Below, piece after piece: positions 1 to 64,000 of a stretch of DNA of 64,000 nucleotides. Within the stretch, counting starts at the first letter, position 1. Each line of letters opens with the position of its first letter. The stretch covers positions 2,728,001-2,792,000 of the forward strand of contig NZ_CP108513.1 in assembly GCF_035989285.1 (NCBI RefSeq). Reading direction: 5' to 3'. The position numbers were made by a program, and so were the translations under genes. The notes beneath the pieces are model-generated. The model was not told where the DNA came from, made no database searches, and was given only the letters and a program-made list of their open reading frames with translations. Source of the stretch: Streptomyces sp. NBC_01235. GTDB taxonomy: Bacteria > Actinomycetota > Actinomycetes > Streptomycetales > Streptomycetaceae.

Positions 1-449
1 CCCTTGTTGTCGGTGTTGTTCTTGTAGAGGTGGATGGGCTGGGCGCCGGGGAGTGCCGCGGCCCGCTCGGCCGCCTCCGCCATGATGCGCTCGCCGGCCT
101 TGTCCCAGAGAACGGCGTCGCGCGGATTGGTGACCTCGGGAGCGCTGTATTCGGGGTGCGCATGGTCGACGTAGAGCCGCGCGCCGTTCGTGAGGATCAC
201 GTTGGCGAGGCCGATGTCCTCGTCGGTGAGCTGGCTGGAGTCGGCGGACTCGCGGGCGAGGTCGAAGCCACGCGCGTCCCGCAGCGGGTTCTCCTCCTCG
301 AAGTCCCAGCGGGCCCGGCGGGCCCGGTGCATCGCCGCCGCGTAGGCGTTGACGATCTGGGACGAGGTGAGCATGGCATTGGCGTTGGGGTGGCCGGGGA
401 CGGAGATCCCGTACTCCGTCTCGATGCCCATTACTCGCCGTACGGTCAT
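1..449 (-). CDS. dop: Pup deamidase/depupylase Dop (N-terminal part, cut by window edge)
   Basis: These are the first 149 residues of Dop, which deamidates Pup and removes it from tagged proteins in the Pup-proteasome system. The protein begins [16 protein letters not shown]; the GIETEYG stretch is the start of the carboxylate-amine-ligase-like fold shared by Dop and PafA and carries the glutamate expected at the nucleotide/metal site. Dop rather than PafA is indicated by this N-terminus, since PafA usually starts with a GLENEYG-type motif. An AGGAGG lies 5 nt before the ATG. The gene sits downstream of arc, as in other actinobacteria, but a terminator separates the two. The rest, and probably pup, lies off the left edge. 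Confidence 0.93.
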
Positions 450-639
450 GCGGCCCTCCTTGCCCGGCGGCACCCTCGGTCGTGGGCGCCGCTCAGATAC
501 CGGTGGTGCTCCGGTGCGTGTGCGGTGCCCGTCCCCGCACTGCGCGACCCGGCGGTACGGAAGAGCCTAGAACGCCTCTGCGCTGGTGGGGAGATCATTT
601 GCGTCATTGCCTTGCTCCAGCCGTGGCCTGAAAAACAGT

Positions 640-674
640 CGGCTGCGGGTACCCGTGGTGGGCACCCGCAGCCG
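640..674 (-). terminator. Intrinsic terminator of arc
   Basis: An 11-bp perfect stem (CGGCTGCGGGT, 640-650, with its complement at 664-674) lies 9 nt after the arc stop codon. Reading on the minus strand it is followed within a few bases by a run of five T. This is one of the few hairpins in the window with a canonical T-tract and should separate arc from dop. Confidence 0.75.
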
Positions 675-682
675 CCCTGTCT

Positions 683-2449
683 TTACAGGTACTGTCCGGT
701 GTTCGCCACCGTGTCGATGGAGCGTCCGGTGTCCGCGCCCTGCTTTCCGGTGATGAGGGTACGGATGTAGACGATCCGTTCGCCCTTCTTTCCGGAGATC
801 CGGGCCCAGTCGTCGGGGTTGGTGGTGTTGGGCAGGTCCTCATTCTCCTTGAACTCGTCCACGCATGCCTGGAGGAGGTGGGAGACGCGCAGGCCCTTCT
901 GGTTGTGGTCGAGGAAGTCCTTGATGGCCATTTTCTTGGCGCGGCCGACGATGTTTTCGATCATTGCGCCGGAGTTGAAGTCCTTGAAGTAGAGGACTTC
1001 CTTGTCGCCGTTGGCGTAGGTGACTTCCAGGAAGCGGTTTTCCTCGGATTCGGCGTACATGTGTTCCACTGCCGTCTGGATCATGCTCTGGACGGTGGTG
1101 GTCTTGTCGCCGCCGTGTTCGCCCACGTCCTCGGAGTGCAGGGGGAGGCGTTCGGTGAGGTACTTCTGGAAGATGTCCTTGGCAGCTTCGGCGTCCGGGC
1201 GCTCGATCTTGATCTTCACGTCGAGGCGGCCGGGGCGCAGGATGGCGGGGTCGATCATGTCCTCGCGGTTGGAGGCGCCGATGACGACCACGTTCTGCAG
1301 GCCTTCGACGCCGTCGATCTCGGCGAGAAGCTGCGGGACGATGGTGTTCTCCACGTCCGAGCTGACGCCGGAGCCGCGGGTGCGGAAGAGGGATTCCATC
1401 TCGTCGAAGAAGACGATGACGGGGGTGCCCTCGGAGGCCTTCTCCCTGGCTCGCTGGAAGACGAGGCGGATCTGGCGCTCGGTCTCGCCGACGTACTTGT
1501 TGAGGAGCTCGGGGCCCTTGATGTTGAGGAAGAAGCTCTTGCCGGTGGCCTGGCCGGTGACTTCGGCAACCTTTTTGGCCAGCGAGTTGGCGACGGCCTT
1601 GGCGATGAGCGTCTTGCCGCATCCGGGGGGCCCGTAGAGCAGGACGCCCTTGGGTGGGCGGAGCTCGTGCTCCTTGAAGAGGTCGGGGTAGAGGTAGGGG
1701 AGCTCGACGGCGTCGCGGATCATCTCGATCTGTCCGCCGAGGCCACCGATCTGCTCGTAGCCGATGTCGGGGACCTCTTCGAGGACGAGTTCCTCGACCT
1801 CGCTCTTGGGGACGATCTCGTAGACGTAGCCGGAGCGGGGTTCGAGCAGGAGGGCGTCGCCGGGGCGGATGGTGACGTCCAGCAGCGGCTCGGCGAGCCT
1901 GACCACCCGTTCCTCGTCGGTGTGCCCGAGCACGAGGGCTCGTTCGCCGTCCTCGAGGATCTCCTTGAGGGTGACGATGTCCCCGACGCGCTCGTACTCC
2001 ATGGCCTCGACCACGTTGAGCGCTTCGTTGAGCATGACTTCCTGGCCGCGTCGGAGCTCGTCGAGCTCGACGCTGGGGCTGACGTTCACGCGGAGTTTGC
2101 GGCCTCCGGTGAAGATGTCGGCCGTGCCGTCCTCGTTCGCCGTGAGGAAGACACCGAAGCCGGCCGGCGGCTGTGCGAGCCGGTCGACTTCTTCCTTGAG
2201 GGCCACGATCTGGTCGCGGGCCTCACGGAGTGTGTTGGCGAGTCGCTCGTTCTGGGCGGACACGCCGGCCAGGTTGGTCTGCAGCTCGACGATCCGCTCT
2301 TCGAGAATCCTCGTGTGTCGCGGAGAGTCGGCGAGCTTGCGTCGCAGGACGGCGATCTCCTGCTCAAGGTAGGCAATCTGCCCGGACGGGTCGTCGGACC
2401 CTCGTCCCGGGCGGATGCCGCGGTTCATGTCGTCGTCGTGGGCTGCCAC
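683..2449 (-). CDS. arc: Proteasome-associated AAA+ ATPase ARC/Mpa
   Basis: This hexameric ATPase unfolds pupylated proteins and feeds them into the 20S proteasome. The order is an N-terminal coiled coil (about residues 20-90), OB-fold region, then the AAA+ module with Walker A GPPGCGKT near residue 273 and Walker B VIVFFDE near 340. The C-terminus is GQYL, giving the penultimate Tyr that docks into the proteasome alpha ring. The GTG at 2449 is preferred because GGAGG lies about 8 nt upstream; the upstream TTG at 2467 falls inside that ribosome-binding site. The length, 588 residues, is normal. The gene is divergent from the ferredoxin gene and upstream of dop. Confidence 0.97.
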
Positions 2450-2692
2450 GGTCCTCACCTCCTCCAAGGGGAGCTGGACGCTTCCAGACCCTACCTGGGT
2501 GGGTGTCGATTGAAACCCCTAGATCACAAAGACTGTCGGGGTGTGTCCGATCTTCACCCTTGCGCTCTCCCTCACGCCAGGGGAATACCCACCGAACATG
2601 ATTGGGAAGCGGCCGAGGGTAGGGTCGAAGTGTTCAACACCCGTCAGAGCCTGCATCGTTCCCTTGCGGCTCGACAGTAAACGGCAGGAGTT

Positions 2693-2998
2693 ATGGGCGT
2701 GCAGCAGGAGGCCGGTGCAGGCGGCGAGGCGCTGGAGGTCTGGATCGATCAGGATCTCTGTACCGGTGACGGGATCTGCGCTCAGTACGCGCCGGAGGTG
2801 TTCGAGCTGGACATCGACGGTCTGGCTTATGTCAAGAGCGCGGACGACGAGCTTCTGCAGGCCAAGGGGGCCACGGCGCCGGTGCCGTTGCCGCTGTTGA
2901 CCGACGTGGTGGACTCGGCGCGGGAGTGTCCGGGCGACTGTATTCATGTGCGGCGAGTTTCGGACAGGGTCGAGGTCTTCGGTCCGGACGCGGAGTGA
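2693..2998 (+). CDS. 3Fe-4S ferredoxin
   Basis: This 101-residue ferredoxin has CTGDGIC near residue 23 and a C-terminal CPGDC, the three-cysteine arrangement of actinobacterial 3Fe-4S ferredoxins, in which the second cluster cysteine is replaced (here the Gly/Asp of CTGDGIC). Such proteins donate electrons to cytochromes P450 and other oxidoreductases; no P450 is nearby, so its partner is unknown. CAGGAG precedes the ATG by 3 nt. It is divergent from arc across about 240 bp, a placement I recall as conserved near the proteasome ATPase in streptomycetes. The last 20 residues carry no further motif. Confidence 0.88.
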   Translation: MGVQQEAGAGGEALEVWIDQDLCTGDGICAQYAPEVFELDIDGLAYVKSADDELLQAKGATAPVPLPLLTDVVDSARECPGDCIHVRRVSDRVEVFGPDAE

Positions 2999-3055
2999 GT
3001 GACCGGGTGCGCGCTGTGACGACTGTCTGATTTCTCACAGAGCCGGTGGCTGATT

Positions 3056-3697
3056 TCAGACGCTGTGGGCGCCGGCGGGCGTCGACCGGATGAACGTGTT
3101 GTCCTTCCACTGCCACTTGGCGCTGTCCTTCAGGTCGGGGCAGCAACTGGGTACGTCCGCCGTGGAGTAGCCGAGGAGTGTGGCGAGGACGGCTCCGTCG
3201 GTGACGGACAGGCTCGTGACGGTGGTGCGGTCCTTGGGGTCGACGAGGGTGGCGACCACGCGGGCGTGGGTGCGGTCGGCGCTGTGGGTGAGGACGTAGA
3301 CGCCGTCGGGCGGGGTACCCATGGCGGCGTCGCAGTGAACGACGACGACGGTTTCGGGGGTGCCGTCGCCATCGAGGTCGCCGGTGGCTTTCTTGACCAC
3401 GAGGGCCTGTACGGGGCCGCATTCGAGGGGGAAGTCGACGCCGGTGGTGGCGGGGGCCGTGGTGGTGGCGGGTTTGGCGTCGGTGCCGGTGGCCTGGGCG
3501 GCGGTCGCGGGTTTGGGTTGCAGGAGCGAGGAGAGCGCGATGACGCCGGCGAGGGCGGTGGCGGTCGCGACCCAGTGGATCGGCCGGGCGTGGGTGTGTG
3601 CCAGTTCCGGGACGGCGGAGTGCTGCACTAGGAGTGTCTCCTGTGGTGGCTGTGCCGGTGGGGGTGGGGGATTGGCCAGCATCGTGCCACACGTCAC
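3056..3697 (-). CDS. Membrane-anchored secreted protein with DxDxDG motif
   Basis: This 213-residue protein of unknown function has a proline-rich cytoplasmic start, one hydrophobic segment at about residues 42-60 (WVATATALAGVIALSSLL) without a clear cleavage site, a Thr/Ala-rich linker, and an extracytoplasmic domain. The domain contains GDLDGDGTPE, an EF-hand-like calcium loop typical of FG-GAP/VCBS repeats, and a Cys pair (SCC) that could form disulfides outside the cell. It lies downstream of trmI but is separated from it by a strong hairpin, so it is probably transcribed alone. The start is the longest one available; an internal ATG at residue 6 is possible. Confidence 0.7.
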   Translation of the reverse strand: MTCGTMLANPPPPPAQPPQETLLVQHSAVPELAHTHARPIHWVATATALAGVIALSSLLQPKPATAAQATGTDAKPATTTAPATTGVDFPLECGPVQALVVKKATGDLDGDGTPETVVVVHCDAAMGTPPDGVYVLTHSADRTHARVVATLVDPKDRTTVTSLSVTDGAVLATLLGYSTADVPSCCPDLKDSAKWQWKDNTFIRSTPAGAHSV

Positions 3698-3766
3698 AGG
3701 GTGGGGGAACGGCGGGGTGCGGGATATCGGACGTCGGGGTGGGGCGTGAGGGCGGGTGTCAACGGG

Positions 3767-3820
3767 AAGGCGCCGTGGTCGAGTTCCGGGTGTGTCGCGG
3801 GAACTCGACCACGGCGCCTT
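3767..3820 (-). terminator. Long hairpin terminator after trmI
   Basis: A 21-bp perfect stem (3767-3787 with 3800-3820) and 12-nt loop lie 28 nt past the trmI stop codon. There is no T-tract, as is common for Streptomyces terminators. Confidence 0.75.
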
Positions 3821-3847
3821 GTCGTTGGGCGTGGTGCGGGGGCCGGG

Positions 3848-4750
3848 TCAGCGGCCGCTGCCTCCGTCGGCGTTGGGGCCGGCGTAGTCGTCGCCGTAGG
3901 CGCCCTTGGCGGGGCGGCGTCGGCGCATGGGGGGCTCGACGCCGTCGGCGAGGCGGCGGGCGGTGAGGAGGAAGCCGGTGTGGCCGATCATGCGGTGGTC
4001 GGGTCGGACGGCGAGGCCCTCGATGTGCCAGTTGCGGATCATCGTTTCCCAGGCGGTCGGCTCGTTGAAGGAGCCGATCTCGCGGATGGACTCGACAGTC
4101 CGGGCGAGCTGGGTGGTGGTCGCGACGTAGCAGCAGAGGATGCCGCCGGGGACGAGTGCCTTGGAGACGGCCTCGAGGCATTCCCAGGGGGCGAGCATGT
4201 CGAGGATGACGCGGTCGACGTCGGTGTCGCTCAGGTTGTCCTGGAGGTCGCCGACGGTGAGCTGCCAGGCGGGGTGCGGGCCGCCGAAGTAGCGCTCGAC
4301 GTTCTGCTGCGCGATCTCGGCGAAGTCCTCGCGGCGCTCGTAGCTGTGCAGCATGCCCTGGTCGCCGATGGCGCGCAGCAGGAAGCTGCTGAGCGAGCCC
4401 GAGCCGACGCCGGCTTCGACGACGCGTGCGCCGGGGAAGATGTCGGCGAAGGCGAGGATCTGCCCCGCGTCCTTCGGGTAGACGACGGCGGCCCCGCGGG
4501 GCATGGACAGGACGTAGTCGGGGAGCAGGGGGCGCAGCGCGAGGTAGGCGACGTTCCCGGTGGTGCGGACAACGCTGCCCTCGGGTGCGCCGATCAGTTC
4601 GTCGTGCGGGAAGGAACCCTTGTGGGTGTGGAAGTTCTTCCCGGCTTCGAGCGTGAACGTGTAGTGGCGGCCCTTGGGGTCGGTCAGCTGAACCTGGTCC
4701 CCGACCTTGAAGGGCCCGCGCCTGCGGGCGGCACCGGTCGGTTCGGACAT
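3848..4750 (-). CDS. trmI: tRNA (adenine-58-N1)-methyltransferase TrmI
   Basis: This SAM-dependent enzyme methylates A58 in the T-loop of tRNA. The 300 residues contain an N-terminal beta domain (VGDQVQLTDPKGRHYTF) followed by the class I methyltransferase fold with glycine-rich motif I VVEAGVGSGSLS near residue 105 and the catalytic-loop region DVDRVILDMLAPWE. Length and the C-terminal HTGFLLTARRL strand fit the bacterial family. It lies close behind the site-2 protease gene (52 nt), in the cluster next to the proteasome genes; this placement near arc is a known actinobacterial neighbourhood. The last 20 residues are Gly/Asp-rich and probably disordered. Confidence 0.92.
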   Translation of the reverse strand: MSEPTGAARRRGPFKVGDQVQLTDPKGRHYTFTLEAGKNFHTHKGSFPHDELIGAPEGSVVRTTGNVAYLALRPLLPDYVLSMPRGAAVVYPKDAGQILAFADIFPGARVVEAGVGSGSLSSFLLRAIGDQGMLHSYERREDFAEIAQQNVERYFGGPHPAWQLTVGDLQDNLSDTDVDRVILDMLAPWECLEAVSKALVPGGILCCYVATTTQLARTVESIREIGSFNEPTAWETMIRNWHIEGLAVRPDHRMIGHTGFLLTARRLADGVEPPMRRRRPAKGAYGDDYAGPNADGGSGR

Positions 4751-4802
4751 GTGAACAGCCTACCGGGGTTTGCCGGGGCCGCCGACCACTGCGTGGGCCC
4801 GG

Positions 4803-6338
4803 CTAGGACGGCCTGGCCATGGCTTTGACGAAGGCGCGCTCGACGTCGGCGGCGGACAGGACGCCGAAGATCTCGCCGGTCTCCTCGACGACGAGGTACT
4901 CGGTGGCCGGGGTGGCGCGCAGGACGTCGAGGAGGTCCTCGCCGGCGAGTTCCGCGGAGACGCGCATGCCGTCGGTGAGGTCCTGGGCGAGGCCGCTGAC
5001 GGCGACCCAGGGGCGGCGGTGTTCTGGTACGCCGACGATGGCGGCCTCGCGGACGAGGGAGAGGGGTTCGCCGTGGGCGTCGACGACGACGAGGGCGCGG
5101 GCGCCGGCGTCGTTGGCGCGGCGCAGGGCTTCGGAGAGGGGGGTGTCGGTCTCCACGGGGACGGCGCGGCGGGTGAGGGTGCGGGCGCGCAGTTCGGGGA
5201 GGTGTTCGCGCAGGCGGGCCATGCGCAGGCTGTTGCCGGCGCCGGTCCAGATGATGGCGGCGAGGATGGCGGCGAGCAGGGCGTCGGTGACGGTGTCCAT
5301 GCCGACGCTGTCCTCGGCGCTGGAGCCGAGGGCGCCGGTCTGGGTGAGGAGGGGGAGGCCGATGAGGACGGAGACGGCGAGGGCGCGGCCGACCCAGGCG
5401 GCGGCGATGGTGCCGCTCATGGGTTTGCCGGTGATCTTCCAGACGACGGCGCGGAGCATGCGGCCGCCGTCGAGAGGGAGGCCGGGGAGGAGGTTGAAGA
5501 CCGCCACGATGAGGTTGGAGATCATCAGGCCGGCCAGCAGGACGCCGGGGACGGTGCCGGGTTCGACGGGCTGCATGGCGAGGTAGAAGAGGCCGGAGAG
5601 GGCGAGGGAGAGCAGCGGGCCGACGAAGGCCAGCCAGAACTCGCGGCCGGGGGTCTCGGCTTCCTTCTCGATCTCGGAGACGCCGCCGAAGAACTGGAGC
5701 TGGATACGGCGGACCGGGAGTTTGAAGCGGAGGGCGGCGATGGTGTGGGCGAGTTCGTGGATGAGTACGGAGGCGTAGAAGGCGACGGCGAAGAAGAGGG
5801 AGACCAGGTAGCGGGCGGCGCCGAGTTCGGGGAGGACGCGGTCGAGCTGGCCGCCGAAGACCCAGGTGATGAGGGCGGCCACGAGGAACCAGCTGGGAGC
5901 GACGTAGACCGGTACGCCGAAGGGACGGCCCATGAGGAGGCCGCCGCGGGGCTGCTCCGGGGGCCGCGGAGGCGGAGGGCCCTTGGGAAGGGTCGGGGTG
6001 GGGGGTACGGGTCGTCCGGCCTCGTCTTCGGCTTCGGCCGGTGCCTTGTTCCCACCCGCATCACCGGTACCACCGGTACTGCTCGTACCACCGGAACCAC
6101 CGGTACCACCCGTGCCGCTTTCGTCGTCGGGTGTGGGCTCGCTCGGCTCCGCCGTGGCGGTGGGCTCGTGCTCGGCGGAGGGCTCCCCCGACGCCTCTCC
6201 GGTCCTCGGGCCGTTCTCGGGCTCCCGTGCGACCGGGGTCTGTGCGAGGTCGGCGGCCGGGGACGCAGGTGTGGCGGGGTGCTCGGCCGACTGTTCGCTG
6301 TCCGGCCGCGGCCGCCCGCTCCCGCCGCTTTCCACCAC
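4803..6338 (-). CDS. Site-2 protease (M50) with C-terminal CBS domains
   Basis: This is an intramembrane zinc metalloprotease. The catalytic HELAH is near residue 195 inside a transmembrane segment, and the second metal-binding motif NLLPGLPLDGGRM lies about 110 residues later. At least five hydrophobic segments are visible. Residues about 370-511 form a CBS pair (VETDTPLSEALRRANDAGARALVVVD), expected to bind nucleotides. The first 135 residues are low-complexity Pro/Glu/Gly/Thr, with a Gly-Thr repeat encoded by alternating ACCGGTACC-like units near 6060-6115; this tail is longer than usual for the family. GTG 6338 follows GAGGGG. The substrate, perhaps an anti-sigma factor, cannot be told from the sequence. 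Confidence 0.9.
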   Translation of the reverse strand: MVESGGSGRPRPDSEQSAEHPATPASPAADLAQTPVAREPENGPRTGEASGEPSAEHEPTATAEPSEPTPDDESGTGGTGGSGGTSSTGGTGDAGGNKAPAEAEDEAGRPVPPTPTLPKGPPPPRPPEQPRGGLLMGRPFGVPVYVAPSWFLVAALITWVFGGQLDRVLPELGAARYLVSLFFAVAFYASVLIHELAHTIAALRFKLPVRRIQLQFFGGVSEIEKEAETPGREFWLAFVGPLLSLALSGLFYLAMQPVEPGTVPGVLLAGLMISNLIVAVFNLLPGLPLDGGRMLRAVVWKITGKPMSGTIAAAWVGRALAVSVLIGLPLLTQTGALGSSAEDSVGMDTVTDALLAAILAAIIWTGAGNSLRMARLREHLPELRARTLTRRAVPVETDTPLSEALRRANDAGARALVVVDAHGEPLSLVREAAIVGVPEHRRPWVAVSGLAQDLTDGMRVSAELAGEDLLDVLRATPATEYLVVEETGEIFGVLSAADVERAFVKAMARPS

Positions 6339-6524
6339 GGTGTCCCCTCGATCGAAGCGTCTCCCGCTCGTGCCGGGCGGGAGGGTCTGGGACCGATGGT
6401 ATGCGGCGGTCGCGACGCGTTCCGCCCCGGCACCCCCCGTGTTTCCCAGCTCGTCGCCGCTGTTCGGGGTGTGGTGGGGCGCGCGGCTGGGTGACTGTCA
6501 GTGGTGGGCCGTATGGTCTGGGGC

Positions 6525-7487
<963 letters not shown>

Positions 7488-7501
7488 AGAAGGAGACTTA
7501 C

Positions 7502-8173
7502 GTGGCCGTCCGCGTCCTACTGGTCGATGACCAGCCGCTGCTGCGCACGGGCTTCCGGATGATTCTGGAGGCCGAGCAGGACATCGCGGTCGTCGGCGAG
7601 GCCGGAGACGGCCTGCAGGCGCTCGATCAAGTGCGGGCTTTGCAGCCCGACGTGGTGCTGATGGACATCCGTATGCCGCGGATGGACGGGGTGGAGGCGA
7701 CCCGGCAGATCACCGGTCCGGGGCGGGACGGTCCGGCGAAGGTGCTGGTGCTGACGACCTTCGATCTCGATGAGTACGTGGTGGAGGCGCTGCGGGCCGG
7801 GGCCAGCGGGTTCCTGCTGAAGGACGCGCCGGCCAACGAGCTGGTGCAGGCGATCCGGGTGGTTGCGGCCGGTGAGGCCATGCTGGCGCCGAGCATCACG
7901 CGTCGGCTGCTGGACAAGTACGCCACGCATCTGCCGTCGGGCGACGAGCCGGTGCCGGACACGCTGCACACCCTCACCGACCGTGAGGTGGAGGTGCTGA
8001 AGCTGGTGGCGCGGGGGCTGTCGAACGCGGAGATCGCCGCCGACCTGTTCGTCAGCGAGACGACGGTGAAGACGCATGTGGGGCATGTGCTGACGAAGCT
8101 GGGGCTGCGCGACCGGGTGCAGGCCGCGGTGTACGCGTACGAGAGCGGTCTGGTGCGTCCCGGCGCGCAGTAG
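7502..8173 (+). CDS. NarL/FixJ-family response regulator
   Basis: This 223-residue regulator has a receiver domain (residues 1-120) with the acidic pair after VLLVDDQ, phospho-acceptor Asp in VVLMDIRMPRMDG and the Thr/Lys switch residues (VLTTFD, FLLKDAP), then a LuxR-type HTH (LTDREVEVLKLVARG ... SETTVKTHVGHVLTKL). GTG 7502 follows AGAAGGAGAC by 4 nt, and the ribosome-binding site overlaps the end of the nuclease gene. No histidine kinase is in the window, so this is an orphan or is served by a distant kinase. Confidence 0.93.
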   Translation: MAVRVLLVDDQPLLRTGFRMILEAEQDIAVVGEAGDGLQALDQVRALQPDVVLMDIRMPRMDGVEATRQITGPGRDGPAKVLVLTTFDLDEYVVEALRAGASGFLLKDAPANELVQAIRVVAAGEAMLAPSITRRLLDKYATHLPSGDEPVPDTLHTLTDREVEVLKLVARGLSNAEIAADLFVSETTVKTHVGHVLTKLGLRDRVQAAVYAYESGLVRPGAQ

Positions 8174-8187
8174 GCCACGGTACGGAG

Positions 8188-8220
8188 CAGGGCGCCCCTC
8201 CTGGTGGGAGGGGCGCCCTG
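8188..8220. terminator. Bidirectional hairpin between convergent genes
   Basis: A 14-bp perfect stem (8188-8201 with 8207-8220) sits between the response regulator and the convergent binding-protein gene and can serve both. Confidence 0.75.
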
Positions 8221-8233
8221 TTGCGTACGGCTG

Positions 8234-9811
8234 TCAGCCCTTGCTGAGTTCCCAGAAGCGGAACACCGTGGAGGCGTCCAGGCAGTTCTCCAGACCGTAG
8301 ACGTTCTCGCCGACGACCGCGTACTGCTTGGCCTGCCAGATGGGCAGGACGGGCAGTTGTTCGGCGACGAGGTCCTGGATCTCGGCGAAGTCCGTGCTGG
8401 TGGCGGTGCGGTCGCTCTGGGCGGCGGTGCGCGGGACGAGCGTGCCGGTGATGGCGTTGTTGGTGTAGTTGTTGCCGAGCACGTTGCCCTTGCCGAAGAA
8501 GGGCGAGGTGAAGTTGTCGGCGTCCGGGTAGTCGGGCACCCAGCCCTTGACGTAGACGCCGTACTTGCCGGCGGCGATGTCCTTCTCGTACCTGTCGTAG
8601 GCGACGGACTTGACGTCGGCGTCGAACAGGCCGCTGGCGTTGAGCTGGGCCGCGATGGCCGTCAGTTCCTGGTCGGTGGCGGGGCCGTAGCGGGACGGGG
8701 TGGACCAGAGGGTGAGCTTCACCTTGCCGGTGATGCCCTCGTCGGCGAGCGCGGCGGCGGCCTTGGCCTGGGAGGGGCGGGCCCCGTAGCGGTCGAAGAA
8801 GGCGGTGTTGTGGCCCGTGATGCCGGCCGGGACGATCGAGTAGAGGGGGTCGGCGGTCCCCTGGTAGACGTCCTTGATGAGGGCTTCGCGGTCGATCAGG
8901 TGGGCGATGGCCTGGCGGACGCCGAGCTTTCCGGCGACGGGGTCGGCCATGTTGAAGACGAGGTGCTGGACCTCGGCGCTGCTGCCCTCGACGACCTCGG
9001 CGCCCGCGTTGTCGGTGCTCTGCTGGATGTCGGAGATGTCGGCGGCGGTGAGGCCCCGGTAGGCGATGTCGACGTCGCCGTCGAGCAGGGCCTGCTTGAG
9101 GCCCTTCTGGTCGCCGCTGAAGAACTTCAGGGTGACGCCGGTGTTCTGGGCGTCGCCGGCGGTTCCCCGGTAGTTCTCGTTGACGGAGAAGACGGCCTCG
9201 TCGTCACCGAAGGAGTCCAGCTTGTAGGGGCCGGAGCCGACGGCGCCGCCGTCCTCGCGCAGGGCGTCGGCGTCGTACTCCTTGTGGTCGACGATGGAGC
9301 CGGCACCCGAGGCGATCTTGCTGGGGAAGGTGGCGTCGGCGACCTTCAGGTTGAAGACGACGGTCTTGGCGTCAGGTGTCTCGACCTTGTCGAGCATGGG
9401 GAACATGATCGCCGGGCCGGCGTCGTTATTGATCTTCAGCATGCGGTCGAAGGAGAACTTGACGTCCTCGGAGGTGAGCGCGTCGCCGTTGCTGAACTTC
9501 AGGCCGTCCTTCAGGGTGCACGTGTAGACCTGGGTCAACGCGTCGGTGAAGGAGCACTCCTTGGCCGCGTCCGGCTCGGGTTCCGTGCCGCCCTTGGGGA
9601 AACTCAGCAGTGACTGGAAGACGTTGTTGAACAACAGCCAGGAGCCGGGGTCGTAGCCGGAGGCGGGGTCCGTGGCGAGGACGTCGTCGGACGTCCCCAG
9701 GACCACGGAGGGGGCATCGCCTCCGGAACCCCCGCTCTGGGTGCCGCAGCCGGTCAACAGGCCGGAGGCCAGTCCCGCCACGATCGGCAGGACCGGCCAC
9801 TGGTTGCGCAT
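8234..9811 (-). CDS. Peptide-type ABC transporter substrate-binding lipoprotein (copy 2)
   Basis: This 525-residue family-5 solute-binding protein begins with a lipoprotein signal peptide ending LLTGCG; the Cys near residue 21 is the lipidation site. The body follows the SBP_bac_5 plan (FSFDRMLKINND, DGLKFSNGDALTSEDVKFS). It is paralogous to the gene just upstream, sharing the order of motifs and length. No permease or ATPase gene is nearby, so it must work with transporter parts encoded elsewhere, or act as a sensor. ATG 9811 is listed; GTG 9817 two codons earlier has the better spacing to AAAGG and may be the true start. Confidence 0.88.
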   Translation of the reverse strand: MRNQWPVLPIVAGLASGLLTGCGTQSGGSGGDAPSVVLGTSDDVLATDPASGYDPGSWLLFNNVFQSLLSFPKGGTEPEPDAAKECSFTDALTQVYTCTLKDGLKFSNGDALTSEDVKFSFDRMLKINNDAGPAIMFPMLDKVETPDAKTVVFNLKVADATFPSKIASGAGSIVDHKEYDADALREDGGAVGSGPYKLDSFGDDEAVFSVNENYRGTAGDAQNTGVTLKFFSGDQKGLKQALLDGDVDIAYRGLTAADISDIQQSTDNAGAEVVEGSSAEVQHLVFNMADPVAGKLGVRQAIAHLIDREALIKDVYQGTADPLYSIVPAGITGHNTAFFDRYGARPSQAKAAAALADEGITGKVKLTLWSTPSRYGPATDQELTAIAAQLNASGLFDADVKSVAYDRYEKDIAAGKYGVYVKGWVPDYPDADNFTSPFFGKGNVLGNNYTNNAITGTLVPRTAAQSDRTATSTDFAEIQDLVAEQLPVLPIWQAKQYAVVGENVYGLENCLDASTVFRFWELSKG

Positions 9812-9888
9812 GTTCACGAAGTGCCTTTGTCGTCGGTTCTCGTCACACCGGGGCCGCCGTCCCGGGCCCCGGACCGTCTGGAGCTCGG

Positions 9889-11496
9889 TCAGTTGCTGGT
9901 GCCTCGGCCGAGCTCCCACAGCTGCAGGGTCGCAGAGGAGTTCAGTGCGTAGGCCGTGCCCGTGACGTCGTTGTTGGCGGCGACGTACTGCTTGCCCTGC
10001 CACAGCGGCAGGATCGGAACGTCCCTGGCGACGGTGTCCTGGATCTTCGTCAGGCTCTCGGCGGCGCTGAGGCGGTCGGCCTCGCGGCGGGAGGCCGGGA
10101 TCAGGTCGTTGATGATGTCGCTGTTGGCGTACGGCGACTTGAGGAAGTTGTCCTTGTCGAGGAACGGCGCGACGAAGTTGTCGGCGTCGGGGAAGTCGGG
10201 GAACCAGCCCATGCCGTAGACGGCGTACTCGCCCTTGCGCTCGGCCGGGACGAACGTGTCCCAGCTGGTGCCCTTGATGGTGACGTCGAACAGGCCGCTG
10301 TCGTTCAGCTGCTTCTGCAGCGTCTCGAACTCCTGCTTGGTGGCCGGGCCGTAGTGGTCGGTCGTGTAGTTCAGCGTCAGCTTCACCGGGGTGGTGATGT
10401 CCGCGTCGGCCAGCAGGGCCTTGGCCTTGCCGACGTTCGGGTCGCCGTAGATGTTGAAGAACGAGTTGGAGTGGCCCGTGAGCGTCGCCGGCACCAGCGA
10501 GTAGAGGGGCTCGGCCTGGGAGCCGTACACCTTGGAGATGAGCTCGCCGCGGTTGATGACCTGGGCCATCGCCTGGCGCACGGCCTTGGACTTGACCGTC
10601 GGGGCGGTGGTGTTGAAGGCCAGGTAGCGGATCTCGAGGCCGCTGAGTTCGACCATGTCGATGTCCCCGCTGGCGGAGCCCTCGGAGAGCTTCTGGATCT
10701 GCGCCGGCGACATGGTGCGGGTCATGAGGTCGATGTCGCCCTTTTCGAGGGCGGTTCCCATGGCGTCGGCGTCCTTGTAGGAGACCATGTCGACCTCGTC
10801 GTTGTTCACCTTCAGCGTCCCCTTGTAGTTGGGGTTCTTGGTGAACACGGCCTTGGTCATCTCGTCGCCGTCGGTCTCGGCCTTGAGGATGTAGGGGCCG
10901 GAGCCGTCGACCGCGAAGCCGTCGCGCAGCTTGCCCTTCTCGTAGTCGTCGGGGTTGACGATGCCGGCGACCGGGGTCGACAGCTTGAAGGGGAAAGTGG
11001 CGTCGGCGGTCTTGAGGTGGAAGATGACTTCGTTGTCGCCCTGCGTTTCGATGGTGTCGATGGTGGACAGCAGGGCGAACACGTCGGAGTCGGCCTTGAT
11101 GGCGCGGGCACGCTCGATGGAGAACTTGACGTCCTCCGCGGTGATGGCGTCGCCGTTGGCGAACTTCAGTCCGCTGCGCAGCTTGCAGGCGTAGCGCTCG
11201 TTGCCGCTGTCGGTGAAGCTACAGCTCTGGGCCGCCTCCGGGACGGGGTCGCCCTCGCCCTTGGGCTGGATCATCAGGGTCTGCACGGTCTGGCGCAGGA
11301 TGTTCCAGGTGCCGACGTCGTAGGAGTACGCCGGGTCGAGCGGCGCCGGGGCGTCCTTGGTGACGGTGAACCGGTCGGTGGTGCCGACGACGATGGCGTC
11401 GCCGCCGCCGCTCCCGCTGTCGGACGCGCCGCAGGCGGCGAGCACGGGCGCGAGAAGACCGACCACGGCCGGCAGCACCAAAGTCTTGCGGTTCAT
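9889..11496 (-). CDS. Peptide-type ABC transporter substrate-binding lipoprotein (copy 1)
   Basis: This 535-residue SBP_bac_5 family protein has a signal peptide ending LAACG, with the lipobox Cys near residue 22, then a Ser/Gly-rich tether and the ligand-binding body (SGLKFANGDAITAEDVKFS, SGPYILKAETDGD). ATG 11496 follows GGAGAA by about 9 nt. The second copy follows after 77 nt, suggesting one transcript. Both are probably held on the outer face of the membrane and bind oligopeptides or similar ligands; the ligand cannot be read from the sequence. Confidence 0.9.
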   Translation of the reverse strand: MNRKTLVLPAVVGLLAPVLAACGASDSGSGGGDAIVVGTTDRFTVTKDAPAPLDPAYSYDVGTWNILRQTVQTLMIQPKGEGDPVPEAAQSCSFTDSGNERYACKLRSGLKFANGDAITAEDVKFSIERARAIKADSDVFALLSTIDTIETQGDNEVIFHLKTADATFPFKLSTPVAGIVNPDDYEKGKLRDGFAVDGSGPYILKAETDGDEMTKAVFTKNPNYKGTLKVNNDEVDMVSYKDADAMGTALEKGDIDLMTRTMSPAQIQKLSEGSASGDIDMVELSGLEIRYLAFNTTAPTVKSKAVRQAMAQVINRGELISKVYGSQAEPLYSLVPATLTGHSNSFFNIYGDPNVGKAKALLADADITTPVKLTLNYTTDHYGPATKQEFETLQKQLNDSGLFDVTIKGTSWDTFVPAERKGEYAVYGMGWFPDFPDADNFVAPFLDKDNFLKSPYANSDIINDLIPASRREADRLSAAESLTKIQDTVARDVPILPLWQGKQYVAANNDVTGTAYALNSSATLQLWELGRGTSN

Positions 11497-11798
11497 GCTC
11501 GAGTTTCTCCAGAGCTGTCGGTCCGTGTATCCGGCATGCAGGGGTGTCGCGGCGGATCACGGGGTTAGGGCGATGTTCTCGCGACGAGATTAGTCCGCAC
11601 CAGCACGAGGGTTCGCGGCCACCGGAGTTGAAAGCCCATCACGCAGCGAAACCGGCCGCGGACACGCTGAACAACCGTCAGCGGAAGGATTCGTACAGTG
11701 AATAACCAATCGGGACACAAGGACGCCCCCGGGCCCGTCGAACGGGGCCTGGATGCACACGGAGAGTCATCTGTCGACCCCCGGCCGGGTGGGGAACG
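11497..11798. other. Intergenic region upstream of binding-protein genes
   Basis: About 300 bp without a convincing gene. It should hold the promoter for the two binding-protein genes. Its base composition is less GC-rich than its neighbours near 11585-11720. I see no riboswitch-like structure or strong repeat. Confidence 0.4.
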
Positions 11799-11945
11799 TC
11801 ACATGTTTGACGGGGTTGAGGTGGGCTGGAATTCGACCATCGCGGAGGCGCCGATGGAGATCCGAATTCCCCCGCACGCACACCCGCCGAATTCCTTGTT
11901 ATCGGCGGTGCACGCTGGGTGAACACTCTCTCGCATTTCCGTCAT
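11799..11945 (-). CDS. Candidate 48-residue small protein, Cys-containing
   Basis: A short ORF opens with ATG 11945, and GGAGAG sits 6 nt upstream, one of the better ribosome-binding sites in the neighbourhood. The product starts MTEMRESVHPACTADN and contains GGCACGG in the middle; three Cys are present. Third-position GC is about 70%, lower than surrounding genes but higher than random for this sequence. It lies 30 nt downstream of the HAD gene on the same strand, with an imperfect hairpin (11956-11981) overlapping the ribosome-binding site region. I do not recognise the protein; it may be a small conserved Streptomyces peptide or a chance ORF. Confidence 0.4.
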   Translation of the reverse strand: MTEMRESVHPACTADNKEFGGCACGGIRISIGASAMVEFQPTSTPSNM

Positions 11946-11955
11946 CGACCGCTCT

Positions 11956-11981
11956 CCAATGATCGTCGTGGCGATCATCGG
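11956..11981 (-). terminator. Short hairpin at end of HAD gene
   Basis: CCAATGATCG at 11956-11965 pairs with CGATCATCGG at 11972-11981 (9 of 10 pairs). It includes the HAD stop codon and touches the ribosome-binding site of the small ORF, so it could be a weak terminator or a translational control element. Confidence 0.4.
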
Positions 11982-12673
11982 AGCGGCATCAGGCCACGCA
12001 GAAAAGACAGGTCGACCTGTTCCAGCGAGGGGACGACGGTGCGTCGCGCGGACGGCGCGATGGGTGCCACGGAGGGCACGGCGACCACGTGGCAGCCCGC
12101 CGCCTCCGCCGAGGCGACCCCGGTCGCGGTGTCCTCGACGACGGCGCATCTGACCGGGTCCACACCCAGTCCTGCGGCGGCGAACAGGTAGGGGTCCGGG
12201 TACGGCTTGGTGCGCGGGACCTCGTCGCCGGCCACGCTCAGCCGGAAGAACTCGGCGCCGAGCGAGGTGAGGACGCGGTCGATGATGCGCCGGTGGGAGG
12301 CGGAGACGAGGGCCGTGGGGACCTCGTGCTCGGCCAGTTCGGCCAGCAGCCGGGCGGCTCCCGGCATCAGGGGCAGGGCGCGGGTGATGCGGTCCTCGAA
12401 CCCCTCGTTGAGCAGGACGGTCAGGTCGCCGAGGGTGATGTCGGCCCCGGTCGCCTCGATCAGGAACCCGGCACTGCGGCTCATCGGACCGCCGACCACC
12501 ACATGGCGCCAGGAGTCGTCGAGGGTGTGACCGAGTCCGGCGAAGATGTCGACCTCGACGTCCCACCAGAAGCCCTCGGTGTCCACCAGGGTGCCGTCCA
12601 TGTCGAGGAACACGGCCTGCAGGGCTGAGCCCTCGGCCGTGCGGGTTACTGGCGCGGGAACCGTGCTGGTCAT
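11975..12673 (-). CDS. HAD-superfamily phosphatase (beta-phosphoglucomutase-like)
   Basis: This 232-residue cytosolic phosphohydrolase has motif I FLDMDGTLVDTE with the nucleophile Asp near residue 24, a helical cap, motif II Ser in TALVSASHR, motif III Lys in PRTKPYPDPYLF and motif IV VVEDTATG. This is the subfamily I arrangement of sugar- or nucleoside-phosphate phosphatases; the substrate is not predictable. ATG 12673 follows AAGGAGG. It lies downstream of metH but beyond a strong hairpin, so it is probably transcribed separately. Confidence 0.92.
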   Translation of the reverse strand: MTSTVPAPVTRTAEGSALQAVFLDMDGTLVDTEGFWWDVEVDIFAGLGHTLDDSWRHVVVGGPMSRSAGFLIEATGADITLGDLTVLLNEGFEDRITRALPLMPGAARLLAELAEHEVPTALVSASHRRIIDRVLTSLGAEFFRLSVAGDEVPRTKPYPDPYLFAAAGLGVDPVRCAVVEDTATGVASAEAAGCHVVAVPSVAPIAPSARRTVVPSLEQVDLSFLRGLMPLR

Positions 12674-12696
12674 CCACGTACCTCCTTGAGGGACGA

Positions 12697-12728
12697 GCAG
12701 GCCGGTTCCCGCTGGGGAACCGGCCTGC
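12697..12728 (-). terminator. Hairpin terminator after metH
   Basis: A 14-bp perfect stem (12697-12710 with 12715-12728) and 4-nt loop lie 84 nt past the metH stop codon. Confidence 0.72.
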
Positions 12729-12811
12729 AGTGGACCGACCAGTGTACGACTTATCCGATCAGTGTGCTCAGTGGCACGCCTGGCACCGCGCGTACGTCAC
12801 GGTGCGGGGGG

Positions 12812-15800
12812 TCACCGCGCGTTGAAGTACTTCGCCTCGGGGTGGTGGATCACGATGGCGTCCGTGGACTGCTCGGGGTGGAGCTGGAACTCCTCGGACA
12901 GGTGGACGCCGATCCGCTCGGGCCGCAGCAGTTCGGCGATCTTGGCGCGGTCCTCCAGGTCGGGGCAGGCGCCGTAGCCGAGGGAGAAGCGGGCGCCGCG
13001 GTACTTCAGGGCGAACATGTCCTCGATGTCGGCCGGGTCCTCGCCGGAGAAGCCGAGTTCGGAACGCACGCGCGCGTGCCAGTACTCGGCGAGGGCCTCC
13101 GCCAACTGCACGGACAGGCCGTGCAGTTCGAGGTAGTCGCGGTAGGAGTTCGACTCGAAGAGCTTGGCGGTCTCCTCGCCGATGCGGGAGCCGACGGTGA
13201 CGACCTGGAGGCCCACGACGTCCGTCTCCCCCGACTCCTCCGGGCGGAAGAAGTCGGCCAGGCACAGGCGGCGGCCGCGGCGCTGGCGGGGGAAGGTGAA
13301 ACGGGTGCGTTCGTTGCCCTGTTCGTCCAGGATGATCAGATCGTCGTCCTTGGACACGCAGGGGAAGTAGCCGTAGACGACGGCGGCTTCGAGGAGGTTG
13401 TCGGTCTGGAGCTTGTCCAGCAGGCCGCGCAGCCGGGGCCGGCCCTCGGTCTCGACGAGTTCCTCGTAGGTCGGTCCGTCGCCGGCGCGGGCCTGCTTCA
13501 GGCCCCACTGGCCCTTGAAGAGGGCGCCCTCGTCGAGCCAGGAGGCGTACTCCTTGAGCTGGATGCCCTTGATGACGCGGGTGCCGTCGAACGGCGCCTT
13601 GGGGACCGGGTTGTCGGTGGCGACGTCGGAGCGGACGTGGCCCTCCTCCGGGCGTTCCTCGACCTCTACGGCGGCCGTGCTCGCGCGGACCCGGCGCTGC
13701 CTCAGTTCGGGCAGCTTCGCGCCGGGCACGCCGCGCTTGACGCCGATGAGGGCGTCCATGAGGCGCAGTCCTTCGAAGGCGTCGCGGGCGTAGCGCACCT
13801 CGCCCTCGTAGATCTCGTGCAGGTCCTGTTCGACGTAGGCCCTGGTCAGGGCGGCGCCACCGAGGATGACGGGGTAGTTCGCCGCGAGGCCACGCTGGTT
13901 GAGCTCCTCCAGGTTCTCCTTCATGATCACCGTGGACTTGACCAGGAGGCCGGACATGCCGATGACGTCGGCGCGGTGCTCGGCGGCGGCGTCCAGGATC
14001 GCGGAGACGGGCTGCTTGATGCCGAGGTTGACGACGTTGTAGCCGTTGTTGGACAGGATGATGTCGACGAGGTTCTTGCCGATGTCGTGGACGTCGCCGC
14101 GGACGGTGGCCAGCACGATGGTGCCCTTGCCGTCGTCGTCGGTCTTCTCCATGTGCGGTTCGAGGTAGGCCACGGCGGTCTTCATGACCTCGGCGGACTG
14201 CAGGACGAACGGCAGCTGCATCTGGCCGGAGCCGAACAGCTCGCCGACGACCTTCATGCCGTCCAGCAGGGTCTCGTTGACGATGTCGAGGGCCGGGCGG
14301 CTCTGCAGTGCCTCGTCGAGGTCGGCCTCCAGGCCGTTGCGCTCGCCGTCGATGATGCGGCGCTTGAGGCGCTCCTCCAGCGGCAGCGCGGCGAGTTCCT
14401 CCGCCCTGCCCGCCTTGAGGGACTTCGCCGTGGCGCCCTCGAAGAGCTGCATGAGCTTCTGGAGCGGGTCGTAGCCCTCGGCGCGGCGGTCGTGGATGAG
14501 GTCGAGGGCCGTCTGGACCTCTTCCTCGCTGAAGCGGGCGATCGGCAGGATCTTCGACGCGTGGACGATCGCGGAGTCCAGGCCCGCCTTGACGCACTCG
14601 TCGAGGAAGACGGAGTTGAGCAGGATGCGGGCGGCCGGGTTGAGGCCGAAGGAGATGTTCGACAGCCCCAGCGTGGTCTGGACGTCGGGGTGGCGGCGCT
14701 TGAGCTGGCGGATCGCCTCGATGGTGGCGACGCCGTCGCCCCGGGACTCCTCCTGACCGGTACAGATGGTGAAGGTCAGGGTGTCGATGAGGATGTCCTC
14801 CTCGCGGATGCCCCAGTTCCCGGTGAGGTCGTCGATGAGCCGTTCGGCGATCTCGACCTTCTTCTCGGGGGTACGGGCCTGGCCCTCCTCGTCGATGGTG
14901 AGGGCGATCAGCGCGGCGCCGTGCTCCTGGGCCAGCTTGGTGACCTTGGCGAAGCGGGACTCGGGGCCGTCGCCGTCCTCGTAGTTCACGGAGTTGATGA
15001 CCGCGCGGCCACCGAGCTTCTCCAGGCCGGCCCGGATGACGTCGACCTCGGTGGAGTCCAGGACGATCGGCAGGGTGGAGGCGGTGGCGAAGCGGCCGGC
15101 GAGTTGCTCCATGTCAGCGACGCCGTCGCGGCCTACGTAGTCCACGCACAGGTCCAGCAGGTGCGCGCCCTCGCGGATCTGCTCGCGGGCCATCTCGACG
15201 CAGTCGTCCCAGCGGCCGGCCAGCATGGCCTCGCGGAACTTCTTGGAACCGTTGGCGTTGGTGCGCTCGCCGATGGCGAGGTAGGAGGTGTCCTGGCGGA
15301 AGGGGACCGACTGGTAGAGGGAGGCGGCGCCGGCCTCGGGGCGCGGGGTGCGCTCGACGGGGGTCAGGTCGCGGACGCGTTCGACGACCTGGCGCAGGTG
15401 CTCGGGGGTGGTGCCGCAGCAGCCGCCGACCAGGGACAGGCCGTAGTCGCGGACGAAGTTCTCCTGCGCGTCGGCGAGCTCCGGAGCGCTCAGCGGGTAG
15501 GACGCTCCGTCCTTGCCCAGCACGGGCAGGCCCGCGTTCGGCATACAGGCCAGCGGGATACGCGCGTTGCGGGCCAGGTAGCGAAGGTGCTCGCTCATCT
15601 CGGCCGGGCCGGTGGCGCAGTTCATGCCGATCATGTCGATCCCGAGCGGCTCCAGCGCCGTCAGGGCCGCGCCGATCTCCGAGCCGAGCAACATCGTGCC
15701 GGTCGTCTCGACGGTCACGGAGACGATCAGCGGCACGTCCAGGCCGGCCAGCTCCCGGGCGCGGTGGGCGCCCAGTACGGCGGCCTTGGTCTGGAGCAGA

Positions 15801-16330
15801 TCCTGGGTGGTCTCGACGATGAGCGCGTCGGCACCGCCGGTGATGAGGCCCTCGGCGTTCTGCTGATAGGCGTCGCGCAGCGTGGTGAAGCCGATGTGGC
15901 CGAGGGTGGGCAGCTTGGTGCCGGGGCCGATCGAGCCCAGCACCCAGCGGGTGCGTCCGTCGCGGGCGGCGAAGGCGTCGGCGGTCTCACGGGCGATGCG
16001 GGCGCCCGCCTCGGACAGCTCGCACACCCGTTCGGGGATGTCGTACTCGACCATGGCGGAGTGGTTTGCGCCGAACGTGTTGGTCTCGACGCAGTCCACG
16101 CCCGCGGCGAAGTACTCCTCGTGCACGGAGCGGACGATGTCCGGCCGGGTGATGTTGAGGATCTCGTTGCAGCCCTCGAGGTTCTCGAAGTCCTCGAGGG
16201 TGGGCTCCTGGGCCTGGAGCATGGTGCCCATGGCTCCGTCGGCCACCACCACACGGCTGGCCAGGGCCTCTCGGAGCGCGGACACACGGGTCCGGCTGTC
16301 GGCGGAAGGGGTCGGCGGCACAGAGGCCAT
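12812..16330 (-). CDS. metH: Cobalamin-dependent methionine synthase MetH
   Basis: This enzyme transfers the methyl group of 5-methyltetrahydrofolate to homocysteine through methylcobalamin. All four modules are present in 1172 residues: homocysteine-binding barrel with zinc cysteines (GGCCGTTPEH near 303), pterin-binding barrel (about 350-610), cobalamin module with the lower-ligand His in DVHDIGKN near 745, and the SAM-binding reactivation domain (about 900-1172, with VYGYFPC and GYGACPD motifs). The start ATG precedes the usual VVVADGAMGTML opening. No cobalamin or SAM riboswitch was recognised in the 331 bp shared with divergent gylR. Confidence 0.97.
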   Translation of the reverse strand: MASVPPTPSADSRTRVSALREALASRVVVADGAMGTMLQAQEPTLEDFENLEGCNEILNITRPDIVRSVHEEYFAAGVDCVETNTFGANHSAMVEYDIPERVCELSEAGARIARETADAFAARDGRTRWVLGSIGPGTKLPTLGHIGFTTLRDAYQQNAEGLITGGADALIVETTQDLLQTKAAVLGAHRARELAGLDVPLIVSVTVETTGTMLLGSEIGAALTALEPLGIDMIGMNCATGPAEMSEHLRYLARNARIPLACMPNAGLPVLGKDGASYPLSAPELADAQENFVRDYGLSLVGGCCGTTPEHLRQVVERVRDLTPVERTPRPEAGAASLYQSVPFRQDTSYLAIGERTNANGSKKFREAMLAGRWDDCVEMAREQIREGAHLLDLCVDYVGRDGVADMEQLAGRFATASTLPIVLDSTEVDVIRAGLEKLGGRAVINSVNYEDGDGPESRFAKVTKLAQEHGAALIALTIDEEGQARTPEKKVEIAERLIDDLTGNWGIREEDILIDTLTFTICTGQEESRGDGVATIEAIRQLKRRHPDVQTTLGLSNISFGLNPAARILLNSVFLDECVKAGLDSAIVHASKILPIARFSEEEVQTALDLIHDRRAEGYDPLQKLMQLFEGATAKSLKAGRAEELAALPLEERLKRRIIDGERNGLEADLDEALQSRPALDIVNETLLDGMKVVGELFGSGQMQLPFVLQSAEVMKTAVAYLEPHMEKTDDDGKGTIVLATVRGDVHDIGKNLVDIILSNNGYNVVNLGIKQPVSAILDAAAEHRADVIGMSGLLVKSTVIMKENLEELNQRGLAANYPVILGGAALTRAYVEQDLHEIYEGEVRYARDAFEGLRLMDALIGVKRGVPGAKLPELRQRRVRASTAAVEVEERPEEGHVRSDVATDNPVPKAPFDGTRVIKGIQLKEYASWLDEGALFKGQWGLKQARAGDGPTYEELVETEGRPRLRGLLDKLQTDNLLEAAVVYGYFPCVSKDDDLIILDEQGNERTRFTFPRQRRGRRLCLADFFRPEESGETDVVGLQVVTVGSRIGEETAKLFESNSYRDYLELHGLSVQLAEALAEYWHARVRSELGFSGEDPADIEDMFALKYRGARFSLGYGACPDLEDRAKIAELLRPERIGVHLSEEFQLHPEQSTDAIVIHHPEAKYFNAR

Positions 16331-16661
16331 GAAAGGGCTCCCTCAGATGCGACGGCTGTCGGCTTTGCGTCACCTCAGGATGCGTGCCGAACGGCTTCCC
16401 GAGGAGAGCGCACGCCGTCAGGGTAGCCGGGACGGAGGCCTTATGGTCAGGGGCGTCCACGGGGCGGACGAGCGTGGCGGGCGAACCGGAATCCCACCAC
16501 AGTCGTGCGACGGGCGCGCCACTCCGGGGAGACGAGTGACGCAACACGTATCGACCGACCATTAGCGAGAGGTCGGCATGGACCGGTAGTGTTCGACATT
16601 GCCGAACGGCGGTAGCAGCTACCGCGCGAGGTCGGTCGAAGGGGACGGAGGCAGGACGGCG
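16331..16661. other. Divergent control region between metH and gylR
   Basis: A 331-bp non-coding region carrying both 5' regions. It includes the gylR operator candidate at 16591-16607 and GGAGG near 16647 for gylR. I searched the metH side by eye for B12, SAM and SAH riboswitch cores and saw none. Confidence 0.5.
16591..16607. promoter_or_regulatory. Candidate GylR operator upstream of gylR
   Basis: The pseudo-palindrome GTTCG-ACATTGC-CGAAC has perfect 5-bp arms. A TAGTGT hexamer at 16587-16592 could be a -10 box overlapped by it. A 15/17 match in the opposite orientation lies before glpF (17647-17663). This suggests GylR autoregulation; the assignment is inferred from position and similarity. 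Confidence 0.6.
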
Positions 16662-17426
16662 ATGGCACGGAACATCCAGTCGGTCGAACGTGCGGCCGCG
16701 ATGCTGCGGCTGCTCGCCGGCGGCGAGCGGCGCCTGGGCCTGTCGGACATCGCCTCGTCCACGGGCCTGGCCAAGGCCACCGCACACGGCATCCTGCGCA
16801 CCCTCCAGCAGGAGGGCTTCGTCGAGCAGGACGACGCCTCCGGGCGCTACCAGCTGGGCGCCGAGCTGCTGCGCCTGGGCACCACCTACCTGGACGTGCA
16901 CGAGCTACGCGCGCGTGCCCTGGTATGGACGGACGACCTGGCCCGCTCCAGCGGCGAGAGCGTCCACCTGGGTGTGCTGCACCAGCAGGGCGTGCTGATC
17001 GTGCACCACGTCTTCCGGCCCGACGACAGCCGCCAGGTGCTGGAGATCGGGGCCATGCAGCCGTTGCACTCCACCGCCCTGGGCAAGGTGCTGTCGGCCT
17101 ACGACCCGGTCGCGCACAGCGAGGCCCTGGAGGCCGAGCGCAAGCCCTTCACGGACCGCACGGTGTGCGAGTGGGAGGCCTTCGAGCACATCCTCGACCT
17201 CACGCGCGCGCGTGGGTACGCGGCCGACGTGGAGGAGACCTGGGAGGGCGTGGCCTCCATCGCGGCACCCATCCACGACCGGCGGCGCATGCCCGTCGGC
17301 GCGGTCGGCATCACGGGGGCCGTGGAACGGCTGGGCCGCGACGGCGAGCTGCGCCCCGAGCTGATCGCGGCGGTGCGGGACTGCGCCCGCGCGGTGTCGC
17401 GGGACCTGGGCGCCGGGCGCTTCTGA
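16662..17426 (+). CDS. gylR: IclR-family glycerol operon regulator GylR
   Basis: This 254-residue IclR-type regulator has an N-terminal winged HTH (LGLSDIASSTGLAKATAHGILRTL, about residues 24-47) and a C-terminal effector domain (HSTALGKVLSAYDP, VASIAAPIHDRRRMPVGAVGI). Its length matches the known S. coelicolor GylR. It is directly upstream of glpF-glpK-glpD and is expected to repress that operon until glycerol 3-phosphate is present. ATG 16662 follows GGAGG by about 10 nt; the ORF extends to 16599 but that stretch overlaps the operator. Autoregulation is suggested by the operator-like palindrome 55 bp upstream. Confidence 0.95.
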   Translation: MARNIQSVERAAAMLRLLAGGERRLGLSDIASSTGLAKATAHGILRTLQQEGFVEQDDASGRYQLGAELLRLGTTYLDVHELRARALVWTDDLARSSGESVHLGVLHQQGVLIVHHVFRPDDSRQVLEIGAMQPLHSTALGKVLSAYDPVAHSEALEAERKPFTDRTVCEWEAFEHILDLTRARGYAADVEETWEGVASIAAPIHDRRRMPVGAVGITGAVERLGRDGELRPELIAAVRDCARAVSRDLGAGRF

Positions 17427-17791
17427 GCGGCCCACCACGTCCGAGAAGTACACAAGAGGGCCGGGACGGCAGGACGCCGCTCCTGGCCTGTGCCATACGC
17501 CGAAACGGCCCGCTACACGGACAAACAGGGCGAGAGTATGCGCACCGACGCGAAGATCGATAACTCGCATCGATCAATAACGATCGTGTTTTCGATAACA
17601 GCACTCTTGACGCACACGTAACACCGGGGCAAGACTCCCGTCCATCGGTCGGCATTGTCGAACACCTGACGGCAATCACGCTAGAGTGTGACAACGCCAG
17701 AGGCCGGCATCGCTCTCACCCCCGAGGGCGCTCGAACCCCCGGCGGGACCCGGGGTTCGGCTTCCCTGGACGAAGGACAAAGGAGTCGCGG
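17427..17791. other. Promoter region of the glycerol operon
   Basis: This 365-bp region contains no gene. TCGATAAC occurs twice 35 bp apart (17557-17564, 17592-17599) flanking a TCAATAACGATCG core. TTGACG at 17607 and AAGACT 18 bp later form a possible promoter, and TAGAGT at 17682 could be the -10 box of a second one. The ribosome-binding site AAAGGAG for glpF is at the end. Confidence 0.5.
17647..17663. promoter_or_regulatory. Candidate GylR operator upstream of glpF
   Basis: Its reverse complement, GTTCGACAATGCCGACC, matches the gylR-upstream element at 15 of 17 positions. It lies 19 bp before a TAGAGT hexamer, that is, over the expected -35 region, as suits a repressor site. Confidence 0.6.
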
Positions 17792-18586
17792 GTGTCCAGC
17801 TCCGACATCTTCATCGGCGAGACCATCGGTACCGCCATACTCATCCTGCTCGGCGGTGGCGTCTGCGCCGCCGTCACGCTGAAGGCCTCCAAGGCCCGCA
17901 ACGCCGGCTGGCTCGCCATCACCTTCGGGTGGGGTTTCGCCGTTCTGACGGCCGTCTACACCTCGGCGCCCCTCTCCGGCGCCCACCTCAACCCGGCGGT
18001 CACCCTCGCACTCGCGATCAAGGACGACGACTGGAGCAACGTTCCGGTCTACTGGGCCGGGCAGCTGCTCGGTGCCGCCATCGGCGCCACCCTGGTCTGG
18101 GTCGCCTACTACGGCCAGTTCCACGCGCACCTCACCGACAAGGAGATCGTCGGCGGTCCGGGCGCGCAGTCCACGAACGTCAAGGCCGTCGAGGCGCAGG
18201 AACAGGGCGCCGGTCCGGTCCTGGGCATCTTCTCCACCGGCCCGGAGATCCGCGTCGCCTGGCAGAACCTGGCCACGGAGATCATCGGCACCATCGTGCT
18301 GGTGCTGGCCGTCCTCACGCAGGGCCTCAACGACAAGGGCAACGGCCTCGGCAACCTGGGTGCGCTGATCACCGCGCTCGTGGTCGTCTCGATCGGTCTC
18401 TCCCTCGGTGGCCCGACCGGCTACGCGATCAACCCGGCCCGCGACCTCGGCCCGCGCATCGTGCACGCCCTCCTGCCCCTGCCCAACAAGGGCGGCTCCG
18501 ACTGGAGCTACGCCTGGATCCCGGTGGTCGGTCCGCTGATCGGCGGCGCGATCGCTGCAGGCATCTACAACGTCGCTTTTGCTTAA
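17792..18586 (+). CDS. glpF: Glycerol uptake facilitator GlpF
   Basis: This 264-residue major intrinsic protein has six transmembrane segments and the two pore motifs LNPAVTLAL and [10 protein letters not shown]; the Asp after the second NPAR is typical of aquaglyceroporins as opposed to water channels. It moves glycerol across the membrane for the kinase encoded next. GTG 17792 follows AAAGGAG at good spacing. A 25-residue insert ([17 protein letters not shown] region) sits between segments three and four. First gene of the glpFKD operon; expression should depend on GylR. Confidence 0.96.
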
Positions 18587-18660
18587 GAGCACCAGCCACA
18601 CCGTGTAGTCAGCAGCGCCGTACAGACAGCCCCCAACCACGGAAACCCCAGGAGCACACA

Positions 18661-20199
18661 GTGACCGACGCGCACACCGCCGGCCCGTTCATCGCAGCCA
18701 TCGACCAGGGCACCACCTCTTCCCGCTGCATCGTCTTCGACCGGGACGGCCGGATCGTCTCCGTCGACCAGAAGGAGCACGAGCAGATCTTCCCGAAGCC
18801 GGGCTGGGTCGAGCACAACGCCAACGAGATCTGGACCAACGTCCAGGAAGTCGTCGCCGGAGCCATCGAGAAGGCCGGCATCACGCGGGACGACATCAAG
18901 GCCATCGGCATCACCAACCAGCGTGAGACCACGCTGCTGTGGGACAAGAACACCGGTGAGCCCGTCCACAACGCCATCGTCTGGCAGGACACCCGCACCG
19001 ACGCGCTCTGCAAGGAGCTCGGCCGCAACGTCGGCCAGGACCGCTTCCGCCGCGAGACGGGCCTCCCTCTCGCCTCCTACTTCGCCGGCCCGAAGGCGCG
19101 TTGGCTGCTCGACAACGTCGAGGGCCTGCGTGAGCGCGCCGAGGCGGGCGACATCCTCTTCGGCACGATGGACAGCTGGGTCATCTGGAACCTGACGGGC
19201 GGTGTGAACGGCGGCCACCACGTCACCGACGTCACCAACGCCTCCCGCACCATGCTGATGAACCTGCACACGCTGGAGTGGGACGAGAAGATCGCCGAGT
19301 CCATCGGCGTCCCGCTGGCGATGCTGCCCGAGATCCGCTCCTCCGCCGAGGTGTACGGCGAGGTCACCGGCGGCAAGCTGGGCGACCTGCTCGGCGGCAT
19401 CCCGGTCGCCTCCGCGCTCGGCGACCAGCAGGCGGCCCTGTTCGGCCAGACCTGTTTCGCCGAGGGCGAGGCCAAGTCGACGTACGGCACCGGCACGTTC
19501 ATGCTGCTGAACACCGGCGAGAAGATCATCAACTCGTACTCGGGCCTGCTGACCACCGTCGGCTACCGCATCGGGAACGACAAGCCGGTCTACGCCCTCG
19601 AGGGCTCGATCGCCGTCACCGGTTCGCTGGTGCAGTGGATGCGCGACCAGATGGGCCTGATCTCCACCGCCGCCGAGATCGAGACGCTCGCGCTCTCCGT
19701 CGAGGACAACGGCGGCGCCTACTTCGTGCCGGCCTTCTCCGGTCTGTTCGCCCCGTACTGGCGCTCCGACGCCCGGGGTGTGATCGCCGGCCTGACCCGG
19801 TACGTCACCAAGGCGCACCTGGCGCGCGCCGTCCTGGAGGCCACTGCCTGGCAGACCCGTGAGATCACCGACGCCATGACGAAGGACTCCGGCGTCGAGC
19901 TCGCGGCCCTCAAGGTCGACGGCGGCATGACCTCCAACAACCTGCTGATGCAGACCCTCTCGGACTTCCTGGACGCCCCCGTGGTGCGCCCGATGGTCGC
20001 CGAGACCACCTGCCTCGGCGCCGCCTACGCCGCCGGTCTCGCCGTCGGCTTCTGGACCAGCACCGACGACCTGCGCGCCAACTGGCGCCGGGCCGCCGAG
20101 TGGACCCCCCGCATGGACGCGGACGCCCGCGACCGTGAGTACAAGAGCTGGCTCAAGGCCGTGGAGCGGACCATGGGCTGGATCGAAGACGAAAACTGA
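18661..20199 (+). CDS. glpK: Glycerol kinase GlpK
   Basis: This 512-residue FGGY kinase phosphorylates glycerol to sn-glycerol 3-phosphate. The N-terminal [14 protein letters not shown] phosphate-binding loop, [12 protein letters not shown], the [17 protein letters not shown] motif ([14 protein letters not shown]) and C-terminal [13 protein letters not shown] are all intact, as is the family length. GTG 18661 follows CAGGAG; the upstream reading frame is not used. It is 74 nt after glpF and 19 nt before glpD, consistent with one polycistronic message. Confidence 0.97.
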
Positions 20200-20218
20200 C
20201 GAGGAGTAAGAACCCCAC

Positions 20219-21835
20219 ATGACCAGTCAGTCCACCCTGCAGTCCGTGCCTGCCCTGGGGACGCGCCCTGCGTCCGGCTCGAACCCGAGCCGTGCCGAGA
20301 CCCGGGAGCAGCTCTCCAAGGCGTCGTACGATCTCCTCGTCATCGGCGGCGGCATCCTGGGCATCTCCACCGCCTGGCACGCCGCGCAGTCCGGCCTCAG
20401 GGTGGCCCTGGTCGACGCCGGCGACTTCGCCGGCGCCACCTCTTCCGCCTCCTCCAAGCTGCTCCACGGCGGTCTGCGCTACCTGCAGACCGGCGCGGTG
20501 AAGCTGGTGGCGGAGAACCACTTCGAGCGCCGTGCGGTCTCCCGCCAGGTGGCCCCCCACCTGGCGAACCCGCTCACGTTCTACCTCCCCGTGTACAAGG
20601 GCGGGCCGCACGGCGCGGCGAAGCTCGGGGCGGGCGTCTTCGCCTACTCCGCGCTGTCGGCTTTCGGTGACGGCGTCGGCCACCTCCTGTCCCCGGCCAA
20701 GGCCGCGCAGGACGTGCCCGAGCTGCGCACCGACAACCTCAAGGCCGTGGCCGTGTACGGCGACGACCAGATGAACGATGCCCGCATGGCGCTGATGACG
20801 GTCCGCGCGGCCGTCGAGGCGGGCGCGGTCGTCCTCAACCACGCCGAGGTCACCGGCCTGCGGTTCACCAAGGGCCGGGTGACGGGCGCCGACCTGCGCG
20901 ACCGCCGGTCCGGCGACGAGTTCGGCGTCAACGCCCGTCTCGTCCTGAACGCGACCGGCCCGTGGGTCGACCACCTGCGCAAGATGGAGGACCCGGACGC
21001 GGCGCCCTCCATCCGCCTGTCGAAGGGCGCACACCTGGTCCTGAAGCGCACCGCCCCCTGGAAGGCCGCGCTCGCCACCCCCATCGACAAGTACCGCATC
21101 ACCTTCGCCCTCCCCTGGGAGGACATGCTGCTGCTCGGCACCACCGACGAGGAGTTCGAGGGCGACCCGGCGAACGTCGCGGTCACCGAGAAGGACACGG
21201 CCCAGATACTCGACGAGGCCGCGTTCTCCATCCGCGACCAGCAGCTCGATCGTGACCTCATCACGTACTCGTTCGCGGGTCTGCGCGTGCTGCCGGGCGG
21301 CCCCGGCAGCACGGCGAAGGCCAAGCGCGAGACCGTGGTCACGGAAGGCCGTGGCGGCATGCTGTCCGTCGCGGGCGGCAAGTGGACGACGTTCCGGCAC
21401 ATCGGGCGTACGGTCATGAAGAAGCTGGAGGCGCTGCCGGGCCACCCGCTGGGCGAGGACTTCGAGCCGATCTCCTCGCTGCCGAAGAAGCTGCCGCTGC
21501 CCGGCGTCGCCAACCCGCGCGCGGTCGCCCACCGACTGCTGGTCGACCACCCGGCGCCCGGCCCGCGCATGGCGGCCGACACCGCCAGGCACCTGGCCAC
21601 CCACTACGGTTCGCTGGCCTTCGACATCGCCCGGCTGGCCAACGACAACCCGGAGCTGGGCCGGCGCGTCCACCCGGACGCCCCCGAGATCCTGGCGCAG
21701 GTCGTCTACGCCCGCGACAACGAGTGGGCGGAGACGACGGACGACGTACTGCGCCGCCGTACGACGCTGACGATCCGGGGCCTGGCCACGGACGACGTCC
21801 GCGCCAAGGTGCAGGACCTGCTCGACAAGAAGTAG
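20219..21835 (+). CDS. glpD: Aerobic glycerol-3-phosphate dehydrogenase GlpD
   Basis: This FAD-dependent membrane-associated enzyme oxidises glycerol 3-phosphate to dihydroxyacetone phosphate and passes electrons to menaquinone. The dinucleotide-binding GGGILGISTAW near residue 42 is followed by the family motif SSKLLHGGLRYLQ, and a second one is FAGLRVLPGG. The C-terminal cap (about 400-538) is complete. A 40-residue Ser/Thr-rich N-terminal extension precedes the Rossmann fold. ATG 20219 follows GAGGAG. It closes the operon before a strong hairpin. Confidence 0.97.
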   Translation: MTSQSTLQSVPALGTRPASGSNPSRAETREQLSKASYDLLVIGGGILGISTAWHAAQSGLRVALVDAGDFAGATSSASSKLLHGGLRYLQTGAVKLVAENHFERRAVSRQVAPHLANPLTFYLPVYKGGPHGAAKLGAGVFAYSALSAFGDGVGHLLSPAKAAQDVPELRTDNLKAVAVYGDDQMNDARMALMTVRAAVEAGAVVLNHAEVTGLRFTKGRVTGADLRDRRSGDEFGVNARLVLNATGPWVDHLRKMEDPDAAPSIRLSKGAHLVLKRTAPWKAALATPIDKYRITFALPWEDMLLLGTTDEEFEGDPANVAVTEKDTAQILDEAAFSIRDQQLDRDLITYSFAGLRVLPGGPGSTAKAKRETVVTEGRGGMLSVAGGKWTTFRHIGRTVMKKLEALPGHPLGEDFEPISSLPKKLPLPGVANPRAVAHRLLVDHPAPGPRMAADTARHLATHYGSLAFDIARLANDNPELGRRVHPDAPEILAQVVYARDNEWAETTDDVLRRRTTLTIRGLATDDVRAKVQDLLDKK

Positions 21836-21850
21836 GCGGTACGACGGGAA

Positions 21851-21882
21851 AGGGGCGGCTCCACACCCATGGAGCCGCCCCT
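21851..21882 (+). terminator. Terminator of the glycerol operon
   Basis: A 13-bp perfect stem (21851-21863 with 21870-21882) around a 6-nt loop lies 15 nt after the glpD stop codon. Confidence 0.78.
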
Positions 21883-22126
21883 TCCGCGTGCCCGGCTCGC
21901 CTCGTGGGTTCGTTGTCAGTGCCTGGTGCCTCCATGGGCGTACGACCATCGATCAGGCGGATCCCACCGAATGGGCGGCCCTGCCGGAGGCCTTCGCAGT
22001 GGACCGTGCTCCGCCAGGTGCTCAACCACGGTTCGCTCGTGCTGGGGACGGACGGGGACGCCATGAACTGGCACCTCGTCGTGACGACCGGCTCGCGTGG
22101 GCGCGGCGCCGGCCCGCACGGACACG

Positions 22127-22612
22127 GCAGTCGCCCGCTGTCCGGTGTCCGACCTGAAGCCGGGCTGCGGGATCGCGCCCGTGCCGCGGCTGCTGAGCGC
22201 CGGTGTGACCGTGCGGCTGGGCACGGACGGGGCCGTCAGCTCCAGCTCGCCGGACGTGCTGGGGGCGATGCGACAGACGGCGCTGGTGCCCGAGGCGGGG
22301 GGGCGACCCGACGGCGGTCGGAGCCGAGCAGGCCGTCCGGATGGCGACGCTCGAGGGCGCCCCGCCGCTGGGCCTCGGGGAGCGGCTCGGCTCGCTGGAG
22401 GCGGGCGAGCGGGCCGACCTGATCGTGGTCGAGCTGACGCGCGGCGTCTGCGGCCGCACCACGACCCGTGGTCGACGCTCGCGTACACCGCGCACTCGGC
22501 GGACGTGCGGGACACGGTCGTCGACGGGCGGGTGCTGATGCGCGGCCGGACGCTCACCACGCTCGCCGAACGGGCCGTGATCGCGGATCTGGAGGCACTG
22601 CTCCGATCTGCC
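22127..22612 (+). pseudogene. Decayed amidohydrolase (MtaD/chlorohydrolase type), C-terminal remnant
   Basis: Pieces of one protein are spread over three frames. VARCPVSDLKPGCGIAP...LGTDGA (22130-22300) matches the end of the amidohydrolase barrel with the metal-binding Asp. EQAVRMATLEGAPPLGLGER...ADLIVVEL continues after a frame change at a seven-G run (22297-22303). HHDPWSTLAYTAHSADVRD...VVDGRVLMRG continues after another change near 22437-22462. This is the order in deaminases acting on methylthioadenosine, S-adenosylhomocysteine or triazines. The N-terminal half, with the HxH motif, is missing. Confidence 0.75.
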
Positions 22613-22633
22613 CCCATAATGGCGGCTGAGACA

Positions 22634-22685
22634 TCCGATGTCTGGATCCGATGCCTGGGTCCTATGTCTGGATCCGATGTCTGGG
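22634..22685. repeat. Four tandem 13-bp repeats before a FadR-type regulator
   Basis: Four consecutive copies of TCCGATGTCTGGR (each with at most one change) fill 52 bp, ending 24 bp before the GntR-family start codon. The first copy and the bases before it form the inverted repeat AGACATC-C-GATGTCT. Position and structure suggest a multi-site operator, probably autoregulatory. Confidence 0.75.
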
Positions 22686-22709
22686 CGATGAACGACAGGG
22701 AGGCCGGTC

Positions 22710-23381
22710 ATGGCAGTCACCGACGAGGCGATCGAGAAGATCAAGGGCATGATCGTCTCGGGTGCGCTGCGCCCCGGGGACCGGCTCCCCAAGGAGAGTG
22801 AGCTGGCCGCAGAGCTGGGCCTGTCCCGCAACTCCCTGCGGGAGGCGGTGCGCGCCCTGTCGCTGATCCGGATCCTGGACGTGCGCCAGGGCGACGGCAC
22901 CTACGTCACCAGCCTCAACCCACAACTGCTCCTGGAGGCGCTGAGTTTCGTCGTCGACTTCCACCGCGACGACACCGTCCTGGAGTTCCTGGCGGTGCGT
23001 CGCATCCTGGAGCCGGCCGCGACCGCGATGGCCGCCCTGCGCATCAGCGAGCAGCAACTGGACGCGCTGGACGCCCAGTTGGACAAGCTCGGCAACGCGC
23101 CGTCGGTGGAGGAACTGGTCGCCTGCGACCTGGAGTTCCACCGGGGCATCGTGCAGAGCGCCGGCAACTCGGTGCTGTGCTCGCTGCTCGACGGCCTGTC
23201 CGGACCCACCACCCGGGCCCGGATCTGGCGCGGTCTGACGCAGGAGGACGCCGTCTCCGGCACCCTGCGCGAGCACCGGGCGATCCTGGCGGCCCTGCGC
23301 GACCGGGACGCCGAGGCGGCGCGGTCGTGGGCGACGGTGCACATCGCGAGCGTGGAGCAGTGGCTGCGGTCCTCGCTCTGA
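22710..23381 (+). CDS. GntR-family (FadR subfamily) transcriptional regulator
   Basis: This 223-residue regulator has an N-terminal winged HTH (RLPKESELAAELGLSRNSLREAVRAL, residues about 25-50) and an all-helical FCD effector domain whose His/Asp metal-ligand pattern is visible (LEFHRGIVQSAGN ... LREHRAILAAL). The FCD domain commonly binds small organic acids or sugars. The effector and targets are unknown; the tandem 13-bp repeats immediately upstream are its likely operators, and the broken amidohydrolase next to it may be a former target. ATG 22710 follows a weak GGAGGCCG. Confidence 0.9.
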   Translation: MAVTDEAIEKIKGMIVSGALRPGDRLPKESELAAELGLSRNSLREAVRALSLIRILDVRQGDGTYVTSLNPQLLLEALSFVVDFHRDDTVLEFLAVRRILEPAATAMAALRISEQQLDALDAQLDKLGNAPSVEELVACDLEFHRGIVQSAGNSVLCSLLDGLSGPTTRARIWRGLTQEDAVSGTLREHRAILAALRDRDAEAARSWATVHIASVEQWLRSSL

Positions 23382-23523
23382 GAGGCACCCGGTGTGGGGT
23401 GTCCGGGGATGGTGAACGGGGCAGTGATCCGTTCACTCCCCCGTACAAGGGGGCTGCGGGCGCCCCCGCAGAACGCCGTAAGGTTGGGTGGTCAAGCGAG
23501 GGCACGTCGGAAGGAGGCGCTGG

Positions 23524-24477
23524 GTGATCGAGCTCGAGGGGGTTCCCGAGCTGATCGACCCGGTCATGGTGGCCGCGTTCGAGGGCTGGAACGATGCCGG
23601 CGACGCCGCCTCCACCGCGGTCGGGCACCTGGAGCGGGAGTGGAAGGGCGAGGTGTTCGCGGCGCTGGACGCCGAGGACTACTACGACTTCCAGGTGAAC
23701 CGCCCCACGGTGTGGATGGACGCCGGCGTGCGCAAGATCACGTGGCCGACGACGAGGTTGTCGGTCGTCCGGGTCGGCGGCGAGAAACCGCGCGACCTGG
23801 TGCTGGTACGCGGCATCGAACCATCCATGCGCTGGCGTTCGTTCTGCAACGAACTGCTGGGCTTCGCGCACGAGTTGGGCGTGGAGCTGGTGGTCATCCT
23901 GGGCGCCCTGCTCGGTGACACCCCGCACACGCGTCCGGTGCCGATCAGCGGGACGACGTCGGACGCTGACCTGGCGCAGCGGATGGACCTGGAGGAGACC
24001 AAGTACGAGGGCCCCACGGGCATCGTCGGCGTCCTCCAGGAGGCGTGCACACACGCGGGGGTGCCCGCGGTCAGCCTCTGGGCGGCCGTGCCGCACTACG
24101 TCTCCCAGCCGCCGAACCCGAAGGCGACGCTGGCCCTCCTGAACCGTCTGGAGGACCTGATCGACGTGCGCATCCCGCTGGGCGAGCTGCCCGAGGACGC
24201 GCGCGCCTGGCAGGTGGGCGTGGACCAGCTGGCCGCCGAGGACAGCGAGGTCGCCGAGTACGTGCAGACGCTGGAGGAGGCCCGGGACACCGCGGAGCTG
24301 CCGGAGGCGTCGGGCGAGGCGATCGCCCGCGAGTTCGAGCGGTATCTGCGGCGCCGGGACGGCGGCGGGCCGCCCGACCCCGGCGAGCGCACACGGCCGC
24401 CGAAGCCACCGAAGCCGATCGGGGAGATCGGGGAGATCGGGGACTCCTCCGACGACGAGGATTCGTCGGAGGACTGA
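23524..24477 (+). CDS. PAC2-family protein (proteasome assembly chaperone-like)
   Basis: This 317-residue PAC2 fold protein opens with LIDPVMVAAFEGWNDAGDAAS, and carries the family's LILGALLGDTPHTRP-like (VVILGALLGDTPHTRPV) and GIVGVLQEAC segments. Archaeal and eukaryotic relatives assist proteasome assembly; in actinobacteria the function is untested. The C-terminal 45 residues are a Pro/Gly linker ending in a very acidic DSSDDEDSSED tail. GTG 23524 follows AAGGAGG by 7 nt. It is convergent with the next gene across a strong hairpin. Its genus-level neighbourhood with the Pup-proteasome genes about 22 kb away may be coincidental. Confidence 0.88.
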   Translation: MIELEGVPELIDPVMVAAFEGWNDAGDAASTAVGHLEREWKGEVFAALDAEDYYDFQVNRPTVWMDAGVRKITWPTTRLSVVRVGGEKPRDLVLVRGIEPSMRWRSFCNELLGFAHELGVELVVILGALLGDTPHTRPVPISGTTSDADLAQRMDLEETKYEGPTGIVGVLQEACTHAGVPAVSLWAAVPHYVSQPPNPKATLALLNRLEDLIDVRIPLGELPEDARAWQVGVDQLAAEDSEVAEYVQTLEEARDTAELPEASGEAIAREFERYLRRRDGGGPPDPGERTRPPKPPKPIGEIGEIGDSSDDEDSSED

Positions 24478-24494
24478 ACGGGCTGAAGTGCCTG

Positions 24495-24528
24495 GCAGGG
24501 GCGGTGCGCCGGAGCGCACCGCCCCTGC
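24495..24528. terminator. Bidirectional hairpin between convergent genes
   Basis: A 15-bp perfect stem (24495-24509 with 24514-24528) with a CGGA loop lies between the PAC2 gene and the convergent secreted protein gene. Confidence 0.78.
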
Positions 24529-24529
24529 G

Positions 24530-25513
24530 TCACACCTGGTCCACGGCCACCGCGTCGTACTCGGTGTCGGGGGTGGGCTCGACGTCGAAGCGCGCGTTGG
24601 GCAGGTAGAGACGGTCGCCCCAGGCCGCGACCGTCGTCGGGATGCGGAAGCGCGGGTCGGTGATCCGGGCGATCGCGGTGCCCCGGGTGCCGGCCGCGTT
24701 CAGCCGGAAGACGTCGATCGCGTTCTGCTGTTGCTGGACGGCGTAGAGGATCCTGCCGAGCAACAGCAGACCGTCCCCGTTGGGCAGCCGGGCCGTGCCC
24801 AGGTCCACGGCGCGGGCGGTCCCGGTGCGCGGGTCGACCCGCATGAGGCCGCCGCCGCCGGCGAAGGCGTTGACCAGGAGCAGGGCGCTGCCGTCGGGCG
24901 TGCGCTCGATGCCGTTGGCGGTGAAGTCGTCGCCCTGGACCCAGTCGCCGCCCAGCGGGACGGTCTCCACGTCCTCGGGTGTGCCGTGTCGGCCGAGGAC
25001 CAGCTTGTACAGCAGTGGCTTGAAGGAGTCGGTGAACCAGGCGGCGCCTGGGGTGAGGATCACGTCGTTCACGAAGGCGCCGCCGGTGGCATACACCTTC
25101 CCGGTCTCGCCGGTGCGGGCGTCGGCGACACGGATCTCGCCACTGGCACCACCGGCGAGGAAGAGCCTGGCGTGCCGGTCGATCTTCAGGCCCACGGTGG
25201 GATGCCCGGCGCCGAGGCCCTGGACGACGACGGAGCCCCGGCCGGTGGCGAGGCCGGCGCGGTAGACGGCGCCGTCGGCCAGGGAACCGAAGTGGGCGAA
25301 GGGGCTCGCCCCGATGGTGATGCCCTCGGGCTGGAAGCCGTCGGGCAGTGGGAACGCGGCCGGCCACCCGGCCCCGCCCGTCTCGGCCGCGTGAGCGGTG
25401 CCGGTGGTGCCGAGCAGGGCCGCGCCGGACAGGGCGGCGGCCGTGGTGAGGAGTCTGCGTCGGGCGAAGGAACGGTCTAAGGATCGATCTGAGGAGCGGT
25501 CTGTGGGTATCAC
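24530..25513 (-). CDS. Secreted SMP-30/beta-propeller protein (Tat-type signal)
   Basis: This 327-residue protein has an N-terminal ARRRLLTTAAALSG stretch followed by a hydrophobic core and an AHAA cleavage site; the Arg run suggests Tat export. The mature part shows repeated beta-propeller blades of the gluconolactonase/SMP-30 superfamily (PEGITIG, VNDVILTPGAAWFTDS, TANGIERTPDGSALLLVN, LPNGDGLLLLG). The Asn and Asp of NGIE and NGDG could bind a metal as in that family. GTG 25513 follows GAAGGA by 7 nt; the longer ORF adds an Arg/His-rich stretch that is unlikely to be translated. The substrate is unknown. Confidence 0.82.
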   Translation of the reverse strand: MIPTDRSSDRSLDRSFARRRLLTTAAALSGAALLGTTGTAHAAETGGAGWPAAFPLPDGFQPEGITIGASPFAHFGSLADGAVYRAGLATGRGSVVVQGLGAGHPTVGLKIDRHARLFLAGGASGEIRVADARTGETGKVYATGGAFVNDVILTPGAAWFTDSFKPLLYKLVLGRHGTPEDVETVPLGGDWVQGDDFTANGIERTPDGSALLLVNAFAGGGGLMRVDPRTGTARAVDLGTARLPNGDGLLLLGRILYAVQQQQNAIDVFRLNAAGTRGTAIARITDPRFRIPTTVAAWGDRLYLPNARFDVEPTPDTEYDAVAVDQV

Positions 25514-25610
25514 GGTGCGTCCTTCCGCGTGGGACCGGCGGTGGCCGGTGAACGGTCGACGATCACCCACAGCCCATCACAGGTCGGCAGCCTCCGGCCG
25601 GGAATTGCGC

Positions 25611-25648
25611 GAGAGGGGCGCTTCCGCCATGGCGGAAGCGCCCCTCTC
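25611..25648 (-). terminator. 38-bp perfect palindrome after mshC
   Basis: The sequence 25611-25648 is a perfect palindrome with 19-bp arms and no spacer; the RNA would form a hairpin of about 17 bp. It lies 16 nt after the mshC stop codon. The lack of any loop bases makes it also a possible cruciform or protein-binding site. Confidence 0.7.
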
Positions 25649-25663
25649 CTCGGCTCTCCTGCG

Positions 25664-26893
25664 TTACAGCGCCACGCCCAGCAGCGCGTCCACGGCCCGG
25701 GACACGACGCCGGGGGCGCCGATGTCCGTGCCGCCCCGCTCCTGCTGGAGCGCGGCCCAGCGGTCGACGGCGGCGAGTGCGGCCGGGGCGTCGAGGTCGT
25801 GGGCGAGGGCCTCGCGGATCTCGTCGACGAGTGCCTCGGCGGGCGGTCCGTCGGGCCGGGAGACGGCGGCACGCCAGCGCGCGAGCCGGGCCTCGGCGTC
25901 CGCCAGGACCTGGTCGGTCCACTCCCAGTCGGCCCGGTAGTGGTGGGCGAGGAGGGTGAGCCGGATGGCGGCGGGGTCGACGCCGTCCTGGCGCAGCTTC
26001 GAGACGAAGACGAGGTTGCCCTTGGACTTGGACATCTTCTCGCCGTCGAGGGCGACCATGCCGGCGTGGACGTACGCCTTGGCCATGGGGAACTCGCCGG
26101 TCAGCACCTGGGCGTGGGAGGCGCCCATCTCGTGGTGCGGGAAGGCGAGGTCGGAGCCGCCGCCCTGAACGTCGAAGCCCATCCCGAGGTGGTCGAGGGC
26201 GATGGCCACGCACTCGATGTGCCAGCCGGGCCGGCCACGGCCGAGCGAGCCGCCGTCCCAGTCGGGCTCGCCCTCGCGGGCGGCCATCCACAGCATCGGG
26301 TCGAGCGGGTTCTTCTTGCCCGGGCGGTCCGGGTCGCCGCCGCGCTCGGCGGACAGCAGCCGCATGGCCGCGGCGTCGAGGTTCGAGACCTTGCCGAAGT
26401 GCGGGTCGGACTCGACGGAGAAGTAGATGTCGCCTTCGAGTTCGTAGGCGGCGCCGGCGTCCCGCAGCCGCTCGACGAGCGGCACGATGCCGGGTATCGC
26501 CTCCACGGCGCCTATGTAGTGCCGCGGCGGGAGCATCCGCAGGGCCGTCATGTCCTCGCGGAAGAGGACCGTCTCCTTCTCGGCGAGGGCGACCCAGTCG
26601 ACGCCGTCGCGTACGGCCCGCTCCAGCAGCGGGTCGTCGACGTCGGTGACGTTCTGGACGTAGTGAACCTGCCGCTTGGTGTCGAGCCACACGCGCTGAA
26701 CCAGGTCGAACGCGTTGTAGGTCGCCGCGTGACCCATGTGGGTCGCGTCGTACGGCGTGATGCCGCAGACGTAGATACGGGCGACGGGACCGGGGTCGAG
26801 GGAGACCAAGCCGCCGGTCGCGGTGTCGTGGATCCTCAGGTCGCGGCCCTGACCAGGCAGGGCGGGGACCTCGGAAGCGGGCCAGGCATGCAT
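25664..26893 (-). CDS. mshC: Mycothiol ligase MshC (cysteine:GlcN-Ins ligase)
   Basis: MshC joins cysteine to glucosaminyl-inositol in mycothiol synthesis. It is related to cysteinyl-tRNA synthetase but is shorter, 409 residues here, with no anticodon-binding tail. The HIGH-like motif THMGHA near residue 50, the zinc-site Cys in [12 protein letters not shown], the WHIEC motif and KMSKSKGN near 285 are all present. It starts the downstream end of a conserved cluster: SCO1664-type gene, DUF3090 and a histidine phosphatase lie upstream on the same strand. The ATG at 26893 has no strong ribosome-binding site. Confidence 0.95.
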
Positions 26894-26994
26894 GTCATGA
26901 GCCTAACCGGACGGAAGTTACGTGTACGAACCGGAGCAGCGGGATGGCCGGGAAGGCGCTCTTGCGTGACTCCGTCCGAGGTGACCGTGAGCGG

Positions 26995-27828
26995 CTAGAC
27001 CGGGGGCCAGGGGATCGCCGGCCAGTCGCCGCTCGGCTCCGGGTGCTTCCCGGACTCCAGCAGCGCCTCGGCACGCGCGCGCGTGGCGCCGAGTTCGGCG
27101 GGGGTGATGAGCGCGGTCAGGGTTGCGGCCAGCCGTCCGCCGGGTTCCAGGGCGCCCGTGAGGCTCTTGAGGACCTCGACGGCCTCGCCGGTCAGGGGCT
27201 CCCCCGCCCAGCCCCACAGGAGCGTGCGCAGCTTGTTCTCGGCGTTGAAGGTGACGCCGTGGTCGATGCCGTAGAGCCGGCCCTCGGCGGTGGGCAGCAG
27301 GTGGCCGCCCTTGCGGTCGGCGTTGTTGATCACCGCGTCGAGGACGGCGAGCCGGCGCAGCCGTTCGTCGTCGGCGTGCACCAGCAGCGCGGTGCGGCCC
27401 TCGCCGACCTCGGCGAAGCCGATCGCCTTCCAGCCCGGCTCGGGCTCCTCCCCGTCCACGAGGGCGAGCAGTTCGGTCTCCGGGGCCGTCTCGATCCACA
27501 GCTGGCACATGCCCTCGCCGTAGGGCCCCTCGCGCAGCACGGTGGGCGGGACGAGACCCCAGCCGGTCGCCTCGGAGACCTCGTACGCGGCGACCTCGCG
27601 CTGGGCGAGGGTGCCGTCGGGGAAGTCCCACAAGGGTCTCTCCCCGGCGACGGGTTTGTAGACGCAGGCGGCCTCGCGGCCCTCGTGCGTGACGGCGCAG
27701 TACAGGGCCGCGTTCGAGGCGTCGCGGATGCGTCCGCGGACGACGAGCTCGCCGTGGGCGAGGAGTTCGGCGAAGGCCGGGTCGGTGGTCGTCACGCCCC
27801 CCGGCGGTATCCGTTCTGGCGCGGACAT
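26995..27828 (-). CDS. SCO1664 family protein, predicted PI3K/HipA-like kinase fold
   Basis: This 277-residue protein belongs, as I recall, to TIGR03843 (SCO1664 family). Kinase-like features are visible: a candidate ATP-binding Lys in CVYKPVAGERPL near residue 55, a catalytic-loop-like NNADRKGGHLL near 190, and a metal-binding-loop-like YGIDHGVTFN near 208. This order matches PI3/4-kinase and HipA-type folds. The substrate is unknown. ATG 27828 follows GAAGGAC by 4 nt and overlaps the end of the DUF3090 gene by 37 nt in another frame, so the two are probably translationally coupled. The cluster with mshC is shared by many actinobacteria. Confidence 0.85.
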   Translation of the reverse strand: MSAPERIPPGGVTTTDPAFAELLAHGELVVRGRIRDASNAALYCAVTHEGREAACVYKPVAGERPLWDFPDGTLAQREVAAYEVSEATGWGLVPPTVLREGPYGEGMCQLWIETAPETELLALVDGEEPEPGWKAIGFAEVGEGRTALLVHADDERLRRLAVLDAVINNADRKGGHLLPTAEGRLYGIDHGVTFNAENKLRTLLWGWAGEPLTGEAVEVLKSLTGALEPGGRLAATLTALITPAELGATRARAEALLESGKHPEPSGDWPAIPWPPV

Positions 27829-28382
27829 ACGTGTCCTTCCGGGTCGAGCGGCAGGCTGCACAGCGGGCACGGCGGCCGGCCGGCGTTGACGACGTCGAGA
27901 GCTCGCTTGGCGAAGGCTCTCGCCTGCGCGCCGGTGAGCCGGACCCGCAGCATCGGGGGCCCGTTCTCGTCGTCCTGGAGGAGTTTTTCCTCGGCCTCGG
28001 CGAGATCCTCCTCGGAGTCCGCCTCGAGCTCCACGAGGGCCTGCGCCTCGACGATCATGCGCTGCTCCTCGCCGTCCCAAGCGAGGGCCATGGTGCCGAC
28101 CCGGAACTCCTCCTCGATCGGGGTGTCGAGGGGGGCCGTGTCGGTGTTCTCGGCGGGCGACACGGCGGGCACCGGGGCGCTGCCGCCGCTACGGCGTACG
28201 ACCTCGTCCAGCAGCTCGTCCATGCGCTCGGCGAGCGCGGCGACCTGGGTCTTCTCCAGGGCCACGCTGGTCACCCGGGTGCCGGCGGTGGCCTGGAGGA
28301 AGAAGGTACGGCGCCCGGGCAGTCCGACCGTACCGGCCACGAAGCGGTCCGGGGGGTCGTAGAGGAACACCTGACGGGACAC
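27792..28382 (-). CDS. DUF3090 family protein
   Basis: This 196-residue protein belongs to DUF3090 (TIGR03847). It opens SRQVFLYDPPDRFVAGTVG, has an acidic middle (EADSEEDLAEAEEKLL) and ends with CPLCSLPLDPEGHVCPR, a CxxC...HxC arrangement that should bind zinc. The function is unknown. It is always found, as far as I recall, next to the SCO1664-type gene and a histidine phosphatase in actinobacteria, so the three likely act together. GTG 28382 follows GGAGACAGGAC. It overlaps the following gene by 37 nt. Confidence 0.9.
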   Translation of the reverse strand: MSRQVFLYDPPDRFVAGTVGLPGRRTFFLQATAGTRVTSVALEKTQVAALAERMDELLDEVVRRSGGSAPVPAVSPAENTDTAPLDTPIEEEFRVGTMALAWDGEEQRMIVEAQALVELEADSEEDLAEAEEKLLQDDENGPPMLRVRLTGAQARAFAKRALDVVNAGRPPCPLCSLPLDPEGHVCPRQNGYRRGA

Positions 28383-28493
28383 GTCCTGTCTCCATGGGAA
28401 TCGTGGGTCATCGTGGATCGGGGAAGGGGTGGGGGAACGTCCGTGCGGGTACGCGCGCGTACATGGACCGCTTCACCCTACTGCGGCCGACGA

Positions 28494-29180
28494 TCACGGT
28501 GCGCCCGCACCGCCCCCGACCGTCGCGTCCCCGGCAGGGGGTTCCTCGCGCGGCGCGAGGGAGGCGAAGTCCCCGGTGTCGCCGAGGCGCACGAGAAAAG
28601 GACGCAGCCGGGTGTAACGGATCGCGGTGATGGAACACGGTTCGACAGAGATTCGCTGGAAGAGGTCGAGATGAAGTCCGAGGGCGTCCGCGACGAGCGA
28701 CTTGATGATGTCGCCGTGCGAGCACATCACATAGACGGCGTCGGCGCCGTGGTCGCGCTCCACGCGCGCGTTCCACTCGCGCACAGCCTCGGCGGCGCGG
28801 GTCTGCATGGCCCGCAGGGACTCTCCCCCGGGGAAGGCGGCCGCGGAGGGGTGCGCCTGCACGACCTCCATCAGGGGCTCGTCCATCAGCTCGGCGAGCT
28901 TGCGGCCGGACCAGTCGCCGTAGTGGCACTCCCCGATCCGCTCGTCGGTGTGCGCGCGCAGGCCGGGGCGGGCGTCGAGGAGGGGTTGGATCGTCTCCTG
29001 GCAGCGTTGCAGGGGGCTGGCGACGACCTCGGCGATCGGCAGCGCGTCGAGCCGCCCGGGCAGCGCGGCGGCCTGCGCGGCGCCGCGCTCGTCGAGGGCG
29101 ACGCCCGGCGTCCAGCCGGCGAGCAGTCCGGAGGTGTTGGCGGTGGACCGGCCGTGCCGGACGAGGATCAACGTGGGCAT
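28494..29180 (-). CDS. Histidine phosphatase (phosphoglycerate mutase-like, MSMEG_4193 family)
   Basis: This 228-residue enzyme of the histidine phosphatase superfamily has the catalytic RHG in LILVRHGRST, an Arg in ASPLQRCQET, the Glu in GECHYGDWSGR and the second catalytic His in MCSHGDIIKS. The family (TIGR03848) is annotated as a probable phosphomutase, but its substrate is not known. The C-terminal 20 residues are disordered-looking. It is the first gene of the minus-strand group leading to DUF3090 and the SCO1664-type gene, 111 nt before DUF3090. Confidence 0.9.
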   Translation of the reverse strand: MPTLILVRHGRSTANTSGLLAGWTPGVALDERGAAQAAALPGRLDALPIAEVVASPLQRCQETIQPLLDARPGLRAHTDERIGECHYGDWSGRKLAELMDEPLMEVVQAHPSAAAFPGGESLRAMQTRAAEAVREWNARVERDHGADAVYVMCSHGDIIKSLVADALGLHLDLFQRISVEPCSITAIRYTRLRPFLVRLGDTGDFASLAPREEPPAGDATVGGGAGAP

Positions 29181-29242
29181 GCGGCCCAGCGTAGGCGTAC
29201 CAGGGGGTGCGCCGGCCGGCGGACGGCGGGAGAATACGCCCC

Positions 29243-30241
<999 letters not shown>

Positions 30242-30272
30242 CGGCGCGGCCTCCCGTGGACACCCGGCCGGT

Positions 30273-31061
30273 TCAGGCGAACTCGGGAGCCGTGGTGGCC
30301 GGGGTGCCGAGCGCGTCGCGGCGCTCGGGCATCTCCAGGCAGACCATCCGCCGCCAGCCCGCGAACCGCTCCCACGCGTACACGCCGTGGATGCCCGCCG
30401 CGAGGACGGCCGACTTGGCCCTGGGCCAGCCGAGGATGCGGCTCATGTGGGCCATGACGGCCAGGCTGACGTCCCGGTGGATCCGGATCTCGGCGAGCGC
30501 GCACGCGCGCAGCGTCCGCTGGATGGCGCGGCCGTGCCCCGCACGGGCGAAGCGCAGCAGTTCCTCGTGGCAGTAGGCGAGGTGGTTGTCCTCGTCGTTC
30601 GAAATCATCTTCACCGCTCGCCCGATGTCGGGGTGGTCCGCGAAGTGCCTGCGCAGCAGCTCCATCTGCTCGGAGGCCCGCTGTTCGGTGACCCGGCTGT
30701 GGGCGAGGTAGGTGATGATGTCCTGGACGCTCAGCGGCCGGTCCGCCGCGAGCCGGTCGTGGGCGAGGCCGATGCCGCCCCGCTCCAGGAGCATCGTGTA
30801 ATCGGTGTCGGGCGGGACGGGCACGGGGTCGAGGCCGCGCTTCTTCATCAGCGCGTTGAAGATCCGCCCGTGTTTGTCCTCGTCGGCGCCATGGCGGGTG
30901 ATCTTGGGGGCCAGGTCGCGTGCGCTCTGCGGGACGAGCACGGCGATCCGGGCGTTCTCCCAGCCGCCCTGCGACTCACCCCCGGCGGCGATGGAGCAGA
31001 AGAGCGCGAAGGACTCGTCGTTGTCGATGATCTCCTGGAACAGACTCTTGGCCGAAAGCAT
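30273..31061 (-). CDS. Ferritin-like domain protein
   Basis: This 262-residue, mostly helical protein has a four-helix diiron-type pattern: a Glu in FCSIAAGGESQGGWENAR, HGADEDKHGRIF (ExxH), TEQRASEQMELL and NDEDNHLAYCHEELLRF (ExxH-like). It therefore probably binds two metals like rubrerythrin or tRNA-hydroxylase relatives, but I cannot assign a reaction. A hydrophobic C-terminal stretch (SAVLAAGIHGVYAWERFAGW) may contact membranes. It is convergent with corA and alone on its strand for 180 bp. Confidence 0.8.
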   Translation of the reverse strand: MLSAKSLFQEIIDNDESFALFCSIAAGGESQGGWENARIAVLVPQSARDLAPKITRHGADEDKHGRIFNALMKKRGLDPVPVPPDTDYTMLLERGGIGLAHDRLAADRPLSVQDIITYLAHSRVTEQRASEQMELLRRHFADHPDIGRAVKMISNDEDNHLAYCHEELLRFARAGHGRAIQRTLRACALAEIRIHRDVSLAVMAHMSRILGWPRAKSAVLAAGIHGVYAWERFAGWRRMVCLEMPERRDALGTPATTAPEFA

Positions 31062-31238
31062 GCAAATCAGTCAAATGTGGCGGGGCAAGTGTCGCAACAG
31101 CTGTGTACGACAACTCCGCCAGAAGGAGGACGTCCGCAGTCACGACGAGGGCGTAACCGCGCGCGTCCCGGCGCGTTGTTCCCCGTGACGGCCGTGGCGG
31201 GGAAGACCCCCGAGCCCCCACCACGGCCGCTGAAGCTC

Positions 31239-32294
31239 CTAGGCGAGCCCCGCCAGTTCCAGGGCCTGCGCGCCCGCCCGCAGCGAGGCGAGGCGCTCGT
31301 CGAGGGTGAAGCCCGCGGGGGCGAGGGTGAGGGTGGTGACGCCGGCCGCCGCGTAGGCCTTCATCCGGTCGGCGATCCGCTCCACCGAACCCAGCAGCGT
31401 GGTCCGGTCGATCAGCTCGTGCGGAATGGCGGTCGCGGCGCCCTGCTTGTCTCCGGACAGGTACTTGTCCTGGATGTCGGCGGCCGCCGCCTCGTACCCC
31501 ATCCGCTGCGCCAGCTGGTTGTAGAAGTTCTGCTTGCGGCTGCCCATGCCGCCGACGTACAGCGCGGTGTAGGGGCGGAAGGTGTCGGCGAGCCGCTCGA
31601 CGTCCTTGTCGTCGCCGACGGCCAGCGGCAGCGTCGGGCAGATGTCGAAGCCCTCCAGGGTCTTGCCGGCCTTCTCGCGTCCGGCCCGCAGGTGCTTGAC
31701 CGCGGTGTCCTCCAGGTGGTCGGCGGACGGGAAGATGAGCAGCGCGCCGTCGGCGATCTCGCCGGTCTGCTCCAGGTTCTTCGGTCCGATCGCGGCGATG
31801 TACAGCGGGATGTGCTCGCGCTCCGGGTGCACGGTGAGCTTGATCGGCTTGCCCGGGCCGCCCGGCAGCGGCAGCGTCCAGTGCTCGCCGTCGTACGCCA
31901 GCCGCTCCCGCGTCATCGCCTTGCGGACGATCTCGACGTACTCGCGCGTACGGGACAGCGGCTTGTCGAACTTGACGCCGTACCAGCCCTCGGAGACCTG
32001 CGGGCCGGAGACTCCGAGGCCGAGGCGGAAGCGGCCGCCGGAGAGGGAGTCGAGGGTGGCGGCCGTCATCGCGGTCATCGCGGGCTGGCGCGCGGGGATC
32101 TGGAAGATGGCCGAGCCGACGTCGATCCGCTCGGTATGCGCGGCGACCCAGGTGAGCACGGTGGCCGCGTCCGACCCGTAGGCCTCGGCGGCCCAGCAGA
32201 CCGCGTACCCGAGGCGGTCGGCCTCCTGGGCGACGGCGAGGTTGTCGCCGTCCATTCCGGCACCCCAGTAGCCGAGGTTGATCCCGAGCTGCAT
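31239..32294 (-). CDS. LLM-class F420-dependent oxidoreductase
   Basis: This 351-residue luciferase-like TIM barrel opens MQLGINLGYWGAG, and contains AATLDSLSGGRFRLGLGVSG, the family's cofactor-binding segment, and IYAAIGPK-like IPLYIAAIGPKNLEQTGEIADG. In actinobacteria this subgroup (mer/MSMEG-type) normally uses F420 rather than FMN. The substrate is unknown. The gene stands alone between the ferritin-like gene and the divergent aldo/keto reductase; ATG 32294 is preceded by AAGGGGAA. Confidence 0.9.
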   Translation of the reverse strand: MQLGINLGYWGAGMDGDNLAVAQEADRLGYAVCWAAEAYGSDAATVLTWVAAHTERIDVGSAIFQIPARQPAMTAMTAATLDSLSGGRFRLGLGVSGPQVSEGWYGVKFDKPLSRTREYVEIVRKAMTRERLAYDGEHWTLPLPGGPGKPIKLTVHPEREHIPLYIAAIGPKNLEQTGEIADGALLIFPSADHLEDTAVKHLRAGREKAGKTLEGFDICPTLPLAVGDDKDVERLADTFRPYTALYVGGMGSRKQNFYNQLAQRMGYEAAAADIQDKYLSGDKQGAATAIPHELIDRTTLLGSVERIADRMKAYAAAGVTTLTLAPAGFTLDERLASLRAGAQALELAGLA

Positions 32295-32502
32295 GGCCGA
32301 TTCCCCTTACTGATCAGTAACGACGCTGTTGCGGAGACAGTAGCGCGGGGGCGGCCCTCGGGTCAGGCCGCGGTCCCGCTGCGCGGGGCCCGCGCGCGAA
32401 GACACCGGCCGTCCGGCCTGCGCGGAACTCGGCTCCCCTCGCGCGGATTCGGTTGTCCACAGGCAACCCACTGCCCAGTTCTGGCCAGTAATCTCGGCGT
32501 TC

Positions 32503-33489
32503 ATGGAGCAGAGGCATCTCGGCCGCACCGGCCTGCGTGTGTCCCGCATCGGGCTCGGCACCCTGACCTGGGGCCGTGACACCGACGAGCACGACGCCGC
32601 GGACGTCTTGAAGACGTTCTGGGAGGCGGGCGGGACCCTCGTCGACACGGCCGACGTGTACGGCGACGGGGACGCCGAGTACCTGCTCGGGCGGCTCATA
32701 GGGGGCCTGGTGCCGCGCCGGGACCTGATCATCTCGACGAAGGCGGGCAGCGTGCCCGACCCGGACCGCCGCTTCGACGGCTCGCGGGGCCACCTCCTCG
32801 CCGCCCTCGACGCCTCGCTGGCCCGGCTCGGCACGGACTACGTCGACGTGTGGCAGGTGCACGCCTTCGACCCGGACACCCCTCTGGAGGAGTCCCTGCA
32901 GGCCCTCGACATCGCTGTCGCCAGTGGTCGCGCCCGGTACGCCGGGGTCTCCAACTTCTGCGGCTGGCAGCTCGCCAAGGCGGCCACCTGGCAGCTCTGC
33001 GCACCGGGTACCCGCACGCGGCTGGCAGCGACGCAGATGGAGTACTCGCTGCTGCAACGCGGCATCGAGCGCGAGGTGCTGCCGGCCGCGCTGGATCTGG
33101 GCATCGGCCTGCTGCCCTCGTCTCCACTGGGTCGCGGCGTCCTCACCGGCAAGTACCGGGGCGACGCCCTGCCGCCGGACTCGCGCGGCGCCTCGGACCA
33201 CTTCGGGCTCTTCGTCGAGCCGTACCTGGACGACACAGCGAGCCGCATCGTGGACGCCGTGTCGACCGCCGCGGACGGGCTGGCGGTGACCCCGCTCCAG
33301 GTCGCCCTCGCCTGGGTCCGCGACCGGCCCGGCGTGGCCGCCCCGATCGTCGGCGCGCGCAACGCGCAGCAGCTCACGGCGGCATTGTCAGTGGAGGCCC
33401 TTAGTCTTCCTGACGAGATCTGCCGGGCGCTCGACGACGTGTCGGCGCCCGTGCACCGCTATCCCGATCACGACTGGAGCACGCTGTGA
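32503..33489 (+). CDS. Aldo/keto reductase
   Basis: This 328-residue NADPH-dependent reductase has the catalytic Asp and Tyr in LVDTADVYG, Lys in IISTKAGS and His in WQVHAFD. The C-terminal coenzyme-binding segment is VAAPIVGARNAQQL. It resembles the YajO/voltage-gated beta-subunit group of AKRs. The gene starts from a typical ATG and its stop codon overlaps the GTG of the next gene by 4 nt (GTGA), so the two are translationally coupled although they have no obvious functional link. Confidence 0.93.
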   Translation: MEQRHLGRTGLRVSRIGLGTLTWGRDTDEHDAADVLKTFWEAGGTLVDTADVYGDGDAEYLLGRLIGGLVPRRDLIISTKAGSVPDPDRRFDGSRGHLLAALDASLARLGTDYVDVWQVHAFDPDTPLEESLQALDIAVASGRARYAGVSNFCGWQLAKAATWQLCAPGTRTRLAATQMEYSLLQRGIEREVLPAALDLGIGLLPSSPLGRGVLTGKYRGDALPPDSRGASDHFGLFVEPYLDDTASRIVDAVSTAADGLAVTPLQVALAWVRDRPGVAAPIVGARNAQQLTAALSVEALSLPDEICRALDDVSAPVHRYPDHDWSTL

Positions 33490-35786
33490 GCACGGAGCCG
33501 GTTCCCCCGGAGAACACGGAGAACGCCGGGCAGGCGACGCCGGGGGCGACCGCCGAGGGCGACGGAACCGGCGAGCCGCCGACCGCGGAGACCGAGGGCA
33601 CGACGCAGGCCCCTGGGGCCGGCACCGGCAAGGGCGCGGACGAGACCGACGCGAGTCCGGACGGCAGCGCCGAGGGCAGCGCTGAGGGCAGCGGGTCGGT
33701 GGCCGCCGAGGGTGGTGACGCGGAAGCCGCCGCCCAGCTCTCCGAGGCGCAGGCCGAGCTCGCCGCGCAGAAGCTCGAGCGGGAGCGGATCGAGCGGCGC
33801 AAGGCCGAGAAGGCGGCGCCCATCGCCGCCGGGGCCAAGCTCAGCGGGAAGGCCGCCGACCTGCTGGCGGCCGTACGCGCCGTGGAGGGTGGCGCGAAGC
33901 CGCCGGCCACCGTCTTCGCCGCGGCGGAGCCCGCCCCGCGCCGACCCGCCCCGGAGCCCGTACGACGTCCACAGTCGGTGGCCGCGGAGGCCGCCGCGGC
34001 GCCGGCGCCCGCGCCGGACACCGGCGAGGGCGTGCGCCGCGTGCTGGCCGACGGCGGCGCACCCGAGGCGCTCGCGCCGCAGGCCGCCGCCGCGCTCGGC
34101 GAAGGCGGCGAGGACCTGCTGCGCGAGGACCCGTGGCAGCTGCTGCGCGTCCCCGGTGTGCGGCCCGAGCAGGCCGACGGGTTCGCGCGGACGCTGCTCG
34201 GCCCGGAGTGCGCCCCCGACGACGAACGACGCGCTCGCGCGGTGACGGTCTGGCTGCTGGAGCAGGCCGCGCTGGCCGGGCACACCGCCCTGGAGCTGCC
34301 GACGCTCACCGCGGCCCTCGGCCGGCAGGCCGTGCCGGACGCGGACGCTGCCGTGCAGAGCACGCTGGCCGAGGGTGAGGCCCTCGTCTTCCGGGACGCT
34401 CTGGAGGCGCCCGGAGCCGCGCAGCCTGCGACGGACACCGAAGAAGGCGGCGAAGAGGGCGGCGAAGAGGGCGGCGAAGAGGGCGAGGAGTCCCGGCCGC
34501 TCCGGGTCCTGGTCGGTCTGGAGCGGTACGCGCTCGCGGAGGAGAGCCTCGCCGACGCGCTGGCCCGCGTGGTCAATTCCCTGGCCAAGGAGGCCTCCAC
34601 GCCGTGGGAGTCGGCGACGGCCGCCGCGTCCGGCAGCGCGGCCGAGCTGATTCGCGCCGTCGCCGGGCACGCTCTGGTGCTGCACACCGGTGGCGAGGCC
34701 GCCCGTGCCGAACCGGCGGCCCTGATCACCGCGGCCCGCGCCCTGGACCTGCGCACCGTCGCGGCCTGCCACACGCCGGACGGACGGCGCCGGTTCGCGG
34801 CGCTCCTGGGCGAGGCGGACGACGACGTCGTGACCGTCCCCGGTCTCCTCGCCGGCACCGAGGGTCCCGGACGGGACGCCGACGGGGCCTTCGCCCTCGA
34901 CGTGCTGGTCGTGCTGGACGCGCCGCAGCTGGACGTGGAGACGGCCGCGATGCTGGCGGAGTCGCTGCCGGACGGGGCACGGCTGGTGCTCAGCGGGGAT
35001 CCGGCGGTGCTGTGGTCGGCCGGCCCGGGCCGGGTCTTCGCCGACCTGATCGCAGCCCGGGTGTGCCCGCAGGTCGCCTCGCGCACGCCCGACCCGGGGC
35101 CGCTCGGCGAGTTGGTCTCCGGCGTCGGCATCGGCGAGCTGAACCAGGTCGAGGCGCCCGGCAAGGAGATCGTGATCGTGCCGGTGCGGGACGCGGGCGA
35201 GGCCGTGCACCGGACCGTGCAGCTCGTCGCCGACTCGGTGCCGCGGGCCTTCGGGATCGCGCCCGAGGAGACGGTGGTGATCACCCCGGGTCACGGCGGC
35301 GCGGCCGGTGCGCGCGCGCTGAACGCCGCTCTCAAGGAACGGCTCAATCCGGGCCCCGGCCGCTTCGGCGGCTTCGACCCCGGCGACCGCGTCGCCCACT
35401 CCCCCGTGCCGGGCCGTACGGTGCCGGGCCGGGTGGTGACGGCGGACGCGCAGGGGTTGCACCTGACGTGTGCGGGCGCCTCCGTGGTCGTACCGAGGGA
35501 GCGGGTGGAGCAGTCCGTGCGGCACGGGTGGGCGCTGACCGCGCACCAGGCGGTGGGCAGCCGCTGGCCCGCGGCGGTCGTGGTGCTGCCCGGGGACGCG
35601 GCACAGGCCCTCTCCCGCCCCTGGGTGTACACGGCCTTCGGCCGGGCGGAGCGCCATCTGTCCGTGGTGCACGGCGTCGAACAGGCGCTGCCGAACGCCG
35701 TCGCCGAGGTTCCGGCCAAGCCCCGCACGACCCGGCTGCCGGTACTGCTGCGCACCCAGGTCCCGGCCGCGGACAGGCCCTACTAG
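33486..35786 (+). CDS. Helix-hairpin-helix, RecD2-like protein with degenerate ATPase motifs
   Basis: This 766-residue protein shows RecD2-type order but not the catalytic residues. After a 120-residue Glu/Gly/Thr-rich start and coiled coil, helix-hairpin-helix segments occur (about 200-240). Where Walker A is expected (about 397-410) the sequence is VLHTGGEAARAEP, with no GKT. At motif II (about 475) it is VVLDAPQLD in place of DEAS. The GDPAVL segment, HGWALTAHQAVGSRWPA (about 680) and VYTAFGRAE (about 714) correspond to later helicase motifs. It probably binds DNA or partners without hydrolysing ATP. A tract GGEEGGEEGGEEG is at about 322-334. Confidence 0.8.
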   Translation: MSTEPVPPENTENAGQATPGATAEGDGTGEPPTAETEGTTQAPGAGTGKGADETDASPDGSAEGSAEGSGSVAAEGGDAEAAAQLSEAQAELAAQKLERERIERRKAEKAAPIAAGAKLSGKAADLLAAVRAVEGGAKPPATVFAAAEPAPRRPAPEPVRRPQSVAAEAAAAPAPAPDTGEGVRRVLADGGAPEALAPQAAAALGEGGEDLLREDPWQLLRVPGVRPEQADGFARTLLGPECAPDDERRARAVTVWLLEQAALAGHTALELPTLTAALGRQAVPDADAAVQSTLAEGEALVFRDALEAPGAAQPATDTEEGGEEGGEEGGEEGEESRPLRVLVGLERYALAEESLADALARVVNSLAKEASTPWESATAAASGSAAELIRAVAGHALVLHTGGEAARAEPAALITAARALDLRTVAACHTPDGRRRFAALLGEADDDVVTVPGLLAGTEGPGRDADGAFALDVLVVLDAPQLDVETAAMLAESLPDGARLVLSGDPAVLWSAGPGRVFADLIAARVCPQVASRTPDPGPLGELVSGVGIGELNQVEAPGKEIVIVPVRDAGEAVHRTVQLVADSVPRAFGIAPEETVVITPGHGGAAGARALNAALKERLNPGPGRFGGFDPGDRVAHSPVPGRTVPGRVVTADAQGLHLTCAGASVVVPRERVEQSVRHGWALTAHQAVGSRWPAAVVVLPGDAAQALSRPWVYTAFGRAERHLSVVHGVEQALPNAVAEVPAKPRTTRLPVLLRTQVPAADRPY
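34447..34482 (+). repeat. Three tandem 12-bp repeats inside the RecD2-like gene
   Basis: Three exact copies of GGCGGCGAAGAG in frame encode repeated Gly-Gly-Glu-Glu and form an acidic linker between the helix-hairpin-helix part and the helicase-like part. Such tracts vary in copy number. Confidence 0.85.
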
Positions 35787-35787
35787 A

Positions 35788-35830
35788 ACGGCGGCGGTCA
35801 CGAGGGGCTCCCCCTCGTGACCGCCGCCGT
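35788..35830. terminator. Bidirectional hairpin between convergent genes
   Basis: A 20-bp perfect stem (35788-35807 with 35811-35830) and 3-nt loop separate the RecD2-like gene from the convergent acidic protein gene. Confidence 0.82.
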
Positions 35831-35861
35831 CATGACCTCCCGGAAGCCACCGGGCCTGCGG

Positions 35862-36539
35862 CTAGCGATCCGCGTCCAGCGGCTCCAGGTCCTCGTCCTC
35901 GATCTCGTCCACGAGATCTTCGCCGTCGTCGTCCTCGAGTTCGTCGAAGACCGAGCTCACGTCGAATCGGCAGACCACCCGGCCGGGATCGGCCTGGTCG
36001 AACGGTGTCTCCAGCCACTCGCCCGGCTCGGCCGGTTCCTCGGCGGCCAGCACCCACAAGGTGGAGTCGCCCTCCTCCAGGCCGAACTCCTTGTGCCGGG
36101 AGGCGATCTCGTCCGGTTCGAACTCGCCGAACAGAATGCCCAGCGCCCCGTGCACGGTGCCCGCGACCTCCGCGCCCACTCCGTCGTCGTCCGCCGCCTC
36201 GACCCGCTGGGCCAGCGCCATCAGCCGCTGTGGCTCCGCGACGGCGTAGTCGCGGCGGATCAGCACGCTCAGCGCGTTCGGCTCCTCAGGACCCTCGTAC
36301 GGCGGCAGGGAGTCCTCTGTGCCAGGGATCTCGAAGGGCGTTACCTCGTCATAGCGGTCGTAGAGCAGTTCGTCGTAGACCTCGGCGGCCGCGGCCAGCT
36401 CGTTGAACGCCTCGTAGACGGCCGGGTCGTCCTCACCCGTCCTGCGTTCGACCGCGGCCAGGTGGCGGTCGAGCGCGGTCTTGACCGCCTCGGCGGCGGC
36501 TCGTACCTCGGCAGCGGTGGGCTGCGCAGCATCAGACAT
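35862..36539 (-). CDS. Acidic conserved hypothetical protein
   Basis: This 225-residue soluble protein of unknown function begins MSDAAQPTAAEVRAAAE with a helical region (about 1-75), followed by a globular part (SVLIRRDYAVAEPQRLMAL, VHGALGILFGEFEPDEI) and a strongly acidic C-terminus (DELEDDDGEDLVDEIEDEDL). No catalytic motif was recognised. ATG 36539 is preferred; the longer ORF continues into the promoter region shared with the divergent DUF5703 gene. I recall it as a conserved Streptomyces family. Confidence 0.78.
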   Translation of the reverse strand: MSDAAQPTAAEVRAAAEAVKTALDRHLAAVERRTGEDDPAVYEAFNELAAAAEVYDELLYDRYDEVTPFEIPGTEDSLPPYEGPEEPNALSVLIRRDYAVAEPQRLMALAQRVEAADDDGVGAEVAGTVHGALGILFGEFEPDEIASRHKEFGLEEGDSTLWVLAAEEPAEPGEWLETPFDQADPGRVVCRFDVSSVFDELEDDDGEDLVDEIEDEDLEPLDADR

Positions 36540-36586
36540 AGTGCAGACGCTATCCGTACCGAGCCCCAGCCCGCACAATAGATGCG

Positions 36587-36775
36587 ATGCCGGAATACGA
36601 ATTTGTCGACGTGTACGTACCGCGCGGGGTTTCCCGCAAGGAGGCGACACGACTGCTGACCGACCATGCCGAGTACGGACACTGGGAGTTGGACCGCCTG
36701 AGCCTGCTGCGTGACGGCAGCCGGAGGGTGCGGTTGCGCCGGCGCATCATCCGCCAGGTGCGGGCCACGTGGTGA
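36587..36775 (+). CDS. DUF5703 family small protein
   Basis: This 62-residue basic protein begins MPEYEFVDVYVPRGVSRKEA and ends in an Arg-rich tail (RRVRLRRRIIRQVRATW). It is, from memory, a DUF5703 protein found widely in Streptomyces; its function is unknown. The gene is divergent from the acidic protein gene with only 47 nt between start codons, so the two share a promoter region. The positive tail suggests nucleic-acid or ribosome contact, which is only a guess. Confidence 0.82.
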   Translation: MPEYEFVDVYVPRGVSRKEATRLLTDHAEYGHWELDRLSLLRDGSRRVRLRRRIIRQVRATW

Positions 36776-36790
36776 GGTGAGACGACGGAA

Positions 36791-36826
36791 ACGGAGCGGG
36801 CCCCGCCGAGGCGGGGCCCGCTCCGT
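36791..36826. terminator. Bidirectional hairpin before chpC end
   Basis: A 17-bp perfect stem (36791-36807 with 36810-36826) with a 2-nt loop sits between DUF5703 and the convergent chpC, followed by TT. Confidence 0.8.
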
Positions 36827-36846
36827 TGTGTGCGGCGCCGGGAGGG

Positions 36847-37707
36847 TTACGCCGTGGGGCGTGCCTTGCGGTAGAGCACCGCACCCGCGAGCAGCGCGAC
36901 CGCACCGGCCGGCAGGACCAGGCCCATCGGCAGTTCGCTGCCGGTGTGCGCGAGTTGCGCGGCGGCGTGGGCGGAAGGGGCGCCGGCCGGCGTCACGTGA
37001 TCCGAGGTGGACGGCACGGTCCCGGGCCGGGACGGGCTGGACTGGTCGTGCTCGCCCGGCTCGGCGGGGCGCTGGTGACCGGGCCTGCTCGGCGTCTCGT
37101 GGCCGCGGGACGGAGGCGTGTGCACGCCGGAACCGCTGTCGTTGGCGCAGTCGCTGCCCATCGACGGGTTGAGGATCCCGACGGCGTCGACGCTGTTGCC
37201 GCACACGTTCACCGGCACGTCGATCGGTGCCTGGACGTGGTTGCCGGAGCCGACACCGGGCGATCCGCCGGTGTGCCCATCCGCGTGCGCACCTCCGAAG
37301 CCCCCGGACGCGCCGGAGCCCCCATACCCGCCGGAGTCGCCGTACGCGCCGGAGTCGCCCTGGCTTCCGCCGTGGTTCCCGCCCTGGTTCCCGCCGCGGT
37401 TTCCGCCCTGGCTGCCGCCGCCTCCCCGGTGGTCGCCGTATCCGCCCGACGACGCACCGCCGCCGCCCTTGTTGGCACAGGAGTTGCCGAAGGACGGGTT
37501 GAGGATCCCGACGACGTCGACGGTGTTGCCGCAGACGTTCACGGGGACGTTGACCGGCGCCTGCACCGAGTTGCCCGACAGGACGCCGGGCGAGTCCGTG
37601 GCGGAGCCGGTCGCGCCGGCGTCGGCGTGGGCGTAGCCGCCGGCTGCCGCGATCACCCCCGTGGCCGCCGCCACGGTCATGAGGCTTTTGCGGGTGACGT
37701 GTCGCAT
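36847..37707 (-). CDS. chpC: Long chaplin ChpC with sortase signal
   Basis: ChpC is a hydrophobic cell-wall protein that helps raise aerial hyphae. The 286 residues contain a signal peptide (to about residue 28), two chaplin domains (about 39-80, VQAPVNVPVNVCGNTVDVVG, and about 155-190, with VQAPIDVPVNVCGN), each with the Cys pair of long chaplins, a Gly-rich repeat between them, a Pro/Ser/Thr-rich spacer and a C-terminal LAHTG sortase motif plus membrane anchor and Arg/Lys tail. LAxTG is the usual Streptomyces sortase signal. It lies downstream of chpH but beyond a hairpin. Confidence 0.96.
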   Translation of the reverse strand: MRHVTRKSLMTVAAATGVIAAAGGYAHADAGATGSATDSPGVLSGNSVQAPVNVPVNVCGNTVDVVGILNPSFGNSCANKGGGGASSGGYGDHRGGGGSQGGNRGGNQGGNHGGSQGDSGAYGDSGGYGGSGASGGFGGAHADGHTGGSPGVGSGNHVQAPIDVPVNVCGNSVDAVGILNPSMGSDCANDSGSGVHTPPSRGHETPSRPGHQRPAEPGEHDQSSPSRPGTVPSTSDHVTPAGAPSAHAAAQLAHTGSELPMGLVLPAGAVALLAGAVLYRKARPTA

Positions 37708-37821
37708 TACTGAATCCCTGCTTTCGATCTAGTCCTCGTCCCGAATTGCTCGCATCATTGCAGCTGTTCGATTTCTTCGGGCTATTCGACTTTCTTCGGC
37801 TTTTCCTTCGGAAAACGACCG

Positions 37822-37860
37822 GTCGGCCCCGGAGCGCAGGGCGTGCACTCCGGGGCCGAC
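37822..37860 (-). terminator. Terminator of chpH
   Basis: A 13-bp perfect stem (37822-37834 with 37848-37860) with a 13-nt loop lies 29 nt after the chpH stop. On the minus strand it is followed by GGTCGTTTTCC, a short T-rich stretch. It should limit read-through into chpC, which has its own upstream region. Confidence 0.7.
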
Positions 37861-37889
37861 GGTGTGGACGACCCCTCAGCGGGTCGTCC

Positions 37890-38123
37890 TCACTTGTTGA
37901 CGCAGATGGTGCCGAAGGCAGGGTTCAGCAGCCCGACCGCAGAGATCGTGTTGCCGCAGACGTTCACCGGGACGTGCACCGGAACCTGGATCACGTTGCC
38001 GGACGCGACACCCGGGGAGTGCACCGCAGCACCCTGGGCACCGGCGTCGGCGACGGCCAGGCCCGCGCCCGCGAGAACCAGCCCACCAGTGGCAGCCGCA
38101 GCAGCGACGACCTTCTTGATCAT
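37890..38123 (-). CDS. chpH: Short chaplin ChpH
   Basis: This 77-residue protein has a signal peptide ending AVADA near residue 26 and a single chaplin domain with VPVHVPVNVCGNTISAVGLL and the two conserved cysteines (CGN, TICVNK). Short chaplins assemble into amyloid-like fibrils at the air-water interface and make aerial hyphae hydrophobic. It corresponds to chpH by size and by its place directly upstream of chpC. The ribosome-binding site AAGGAGGAATA is very strong, and a BldN-type promoter lies about 50-77 bp upstream. Confidence 0.96.
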   Translation of the reverse strand: MIKKVVAAAAATGGLVLAGAGLAVADAGAQGAAVHSPGVASGNVIQVPVHVPVNVCGNTISAVGLLNPAFGTICVNK

Positions 38124-38172
38124 TATTCCTCCTTATTGACAAAGCGACCCCAAGCAGCGGATCACATCACCA

Positions 38173-38200
38173 GTAACGAGGAGGAATTAATGAGGCTACG
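38173..38200 (-). promoter_or_regulatory. Candidate BldN-type promoter of chpH
   Basis: On the minus strand, CGTAGC (38195-38200) is followed after exactly 16 bp by CGTTAC (38173-38178). The consensus I recall for sigma BldN is CGTAAC-N16-CGTTGA, and chaplin genes are known BldN targets. No comparable match was seen before chpC. Confidence 0.6.
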
Positions 38201-38279
38201 CGCTTATCGTCGCATTCACTCTTCCCAGTCACGCCCGCACAGGCGCACGATTAATAAAATCTCGTTTCACCGGGACGAT

Positions 38280-39608
38280 TCAGGACGCGTCGATGAAGCG
38301 GTCGAGCACGCGCACGCCGAACTTCAGCCCGTCCACCGGCACCCGCTCGTCGACGCCGTGGAACATCCCGGCGAAGTCCAGCTCCGGGGGCAGCTTCAGC
38401 GGGGCGAAGCCGAAGCCGCGGATGCCGAGGTCGTCGAAGGACTTGGCGTCCGTGCCGCCGGAGAGCATGTAGGGGATGGCCTTGGCGGTCGGGTCCTCGG
38501 CGAGCAGCGCGGACTGCATGGCCTCGACGAGCGGCCCGTCGAAGGAGGTCTCCAACGCCTTGTCGGAGTGCACGTCCTCGCGGCGCACCTTCGGGCCGAG
38601 GATCCGGTCGAGGTCGGCGAGGAACTCCTCCTCGTGCCCGGGCAGGAAGCGGCCGTCGACATGCGCGGTGGCCTCGCCAGGGATGACGTTGACCTTGTAA
38701 CCGGCGCCGAGCTGGGTCGGGTTGGCGGTGTTGCTCAGGGTCGCGCCGATCAGCTTGGCGATGCCGCCCAGCCGAGCGAGCGTGGACTGCATGTCCTCGG
38801 GGTCCAGCTCGGTGCCGAGCGCGTCGCCGAGCTCGTCGAGGAACGCCCGGGTCGTCTTGGTGACCCGCACCGGGAAGGTGTGACGGCCGAGCCGCGCGAC
38901 AGCCTCGGACAGCTCGGTGATCGCGTTGTCCCGGTGGATCATCGAACCGTGTCCGGCGGTGCCGGCGACGGTGAGCTTCATCCAGTGCATGCCCTTCTCG
39001 GCCGTCTGGATGAGGTAGAGCCGCCGCTCCTCGCTCACGGTGAACGAGAACCCGCCGACCTCGCTGATCGCCTCGGTGACGCCCTCGAAGAGGTCGGGGT
39101 GGTGGTCGACGAGGTGGCGGGCGCCGTAGAGGCCGCCGGCCTCCTCGTCGGCGAGGAACGCGAGGACGATGTCACGCGGCGGACGGCGCCCGGAGCGCAG
39201 CCGGTCGCGGACGACAGCCAGCGTCATCGCGTCCATGTCCTTCATGTCGACCGCACCCCGCCCCCACACACACCCGTCGGCGACCTCGCCGGAGAAGGGG
39301 TGGTGGGTCCAGTCGACCGCGTTGGCCGGGACGACGTCGAGGTGGCCGTGGATGAGCAGCGCGGGCCGGGACGGGTCCTCGCCCTCGATCCGGGCCACGG
39401 TGGAGGCCCGGCCCGGGTGCGACTCGAAGATCTTCGGTTCGAGGCCCACCTCGGCGAGCTTCTCGGCGACCCATTCCGCCGCCTTGCGCTCACCGGGACC
39501 CGAGTGGTCGCCGTAGTTGCTGGTGTCGATCCGGATCAGCTCGCGGCAGAGGTCCACGACCTCGTCCTCGCCGGTGACGCTCCTGGCCGTGTCGTCCGTC
39601 GCGCTCAC
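38280..39608 (-). CDS. M20 family zinc peptidase
   Basis: This 442-residue M20 (ArgE/DapE/CPG2-type) enzyme has the metal-binding HGHLDVVPA near residue 85, GRGAVDMKDM (bridging Asp near 118), catalytic and ligand Glu in FLADEEAGG near 152 and a C-terminal His in GMFHGVDE. The dimerisation domain sits between (GTAGHGSMIHRDNA). The substrate could be an N-acyl amino acid or dipeptide. GTG 39608 follows GGGAGGAAGC by 6 nt; a longer frame to 39629 is less likely. It is the last gene before the tRNA-Leu gene. Confidence 0.92.
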   Translation of the reverse strand: MSATDDTARSVTGEDEVVDLCRELIRIDTSNYGDHSGPGERKAAEWVAEKLAEVGLEPKIFESHPGRASTVARIEGEDPSRPALLIHGHLDVVPANAVDWTHHPFSGEVADGCVWGRGAVDMKDMDAMTLAVVRDRLRSGRRPPRDIVLAFLADEEAGGLYGARHLVDHHPDLFEGVTEAISEVGGFSFTVSEERRLYLIQTAEKGMHWMKLTVAGTAGHGSMIHRDNAITELSEAVARLGRHTFPVRVTKTTRAFLDELGDALGTELDPEDMQSTLARLGGIAKLIGATLSNTANPTQLGAGYKVNVIPGEATAHVDGRFLPGHEEEFLADLDRILGPKVRREDVHSDKALETSFDGPLVEAMQSALLAEDPTAKAIPYMLSGGTDAKSFDDLGIRGFGFAPLKLPPELDFAGMFHGVDERVPVDGLKFGVRVLDRFIDAS

Positions 39609-39823
39609 GCTGCTTCCTCCCGCTGTCACTGCTGCTGGTCCCCTTCATCCTCCCTCTCCCCCACGCCACCGCCCAAGACCGGTCCCGGCCCGTCACACGC
39701 CGTTCACGCCGAACGCGGCTGCGGGCCGGTGGGTCGGCGGGCCGCCCGTGATCGGGGCACCCCGGAAAGCCTGGTAATGTTTACGTCGTCGCCGCGAGGG
39801 AAACCCCGCACGACAGACACCTT

Positions 39824-39908
39824 GTCCGGGTGGCGGAATGGCAGACGCGCTAGCTTGAGGTGCTAGTGCCCTTTATCGGGCGTGGGGGTTCAAGTCCCCC
39901 CTCGGACA
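39824..39908 (+). tRNA. tRNA-Leu (anticodon GAG)
   Basis: An 85-nt class II tRNA: acceptor GTCCGGG pairs with CTCGGAC (one G-T pair); anticodon stem CTAGC/GCTAG with loop TTGAGGT, giving anticodon GAG; a variable arm (TGCCCTTTATCGGGCG) and T-arm (GGGGGTTCAAGTCCCCC). It reads CUC and CUU codons. CCA is not encoded. The ORF on the opposite strand (39850-40764) ends inside this gene. Confidence 0.95.
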
Positions 39909-40764
39909 CAGAACCAGAGAGGGTGGTTCCGGCCAGTGGGCCGGGGCCACCCTCTCCGGCATGCCGGACGAGCAGCTCGGGGCCCAGAGCCCACAGCTCG
40001 TGACGCTCGTACACGCGCCGTACGGCGACGCGCAGGGCGGAGGCCGGCAGGTCGGGCACGCCGGAGGGCCACTCCCGGGTCGGGATCCCCTCCACGAGCC
40101 GCCGGTCCACGAACTCGTCCGACTCCGCCGGCCGAGCGAGGAAGTTCTCCACCGCCGGCAGCTGCCGCGGGGCCCTGGGCGCCACCAGCCAGTGGAGGAG
40201 CCGGGGGGCCACACGCAGGGCCCGGGCCTCCAGATGGGTCTCGATGCCGCGGTCGGTGTCCATCGGCCGGGACCGCGGCAGAAGGCGCTCGTACAGCAGC
40301 ACCCGGCACAGCTCGCCCATCTCCGCGCCGGTGTACTCGCGTTCCCCCAGCACGCCGGGGACGAGGTTCTGGGCCTGGCAGTTCAGTCGCCGTCCGAGGA
40401 TGTGGACGAGGTGGGTCACCGACGCCTCGCTCAGGAGTCTGTGGCGCAGGGTCATGCGCAGGTCACGGGCGTGGGGGCCGTGCGGATCGCGCAACCGCCC
40501 GACCAGTTCGTCGCGGACCCGGTCTCCCATCGGCCGCCTCGTCCTGGGGCGCTTCCTGATCCTCGGGGTGGGGAGCTCGTTCAGGAAGCGGGTGTCGCGC
40601 GCCTCCCTCAGGATCGCGTCGCGCTCCCGTTCCGATCGCCGCGTGGGGGGCTTCCCGCCGGTACGGGTCGCTCGGCGGCGTGCTGACGGCAGGGGCGCTC
40701 GAGCCTGGGCGGGACCGCCGGGGGGAGCGGCCGGGCGGGCCCGCCGAGCCCCGTACTTCCACAC
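39850..40764 (-). CDS. Unknown basic protein whose ORF runs into tRNA-Leu
   Basis: An open frame of about 304 residues on the minus strand has third-position GC near 95% in its middle (for example around AQNLVPGVLGEREYTGAE), as real genes here do, yet its last 20 codons are antisense to tRNA-Leu. It is Arg-rich at the N-terminus and helical in the middle (RDELVGRLRDPHGPHAR, EMGELCRVLLYERLLPR, APRLLHWLVAP). I recognise no family. GTG 40764 is the longest start; ATG 40530 (MGDRVRDEL) is another. The true C-terminus may have been replaced at the tRNA, as happens where elements integrate. Confidence 0.5.
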   Translation of the reverse strand: MWKYGARRARPAAPPGGPAQARAPLPSARRRATRTGGKPPTRRSERERDAILREARDTRFLNELPTPRIRKRPRTRRPMGDRVRDELVGRLRDPHGPHARDLRMTLRHRLLSEASVTHLVHILGRRLNCQAQNLVPGVLGEREYTGAEMGELCRVLLYERLLPRSRPMDTDRGIETHLEARALRVAPRLLHWLVAPRAPRQLPAVENFLARPAESDEFVDRRLVEGIPTREWPSGVPDLPASALRVAVRRVYERHELWALGPELLVRHAGEGGPGPLAGTTLSGSVSEGGLEPPRPIKGTSTSS

Positions 40765-41270
40765 TCGTCAAGCACTTGCAGTTGGCGCTGCCCGTCACCC
40801 GCATCGCCCCCGTCCTGCGTGAATGGGCGTCAGCATTGCGGAATCCGGAGGGACTGGATGTAGCCGTTCACATGATGCGACGCTCGAGCGGGAGCATGTC
40901 TGAGAGCACGCGCCCCAGGCGCACGGACTGTCCCCGGCTTCACCGCTCCACGCCCCCACAAAGCGGGCTCGAACACTGCGCGGTGACGATGTGTCAGGCC
41001 GTGCCGCGAATGGGCGATCCCCGGTCGAATCGGGCGTCCTCCCGCCGATGTGGGGCAACTCTCGCCGTCGCACGGTTCGCCCAGGTCAGGGCGTTGCCGA
41101 CGGTCTGACCTCGATCCCCGAACGGCCGCCCCAAGTGGCCGACGCAGGGGGGCGACACTAGCGTCGTACTAAAATTTCCGGCTTGTTACGGAGCTGGACC
41201 GGACAACCCCAGGCAGACCTGCGGGCCCGCCGGCGCCCCGGAGGCTTCCGGGATCGAGACGCGAGGACCG
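40765..41270. other. Intergenic region before the NRPS gene
   Basis: About 500 bp without a convincing gene in either strand; the ORFs here are short and lack the local codon bias. It should contain the promoter of the NRPS/peptidase operon. Base composition is lower in GC near 40835-40900 and 41160-41185. No repeat or hairpin stands out. Confidence 0.45.
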
Positions 41271-44200
41271 ATGGCAGCCATACACGAGAGCAGTGCTCTC
41301 GGCCTGCTCGACGACGAAATCCGCGCACAACTCGGCGACCGCGCCCGCTTCTCCGGCGGCCCCGCCGCCTCTCCGCGCACCCTCGTGGACGTCTTCGACG
41401 CGTCCGTGCGGTCCTACCCGGACGAGCTCGCCCTGGACGACGGCACCACGCCCCTCACCTACCGCGCCCTCGCCGTCGAGGTGGAGAACCTCCGGCGCCG
41501 GCTCGCCGCCGCCGGGGTCGGCCTCGGCGACCGGGTGGGCGTCCGCGTCCCGTCCGGCACCAACGACCTCTATGTGGCGATCCTGGCCGTCCTCGCCGTC
41601 GGCGCGGCCTACGTCCCGGTGGACGCCGAGGACCCCGACGAGCGGGCCGAGCTGGTGTTCGGTGAGGCGGACGTACGGGCCGTCCTCGGCGCCGGGCACG
41701 CGATCGCCGTCCACGGCACGTCCGAGGCGGCCGCCGGCCGGCCGGGCACCGAGCACGACGCGTGGATCATCTTCACCTCCGGCTCCACCGGGAAGCCGAA
41801 GGGCGTCGCGGTCAGTCACCGCAGCGCCGCGGCCTTCGTGGATGCCGAGGCCGCGCTGTTCCTCACCGACGAGCCGATCGGGCCCGGTGACCGGGTCATG
41901 GCGGGGCTGTCGGTGGCCTTCGACGCCTCCTGCGAGGAGATGTGGCTGGCCTGGCGGTACGGGGCCTGTCTGGTGCCCGTGCCGCGCTCGCAGGTCAGGA
42001 GCGGTGCCGATCTCGGGCCGTGGCTGGTCGAGCAGGAGATCACCGTGGTCTCCACCGTGCCGACACTGGCCGCGCTCTGGGAGCCCGAGACCCTCGACGA
42101 GGTACGGCTGCTGATCTTCGGCGGCGAGGCCTGCCCGCCCGAGCTGGTGCAGCGGCTGGTGACGGAGGGCCGGGAGGTCTGGAACACGTACGGGCCGACC
42201 GAGGCGACCGTGGTCGCCTGTGCCTCGCTGATGTCCGGCGAGGAGCCGATCCGGATCGGGCTGCCGCTCAGGGGCTGGGAACTGGCCGTCGTCGACGAGG
42301 CCGGGGAACCCGTACCGATGGGCGGCAGCGGCCAGCTGGTGATCGGCGGGGTCGGACTCGCGCGGTATCTCGACGCCGAGAAGGACGCGGAGAAGTACGC
42401 GCCGCTGAAGTCGCTGGGCTGGGAGCGGGCGTACCGCAGCGGTGACCTGGTGCGCGCCGACGCCGACGGGCTCGTCTTCCTCGGACGGGCCGACGAGCAG
42501 ATCAAGCTCGGCGGGCGGCGGATCGAGCTGGGCGAGGTGGACGCGGCACTCCAGGCGCTGCCGGGCGTCGCGGGCGCCGCTGCCGCCGTGCGGACCGCGC
42601 GCAGCGGCAACCAGCTGCTGGTCGGGTATGTCGTCACGCAGGACGGCTGGGACCGGGCGGCGGCCGTGGAACGGCTGCGGGCCGAGCTGCCCGCCGCCCT
42701 CGTCCCGCTGCTGGCGCCGGTCGAGGACCTGCCGACCCGCACCTCCGGCAAGGTCGACCGCAACGCCCTGCCGTGGCCCCTGGAGGGCCTGGAGACGGGC
42801 GGGCCGGCCGAGCAGCTCTACGGCACCGAGGCGTGGCTTGCCGAGCAGTGGACAGAAGTCCTCGGCATCCCCGTGGGCCGTGCCCGCGACGACTTCTTCG
42901 CGATCGGCGGCAGCAGCCTCGCCGCCGCCCAGCTGACGACGCGGCTGCGCACCCGCTACCCGAGCGCCGCCGTCCTCGACATCTATCAGCAGCCCACCGT
43001 GCGCAAGCTGGCCCGGCACCTGGAGGAGTCCGCGCAGGACGACGGGTCGGCCCGGGTCATCGCCCCGGTGCCGCCGCGCGCCAAGGTCACCCAGCTCCTG
43101 CTGCTCCTTCCACTGTTCACCCTGCTGGGGCTGCGCTGGACGGTGCCGCTGACCGTCCTCGGGAACCTGCTGCCCGCGTACGGCTGGCTGCCGACCGCCC
43201 CCTGGTGGCTGGTGGTGTCCGGTGCCCTGCTGCTGTTCAGCCCGCCCGGACGGCTCGCGATCGCCGCGGGCGGGGCGCGGCTGCTGCTGCGCGGTGTGCA
43301 GCCGGGGCGGTACCCGCGCGGTGGGAGCGTGCATCTGCGGCTGTGGACGGCGGAGCGGCTGGCCGAGTTCAGCGGGGCGACCTCACTGACCGGGTCCTGG
43401 CTGGAGCGGTACGCGCGGGCGCTGGGCGCCAAGGTCGGGCCGGATGTGGACCTGCACTCGCTGCCGCCGGTCACCGGCCTGCTGAAGCTGGGCCGGGGTG
43501 CGGCCGTGGAGTCCGAGGTGGACCTGTCCGGCCACTGGCTGGACGGTGACCGGCTGGAGATCGGCCAGGTCAAGGTGGGTGCGCACGCCGTGGTCGGCAC
43601 GCGCAGCATGCTGTTCCCGGGCGCCCGGGTGGGCAAGCGGGCCGAGGTGGCGCCGGGTTCGGCGGTCACCGGTCAGATCCCCACCGGTCAGCGGTGGTCG
43701 GGGGCGCCCGCGGTCAAGCTCGGCAAGGCCAAGCGCAACTGGCCCAAGGAACGGCCGGCGCGGGGCACGTACTGGCGGGTGATGTACGGCCTGGCCGGTT
43801 TCGCGCTGACCTCGCTGCCGGTGCTGGCGGCGGGCGCGGCCCTGCTGGTGGCGAGCCTGTTCGTGGCGCCGGGCGACGGGCTCGGCGAGGCGCTGAAGGG
43901 CGCCGCGCTCGCCCTGGTGCCGGCCACGCTCGCCTTCGGGCTGGCGTACTGCGTGATGCTGCTGATCGCCGTGCGGCTGCTGAGCCTCGGCCTGCGCGAG
44001 GGCACGCATCCCACGCACAGCAGGATCGGCTGGCAGGCGTGGGCCGTCACCCAGCTCATGGACCGCTCGCGGGAGACCCTCTTCCCGCTGTACGCCGGGC
44101 TGGTCACGCCGGTGTGGCTGCGGCTGCTCGGGATGCGGATCGGCAAGGGCGCCGAGGTGTCGACGGTCCTCGCGCTGCCCAGCCTGACCACGGTCGGCGA

Positions 44201-45137
44201 GGGCGCGTTCCTGGCCGACGACACACTGACCGCGCCGTACGAGCTCGGTGGCGGCTGGATGCGGATCGGGCGGGCGGAGATCGGGCGGCGGGCGTTCCTC
44301 GGCAACTCGGGGATGACCGCGCCGGGGCGCAGCGTGCCGGACGGCGGCCTGGTGGGTGTGCTGTCGGCGACGCCGAAGAAGGCGAAGAAGGGCAGCTCGT
44401 ACCTGGGGCTGCCGCCGGTGAAGCTGCCGCGGAACACCACCGACGGCGATCAGAGCCGGACCTACGAGCCGCCCGCGCGGCTGCTGTGGGCGCGCGCCCT
44501 GGTGGAGCTGTGCCGGATCGTGCCGGTGTTCTGCTCGGCGGGGCTGGCCGTGCTGACGGTGGCGGCGCTGTGCGCGCTGGGCGCCTGGGCGCCGCTGCTG
44601 TCCGGGCTCGTGCTGCTCGGGGCGGGTGCGGCGGCGGCTCTCGTCTCGATCGTGGCCAAGTGGCTGCTCGTCGGACGGCACCACAGCGGGGAGCATCCGC
44701 TGTGGAGCGGTTTCGTGTGGCGCAACGAGCTGGCGGACACGTTCGTCGAGGTGGTGGCCGTGCCGTGGCTGGCGGGCGCCGTGCCGGGCACGCCGGTGCT
44801 GACGGCGTGGCTGCGCGGGCTCGGGGCGCGGATCGGCCGGGGCGTGTGGGTGGAGAGCTACTGGCTGCCGGAGTCGGACCTGGTGACGCTGGAGGACGGG
44901 GCGACGGTCAACCGTGGGTGCGTCCTGCAGACTCACCTCTTCCACGACCGGATCTTGCGGACGGATACTGTTGTTCTCCGTGAGGGCGCCACGCTGGGCC
45001 CGGGCGGGATCGTGCTGCCCGGCAGCACGATCGGGGCCCGTACGACCCTGGGTCCCGCGTCGCTCGTCATGGCCGCGGAGTCCGTCCCGGACGACACCCG
45101 CTGGCTCGGCAATCCGATCGAGGCATGGCGTCCCTGA
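41271..45137 (+). CDS. Membrane NRPS resembling epsilon-poly-L-lysine synthetase (Pls)
   Basis: This 1288-residue protein has an adenylation domain (about 38-505; A3 FTSGSTGKPKG near 167, YGPTE near 307, LPTRTSGKVDRNAL), a carrier domain (DDFFAIGGSSL, Ser near 548), then three hydrophobic pairs (about 610-660, 840-905, 1085-1125) separating three left-handed beta-helix, acetyltransferase-like domains. There is no condensation or thioesterase domain. This is the layout of Pls (TIGR02353), which polymerises lysine on the membrane. Specificity residues read by alignment to GrsA are D218, A219, E222 and onward, DAESIGTVVK, close to the lysine code. It overlaps the peptidase gene. ATG 41271 has only a weak ribosome-binding site. 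Confidence 0.88.
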   Translation: MAAIHESSALGLLDDEIRAQLGDRARFSGGPAASPRTLVDVFDASVRSYPDELALDDGTTPLTYRALAVEVENLRRRLAAAGVGLGDRVGVRVPSGTNDLYVAILAVLAVGAAYVPVDAEDPDERAELVFGEADVRAVLGAGHAIAVHGTSEAAAGRPGTEHDAWIIFTSGSTGKPKGVAVSHRSAAAFVDAEAALFLTDEPIGPGDRVMAGLSVAFDASCEEMWLAWRYGACLVPVPRSQVRSGADLGPWLVEQEITVVSTVPTLAALWEPETLDEVRLLIFGGEACPPELVQRLVTEGREVWNTYGPTEATVVACASLMSGEEPIRIGLPLRGWELAVVDEAGEPVPMGGSGQLVIGGVGLARYLDAEKDAEKYAPLKSLGWERAYRSGDLVRADADGLVFLGRADEQIKLGGRRIELGEVDAALQALPGVAGAAAAVRTARSGNQLLVGYVVTQDGWDRAAAVERLRAELPAALVPLLAPVEDLPTRTSGKVDRNALPWPLEGLETGGPAEQLYGTEAWLAEQWTEVLGIPVGRARDDFFAIGGSSLAAAQLTTRLRTRYPSAAVLDIYQQPTVRKLARHLEESAQDDGSARVIAPVPPRAKVTQLLLLLPLFTLLGLRWTVPLTVLGNLLPAYGWLPTAPWWLVVSGALLLFSPPGRLAIAAGGARLLLRGVQPGRYPRGGSVHLRLWTAERLAEFSGATSLTGSWLERYARALGAKVGPDVDLHSLPPVTGLLKLGRGAAVESEVDLSGHWLDGDRLEIGQVKVGAHAVVGTRSMLFPGARVGKRAEVAPGSAVTGQIPTGQRWSGAPAVKLGKAKRNWPKERPARGTYWRVMYGLAGFALTSLPVLAAGAALLVASLFVAPGDGLGEALKGAALALVPATLAFGLAYCVMLLIAVRLLSLGLREGTHPTHSRIGWQAWAVTQLMDRSRETLFPLYAGLVTPVWLRLLGMRIGKGAEVSTVLALPSLTTVGEGAFLADDTLTAPYELGGGWMRIGRAEIGRRAFLGNSGMTAPGRSVPDGGLVGVLSATPKKAKKGSSYLGLPPVKLPRNTTDGDQSRTYEPPARLLWARALVELCRIVPVFCSAGLAVLTVAALCALGAWAPLLSGLVLLGAGAAAALVSIVAKWLLVGRHHSGEHPLWSGFVWRNELADTFVEVVAVPWLAGAVPGTPVLTAWLRGLGARIGRGVWVESYWLPESDLVTLEDGATVNRGCVLQTHLFHDRILRTDTVVLREGATLGPGGIVLPGSTIGARTTLGPASLVMAAESVPDDTRWLGNPIEAWRP

Positions 45138-46567
45138 GGGCGGGCCACCCGGAGCCGGCGGGCGGTGCGCCGGCGTCGGGCGGTTCGAGCACAGGTCAGG
45201 GAGCGGACGGGGAAGTGGCAGTTCAGCAGGCGGTTGGTCCGGACCCGTACTTTCCGGGCAACGGTGACTCCCGGTACCGGGTGCACCGCTACGAGCTCGC
45301 GCTGGACTACCGGCCCGGGCCGAACCGGCTGTCGGGCACGGCCCGGATCAACGCCATAGCCGGGCGGTCGCCGCTCTCCGAGTTCCAGCTGAATCTGGCC
45401 GACTTCAAGATCGGCCGGGTCCGCGTGGACGGGCGTCAGCCGCACTACACGCACCGGGGCGGCAGGCTGCGCGTGCGTCCCGCCAAGCCGATCCGCGCCG
45501 GGGCCGCCTTCACGGTGGAGGTGCACTGGTCGGGCAACCCGAAGCCGGTGAACAGCCCCTGGGGCGGGATCGGCTGGGAGGAGCTGGGTGACGGGGCGCT
45601 GGTGGCGAGCCAGCCCGTCGGGGCGCCGTCCTGGTACCCGTGCAACGACCGGCCGGCGGACAAGGCGTCGTACCTGATCTCGATCACGACCCCGTCGTCG
45701 TACTCGGTGGTGGCGGGCGGTCGGCTGCTGACGCGGACCACGAAGGCCTCGACGACCACGTGGGTGTACGAGCAGGCGGCGCCGACGTCGAGCTATCTGG
45801 TCGGGCTGTCGATCGGCAAGTACCAGACGGTCCTGCTGGGCGATCCGGGTCTCGGCGGCGTCCCGCAGCACGGGCATATTCCGGCGCACCTGCTGGCGGA
45901 GTTCTCGCGGGACTTCGCGCGCCAGCCCGGGATGATGCACCTCTTCCAACAGCTCTTCGGGCCCTACCCGTTCGACGAGTACGCGGTGGTGGTGACGGAG
46001 GAGGAGCTCGATGTCCCCGTCGAGGCACAGGGGTTGTCGCTGTTCGGTGCCAACCATGTGGACGGGGCGCGGGGTTCGGAGCGACTCGTGGCGCACGAGC
46101 TGGCGCACCAGTGGTTCGGCAACAGCGTGTCCATCGCCGACTGGCGGCACATCTGGCTGAACGAGGGGTTCGCGAAGTACGCGGAGTGGCTGTGGTCGGA
46201 GCGGTCGGGTGGCCGCAGCGCGCAGCAACTCGCCGCCGTCGCCCACCGGTTGCTGTCCGGGCAGCCGCAGGACCTGCGCCTGGCCGACCCCGGCCGCAAG
46301 TCGATGTTCGACGACCGGCTCTACGAGCGCGGCGGCCTCACCGTGCACGCGCTGCGCTGCGCGCTGGGCGACGAGGTGTTCTTCCGGATGCTGCGCGCCT
46401 GGCTCGGGCTGCACCGGGGCGGGGCGGTGACGACGTCGACGTTCACCGCGCACGCGGCACGCTTCGCACCGGAGCCGCTGGACGACCTGTTCGAGGCGTG
46501 GGTGTACGGGGCGGCCCTGCCACCGCTGCCGGTGCCGTCGATGGCGCGGGGCGCGGAGTCGGCGTAG
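45125..46567 (+). CDS. M1-family zinc aminopeptidase next to the Pls-like gene
   Basis: This 480-residue M1 enzyme has the zinc motif HELAHQWFGN near residue 324 and the third ligand Glu in LNEGFAKYAEW about 19 residues later; the N-terminal beta domain includes YRVHRYELALDYRP. The ARM-repeat C-terminus of large M1 enzymes is absent, making it short. Its first codons overlap the NRPS stop by 13 nt, so coupling is likely; the start ATG 45125 is not well supported by a ribosome-binding site and could lie further in. By analogy with Pld enzymes of epsilon-polylysine producers it may trim or degrade the product of the neighbouring enzyme. No signal peptide is obvious. Confidence 0.85.
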   Translation: MASLRAGHPEPAGGAPASGGSSTGQGADGEVAVQQAVGPDPYFPGNGDSRYRVHRYELALDYRPGPNRLSGTARINAIAGRSPLSEFQLNLADFKIGRVRVDGRQPHYTHRGGRLRVRPAKPIRAGAAFTVEVHWSGNPKPVNSPWGGIGWEELGDGALVASQPVGAPSWYPCNDRPADKASYLISITTPSSYSVVAGGRLLTRTTKASTTTWVYEQAAPTSSYLVGLSIGKYQTVLLGDPGLGGVPQHGHIPAHLLAEFSRDFARQPGMMHLFQQLFGPYPFDEYAVVVTEEELDVPVEAQGLSLFGANHVDGARGSERLVAHELAHQWFGNSVSIADWRHIWLNEGFAKYAEWLWSERSGGRSAQQLAAVAHRLLSGQPQDLRLADPGRKSMFDDRLYERGGLTVHALRCALGDEVFFRMLRAWLGLHRGGAVTTSTFTAHAARFAPEPLDDLFEAWVYGAALPPLPVPSMARGAESA

Positions 46568-46606
46568 GCGGTTTCTCCGCCGCCCGCCCGGCCGGCAGCA
46601 GCCGCA

Positions 46607-46668
46607 CCGCCACCTTGCCGCCGACCCTGCCCCAGCGCCCTCGGGCACCGCGGGTGGCCGCGGCCGGC
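46607..46668. repeat. 62-bp direct repeat, copy 1
   Basis: Identical to 46801-46862 over 62 bp; the copies start 194 bp apart. It begins CCGCCACCTTGCCGCC and ends GGCCGCGGCCGGC, a GC palindrome edge. Confidence 0.9.
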
Positions 46669-46800
46669 AGCAGCCGCGCCCACCGCCACCGGCGAACACG
46701 CCGACGAGCGGCACCGGGCCGGGCCCGCCAGGGCAGCCGCATCCGGCGGGTCGTCGCTGCGCATACGCAGTCGCCACGCGGCCGAGCGGCAACAATCACG

Positions 46801-46862
46801 CCGCCACCTTGCCGCCGACCCTGCCCCAGCGCCCTCGGGCACCGCGGGTGGCCGCGGCCGGC
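46801..46862. repeat. 62-bp direct repeat, copy 2
   Basis: An exact copy of 46607-46668, ending about 50 bp before the YchJ-like gene, so it may affect that gene's 5' region. Confidence 0.9.
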
Positions 46863-46914
46863 GGTTCACCCCAGGGCGCCCTCGCGGGTCGGCGGTCCGG
46901 GCACAATGGAGCCC

Positions 46915-47340
46915 ATGTCCCGACGCACCGCCCGCCCGCGACAGCGCGCGTCCGCCGCCGCCTCTCCCGCCGCCTGCCCCTGCGGCCTCCCCGAGCCGTA
47001 CGAGGGGTGCTGCGGCCGTTACCACGCCGGCACGGGTGGCGCGGGTGCCCCCACCGCCGAGGCGCTCATGCGCTCGCGCTACAGCGCGTTCGTGAAGGGC
47101 GACTCGGGGTACCTGCTGCGGACCTGGCATCCGGCGACCCGGCCGGAGCGGCTCGATCTCGATCCGGGGATGCGGTGGACGGGCCTGGAGATCCTCGCCA
47201 CGGCCGACGGGAGCGCCTTCCACACGACCGGGACGGTGGAGTTCCGGGCGTCCTACCGGGGCGGTGCGCTGCACGAGCGCAGCCGGTTCGAGCGGGTGGC
47301 CGGGGCGTGGGTGTACGTGGACGGGGAGTTCCCGGCTTAA
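46915..47340 (+). CDS. YchJ/UPF0225-family protein with SEC-C-like zinc motif
   Basis: This 141-residue protein has an N-terminal CPCG...YEGCCGRYH motif (about residues 21-36), the zinc-binding CxC...CC pattern of SEC-C and YchJ proteins, followed by a NTF2-like fold (ALMRSRYSAFVKGDSGYLL, RFERVAGAWVYVDG). Its function is unknown. An Ala/Arg-rich tail precedes the Cys motif. ATG 46915 is used; ATG 46906 three codons earlier is possible. It is convergent with the gluconate regulator gene with only 34 nt between them. Confidence 0.9.
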   Translation: MSRRTARPRQRASAAASPAACPCGLPEPYEGCCGRYHAGTGGAGAPTAEALMRSRYSAFVKGDSGYLLRTWHPATRPERLDLDPGMRWTGLEILATADGSAFHTTGTVEFRASYRGGALHERSRFERVAGAWVYVDGEFPA

Positions 47341-47374
47341 GGGGATTTCCCGGCATGACACGTCACGGCGCTCG

Positions 47375-48076
47375 TCACGGCGCCAGGATGTCCAGTTCCT
47401 GGAGGGCGCCCACCGTGATCTCGCGCGTGAGGTGTTCCGCGCGGGCCGCGTCGCCCTCGCGGACCGCCTCCGCGACCTGGACATGGAGGGTGACGGCGGC
47501 CGGGTCGGGGTCCTCGAACATGACCTCGTGGTGGGTGCGTCCGGCCAGGACCTCCGCGACGACGTCGCCGAGGCGGGCGAACATCTCGTTGCCGGAGGCG
47601 GCCAGGATCACCCGATGGAAGGCCACGTCGTGGAGAAGATACCCCTCCAGCCTGTGGCCGCGTGAGTTGGCCACCATGCCTAGCGCGCACTCGGTCAGCT
47701 CGGCGCACTGCGCCGCCGTGGCGTGCTTCGCCGCCAGGCCCGCCGCGACCGGCTCGATCGCCGAGCGCAGGACGGTGAGCGAGCGCAGCTGGTGCGGGCG
47801 GTCGGCGCCGGCCAGGCGCCAGCGTATGACCTGCGGGTCGTAGACGTTCCACTCGGCCTTCGGCCGCACCGTCACGCCCACCCGGCGACGGGACTCGACC
47901 AGGTGCATGGACTCCAGGACGCGGACCGCCTCACGCATCACCGAGCGGGAGACGTCGAAGCGCTGGGCCAGCTCGTCGGTGCGCAGGACACTGCCGGGCG
48001 GGTATTCGCCCGCGGTGATCGCGGGGCCCAGCGCGTCCAGTACTTGGCCGTGCAGACCTCGGCCCGGAGTGGTCAT
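47375..48076 (-). CDS. gntR: GntR-family (FadR subfamily) regulator of the gluconate operon
   Basis: This 233-residue regulator has an N-terminal winged HTH (LRTDELAQRFDVSRSVMREAVRVL) and an FCD effector domain with metal-ligand residues (LHDVAFHRVILAASGNEMF). It is divergent from gntK, gntP-type permease and the gluconate dehydrogenase gene, so repression relieved by gluconate or 6-phosphogluconate is expected; the S. coelicolor counterpart at this position is SCO1678. ATG 48076 has no ribosome-binding site directly upstream, so a leaderless transcript is possible. GTG 48082 is the longer alternative. Confidence 0.9.
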   Translation of the reverse strand: MTTPGRGLHGQVLDALGPAITAGEYPPGSVLRTDELAQRFDVSRSVMREAVRVLESMHLVESRRRVGVTVRPKAEWNVYDPQVIRWRLAGADRPHQLRSLTVLRSAIEPVAAGLAAKHATAAQCAELTECALGMVANSRGHRLEGYLLHDVAFHRVILAASGNEMFARLGDVVAEVLAGRTHHEVMFEDPDPAAVTLHVQVAEAVREGDAARAEHLTREITVGALQELDILAP

Positions 48077-48110
48077 GCACACAGAGTACGGGGTAGATCA
48101 CTCCGCCAAA

Positions 48111-48121
48111 AAGTCAGACTT
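48111..48121. promoter_or_regulatory. Candidate GntR operator
   Basis: AAGTC-A-GACTT, perfect 5-bp arms around one base, lies in the 140 bp between the divergent gntR and gntK genes. A related GTCACAGACT sequence follows 6 bp on. Position makes it a plausible operator for both directions. Confidence 0.5.
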
Positions 48122-48216
48122 ATTTGTCACAGACTCTTGAATTCGTCGTACCTAATCGGTTTCAGTGTCGTCGGCGTCCGTCGACGTCAGATGTCGAGGA
48201 AGACAGCGAGGCACAG

Positions 48217-48738
48217 ATGCGCACCCCCCATGTCGTCGTGGTGATGGGCGTCGCCGGCACGGGCAAGACCACCATCGGTCCCCTGCTCGCCGCCCGGATG
48301 GGCGTCCCGTATGCCGAGGGCGACGACTTCCATCCGCAGGCCAACATCGCCAAGATGTCGGCCGGCACCCCGCTCGACGACGACGACCGGTGGCCGTGGC
48401 TCGACGCCGTCGGCGCCTGGGCGGACGGGCGGGCCGGGCTCGGCGGGGTGGTCAGCTGCTCGGCGCTGAAGCGGTCGTACCGCGACCGGCTCAGGGCCGC
48501 CGCCCCCGGCGTCGTCTTCGTGCACCTCGCGGGCGACCGATCGCTGATCGAGGACCGCATGGCGCACCGGCAGGGTCACTTCATGCCCACCGCGCTGCTG
48601 GACTCGCAGTTCGCCACGCTCCAGCCCCTCCAGGCCGACGAGGCGGGCGTCGCGGTCGACGTCTGCGGCACCCCCGAGGAGATCACCGACCGGGCCGCGA
48701 AGGCACTCGACGAGCTTCCCGACACCCGGCCTCGGTGA
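48217..48738 (+). CDS. gntK: Gluconokinase
   Basis: This 173-residue P-loop kinase converts gluconate to 6-phosphogluconate, which enters the pentose phosphate pathway. Walker A GVAGTGKTT (residues about 11-19) is followed by EGDDFHPQANIAKMSAG, the family's gluconate-binding segment, WLDAVGAWAD and SCSALKRSYRDRLR. The C-terminal DVCGTPEEITDRA region completes the small family length. ATG 48217 starts directly before the P-loop strand. It is the first gene of the gluconate operon and divergent from gntR. Confidence 0.95.
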   Translation: MRTPHVVVVMGVAGTGKTTIGPLLAARMGVPYAEGDDFHPQANIAKMSAGTPLDDDDRWPWLDAVGAWADGRAGLGGVVSCSALKRSYRDRLRAAAPGVVFVHLAGDRSLIEDRMAHRQGHFMPTALLDSQFATLQPLQADEAGVAVDVCGTPEEITDRAAKALDELPDTRPR

Positions 48739-48822
48739 CCACCCCCGAAGCACTCCCGAACCACCCCCGCAGCACCCCTCCCCTCCCCCATCCCCATCCC
48801 CATCACACCAAGGGACTCCCCT

Positions 48823-50220
48823 GTGACCAGACTCAACGTCGAGCTGCTGGCAGCGGACACCGTCGAGCCGATCACCTCGGCCGGCCACGCGCAGCTGGGC
48901 ATCGCCGTTCTGGCGGGCATCGCCGTGATCGTCCTGCTCATCACCAAGTTCAAGCTGCACGCCTTCCTGGCGCTGACCATCGGCTCGCTCGCGCTGGGCG
49001 CGTTCGCCGGGGCGCCGCTCGACAAGGCCATCGCCTCCTTCACCACCGGGCTCGGCTCCACGGTCGCCGGCGTGGGCGTGCTGATCGCGCTGGGCGCGAT
49101 CCTCGGCAAGCTGCTCGCGGACTCCGGCGGCGCCGACCAGATCGTCGACACGATCCTCGCCAAGGCGGGCGGCCGCTCGATGCCGTGGGCGATGGTGCTG
49201 ATCGCCTCGGTGATCGGTCTGCCGCTGTTCTTCGAGGTCGGCGTGGTGCTGCTGATCCCGGTCGTGCTGATGGTCGCCAAGCGCGGCAACTACTCGCTCA
49301 TGCGGATCGGCATACCCGCGCTGGCCGGTCTGTCGGTGATGCACGGCCTGGTCCCGCCGCACCCCGGTCCGCTGGTCGCGATCGACGCGGTCGGCGCCAA
49401 CCTGGGCGTCACCCTGGCGCTCGGCGTGCTCGTCGCCGTCCCGACCGTCGTCGTCGCGGGTCCGCTGTTCTCCCGCGTCGCCGCCCGCTGGGTGGACGTC
49501 CCCGCCCCCGAGCGCATGATGCCCACACGGCCGTCCGAGGACCTTCAGAAGCGGCCAGGTTTCGGCGCCACGCTCGCCACGATTCTCCTGCCCGTCGTGC
49601 TGATGCTGTCCAAGGCGCTGGTCGACATCGTCGTGGACGACCCCGAGCACAGCGTGCAGCGCGTCTTCGACGTCGTCGGCTCGCCCCTGATCGCCCTGCT
49701 GGCGGCCGTCCTCGTCGGCATCTTCACACTGGGCCGGCCCGCGGGCTTCAGCAAGGAGCGGATCTCACAGCTCGTCGACAAGGGGCTCGCTCCGATCGCG
49801 GGCATCCTGCTGATCGTCGGCGCGGGCGGCGGCTTCAAGCAGACGCTGATCGACTCCGGCGTGGGCCGGATGGTCCTGGACATCTCCAAGGACTGGTCGA
49901 TACCGGCCCTGCTGCTGGCCTGGCTGATCGCCGTGGCGATCCGGCTGGCCACCGGCTCGGCGACCGTGGCGACGATCTCCGCGGCCGGCCTGGTCGCGCC
50001 GCTCGCGGCGGACATGTCGACGACGCACACGGCCCTCCTCGTCCTGGCCATCGGCGCCGGCTCGCTCTTCTTCAGCCATGTCAACGACGCCGGGTTCTGG
50101 CTGGTGAAGGAGTACTTCGGGCTCAGCGTCGGCCAGAACATCAAGACCTGGTCGGTCATGGAGACCATCATCTCCGTGGTCGCCGGGGGCCTGGTCCTGC
50201 TCCTCTCACTGGTCGTCTAG
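48823..50220 (+). CDS. gntT: Gluconate permease, GntP family
   Basis: This 465-residue gluconate:H+ symporter has about twelve to fourteen transmembrane segments. Family motifs include GLPLFFEVGVVLLIPV (near residue 130), HGLVPPHPGPLVAI near 180, GFKQTLIDSGVG and ATGSATVATISAAG. It brings in gluconate for GntK. GTG 48823 is used; the preceding bases contain no strong Shine-Dalgarno but the 84-nt gap after gntK is Pro/His-codon-like C-rich sequence. It is followed by the gluconate 5-dehydrogenase gene 10 nt later. Confidence 0.93.
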   Translation: MTRLNVELLAADTVEPITSAGHAQLGIAVLAGIAVIVLLITKFKLHAFLALTIGSLALGAFAGAPLDKAIASFTTGLGSTVAGVGVLIALGAILGKLLADSGGADQIVDTILAKAGGRSMPWAMVLIASVIGLPLFFEVGVVLLIPVVLMVAKRGNYSLMRIGIPALAGLSVMHGLVPPHPGPLVAIDAVGANLGVTLALGVLVAVPTVVVAGPLFSRVAARWVDVPAPERMMPTRPSEDLQKRPGFGATLATILLPVVLMLSKALVDIVVDDPEHSVQRVFDVVGSPLIALLAAVLVGIFTLGRPAGFSKERISQLVDKGLAPIAGILLIVGAGGGFKQTLIDSGVGRMVLDISKDWSIPALLLAWLIAVAIRLATGSATVATISAAGLVAPLAADMSTTHTALLVLAIGAGSLFFSHVNDAGFWLVKEYFGLSVGQNIKTWSVMETIISVVAGGLVLLLSLVV

Positions 50221-50230
50221 GGGTACGGGA

Positions 50231-50992
50231 ATGAGCCACCCTCTGTTCGACATCAGCGGCCGGACCGCCCTGGTCACCGGCTCCAGCCGGGGCATCGGCC
50301 TCGCGCTGGCCCGGGGCCTGGCGGAGGCCGGCTGCACGGTGGTCCTCAACGGACGCGACGCCGAGCGCCTGGAGCGGGCCGCCGCCGAGCTGCCCGGCGA
50401 CCGGGTCCACGTGGCCGCCTTCGACGTCACCGACGGTCCGTCCGTCGCCGCCGGAATAGCGGACGTCGAGGACCGGGTCGGCCCGCTCGACATCCTGGTC
50501 AACAACGCGGGCATGCAACTGCGCGCCCCGCTCCTGGAGTTCACCGACTCCGACTGGCACCGCATCCTGAACACCAACCTCACCAGCGCGTTCCTCGTCG
50601 GCCGCGAGGCGGCCCGCCGGATGACGGAACGCGGCCACGGCAAGATCGTGAACATCTGCTCGCTGCAGAGCGAGGTGGTCCGCCCCGGCATCGCGCCCTA
50701 CGCGGCCACCAAGGGCGCGCTGAAGATGCTCACCAAGGGCATGTGCGCGGACTGGGGGCAGTACGGCGTCCAGGTCAACGGTCTCGGCCCCGGCTACATC
50801 GAGACCGAGCTGACCGGGCCCCTGGTCCGGGACGAGGAGTTCAGCGCGTGGGTGCGGCGCCGCACCCCGGCCGGACGGTGGGGCCGCACCGAGGACCTGG
50901 TGGGCGGGGTGCTGTTCCTCGCCTCTCCCGCGGCGGACTTCGTCAGCGGGCAGGTGCTGTACGTCGACGGCGGTATGACGAGTGTGCTCTGA
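50231..50992 (+). CDS. Gluconate 5-dehydrogenase-like SDR
   Basis: This 253-residue short-chain dehydrogenase/reductase interconverts gluconate and 5-ketogluconate in related operons (IdnO/Gno). The glycine motif TGSSRGIG, NNAG, the catalytic Ser in CSLQSE, YAATK (Tyr and Lys) and the GPGYIETEL region are all present. It starts 10 nt after the permease stop codon with GGGTACGGGA before the ATG, so it belongs to the operon. Together with the idnD fragment that follows, it suggests an ancestral L-idonate or 5-ketogluconate branch. Confidence 0.9.
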   Translation: MSHPLFDISGRTALVTGSSRGIGLALARGLAEAGCTVVLNGRDAERLERAAAELPGDRVHVAAFDVTDGPSVAAGIADVEDRVGPLDILVNNAGMQLRAPLLEFTDSDWHRILNTNLTSAFLVGREAARRMTERGHGKIVNICSLQSEVVRPGIAPYAATKGALKMLTKGMCADWGQYGVQVNGLGPGYIETELTGPLVRDEEFSAWVRRRTPAGRWGRTEDLVGGVLFLASPAADFVSGQVLYVDGGMTSVL

Positions 50993-51009
50993 GAGGGGCG
51001 TGACGACGG

Positions 51010-51276
51010 ATGCTGGGTTGTGTGATCCACGGTCAGGACGACCTGCGCGTCGAGGAGTTGGCGTCGCCGGTGCCCGGACCGGGTGAGGTGCTCGTCGCCG
51101 TCCGCTACGGCGGGGTCTGCGGCTCCGACCTGCACTACTGGCGGCACGGCGGGGTCGGCGACTTCCGTCTGAGGGAACCGATGGTGCTGGGGCACGAGGT
51201 GGTGGGGGCGGTGGTCGCCCACGGCCCGTCCACCCCGTCAAGTCTGCTTCCCGGTACGGCGGTTGCCGTGCACCCC
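51010..51276 (+). pseudogene. idnD: Truncated L-idonate 5-dehydrogenase (idnD), N-terminal fragment
   Basis: The first 89 residues match the N-terminus of IdnD-like zinc alcohol dehydrogenases: zinc Cys in GVCGSDLHYW, the GHEVVGAVVAHG motif, and TAVAVHP, after which the normal sequence (the structural zinc cysteines) should follow. Instead the frame enters the neighbouring imine-reductase gene in another frame. The Rossmann domain, about 250 residues, is missing. The start codon and overlap with the operon remain. It is a deletion product, probably non-functional. Confidence 0.85.
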
Positions 51277-51277
51277 G

Positions 51278-52193
51278 ACCACGACGACGACCGCTGGCAC
51301 GACCACCGCGCCCGCCCCGCGCCACGTCTGCGTCATCGGCCTGGGACCGATGGGCCGCGCGCTGGCCTCCGCGTTCCTCGCCGCCGGCCACCCGCTGACC
51401 GTCTGGAACCGCACACCGGGCCGGGCCGGCGACCTGGCGGAGCGGGGCGCCCGCGTCGCCGCCTCCGTCGAGGAGGCGGTACGCGACGGGGACGTGATCG
51501 TCGTCTGCCTGATGGACTACGCCGCCGTACGCGCCGTCCTCGACCCGCCGACCGCGAACTGGGCGGGGCGGGTTCTGGTCAACCTCACCAGCGGGGGCGC
51601 GGGCGATGGCGCACTGGGCGGCCGGGCACGGCATCGGCTACCTGGACGGCGCGATCCTCACCCCGACCCCGACGATCGGGACGTCGTCGGCCGCGCTGCT
51701 GTTCAGCGGGGCGGCGGAAGCCTACGAGGCCGTACGGGAGACGATGGCGGCCCTCGGTGGCACCGGTAGGTACCTCGGTGCGGAGCCCGGGCGGGCCGTC
51801 GCCCACGAGGTCGCCCTGTTGGACCTGTTCGCGACCTCGGTGCACGGCATGGCCCACGCCTTCGCGCTCGCCTCGGCCGAGGGCATCGCGCCCCAAGACC
51901 TCGCACCGGCCGCCGTGGGCATGAGCGGTCTCCTGGCCGAGATGATCCCGCGCTGGGCGGACCAGTTGGAGGCCGGCCGTTTCCCCGGCGAGCGCTCCAC
52001 CATGGCCTCGGCGGCGACGACGCTCGCGCACCTGATCGACTCGTCCGCCGCCCACGGCCTGGACGTGGGCGCCCTCACCTCGGCGAAGCGGGCAGCCGAC
52101 CGGGCGGTCGCCGCCGGCCACGGCTCGGACGGCCTGGCCCGCTTCGCCACGGTCCTGCACACGCAGGCGTCGGGCGCGGCCGAGGCCGGCTGA
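51278..52193 (+). pseudogene. Imine-reductase/6PGDH-like NAD(P)-binding protein, start lost and frameshifted
   Basis: Two frames together encode a full-length protein of about 300 residues. Frame one holds HVCVIGLGPMGRALAS, WNRTPGRA and VNLTSG; frame two, from about 51603, holds MAHWAAGHGIGYLDGAILT and the helical C-terminal domain (LLDLFATSVHGMAHAF). The frame breaks near a five-G run (51593-51597). The usual MTTTT-type start lacks its ATG: codon CCG now precedes the Thr run, where the idnD fragment joins. This pattern fits reductive aminases and imine reductases. The C-terminal ORF alone (51606-52193) could still be translated. Confidence 0.8.
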
Positions 52194-52203
52194 GAAGCGC
52201 CGG

Positions 52204-52827
52204 CTACGGGCGCCACAGGCGGTGTTCCCGCTTCGCCCACTCCTGGCTCACCGAGCCCGTGCGCATGCCGCGCCGGGCCTCGGGGTCGCCCAGGGCCATG
52301 CCGATGTGGCCGGCCAGCACGACGCCGATGGTCAGGGCCAGCCAGTCGTGGACGAAGGTCGCGCTGGTGCGCCACATGATCGGGGTGAGGTGGGTGAACC
52401 ACATCAGCAGGCCCGTGCCGAGCATCACCAGCGTCGCCCCGGCGATCCACGCCGCGTAGATCTTCTGCCCGGCGTTGAACTTGGCCGCCGGACGCGACTC
52501 CCGGCTCTTGTCCCGGCGCAGGGCCGCGCGCAGCCAGCGGCGGTCGTGCGGGCCGAAGCGGTTGAGGTGTCCGAGGTCGGCGCGGAACGCGCGGGAGGCG
52601 AGGCCCGCCAGGACGGGCACGGGCAGGGCGAGGCCCGCCCACTCGTGGACGCGGACCACCAGCTCGCGGCGGCCGACGAGCTGCGCGAACTCGGGGATGT
52701 ACAGGAAGGACGCCGTCACCACGCACACGCCCATCAGAACGGCCGTGGTGCGGTGCACCCACCGTTCGGCGCGGGTGAAGCGGCGGACGGTGGTGGCGGC
52801 CGGCGGCGCCTCAGCTCGTAGGCTCAT
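52204..52827 (-). CDS. Cytochrome b-type membrane subunit (b561/FdnI-like)
   Basis: This 207-residue protein has four hydrophobic segments (TTAVLMGVCVVTASFL, WAGLALPVPVLAGLA, IAGATLVMLGTGLLMWF, FVHDWLALTIGVVLAGHIGMAL) with His residues placed to bind two hemes (ERWVHRTT, VRVHEW, TFVHDW, AGHIG). Downstream of the molybdopterin enzyme and overlapping it by 17 nt, it is the likely electron-donating membrane partner, as YedZ/MsrQ is for MsrP. The heme-ligand layout is b561/FdnI-like rather than classical YedZ. Confidence 0.88.
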   Translation of the reverse strand: MSLRAEAPPAATTVRRFTRAERWVHRTTAVLMGVCVVTASFLYIPEFAQLVGRRELVVRVHEWAGLALPVPVLAGLASRAFRADLGHLNRFGPHDRRWLRAALRRDKSRESRPAAKFNAGQKIYAAWIAGATLVMLGTGLLMWFTHLTPIMWRTSATFVHDWLALTIGVVLAGHIGMALGDPEARRGMRTGSVSQEWAKREHRLWRP

Positions 52828-53572
52828 CGTCCCGTCCGTTCGAACGGCCGACCCAGGCGTCGACGTCGTAGCCGCGGTTCTCCCAGTAGCCGGGCTTCAC
52901 CTTCTCGGTGACGGTGATGCCGGAGAGCCACTTGGCGGACTTGTAGAAGTACATGGGCGCCACGTAGAGGCGGACTGGGCCGCCGTGGTCGTGGCCGAGG
53001 TCCTTGTCCTGCATGCGCAGCGCGACCAGGACGTCGGCGCGGCGGGCCTGGGCCAGGGTGAGGCTCTCGGTGTAGGCGCCGTCGAAGCAGGTGAAGCGGA
53101 TCGCGCCGGCCTTCGCCTGCACACCTGCCGCGTCGAGGAGGGCGGACAGCCGGACGCCCTCGAAGGGGGTGCCGGGAACCCGCCAGCCGGTGACGCACTG
53201 GACGTCCTTGACCATCCGGGTCTGGGGCAGGGCCTTGAGGTCGGCCAGGGTGTAGGTGGCGGGGCGGTCGACCAGGCCGTCGACGGTGAGGCGGTAGTTC
53301 GTGGCGTTCCGGTGCGGGACGGACGAGGTCACCGAGTAGTAGCGGAAGCCGCCGCCGTTGGGGAGCAGGCCGGTGAGGCCGGTGGGGTCCCTGTCGGCGG
53401 CGCTGCCGAGGAAGGCCTCCAGGCCGCGCTGGAGCGGGGGCGCCGCGACGACCCCCACGGCGCCGAGGGCGAGGGTGCCGAGGAAGACGCGGCGGCCGAC
53501 GGGGGTACCGCGTTCGCCGGGCGCCATGGGCGCTCCGGATGGCTCGGACGGTCCGGATGGTTCGGAGTTCAC
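52811..53572 (-). CDS. Molybdopterin-dependent oxidoreductase, sulfite-oxidase fold (Tat-exported)
   Basis: This 253-residue enzyme has a Tat signal (GRRVFLGTLALGAVGVVAA, about residues 27-45) and a sulfite-oxidase-type molybdopterin domain: the Mo-coordinating Cys is in KDVQCVTGWRV near 138, and HDHGGPVRLYVAPMYFYKSAKW forms the cofactor-binding region. The size and architecture resemble MsrP/YedY, which repairs oxidised methionines outside the cell; substrate is not proven. It is first in a two-gene operon with the cytochrome b. The Pro/Ser start is long. Confidence 0.9.
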   Translation of the reverse strand: MNSEPSGPSEPSGAPMAPGERGTPVGRRVFLGTLALGAVGVVAAPPLQRGLEAFLGSAADRDPTGLTGLLPNGGGFRYYSVTSSVPHRNATNYRLTVDGLVDRPATYTLADLKALPQTRMVKDVQCVTGWRVPGTPFEGVRLSALLDAAGVQAKAGAIRFTCFDGAYTESLTLAQARRADVLVALRMQDKDLGHDHGGPVRLYVAPMYFYKSAKWLSGITVTEKVKPGYWENRGYDVDAWVGRSNGRDDEPTS

Positions 53573-53656
53573 CTTTCCATTCGAGCACTCGGGGTCCGGC
53601 GGGGCCAGTGATCCAGGGTGGCCGTCAGATTTCCGTCATCACTTCTTACCGGGCTC

Positions 53657-54592
53657 TCAGTCCGAGGGAGGTGTGCCGGTCCCCACAACGGCGGCGCGGG
53701 CCGCGTGGAAGGCCCGGTGCGGGTCGCGGTCCGGGTACGACCAGGGCTCGGGGGTGGCGTGCCGCCCGATGTGGTGGAAGAGGGCGGCGGCCTCGGCACC
53801 GCTGCCCTCGCAGACCTTGGCGTGGGCGAGGAAGTTCAGATCGATCAGGTGGCGGGGGTGGCCGTCGTGCTCCCGTCCGTCGTGTTCCCACTCCAGCCAC
53901 CAGTCGAAGGCGGCCTTCATCACGTCCCGGGCGCGGCCGTCCCGCCAGTGCCCGGAGGCGGCGGGGTCGGGGGGCGCGAAGCCGTGCGCGGCCAGGACGC
54001 GGTAGCGCTCGGCGTGCGCGACGACCGGGAGGATGGCCAGCGGGGAGTCGGCGGGCGCCTGCTCCGCGGCCCAGGCGGCGAAGTCGTAGACCTCGTGCAG
54101 CGGGTCCGGAGCGCCGTCCGCGCGGCGTTCCGCGAGCCGGGCGACCATCAGGTGGTGGGCGTGGTGGTGGTCGCGGTGCCGGGACCGGACCTCCTCGAAG
54201 ATCCGGACCGCCTCCGCCCCGCTGTCGCGCTCCAGCCGGAGCAGCCCGAGCCAGGGGGTGGGGTCGGCGGGCGCGAGCTCGGCGGCCTCCCGGCAGGCCG
54301 CTCGGGCGACGGCGGCATCCTCCTGGCCTCGCAGGACTCGTCCGACCTGGGCCAGGGCGAGCAGCACGGCGGCATCGGCGCAGGCGGGGTCGGCGAGCAG
54401 CCACTCGTGGGCCCAGGCGGCCGCGTACGGTTCGAGGGCGAGGACGGCGACCCGGTGTGCGCGGCGGTCCCAGTCGTCGCCGGTGCGGGCGAGCAGGGAG
54501 CGGGCGGGCTGCCGGCGGCCCTGGGCCAACGCGGCGCGGGCGACGCCGAGTTCGGTGTCGTCGAGGGCCGGGTCGGAGGTCGGTAAGGGCAC
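53657..54592 (-). CDS. TPR-like helical protein of unknown function
   Basis: This 311-residue protein is built of repeated alpha-alpha pairs, resembling tetratricopeptide repeats (VARAALAQGRRQPARSLLAR, AAVLLALAQVGRVLRGQEDA, WLGLLRLERDSGAEAVRIFEEV). His-rich segments (HRDHHHAHHLM and EWEHDGREHDGH) occur in the C-terminal half, which is probably globular (NFLAHAKVCEGSGAEAAALFHHIG). GTG 54592 follows GAGGA by 9-10 nt; the longer frame to 54655 adds an unlikely start. No partner is evident. It faces the Tat operon on the same strand. Confidence 0.7.
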   Translation of the reverse strand: MPLPTSDPALDDTELGVARAALAQGRRQPARSLLARTGDDWDRRAHRVAVLALEPYAAAWAHEWLLADPACADAAVLLALAQVGRVLRGQEDAAVARAACREAAELAPADPTPWLGLLRLERDSGAEAVRIFEEVRSRHRDHHHAHHLMVARLAERRADGAPDPLHEVYDFAAWAAEQAPADSPLAILPVVAHAERYRVLAAHGFAPPDPAASGHWRDGRARDVMKAAFDWWLEWEHDGREHDGHPRHLIDLNFLAHAKVCEGSGAEAAALFHHIGRHATPEPWSYPDRDPHRAFHAARAAVVGTGTPPSD

Positions 54593-55046
54593 CGCGGGAC
54601 ATCCTCGCGTTTCCTCGGCGGCGGCTCTGGCGTCGGCCCGCGACCGGCCGATCACTCACAGCCAATCCGTAGCCAGCGCTTACCGTCAAGTTCCGGGGAC
54701 CTGCGACAGGTGTCAACCACCCCTGGAGGTAAGGACCTTGGGTCTTCTCCGCCCCAGGCCGGACCCTCCGCGGCCGGGCGCCGACGGTTTCGGTGTGGCG
54801 TACGCCATGGCGTGGCCCGGCCGGAGCGCACACCATGGTCGTACGGTCGCCGTGCACCCCCGGCCCTGTCCCCGGGTGCCTCGGCCGAGTCGAACGCCCG
54901 GTTCCGGGTACTCCCGGAAGCAGGCTGCCGGATGGTCCCGGAGCTGAGTTTCCGGGCACTCCCAGGGGTACCGAGGGCCCTGGGACGCTACAGTCGGCCA
55001 CTACGCACCCCGTCCGTGGTCCGACCGGATGATCGAGGTACGCAGC
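54593..55046. other. Intergenic region before the transporter gene
   Basis: About 450 bp with no convincing gene. Open frames here are Arg/Pro-rich shadows. It holds the 5' regions of the divergent TPR-like and transporter genes. No repeat, hairpin or riboswitch was recognised. Confidence 0.45.
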
Positions 55047-55940
55047 GTGTCGGTTCTGGTTCTGGTACTCGCCGTGAGCGCGGCCTGCTGCCTGGGCTTC
55101 GGGTTCGTGCTCCAGCAGAACGCCGCACAGAAGGCGCCGCTCGGCGACTTCCTCTCACCGCGTCTGCTGCTCGACCTCATGAGGGTGCCGCGCTGGCTGG
55201 GCGGCATCGGCCTCATGGTGGCCGGCATGGCGTTGGGCGCGGTCGCGCTCGGCCAGGGCGAGATCTCCCTGGTGGAACCGCTGCTCGCGACGAACCTGCT
55301 CTTCGCCCTCGCGCTCTCCCGCCACCAGACGAAGCAGCCGCTGGGCCGCCAGGGCTGGGCGGGCCTGGTCCTGCTCGCCGGCGGGGTGACGACCTTCATC
55401 GTGGCGGGCGAGCCGCGCGGGGGCAGCGCGGTCTCCGATCCGCTGCGGCACTGGCTGATCATCGGCGTGATGATCGGAGTGGCCCTGCTGCTCACCACGT
55501 ACGCCAAGCGCTCCCGGCTGAGCTCGGGCCCGGTGCTGCTGTCGCTCGCGGCCGGTCTGCTGTACGGGGTCCAGGACGCGCTGACTCGCGTCAGCGGCCA
55601 GCGCTTCTCCGCGAACGGCCTCGGTGAGCTGCTGACCGGATGGCAGCTGTACGCGGTGCTCGCCCTCGGCGTCACCGGGCTCGTGCTGGTCCAGAGCGCC
55701 TTCGAGACGGCGCCCCTGCGGATGTCGCTGCCCGCGCTGACCGCGGCCCAGCCCCTCGCCGGCATCATCTGCGGGGTGGGCTTCCTCGGCGACCGGTTGC
55801 ACACCGGCACCGGCGCGCTGGCCTGGGAGGCGGCGGGGCTGGCGGCGATCGTCGCGGGCATCGTGCTCCTCGGACTGCACCCGGCGATGCCGCGGGGAAC
55901 GGCGCCGCGCGAGCAGGTGCCTGACTTCCAGCCGCAGTAG
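55047..55940 (+). CDS. DMT-superfamily (EamA-like) transporter
   Basis: This 297-residue integral membrane protein has nine to ten hydrophobic segments and the two-halves structure of drug/metabolite transporters, with LVEPLLATNLLFALALS near the middle of the first half and VQSAFETAPLRMSLPALTAAQPLAG in the second. The substrate is unknown. GTG 55047 follows GAGG by about 8 nt and is chosen over ATG 55029, which has no ribosome-binding site. It is followed by a NUDIX gene 51 nt later on the same strand. Confidence 0.85.
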   Translation: MSVLVLVLAVSAACCLGFGFVLQQNAAQKAPLGDFLSPRLLLDLMRVPRWLGGIGLMVAGMALGAVALGQGEISLVEPLLATNLLFALALSRHQTKQPLGRQGWAGLVLLAGGVTTFIVAGEPRGGSAVSDPLRHWLIIGVMIGVALLLTTYAKRSRLSSGPVLLSLAAGLLYGVQDALTRVSGQRFSANGLGELLTGWQLYAVLALGVTGLVLVQSAFETAPLRMSLPALTAAQPLAGIICGVGFLGDRLHTGTGALAWEAAGLAAIVAGIVLLGLHPAMPRGTAPREQVPDFQPQ

Positions 55941-55991
55941 CCCGGGCGCCGCAGCGGGCGTCGGCCTCGGCGGGCCTGCTTGGATGGGGCC

Positions 55992-56507
55992 ATGAGCGCT
56001 GCTGACGAGATCCTCGACATCGTCGACGAGAACGACCGGGTCGTCGGCCAGGTCCCGCGCGGGCAGGCGTACGCCGAGGGGCTGCGCCACCGCTGTGTGT
56101 TCATCCAGGCCACAGACGCCGAGGGCCGGATCTTCGTGCACCGCCGCACCCCGGTCAAGCTGGTCTTCCCCTCCCTGTACGACATGTTCGTCGGCGGGGT
56201 GGTCGGCGCGGGCGAGTCCTACGACGACGCCGCCCTGCGGGAGGCCGAGGAGGAGCTGGGCGTGAGCGGTCTGCCCCGCCCCGAGTTCCTCTTCAAGTTC
56301 CTCTACGAGGACGGCGCCGCCGGGAGCTGGTGGTCGGCCGTCTACCAGGTCCGCTGCGAGCTGCCCGTGAGCCCGCAGGTGGAGGAGGTGGCCTGGCACG
56401 ACTTCCTCCCCGAGGAGGAGCTCGAACGGCACCTGTCCGGCTGGGAGTGGGTGCCGGACGGGCTCGCCGCGTACGAGCGGCTCAGGGAGCACCGGGCGAC
56501 GCGCTGA
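55992..56507 (+). CDS. NUDIX hydrolase (YfcD-like)
   Basis: This 171-residue NUDIX protein has the complete box GGVVGAGESYDDAALREAEEELGV near residues 73-96, including the Arg-Glu and Glu-Glu metal ligands. The N-terminal DEILDIVDENDRVVG and CVFIQATDAEGRIFVHRR strands resemble YfcD and IPP-isomerase-like NUDIX enzymes. The nucleotide or other pyrophosphate substrate is unknown. ATG 55992 is used; no strong ribosome-binding site precedes it. It follows the transporter gene closely. Confidence 0.9.
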   Translation: MSAADEILDIVDENDRVVGQVPRGQAYAEGLRHRCVFIQATDAEGRIFVHRRTPVKLVFPSLYDMFVGGVVGAGESYDDAALREAEEELGVSGLPRPEFLFKFLYEDGAAGSWWSAVYQVRCELPVSPQVEEVAWHDFLPEEELERHLSGWEWVPDGLAAYERLREHRATR

Positions 56508-56537
56508 GCAACGCGGGCGGCGGGTAGGGTCCTGCGG

Positions 56538-56930
56538 GTGATCGAGTTCGTGCAGAACGTCCGGTTGTGGTTCGCTCCCGAGCAGATCCGGGAGGAGGGC
56601 AGCACGCCCGACTACCGGTTCTCGCTGGCGAACGAGCGCACGTTCCTGGCCTGGCTGCGCACCGCGCTCGCGCTGATCGGCGGGGGCTTCGCGGTGGACC
56701 AGTTCCTGCCGGACCTGCGCTGGGGCTGGCGGGTCGGGCTGGCGCTCGCGCTGCTGGCGGCGGGCGTGCTGTGCTCCCTGCGCGCGGTGAACCACTGGAT
56801 GCGCTGCGAGCGGGCGATGCGCCGGGGCGAGGACCTGCCCGCGTCCCGCTTCCCGGCGCTGCTGGGCGTGCTGGTCGCGGTGGTGGCCGTGGCGATGGTC
56901 GTCGTTGTGCTGGTGGGGTGGGAGGGGTGA
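56538..56930 (+). CDS. DUF202 (YidH-like) membrane protein
   Basis: This 130-residue protein has three transmembrane segments (WLRTALALIGGGFAVDQF, VGLALALLAAGVLCSLRAV, LGVLVAVVAVAMVVVVLVG) and the DUF202 signature NERTFLAWLRTALAL near residue 32. Its function is unknown; the family includes YidH and YidG. GTG 56538 is preceded by no clear ribosome-binding site. Its stop codon overlaps the GTG of the second DUF202 gene, so the two small proteins probably form a complex. Confidence 0.9.
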   Translation: MIEFVQNVRLWFAPEQIREEGSTPDYRFSLANERTFLAWLRTALALIGGGFAVDQFLPDLRWGWRVGLALALLAAGVLCSLRAVNHWMRCERAMRRGEDLPASRFPALLGVLVAVVAVAMVVVVLVGWEG

Positions 56931-57250
56931 GCGAGGAGGTCCGGCCTGCGCGCGACCCCGGTCTGCAGCCCGAGCGGACCCGGCTCGCCTGGCGGCGGAC
57001 GACGCTGGCGAGCACCGTGGCCTCCGTGCTCGCCGTGAAGGCCGCGCTGCACGGCGGTGTGTCGGTGTTCGGGGTCGTCACCGGCGCGCTGGCCTGCGGC
57101 CTGTGGCTGGCCTTCCTGCTGATCGCCCACCACCGGATCCGCGCCCTCGCCGCCACGCCGAGCCCGGCGGCCCTCGCCCCCCGGCACGCCACGGCGGCGG
57201 TCCTGTGCGCGGTGGCCACGGCGGTGTGCGCCGCGGCACTGGTGCTCTGA
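56927..57250 (+). CDS. Second DUF202-type membrane protein
   Basis: This 107-residue protein also has the DUF202 signature (PERTRLAWRRTTLA near residue 17) and three hydrophobic segments. GTG 56927 overlaps the previous stop codon by 4 nt (GTGA), giving coupled translation with the preceding DUF202 gene. Paired DUF202 genes of YidH/YidG type are common in bacteria, but no function is established. Confidence 0.88.
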   Translation: MSEEVRPARDPGLQPERTRLAWRRTTLASTVASVLAVKAALHGGVSVFGVVTGALACGLWLAFLLIAHHRIRALAATPSPAALAPRHATAAVLCAVATAVCAAALVL

Positions 57251-57289
57251 CCCCTACCAGTGCCGTGACAGGCGACGTTCGCCCCGTCG

Positions 57290-57470
57290 CGACGCCCGAC
57301 ACGCTCCCCCACTGCCTCAAAGGCGTGGGAGGTGCCCCCACTCGCCGCACCGGCCGAAGCCCCAGGCACAGGTACGTCCAGTACGAGGGCCTTCGGCCGG
57401 CACTCCCCCAGCCATCGGCCGGGGGACCCCCCAGAGCACGCACCGGGCACCGCTCCTTCACGGGCAAACG
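57290..57470. repeat. Intergenic repeat-like hairpin region
   Basis: This roughly 180-bp tract holds CTCCCCCACTGCC...AGGCGTGGGAGGTGCCCCC and CCGAAG...CTTCGG imperfect inverted repeats and several C5 or G5 runs. It looks like the short repeated intergenic elements common in Streptomyces chromosomes, but I cannot confirm copies elsewhere. It could also serve as a terminator for the convergent genes. Confidence 0.4.
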
Positions 57471-57485
57471 GTGCCTGCCACGGCA

Positions 57486-58466
57486 CTAGGCGCCCTCACC
57501 GCTCTCCCCGCTCTCCCCGTCCTCCCCGTCCTCCGCGTCCCAGTCCACCGTGACGACGATCTTGCCGCGGGTGCGGCCCTCCTGGTTCAGCCGGTGGGCG
57601 TCGGCCGCGCGTTCCAGCGGGAAGGTCTCGGAGACGTGCACGGACACCACGCCCTGTTCGGCAAGTTCCGCCAGCCGGGTGAGGTCCTCGGCGTCGGGCC
57701 GCACCCAGTAGTACCGGCCGCCGTAACCGACGACGTCCCCGTCGGCGATCGACACCAGGCGTCCTTCCGGGGCCAGCAGGTTGGCGGAGACCTTCAGGGT
57801 GTCGCCGCCGACCGTGTCGAAGGCCGCGTCCACGCCCTCGGGGGCCAGCCCGCGCACCCGTTCGGCCAGTCCCTCGCCGTAGGTCACGGGCTCGCCGCCC
57901 AGCGAGCGCACGAAGTCGTGGTTGGCCTCGCTCGCCGTACCGATGACCCGGGCGCCCAGGTGCCGGGCGAGCTGCACGGCGATGGAGCCGACGCCGCCCG
58001 CGGCCGCGTGGACGAGAACGGTCTCGCCCCGCTTCACCTGCAGGGCCTTGGTCAGCACCTGGTAGGCGGTGAGCCCGACCAGCGGCAGGCCCGCGGCCTC
58101 CTCCCAGCCGAGGTTGCGCGGCTTGCGGGCGAGGGTGCGCACCGGGGCCGCGACGTACTCGGCGAAGGTGCCCCGGGAGAGGAAGTCCTCGCGGACATAG
58201 CCGATGACCTCGTCGCCGACCGTGTACTCCGCGACGGACACCCCGAGCTGGACGACGACCCCCGAGACGTCCCAGCCGGGCACCACCGGGAAGACGGCGT
58301 CGAGGATCGGGTCCAGGTAGCCCTCGCGGCACTTCCAGTCGACGGGGTTCACGGCCGCCGCCCGGACCTTCACCAGCACCGAGTCGGGGCCGACCTTGGG
58401 GTCGCGTACCTCACCGTATGCGAGCGTCTCGGGGCCGCCGTAGCGTGCGTAACTGATGGCCTTCAT
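57486..58466 (-). CDS. NAD(P)H:quinone oxidoreductase-like MDR protein
   Basis: This 326-residue zinc-free medium-chain reductase has the N-terminal GroES-like fold (PVDWKCREGYLDP, GWDVSGVV) and the cofactor-binding VHAAAGGVGSIAVQLARHLGA near residue 145. No catalytic or structural zinc Cys set is present, as in quinone reductases. The last 15 residues are an acidic, Gly/Ser-rich tail. ATG 58466 follows GGAGTG. It is divergent from the His-rich gene by about 120 bp. Confidence 0.92.
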   Translation of the reverse strand: MKAISYARYGGPETLAYGEVRDPKVGPDSVLVKVRAAAVNPVDWKCREGYLDPILDAVFPVVPGWDVSGVVVQLGVSVAEYTVGDEVIGYVREDFLSRGTFAEYVAAPVRTLARKPRNLGWEEAAGLPLVGLTAYQVLTKALQVKRGETVLVHAAAGGVGSIAVQLARHLGARVIGTASEANHDFVRSLGGEPVTYGEGLAERVRGLAPEGVDAAFDTVGGDTLKVSANLLAPEGRLVSIADGDVVGYGGRYYWVRPDAEDLTRLAELAEQGVVSVHVSETFPLERAADAHRLNQEGRTRGKIVVTVDWDAEDGEDGESGESGEGA

Positions 58467-58586
58467 GGGTCCGACACTCCGGGGTCTCCGGACGCCACGC
58501 AAGCCGAATGAGCCGATATGCGGAGTCCGCGTGGCAGCCTGTCCGACGTCATCGCCCGCAGCCCGCTCCTCGAAGGTGAGCACCTC

Positions 58587-58946
58587 ATGACCACCCTCCA
58601 CCGCGAACACTCCACCCACACCCACACGCACGGCCCGGACTGCGGGCACACCCGGGTGAGTCACGGCGACCATGTCGACTACGCCCACGACGGACATCTG
58701 CACCGTGAGCACGACGGCCACTGGGACGAGTGCGAGCCGGGCGGACACACGGCCCACGACGGGCACGAGCACCGGCACGGCGAGGACTGCGGGCACGCGC
58801 GCGTGCGGCACGGCGACCACGTGGACTACCTGCACGACGGCCACCGGCACGCCGAGCACGACGACCACTGGGACGATCACTGGCCGAGACCGGAAAACGC
58901 CTGCCGACGGCTCCCCGGGCTTCTGCCCGCAGAGCCGTCGTCCTAG
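58587..58946 (+). CDS. Histidine-rich metal-binding protein with two internal repeats
   Basis: This 119-residue protein is about one quarter His and has two near-identical units: one with HGPDCGHTRVSHGDHVDY..HDGHLHREHDGHWDE (near residues 15-50) and one with HGEDCGHARVRHGDHVDY..HDGHRHAEHDDHWDD (near 62-96). Each unit offers a Cys, many His and several Asp/Glu for binding zinc, nickel or copper. No transmembrane segment or signal peptide is visible, so it is cytosolic. ATG 58587 follows GAAGGTGAG. No Zur- or NikR-type site was recognised upstream. Confidence 0.88.
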   Translation: MTTLHREHSTHTHTHGPDCGHTRVSHGDHVDYAHDGHLHREHDGHWDECEPGGHTAHDGHEHRHGEDCGHARVRHGDHVDYLHDGHRHAEHDDHWDDHWPRPENACRRLPGLLPAEPSS

Positions 58947-59040
58947 GGTGGCCCCGATCACGTTGAGTGCCACCACTGGACTCCATACCGACCGGTCGGC
59001 ATGATGGGCGGGTCCCGTTCACCGTCCGTAGGAGCGACGC

Positions 59041-60072
59041 ATGAGCCCCGACCACCCACCCGGACTCGACCTCGACAGGCTGCGCGCCCTGCTGGAGCGC
59101 GAGCGTCCCGGTCTGGTCCACGGCCCCCTCACCGGCCGGCTGATCGAGGGCGGACGGTCGAACCTCACCTACGCGGTCTCCGACGGCGAGGCGAAGTGGG
59201 TCGTACGGCGGCCCCCGCTCGGACACGTCCTGGCCACCGCGCACGACATGAAGCGCGAGCACCGGGTGATCAGCGCCCTGCACCCGACGAACGTTCCGGT
59301 GCCGCGCCCGGTGCTGCTGTGCGAGAACCCCGACAACGGGGCGGTGCTCGGGGCGCCCTTCTACGTCATGGAGTTCGTCGAGGGCACCCCGTACCGCACG
59401 GCCGACGAGCTCGTCCCGCTCGGCGAGCGGCGCACCCGGGACGCGGTGCTGTCGCTGGCGGACACGCTGGTGGAGCTGCACGCGGTGGACCCCGCCGGGG
59501 TGGGCCTGGCCGACTTCGGCCGTCCCGAGGGTTTCCTGGACCGGCAGCTGCGCCGCTGGGGCAAGCAGCTGGACGCCTCCCGCAGCCGCGACCTGGCCGG
59601 GATCGACGAGCTGCACGCGGCGCTCGGCCGCGAGCTGCCCTCCTCCCCCGCCCCGACGGTCGTGCACGGCGACTACCGGCTCGACAACGTCCTGATCGGC
59701 CCCGACGACACGATCCGGGCGATCCTCGACTGGGAGATGTCGACGCTCGGCGACCCGCTGACCGACCTGGGCCTGCTGGTGATGTACAGCGTGCCGCTGG
59801 AGCTGCCGAACTCCCCCATCTCCACGACCGCCTCGGCCCCCGGGCACCCGTCGCCGGCCGAGCTGGTGGAGCGGTACGCGGCGCGCTCCGGGCGGGACGT
59901 CTCGGCGGTCTCCTGGTACACGGCGTTCGCCTGGTTCAAGCTCGCCGTGATCCTGGAGGGCATCCACTACCGGTACACGCTGGGCCAGACGGTCGGGCGC
60001 GGCTTCGACCGCATCGGGGAGCTCGTCCCCGTCTTCATCGAGCACGGACTGACCACTCTCCAGGAAGGCTGA
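59041..60072 (+). CDS. Aminoglycoside-phosphotransferase-like kinase (ACAD10-type)
   Basis: This 343-residue APH-fold protein has the catalytic loop VVHGDYRLDNVLI near 210, with LDWEMSTLGDPLTDLG (DFG-equivalent region) 20 residues later and ATP-binding Lys region WVVRRPPLGHVLATAHDMKRE. Related domains occur fused to an acyl-CoA dehydrogenase in human ACAD10/11, where hydroxyacyl-CoAs are phosphorylated. Here it is separate and 5 nt upstream of such a dehydrogenase gene, so the two probably work on the same acyl-CoA substrates. Confidence 0.88.
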   Translation: MSPDHPPGLDLDRLRALLERERPGLVHGPLTGRLIEGGRSNLTYAVSDGEAKWVVRRPPLGHVLATAHDMKREHRVISALHPTNVPVPRPVLLCENPDNGAVLGAPFYVMEFVEGTPYRTADELVPLGERRTRDAVLSLADTLVELHAVDPAGVGLADFGRPEGFLDRQLRRWGKQLDASRSRDLAGIDELHAALGRELPSSPAPTVVHGDYRLDNVLIGPDDTIRAILDWEMSTLGDPLTDLGLLVMYSVPLELPNSPISTTASAPGHPSPAELVERYAARSGRDVSAVSWYTAFAWFKLAVILEGIHYRYTLGQTVGRGFDRIGELVPVFIEHGLTTLQEG

Positions 60073-60077
60073 CCGGC

Positions 60078-61292
60078 ATGGACTTCGCGTTCGACGCCCG
60101 CACCGAGGAACTCCGCGCCAAGCTGCTCGCCTTCATGGACGAGTACGTCTACCCGGCCGAGTCGGTGGCGGAGGAGCAGCGGGCCGCGCTGGCGTCCCCC
60201 TGGGACACCCCGGCCGTGGTCGAGGAGATCAAGGCGGAGGCGCGCAGGCAGGGCCTGTGGAACCTCTTCCTGCCCGACGCCGAGCACGGCGCCGGCCTCA
60301 CCAACCTCCAGTACGCGCCGCTGGCCGAGATCACCGGCCGCTCCCCGCACTTGGCGCCGACGGCCCTGAACTGTGCCGCGCCGGACACCGGCAACATGGA
60401 GGTGCTCGCGCAGTTCGGCGACGAGCGCCAGAAGAAGCAGTGGCTGGAGCCGCTGCTCGCCGGGGAGATCCGCTCGGCGTTCGCGATGACCGAGCCGGAG
60501 GTCGCCTCCTCGGACGCCACCAACATCACCACGCTCATCGAGCGCGACGGTGACGACTACGTCGTCACGGGCCGCAAGTGGTACATCTCCGGGGCGATGA
60601 ACCCCGACTGCAAGATCTTCATCGTGATGGGCAAGACGGACCCGGACGGCGCCGACATCCGCCGTCAGCAGTCCATGGTGCTGGTGCCGCGCGACACGCC
60701 TGGCGTCACGGTCGAGCGGGCCATGAAGGTCTTCGGGTACGAGGACCACTCCCACGGCGGCCACGCCGAGGTGATCTTCGACCACGCGCGCGTGCCGGTG
60801 ACGAACCTGATCGGCGAGGAGGGCGGCGGCTTCGCCATCGCGCAGGCCCGGCTGGGCCCCGGCCGCATCCACCACTGCATGCGGCTGATCGGCATGGCGG
60901 AGCGGGCGATCGAGCTGATGTGCCGCCGCGCCGTCTCCCGGGACGCCTTCGGCAAGGCACTGGCCCAGCAGGGCGTGGTCCACAACTGGATCGCGGACGC
61001 GCGCGTGACGGTCGAGCAGCTGCGGCTGCTGGTGCTGAAGACCGCCTGGATGATGGACACCGTCGGCAACCGGGGCGCCCACGCGGAGATCCAGTCCATC
61101 AAGATCGCGACGCCCCGCGCGGTCGTCGACATCATCGACCGGGCGATCCAGCTGCACGGGGCGGGCGGCGTCAGCCAGGACTTCCCGCTTGCCGAGCTGT
61201 ACGCCGCGGCGCGCACGCTGATGATCGCCGACGGGCCGGACGAGGTGCACCAGCGGTCGCTGGCCCGGCGGGAGCTGAAGAAGTACCTGTAG
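60078..61292 (+). CDS. Acyl-CoA dehydrogenase (ACAD10/11-like)
   Basis: This 404-residue FAD enzyme starts 5 nt after the kinase gene. The signatures AFAMTEPEVASSDATN (near residue 135) and the C-terminal QLHGAGGVSQDFPLAELY are those of acyl-CoA dehydrogenases; YVVTGRKWYISGAMNPDCKIFIVMGK lies between. In the ACAD10/11 subgroup the catalytic base lies differently from the classical Glu; I did not pinpoint it. It should act in beta-oxidation with the upstream kinase. Confidence 0.92.
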   Translation: MDFAFDARTEELRAKLLAFMDEYVYPAESVAEEQRAALASPWDTPAVVEEIKAEARRQGLWNLFLPDAEHGAGLTNLQYAPLAEITGRSPHLAPTALNCAAPDTGNMEVLAQFGDERQKKQWLEPLLAGEIRSAFAMTEPEVASSDATNITTLIERDGDDYVVTGRKWYISGAMNPDCKIFIVMGKTDPDGADIRRQQSMVLVPRDTPGVTVERAMKVFGYEDHSHGGHAEVIFDHARVPVTNLIGEEGGGFAIAQARLGPGRIHHCMRLIGMAERAIELMCRRAVSRDAFGKALAQQGVVHNWIADARVTVEQLRLLVLKTAWMMDTVGNRGAHAEIQSIKIATPRAVVDIIDRAIQLHGAGGVSQDFPLAELYAAARTLMIADGPDEVHQRSLARRELKKYL

Positions 61293-61314
61293 ACGGCGGG
61301 CGTCACCGCCACGA

Positions 61315-61354
61315 AAGGGAGCCCCGGCAGTGTCGCCGCCACCGGGGCTCCCTT
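61315..61354. terminator. Bidirectional hairpin between convergent genes
   Basis: A 13-bp perfect stem (61315-61327 with 61342-61354) between the acyl-CoA dehydrogenase gene and the convergent immunity gene. Confidence 0.78.
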
Positions 61355-61374
61355 CACACACTACGAACGCGGCG

Positions 61375-61776
61375 TCACACTGTCGCGAACCACAGATCGT
61401 TTGCCGAGAAACTTTCGGCGTTCAGTGTGCGGAACTGCCCTTCCCCGCCGAACGCCTGCCCGAGCACGGCAATGTCACAGCGAATGACTGGATCGTCGAA
61501 CGACGGAACAGAGATCACCCTGCCGTCCGGCGACGGAATTTCCGGGCGGGCCGACAGCTCCACCACGGAAACGACCAACGGGAGTCGTGTCGAGACCATC
61601 GCCACGCGTACACCCTGCAGCAGGACGCTCAGCCATTCTTCGCCGGCCTCGTCGTCCCAGTCGACCACGGCTCCGACCGACCGGGCCAGATTGCCGGCGG
61701 TCTCGACCGCAGCCTCCTCGGACCAAGCGGCAGAATGACCGGCCAATCGCCCCAGTACATCCGAAATATCGATCAC
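61375..61776 (-). CDS. Candidate immunity protein of the RHS toxin
   Basis: This 133-residue acidic protein (MIDISDVLGRLAGHSAAW... DDEAGEEWLSVLLQGV) has no signal peptide or membrane segment, as expected for a cytosolic immunity protein. Its GTG overlaps the RHS gene stop by 4 nt (GTGA), with GGAGG 6 nt before it, so the two are translationally coupled. I recognise no family. The GC at third positions is lower than in the housekeeping genes, in keeping with horizontal transfer. Its role is inferred from position only. Confidence 0.75.
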   Translation of the reverse strand: MIDISDVLGRLAGHSAAWSEEAAVETAGNLARSVGAVVDWDDEAGEEWLSVLLQGVRVAMVSTRLPLVVSVVELSARPEIPSPDGRVISVPSFDDPVIRCDIAVLGQAFGGEGQFRTLNAESFSANDLWFATV

Positions 61777-64000
61777 GGCGCACCTCCGGGGCTTCCGTGA
61801 ACGCCGCCCCGGGCGTTCCGGTAGACGTTGATGTAGTGAGTCAGTTCACCGGTCCTTCCGATGATCCCCACCGGCCCGTTCTCGACGTACACCTTGGCCT
61901 TGTCCCCGACCCACAGGCCCTCGGCGTCGGCATAGGCGGCAGCGTCCAGAACCGCCTTTTCCGCGTCGACACTGGTCAGGAAGACGCTCTTCGTCGATCC
62001 CCCCGTGATCGGCAGGTGTTTCACCATGGCTTCGTTGCTCACCGTGTAGGTGCCGTTGCTCAGCTGGCCGTGGCGGTTCACGTAGGTCTCGGGAGGCACA
62101 AAGCAAGTTGAGTTGTGCACGAGTACCGGTGTGTCGCCCGCCAGCACATAGTAGGTGTGCAGCTGCTCGATCGTGAGGTTGTACATCGCCGCGGCGCCGG
62201 CTCGGGGCAGGACGCCGACCAGGGAGACATGGCCCTTGTCGGTGGTCCGCAGAGCGTGACCGGGAGTGAGCCGGCCGGCGGGGGCCCACTGGTGAGTGGT
62301 GGCGTCCCAGAAGGGGTGCATGGCCGTGGTGCGGAGGGTCGAGATCGTGCCGTCGCCGGCACGGACCCTGAGGTCGACGAGGTCTTCGTCCCAGTGCACG
62401 AGTTCGGCCGTGACCGTGCGCACAGCGCTCTTTCCGGTCGTGGGATCGGTGGCGATGATCTTGTCGCCGGTCTTGACCTCGGCTATCGGTTTGGTCGTGC
62501 CGTCGGCCATGAGGACCTGGGTGTCCGGGTCGAAGCTGTTCTTGCAGCGGCCGGTGGAGGAGCTCTTGCCTTCTCCGTAGGCGACGCCGAGGTACGCCAG
62601 GAAGACCATGTTGGTGTATTCCTCGATGGTCTTGCCCCGTGCCACCTCCTTGGCCTTCTCGTCGCACTCGCTCACGTGGTACGCGCAATAGGTGGCGGCG
62701 ATCTCCTTGGCGACGGCTGGGTCGGCGTCGTCACCGTTGTCCAGGATGTACTTGTACGCCTGCCGGCAGCCCTCACGTCCGAAGCACGCACTGCCCTTCT
62801 TGGCACTCTCGTAGACCGGGTTGTCCCAGAAGTCGTTCGAGAACTCCCCGATCATGCTTCTGGAGAAGTAGTCCGACAGCTTGGCCATGTCGTTCGTGAC
62901 CGGCGTGAACGTGGCCACCCACGCCCGCTTCCGGGCCTGCTGACGCTTGTAGATGTTGCCGCGGTGGTAGTCGGACGTGCCCGTCTTCGGGTCGTAGCCG
63001 ACTTCCTGCTGCTGGTGCTTGCTGCAGTACTTGACGTCGTACTGGCAGGAGTTGGGCCTGGACCCGATCTCCGTGCCCGTGGGGTCCGAGTACCTGAGGG
63101 GGTTGTTGACGGCGTAGGTGTAGCCGTGCATCTGTTGTGGGTCGTCCGTGGTGAGGACCGGGTCCACGGACAGGAAACGGCCGGTCGCCGGGTCGTACTC
63201 GCGAGCGCCCAGGTGGGTGAGACCCGTCGCGGCGTCGGCGGTGCCGCCGATGAAGCCCCGGGTGCCGGGCCAGTTCGTGGGCTCGGTGCCGCGGAGTTCA
63301 CCGAAGGGCTTGGTACGACGCTGGGTGAGCTCCTGGGTGGTGGCGTCGACGGACAGCTGGGCCGTGCCGTGGTGGTCGGCCAGGGTGAAGGAGATCTTGC
63401 CGTCGTCGCTCTGCACCGCCTGGTGGCCGCCGCCGAGGTCGAAGTAGCGGGTGCCCTTGGCCGCGCTCGCGCCCTTGGGCAGGGTGACCTCGGTGGTGCC
63501 CAGGTAGAGAGTGGTCTCGGACGGGGTACGGCCGATCAGACGTTTGCCGTCGGCGTCGTACAGGTACTCCGTGACCTTGGGGCTGCCGTTCTCCACCGGC
63601 TCGGTGACCTTCGCCAAGCGGCCCTCGACGTCCCAGTCCAGGGTCTGGGAGGTGCCGTCGCCGAGCAGACGGGTGTGGGTGTCGCCGATGTCGTCATACG
63701 TGAAGCTGTCCGTGGACTTGACGGTCCCGGTGGTGGTGTCGACCGAGGCCAGCTTGTGCGAGCCCGGCTTCGGGTAGTTGTAGACGCGCTGCGTGTCCGA
63801 CCCGCCCGTGGTGCTGTGGCCGGTCTCGGTGAGCCGGTTGCCGACCACGTCGTAGGTGTAGGAGTCCCAGTAGGGGGCCGGGCCGCCCAGCACGCCGGTG
63901 GCGGGGGCGCTCGCGCAGGCCGTGGTGGACTGTGTCCACGCCTCGGTCGTGCGGCCCAGGTAGTCGTAGGCGAAGCACTGGTTGTCGGTGCCGGTGCGGG
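61773..64000 (-). CDS. RHS-repeat polymorphic toxin with Hint pretoxin domain (5' end off window)
   Basis: The C-terminal ~742 residues are visible. RHS/YD repeats (YDVVGNRLTETG, LDWDVEGRLAKV, YLYDADGKRLIG) precede the RHS core motif LGAREYDPATGRFLSVDPV and NPLRYSDPTG. Then come a Cys-rich linker (SCQYDVKYCSKHQQQ), a Hint domain starting with Cys (CKNSFDPDTQVLMADG) and ending VLVHN at 62112, and a final 112-residue domain (STCFVPPETYVNRHGQ ... THYINVYRNARGGVHG) that should be the toxin. The toxin type is not recognised. The frame stays open to the edge, so the export region is not seen. Confidence 0.92.
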   Translation of the reverse strand, partial: RTGTDNQCFAYDYLGRTTEAWTQSTTACASAPATGVLGGPAPYWDSYTYDVVGNRLTETGHSTTGGSDTQRVYNYPKPGSHKLASVDTTTGTVKSTDSFTYDDIGDTHTRLLGDGTSQTLDWDVEGRLAKVTEPVENGSPKVTEYLYDADGKRLIGRTPSETTLYLGTTEVTLPKGASAAKGTRYFDLGGGHQAVQSDDGKISFTLADHHGTAQLSVDATTQELTQRRTKPFGELRGTEPTNWPGTRGFIGGTADAATGLTHLGAREYDPATGRFLSVDPVLTTDDPQQMHGYTYAVNNPLRYSDPTGTEIGSRPNSCQYDVKYCSKHQQQEVGYDPKTGTSDYHRGNIYKRQQARKRAWVATFTPVTNDMAKLSDYFSRSMIGEFSNDFWDNPVYESAKKGSACFGREGCRQAYKYILDNGDDADPAVAKEIAATYCAYHVSECDEKAKEVARGKTIEEYTNMVFLAYLGVAYGEGKSSSTGRCKNSFDPDTQVLMADGTTKPIAEVKTGDKIIATDPTTGKSAVRTVTAELVHWDEDLVDLRVRAGDGTISTLRTTAMHPFWDATTHQWAPAGRLTPGHALRTTDKGHVSLVGVLPRAGAAAMYNLTIEQLHTYYVLAGDTPVLVHNSTCFVPPETYVNRHGQLSNGTYTVSNEAMVKHLPITGGSTKSVFLTSVDAEKAVLDAAAYADAEGLWVGDKAKVYVENGPVGIIGRTGELTHYINVYRNARGGVHGSPGGAP

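Follow-up and report, generated by a model that had tools for sequence, protein, structure and literature searches.

Epsilon-poly-L-lysine (epsilon-PL) is an approved food preservative. In Streptomyces albulus its synthetase gene, pls, forms one operon with pldII, and the two genes overlap by 4 nt (PMC4361855). Published descriptions make PldII an aminopeptidase that degrades epsilon-PL and is located outside of the membrane (PMC9223678, PMC9205021), and degradation of epsilon-PL by the S. albulus enzyme is reported in both PMC9223678 and PMC8117764. A Pls from Corynebacterium variabile, 51% identical to Streptomyces Pls, is likewise encoded in an operon with a peptidase and makes epsilon-PL in S. 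coelicolor; cultures of C. variabile itself are reported to contain no detectable epsilon-PL (PMC8117764), so a pls-peptidase operon can be silent. Across the wider family, the second residue of the adenylation pocket is described as Ala in Pls (lysine), Met in PosA (ornithine) and Phe in the PDAP/PDAB synthetases (diaminopropionate/diaminobutyrate) (PMC10522769).

The window, the whole stretch of 64,000 nucleotides analyzed here, comes from Streptomyces sp. NBC_01235 (contig NZ_CP108513.1, positions 2,728,001 to 2,792,000, forward strand), whose genome is a single contig of 11.09 Mb. It contains a gene pair that we take, with a probability of about 0.86, for a pls-pldII-type operon in which the adenylation (A) domain would activate lysine, the C-terminal region would build epsilon-PL and an M1 peptidase would hydrolyze the polymer. 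Domain architecture, pocket identity, conservation of the gene pair and phylogenetic position are directly established. The kind of system is already known, since S. albulus pls-pldII is its counterpart as published (PMC4361855); what we add is a split between two lineages in an upstream element and in export of the peptidase.

Architecture of the synthetase gene and its neighbor

The synthetase scores 858.5 bits against the NCBIfam model TIGR02353 (“Pls/PosA family non-ribosomal peptide synthetase”; cut-off 423.1) and is the only protein above this cut-off in its own genome, where all 16 candidates were scored. Its Pfam matches are AMP-binding, PP-binding and the hexapeptide repeat, with AMP-binding_C slightly under the cut-off (23.6 versus 24.5 bits), and a Pfam search of the full 1288 residues found no condensation or thioesterase domain. 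The protein has the A-T-(TM, C1-C3) layout of Pls, without a C or TE domain, and the architecture and Pls-like identity proposed in a sequence-only reading of this DNA hold. The carrier serine, Ser549, is kept in all 114 aligned proteins. The closest solved structure is PDB 7wew, the A domain of the S. albulus epsilon-PL synthase, to which the window A domain is 67.2% identical over 472 positions. Named relatives of the synthetase are mostly from Streptomyces and are at most 95% identical in the best segment.

Table 1. Features of the locus, in window coordinates
Feature	Position	Strand	Remarks
Promoter-like element, TANNNT-N(3-7)-GNTTGT	41170..41186	+	Conserved; ~100 nt upstream of the start codon
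pls-type NRPS-like homopolymer synthetase, 1288 aa	41271..45137	+	TIGR02353; 7wew is the best PDB match
Adenylation domain, ~residues 42-500	41394..42770	+	Pocket D218 A219 E222 S261 I282 G284 T306 V314 V315 K494
Thiolation (carrier) domain, residues 522-584	42834..43022	+	Phosphopantetheine Ser549
C-terminal polymerization region, residues 606-1283	43086..45119	+	Three units: transmembrane helices + left-handed beta-helix
M1 metallopeptidase (PldII-like), 480 aa, HELAH(x18)E, without recognizable N-terminal export signal	45125..46567	+	13-nt overlap with the synthetase gene

The C-terminal region, proposed earlier to comprise three hydrophobic pairs and three beta-helix domains, was modeled from residue 600 to residue 1288 (34 sequences; mean pLDDT 83.4, pTM 0.86). 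The predicted structure contains three stretches of short beta-helix strands and two clear membrane helix pairs, so that the proposal stands for these; a third long hydrophobic helical stretch (model residues 470-534) gives no clean pair by DSSP, so that the third pair is the least clear. The best PDB matches of the model are left-handed beta-helix acetyltransferases, found mostly with the first unit tested (model residues 66-228).

The downstream protein scores 92.9 bits against Peptidase_M1 (Pfam) and carries HELAH at residues 324-328 with a Glu 18 residues further on; its gene overlaps that of the synthetase as previously noted. In the window, as in all 80 named relatives, the synthetase gene is immediately followed by an M1 gene of the same strand. 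The protein shares with PldII the M1 fold assignment with HEXXH(x18)E and a gene that overlaps the 3′ end of a pls-type gene. With starts chosen by rule, 39 of the 63 window-lineage peptidase genes begin at a codon that produces this 13-nt overlap, and L178, an S. albulus-type locus, has a confirmed M1 neighbor with a start codon giving a 4-nt overlap, in agreement with the published S. albulus operon. The expectation of a degrading aminopeptidase beside pls was right as to the neighboring peptidase; the published counterpart is PldII, rather than the Pld named at the time (PMC4361855).

Two lineages, their upstream regions and peptidase export

In a tree of 67 proteins built by maximum likelihood (a quick search with SH-aLRT support, drawn with a midpoint root), 64 Pls-pocket proteins, the window synthetase among them, stand apart from three PDAP/PDAB-pocket proteins, which agrees with the assignment to Pls. 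The S. albulus lineage comprises 12 proteins from the genus Streptomyces (support 90, or 100 without L195). It is represented on the tree by L178, whose A domain is 93.6% identical to 7wew, and its kin; the tree includes neither 7wew itself nor the Pls of fungi, Kitasatospora aureofaciens or Corynebacterium variabile. The window synthetase lies outside this lineage, at 56.8% full-length identity to L178, and groups with proteins from Kitasatospora, Actinacidiphila, Micromonosporaceae and Pseudonocardiaceae, several of the deep forks having support of only 86-93. It belongs to a commoner lineage, which coexists with the S. albulus lineage in some genomes.

Counted as a match to the chain of 7wew at E <= 1e-150, with up to four candidates scored in each genome, a Pls-type A domain is present in at least 167 of 392 Streptomyces-genus genomes. 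In 23 of these the best match is at least 74% identical to 7wew, and the tree adds one more genome (G539) to the S. albulus lineage; the remaining matching genomes are only partly placed on the tree. Since about 24 of the at least 167 Pls-bearing genomes have an S. albulus-lineage copy, industrial-enzyme work seems to cover a minority. At least seven of the 392 genomes contain two matches, one at 74% identity or more and a second, and in four of the seven (G580, G516, G146 and G433) the tree identifies one copy of each lineage, so the lineages may not be redundant. The C-terminal family model has a match above its cut-off in 110 of 199 Streptomyces-genus genomes and in 10 of 198 genomes sampled from the phylum, counts that include proteins without an A domain.

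The upstream element separates the window lineage from the S. albulus lineage. Of the 55 named window-lineage loci, 54 were usable (L043 has a run of N), and 49 of these have it 45-190 nt upstream of the start, against 0.15 expected from mononucleotide shuffles. It is absent from the 12 S. albulus-lineage loci and from 25 other named loci. Three of 14 further loci have it, all three of them window-lineage copies. Because the loci are related, this conservation is partly shared descent. Only at the locus itself does a longer form of the pattern match the genome exactly. With 15 matches at two mismatches the total is 16, against 33 for a control with the pattern reversed, which gives no indication of a regulon sharing the element. 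An Rfam search of positions 39700-41500 returned only the tRNA and a sub-threshold mir-665 match (E 0.94); the idea of a lysine riboswitch, or of any other known RNA upstream of the gene, was rejected on this result.

The peptidases of the two lineages differ at the N terminus. In all 11 S. albulus-lineage peptidases examined, the first 70 residues contain a twin-arginine motif with a hydrophobic stretch after it. The motif is found in none of the 63 window-lineage rows (55 named loci, 7 others and the window) and in none of 36 other rows (25 named; 35 readable, L079 being unreadable). The threshold for N-terminal hydrophobicity is passed by 10 of the 11 S. albulus-lineage peptidases and by no row of the other two sets. 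L188, where no M1 was found, is left out of these counts. The window genome encodes six other short M1 proteins that have a hydrophobic stretch near the N terminus, five of them at 1.67 or above within 70 residues and the sixth, L144, with a stretch of 2.17 further in; the pls-linked enzyme is alone among the short M1 proteins in having no such stretch (0.11).

As it has neither a twin-arginine motif nor a hydrophobic N-terminal stretch, the window peptidase is predicted to be cytoplasmic, unlike the published PldII. We note that this prediction combines hydropathy and motif rather than a trained signal predictor, and that other export routes are possible. The proposal that a homopolymer of lysine or another basic amino acid is made and trimmed here is largely supported by the lysine-type pocket described below, the place on the tree and the M1 neighbor in 80 of 80 named relatives; extracellular trimming is doubtful, since the peptidase has no recognizable export signal. 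None of the papers listed in our literature searches concerns the split between the lineages in upstream element and peptidase export; the searches were directed at subjects other than the export signal and for the most part did not reach subscription journals.

These differences raise the possibility that the window lineage makes epsilon-PL in another setting, as an intracellular or short-chain pool from which a cytoplasmic peptidase would recycle lysine, as opposed to the secreted antibiotic and surface peptidase of the S. albulus lineage. The absence of an export signal from 63 of 63 window-lineage peptidases, the distinct conserved upstream element and the presence of both lineages in the same genomes all favor such a setting. 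However, a peptidase may be exported without a known signal, and the reported production of epsilon-PL by S. virginiae (PMC9205021) points to release of the polymer from the cell. On balance we regard an intracellular setting as rather unlikely.

The S. virginiae strain NRRL ISP-5094 has one TIGR02353 protein above the cut-off (all 17 candidates scored), which belongs to the window lineage and is 82.0% identical to the window synthetase. We take IFO12827 and NRRL ISP-5094 to be the same type strain; support for this was sought in the literature and none was found. According to a review, S. virginiae IFO12827 makes epsilon-PL, with high degrading activity (PMC9205021). If the two strains are indeed one, a member of the window lineage makes epsilon-PL.

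A broader proposal, which we offer tentatively and at less than even odds, is that the commonest Streptomyces pls lineage constitutes a second, mostly unstudied epsilon-PL system, in which a separate promoter element goes together with a coupled peptidase that stays in the cytoplasm, so that cutting and recycling of the polymer would be intracellular; the industrial S. albulus lineage would then be a derived form, its peptidase sent outside by an added twin-arginine signal. Should a cytoplasmic peptidase be the rule, self-protection by degradation at the surface would apply to the S. albulus-lineage minority only, and an internal or short-chain polymer would be conceivable in many strains not known as producers.

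Probable substrate and proposed working of the gene pair

The adenylation pocket reads DAESIGTVVK, as the sequence-only reading had it, and is identical to that of 7wew at 10 of 10 positions; these were located by motif from GrsA numbering. The same code is present in all 80 named relatives. Among 115 aligned proteins, including the window protein and 7wew (seven of 121, L203-L209, were left out at less than 1050 aa), 111 read DAESIGTVVK, one DAESVGTVVK and three the PDAP/PDAB-like DFECLSVVTK. Position 2 is Ala219, and the Met or Phe of the PosA, PDAP and PDAB synthetases is absent. A pocket matching that of a lysine-activating Pls argues against a neutral amino acid as substrate. From characterized homologs we infer that the A domain activates L-lysine, that the synthetase polymerizes it through isopeptide bonds and that the M1 peptidase hydrolyzes epsilon-PL.

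In the proposed mechanism, the A domain would adenylate L-lysine and load it onto the carrier domain. Condensation would follow in the C-terminal region, which is embedded in the membrane and has its three beta-helix units arrayed in a single chain; there lysines would be joined iteratively via the epsilon-amino group to give epsilon-poly-L-lysine. The M1 peptidase, encoded by the gene overlapping the end of the synthetase gene, would hydrolyze it. If it stays in the cytoplasm as predicted, the peptidase would act on polymer inside the cell, for self-protection or lysine recovery, and not on the surface.

It is conceivable that the synthetase makes the polymer and that the M1 enzyme is a general peptidase, adjacent for another reason, as the same genome encodes six more M1 proteins of this short type (32-39% identical). 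We consider this improbable given the same-strand adjacency in 80 of 80 named relatives, the 47% identity to the neighboring peptidase of the S. albulus-lineage locus L178 and the degradation of epsilon-PL by S. albulus PldII (PMC9223678, PMC8117764). That the enzyme polymerizes a different basic amino acid, be it ornithine, diaminobutyrate, diaminopropionate or beta-lysine, is very improbable: synthetases for these exist in the family (PMC10522769) and pocket letters are an imperfect predictor of substrate, but the window pocket has Ala at position 2 and all ten letters of 7wew, and the three Phe-type proteins form a separate tree group, in a comparison that took in no beta-lysine synthetases. 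The preferred reading is that the gene pair very probably makes epsilon-polylysine and cuts it again.

Comparison with known systems

The PDAP/PDAB synthetases have TIGR02353 in common with the window protein and differ from it in the Phe at pocket position 2. Three proteins with this pocket are included here (L210, L212 and L214); L210 is 32.2% identical to the window synthetase, and the 16-kb loci of all three yielded no M1 relative. PosA, the delta-poly-L-ornithine synthetase of Acinetobacter baumannii, falls under the same family model by name, and the published model of its C-terminal region has three left-handed beta-helices, like the window protein; in contrast to the window, its published pocket is DMEHNGTVSK and its operon has a single gene (PMC10522769). 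The Pls-peptidase operon of C. variabile, as published, resembles the window in architecture and in its peptidase neighbor (PMC8117764).

The S. albulus pls-pldII operon has the same domain order as the window locus, the same ten pocket residues and an M1 gene that follows in the same orientation and overlaps the synthetase gene. It belongs to the other lineage of the tree, with L178 differing from the window to the extent given above for both proteins, and its genes overlap by 4 nt rather than 13 nt. The upstream element of the window is absent from the 12 S. albulus-lineage loci, and the window peptidase is without the twin-arginine signal that the S. albulus-lineage peptidases have.

Short TIGR02353 proteins in the genus

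Among Streptomyces genomes, many matches to the Pls/PosA family model TIGR02353 lie in open frames of ∼810–950 amino acids, which leaves no room for an adenylation (A) domain. In the one short protein subjected to a domain scan, the 895-residue protein of locus L204, only the carrier (T) domain and the C-terminal region were found. Its neighbor carries A, T, and thioesterase domains together with a weak condensation match. In three further loci (L203, L206, and L209), the alignment likewise begins at the T domain. As judged from sequence, the arrangement resembles a split synthetase.

Features and loci compared
Feature	Position	Strand	Note
tRNA-Leu(gag)	window 39824-39909		upstream of synthetase-peptidase operon
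Interval, tRNA-Leu(gag) to synthetase start	window 39910-41270		
L204 adjoining frames	6793-9477 and 3528-6776	both (-)	domain scan
L188	G433:C1:8636000-8650000		S. albulus-lineage synthetase locus

The region 5′ of the operon

The tRNA-Leu(gag) end lies about 270–360 nt from the synthetase start in loci L008, L018, L022, and L047, ∼1.36 kb from it in the window, and ∼4.5 kb in L004; the intervening stretch may be an insertion site. In L019, L020, L185, L187, and L189, the promoter-like upstream element is only ∼45 nt from the synthetase start codon, and L019 and L020 are without the GC-rich stretch that separates the two in most other relatives.

M1 peptidases within and beyond the operon

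No M1 relative was found anywhere in the 14-kb stretch around the S. albulus-lineage synthetase of L188; the window-lineage copy in the same genome (L189) has its own. The NBC_01235 genome encodes six more short M1 proteins (L141–L146), with 32%–39% identity to the pls-linked enzyme and hydrophobic N-terminal stretches, one having a lipobox-like LTAC. A subset of the six may correspond to Pld, an exo-type enzyme.
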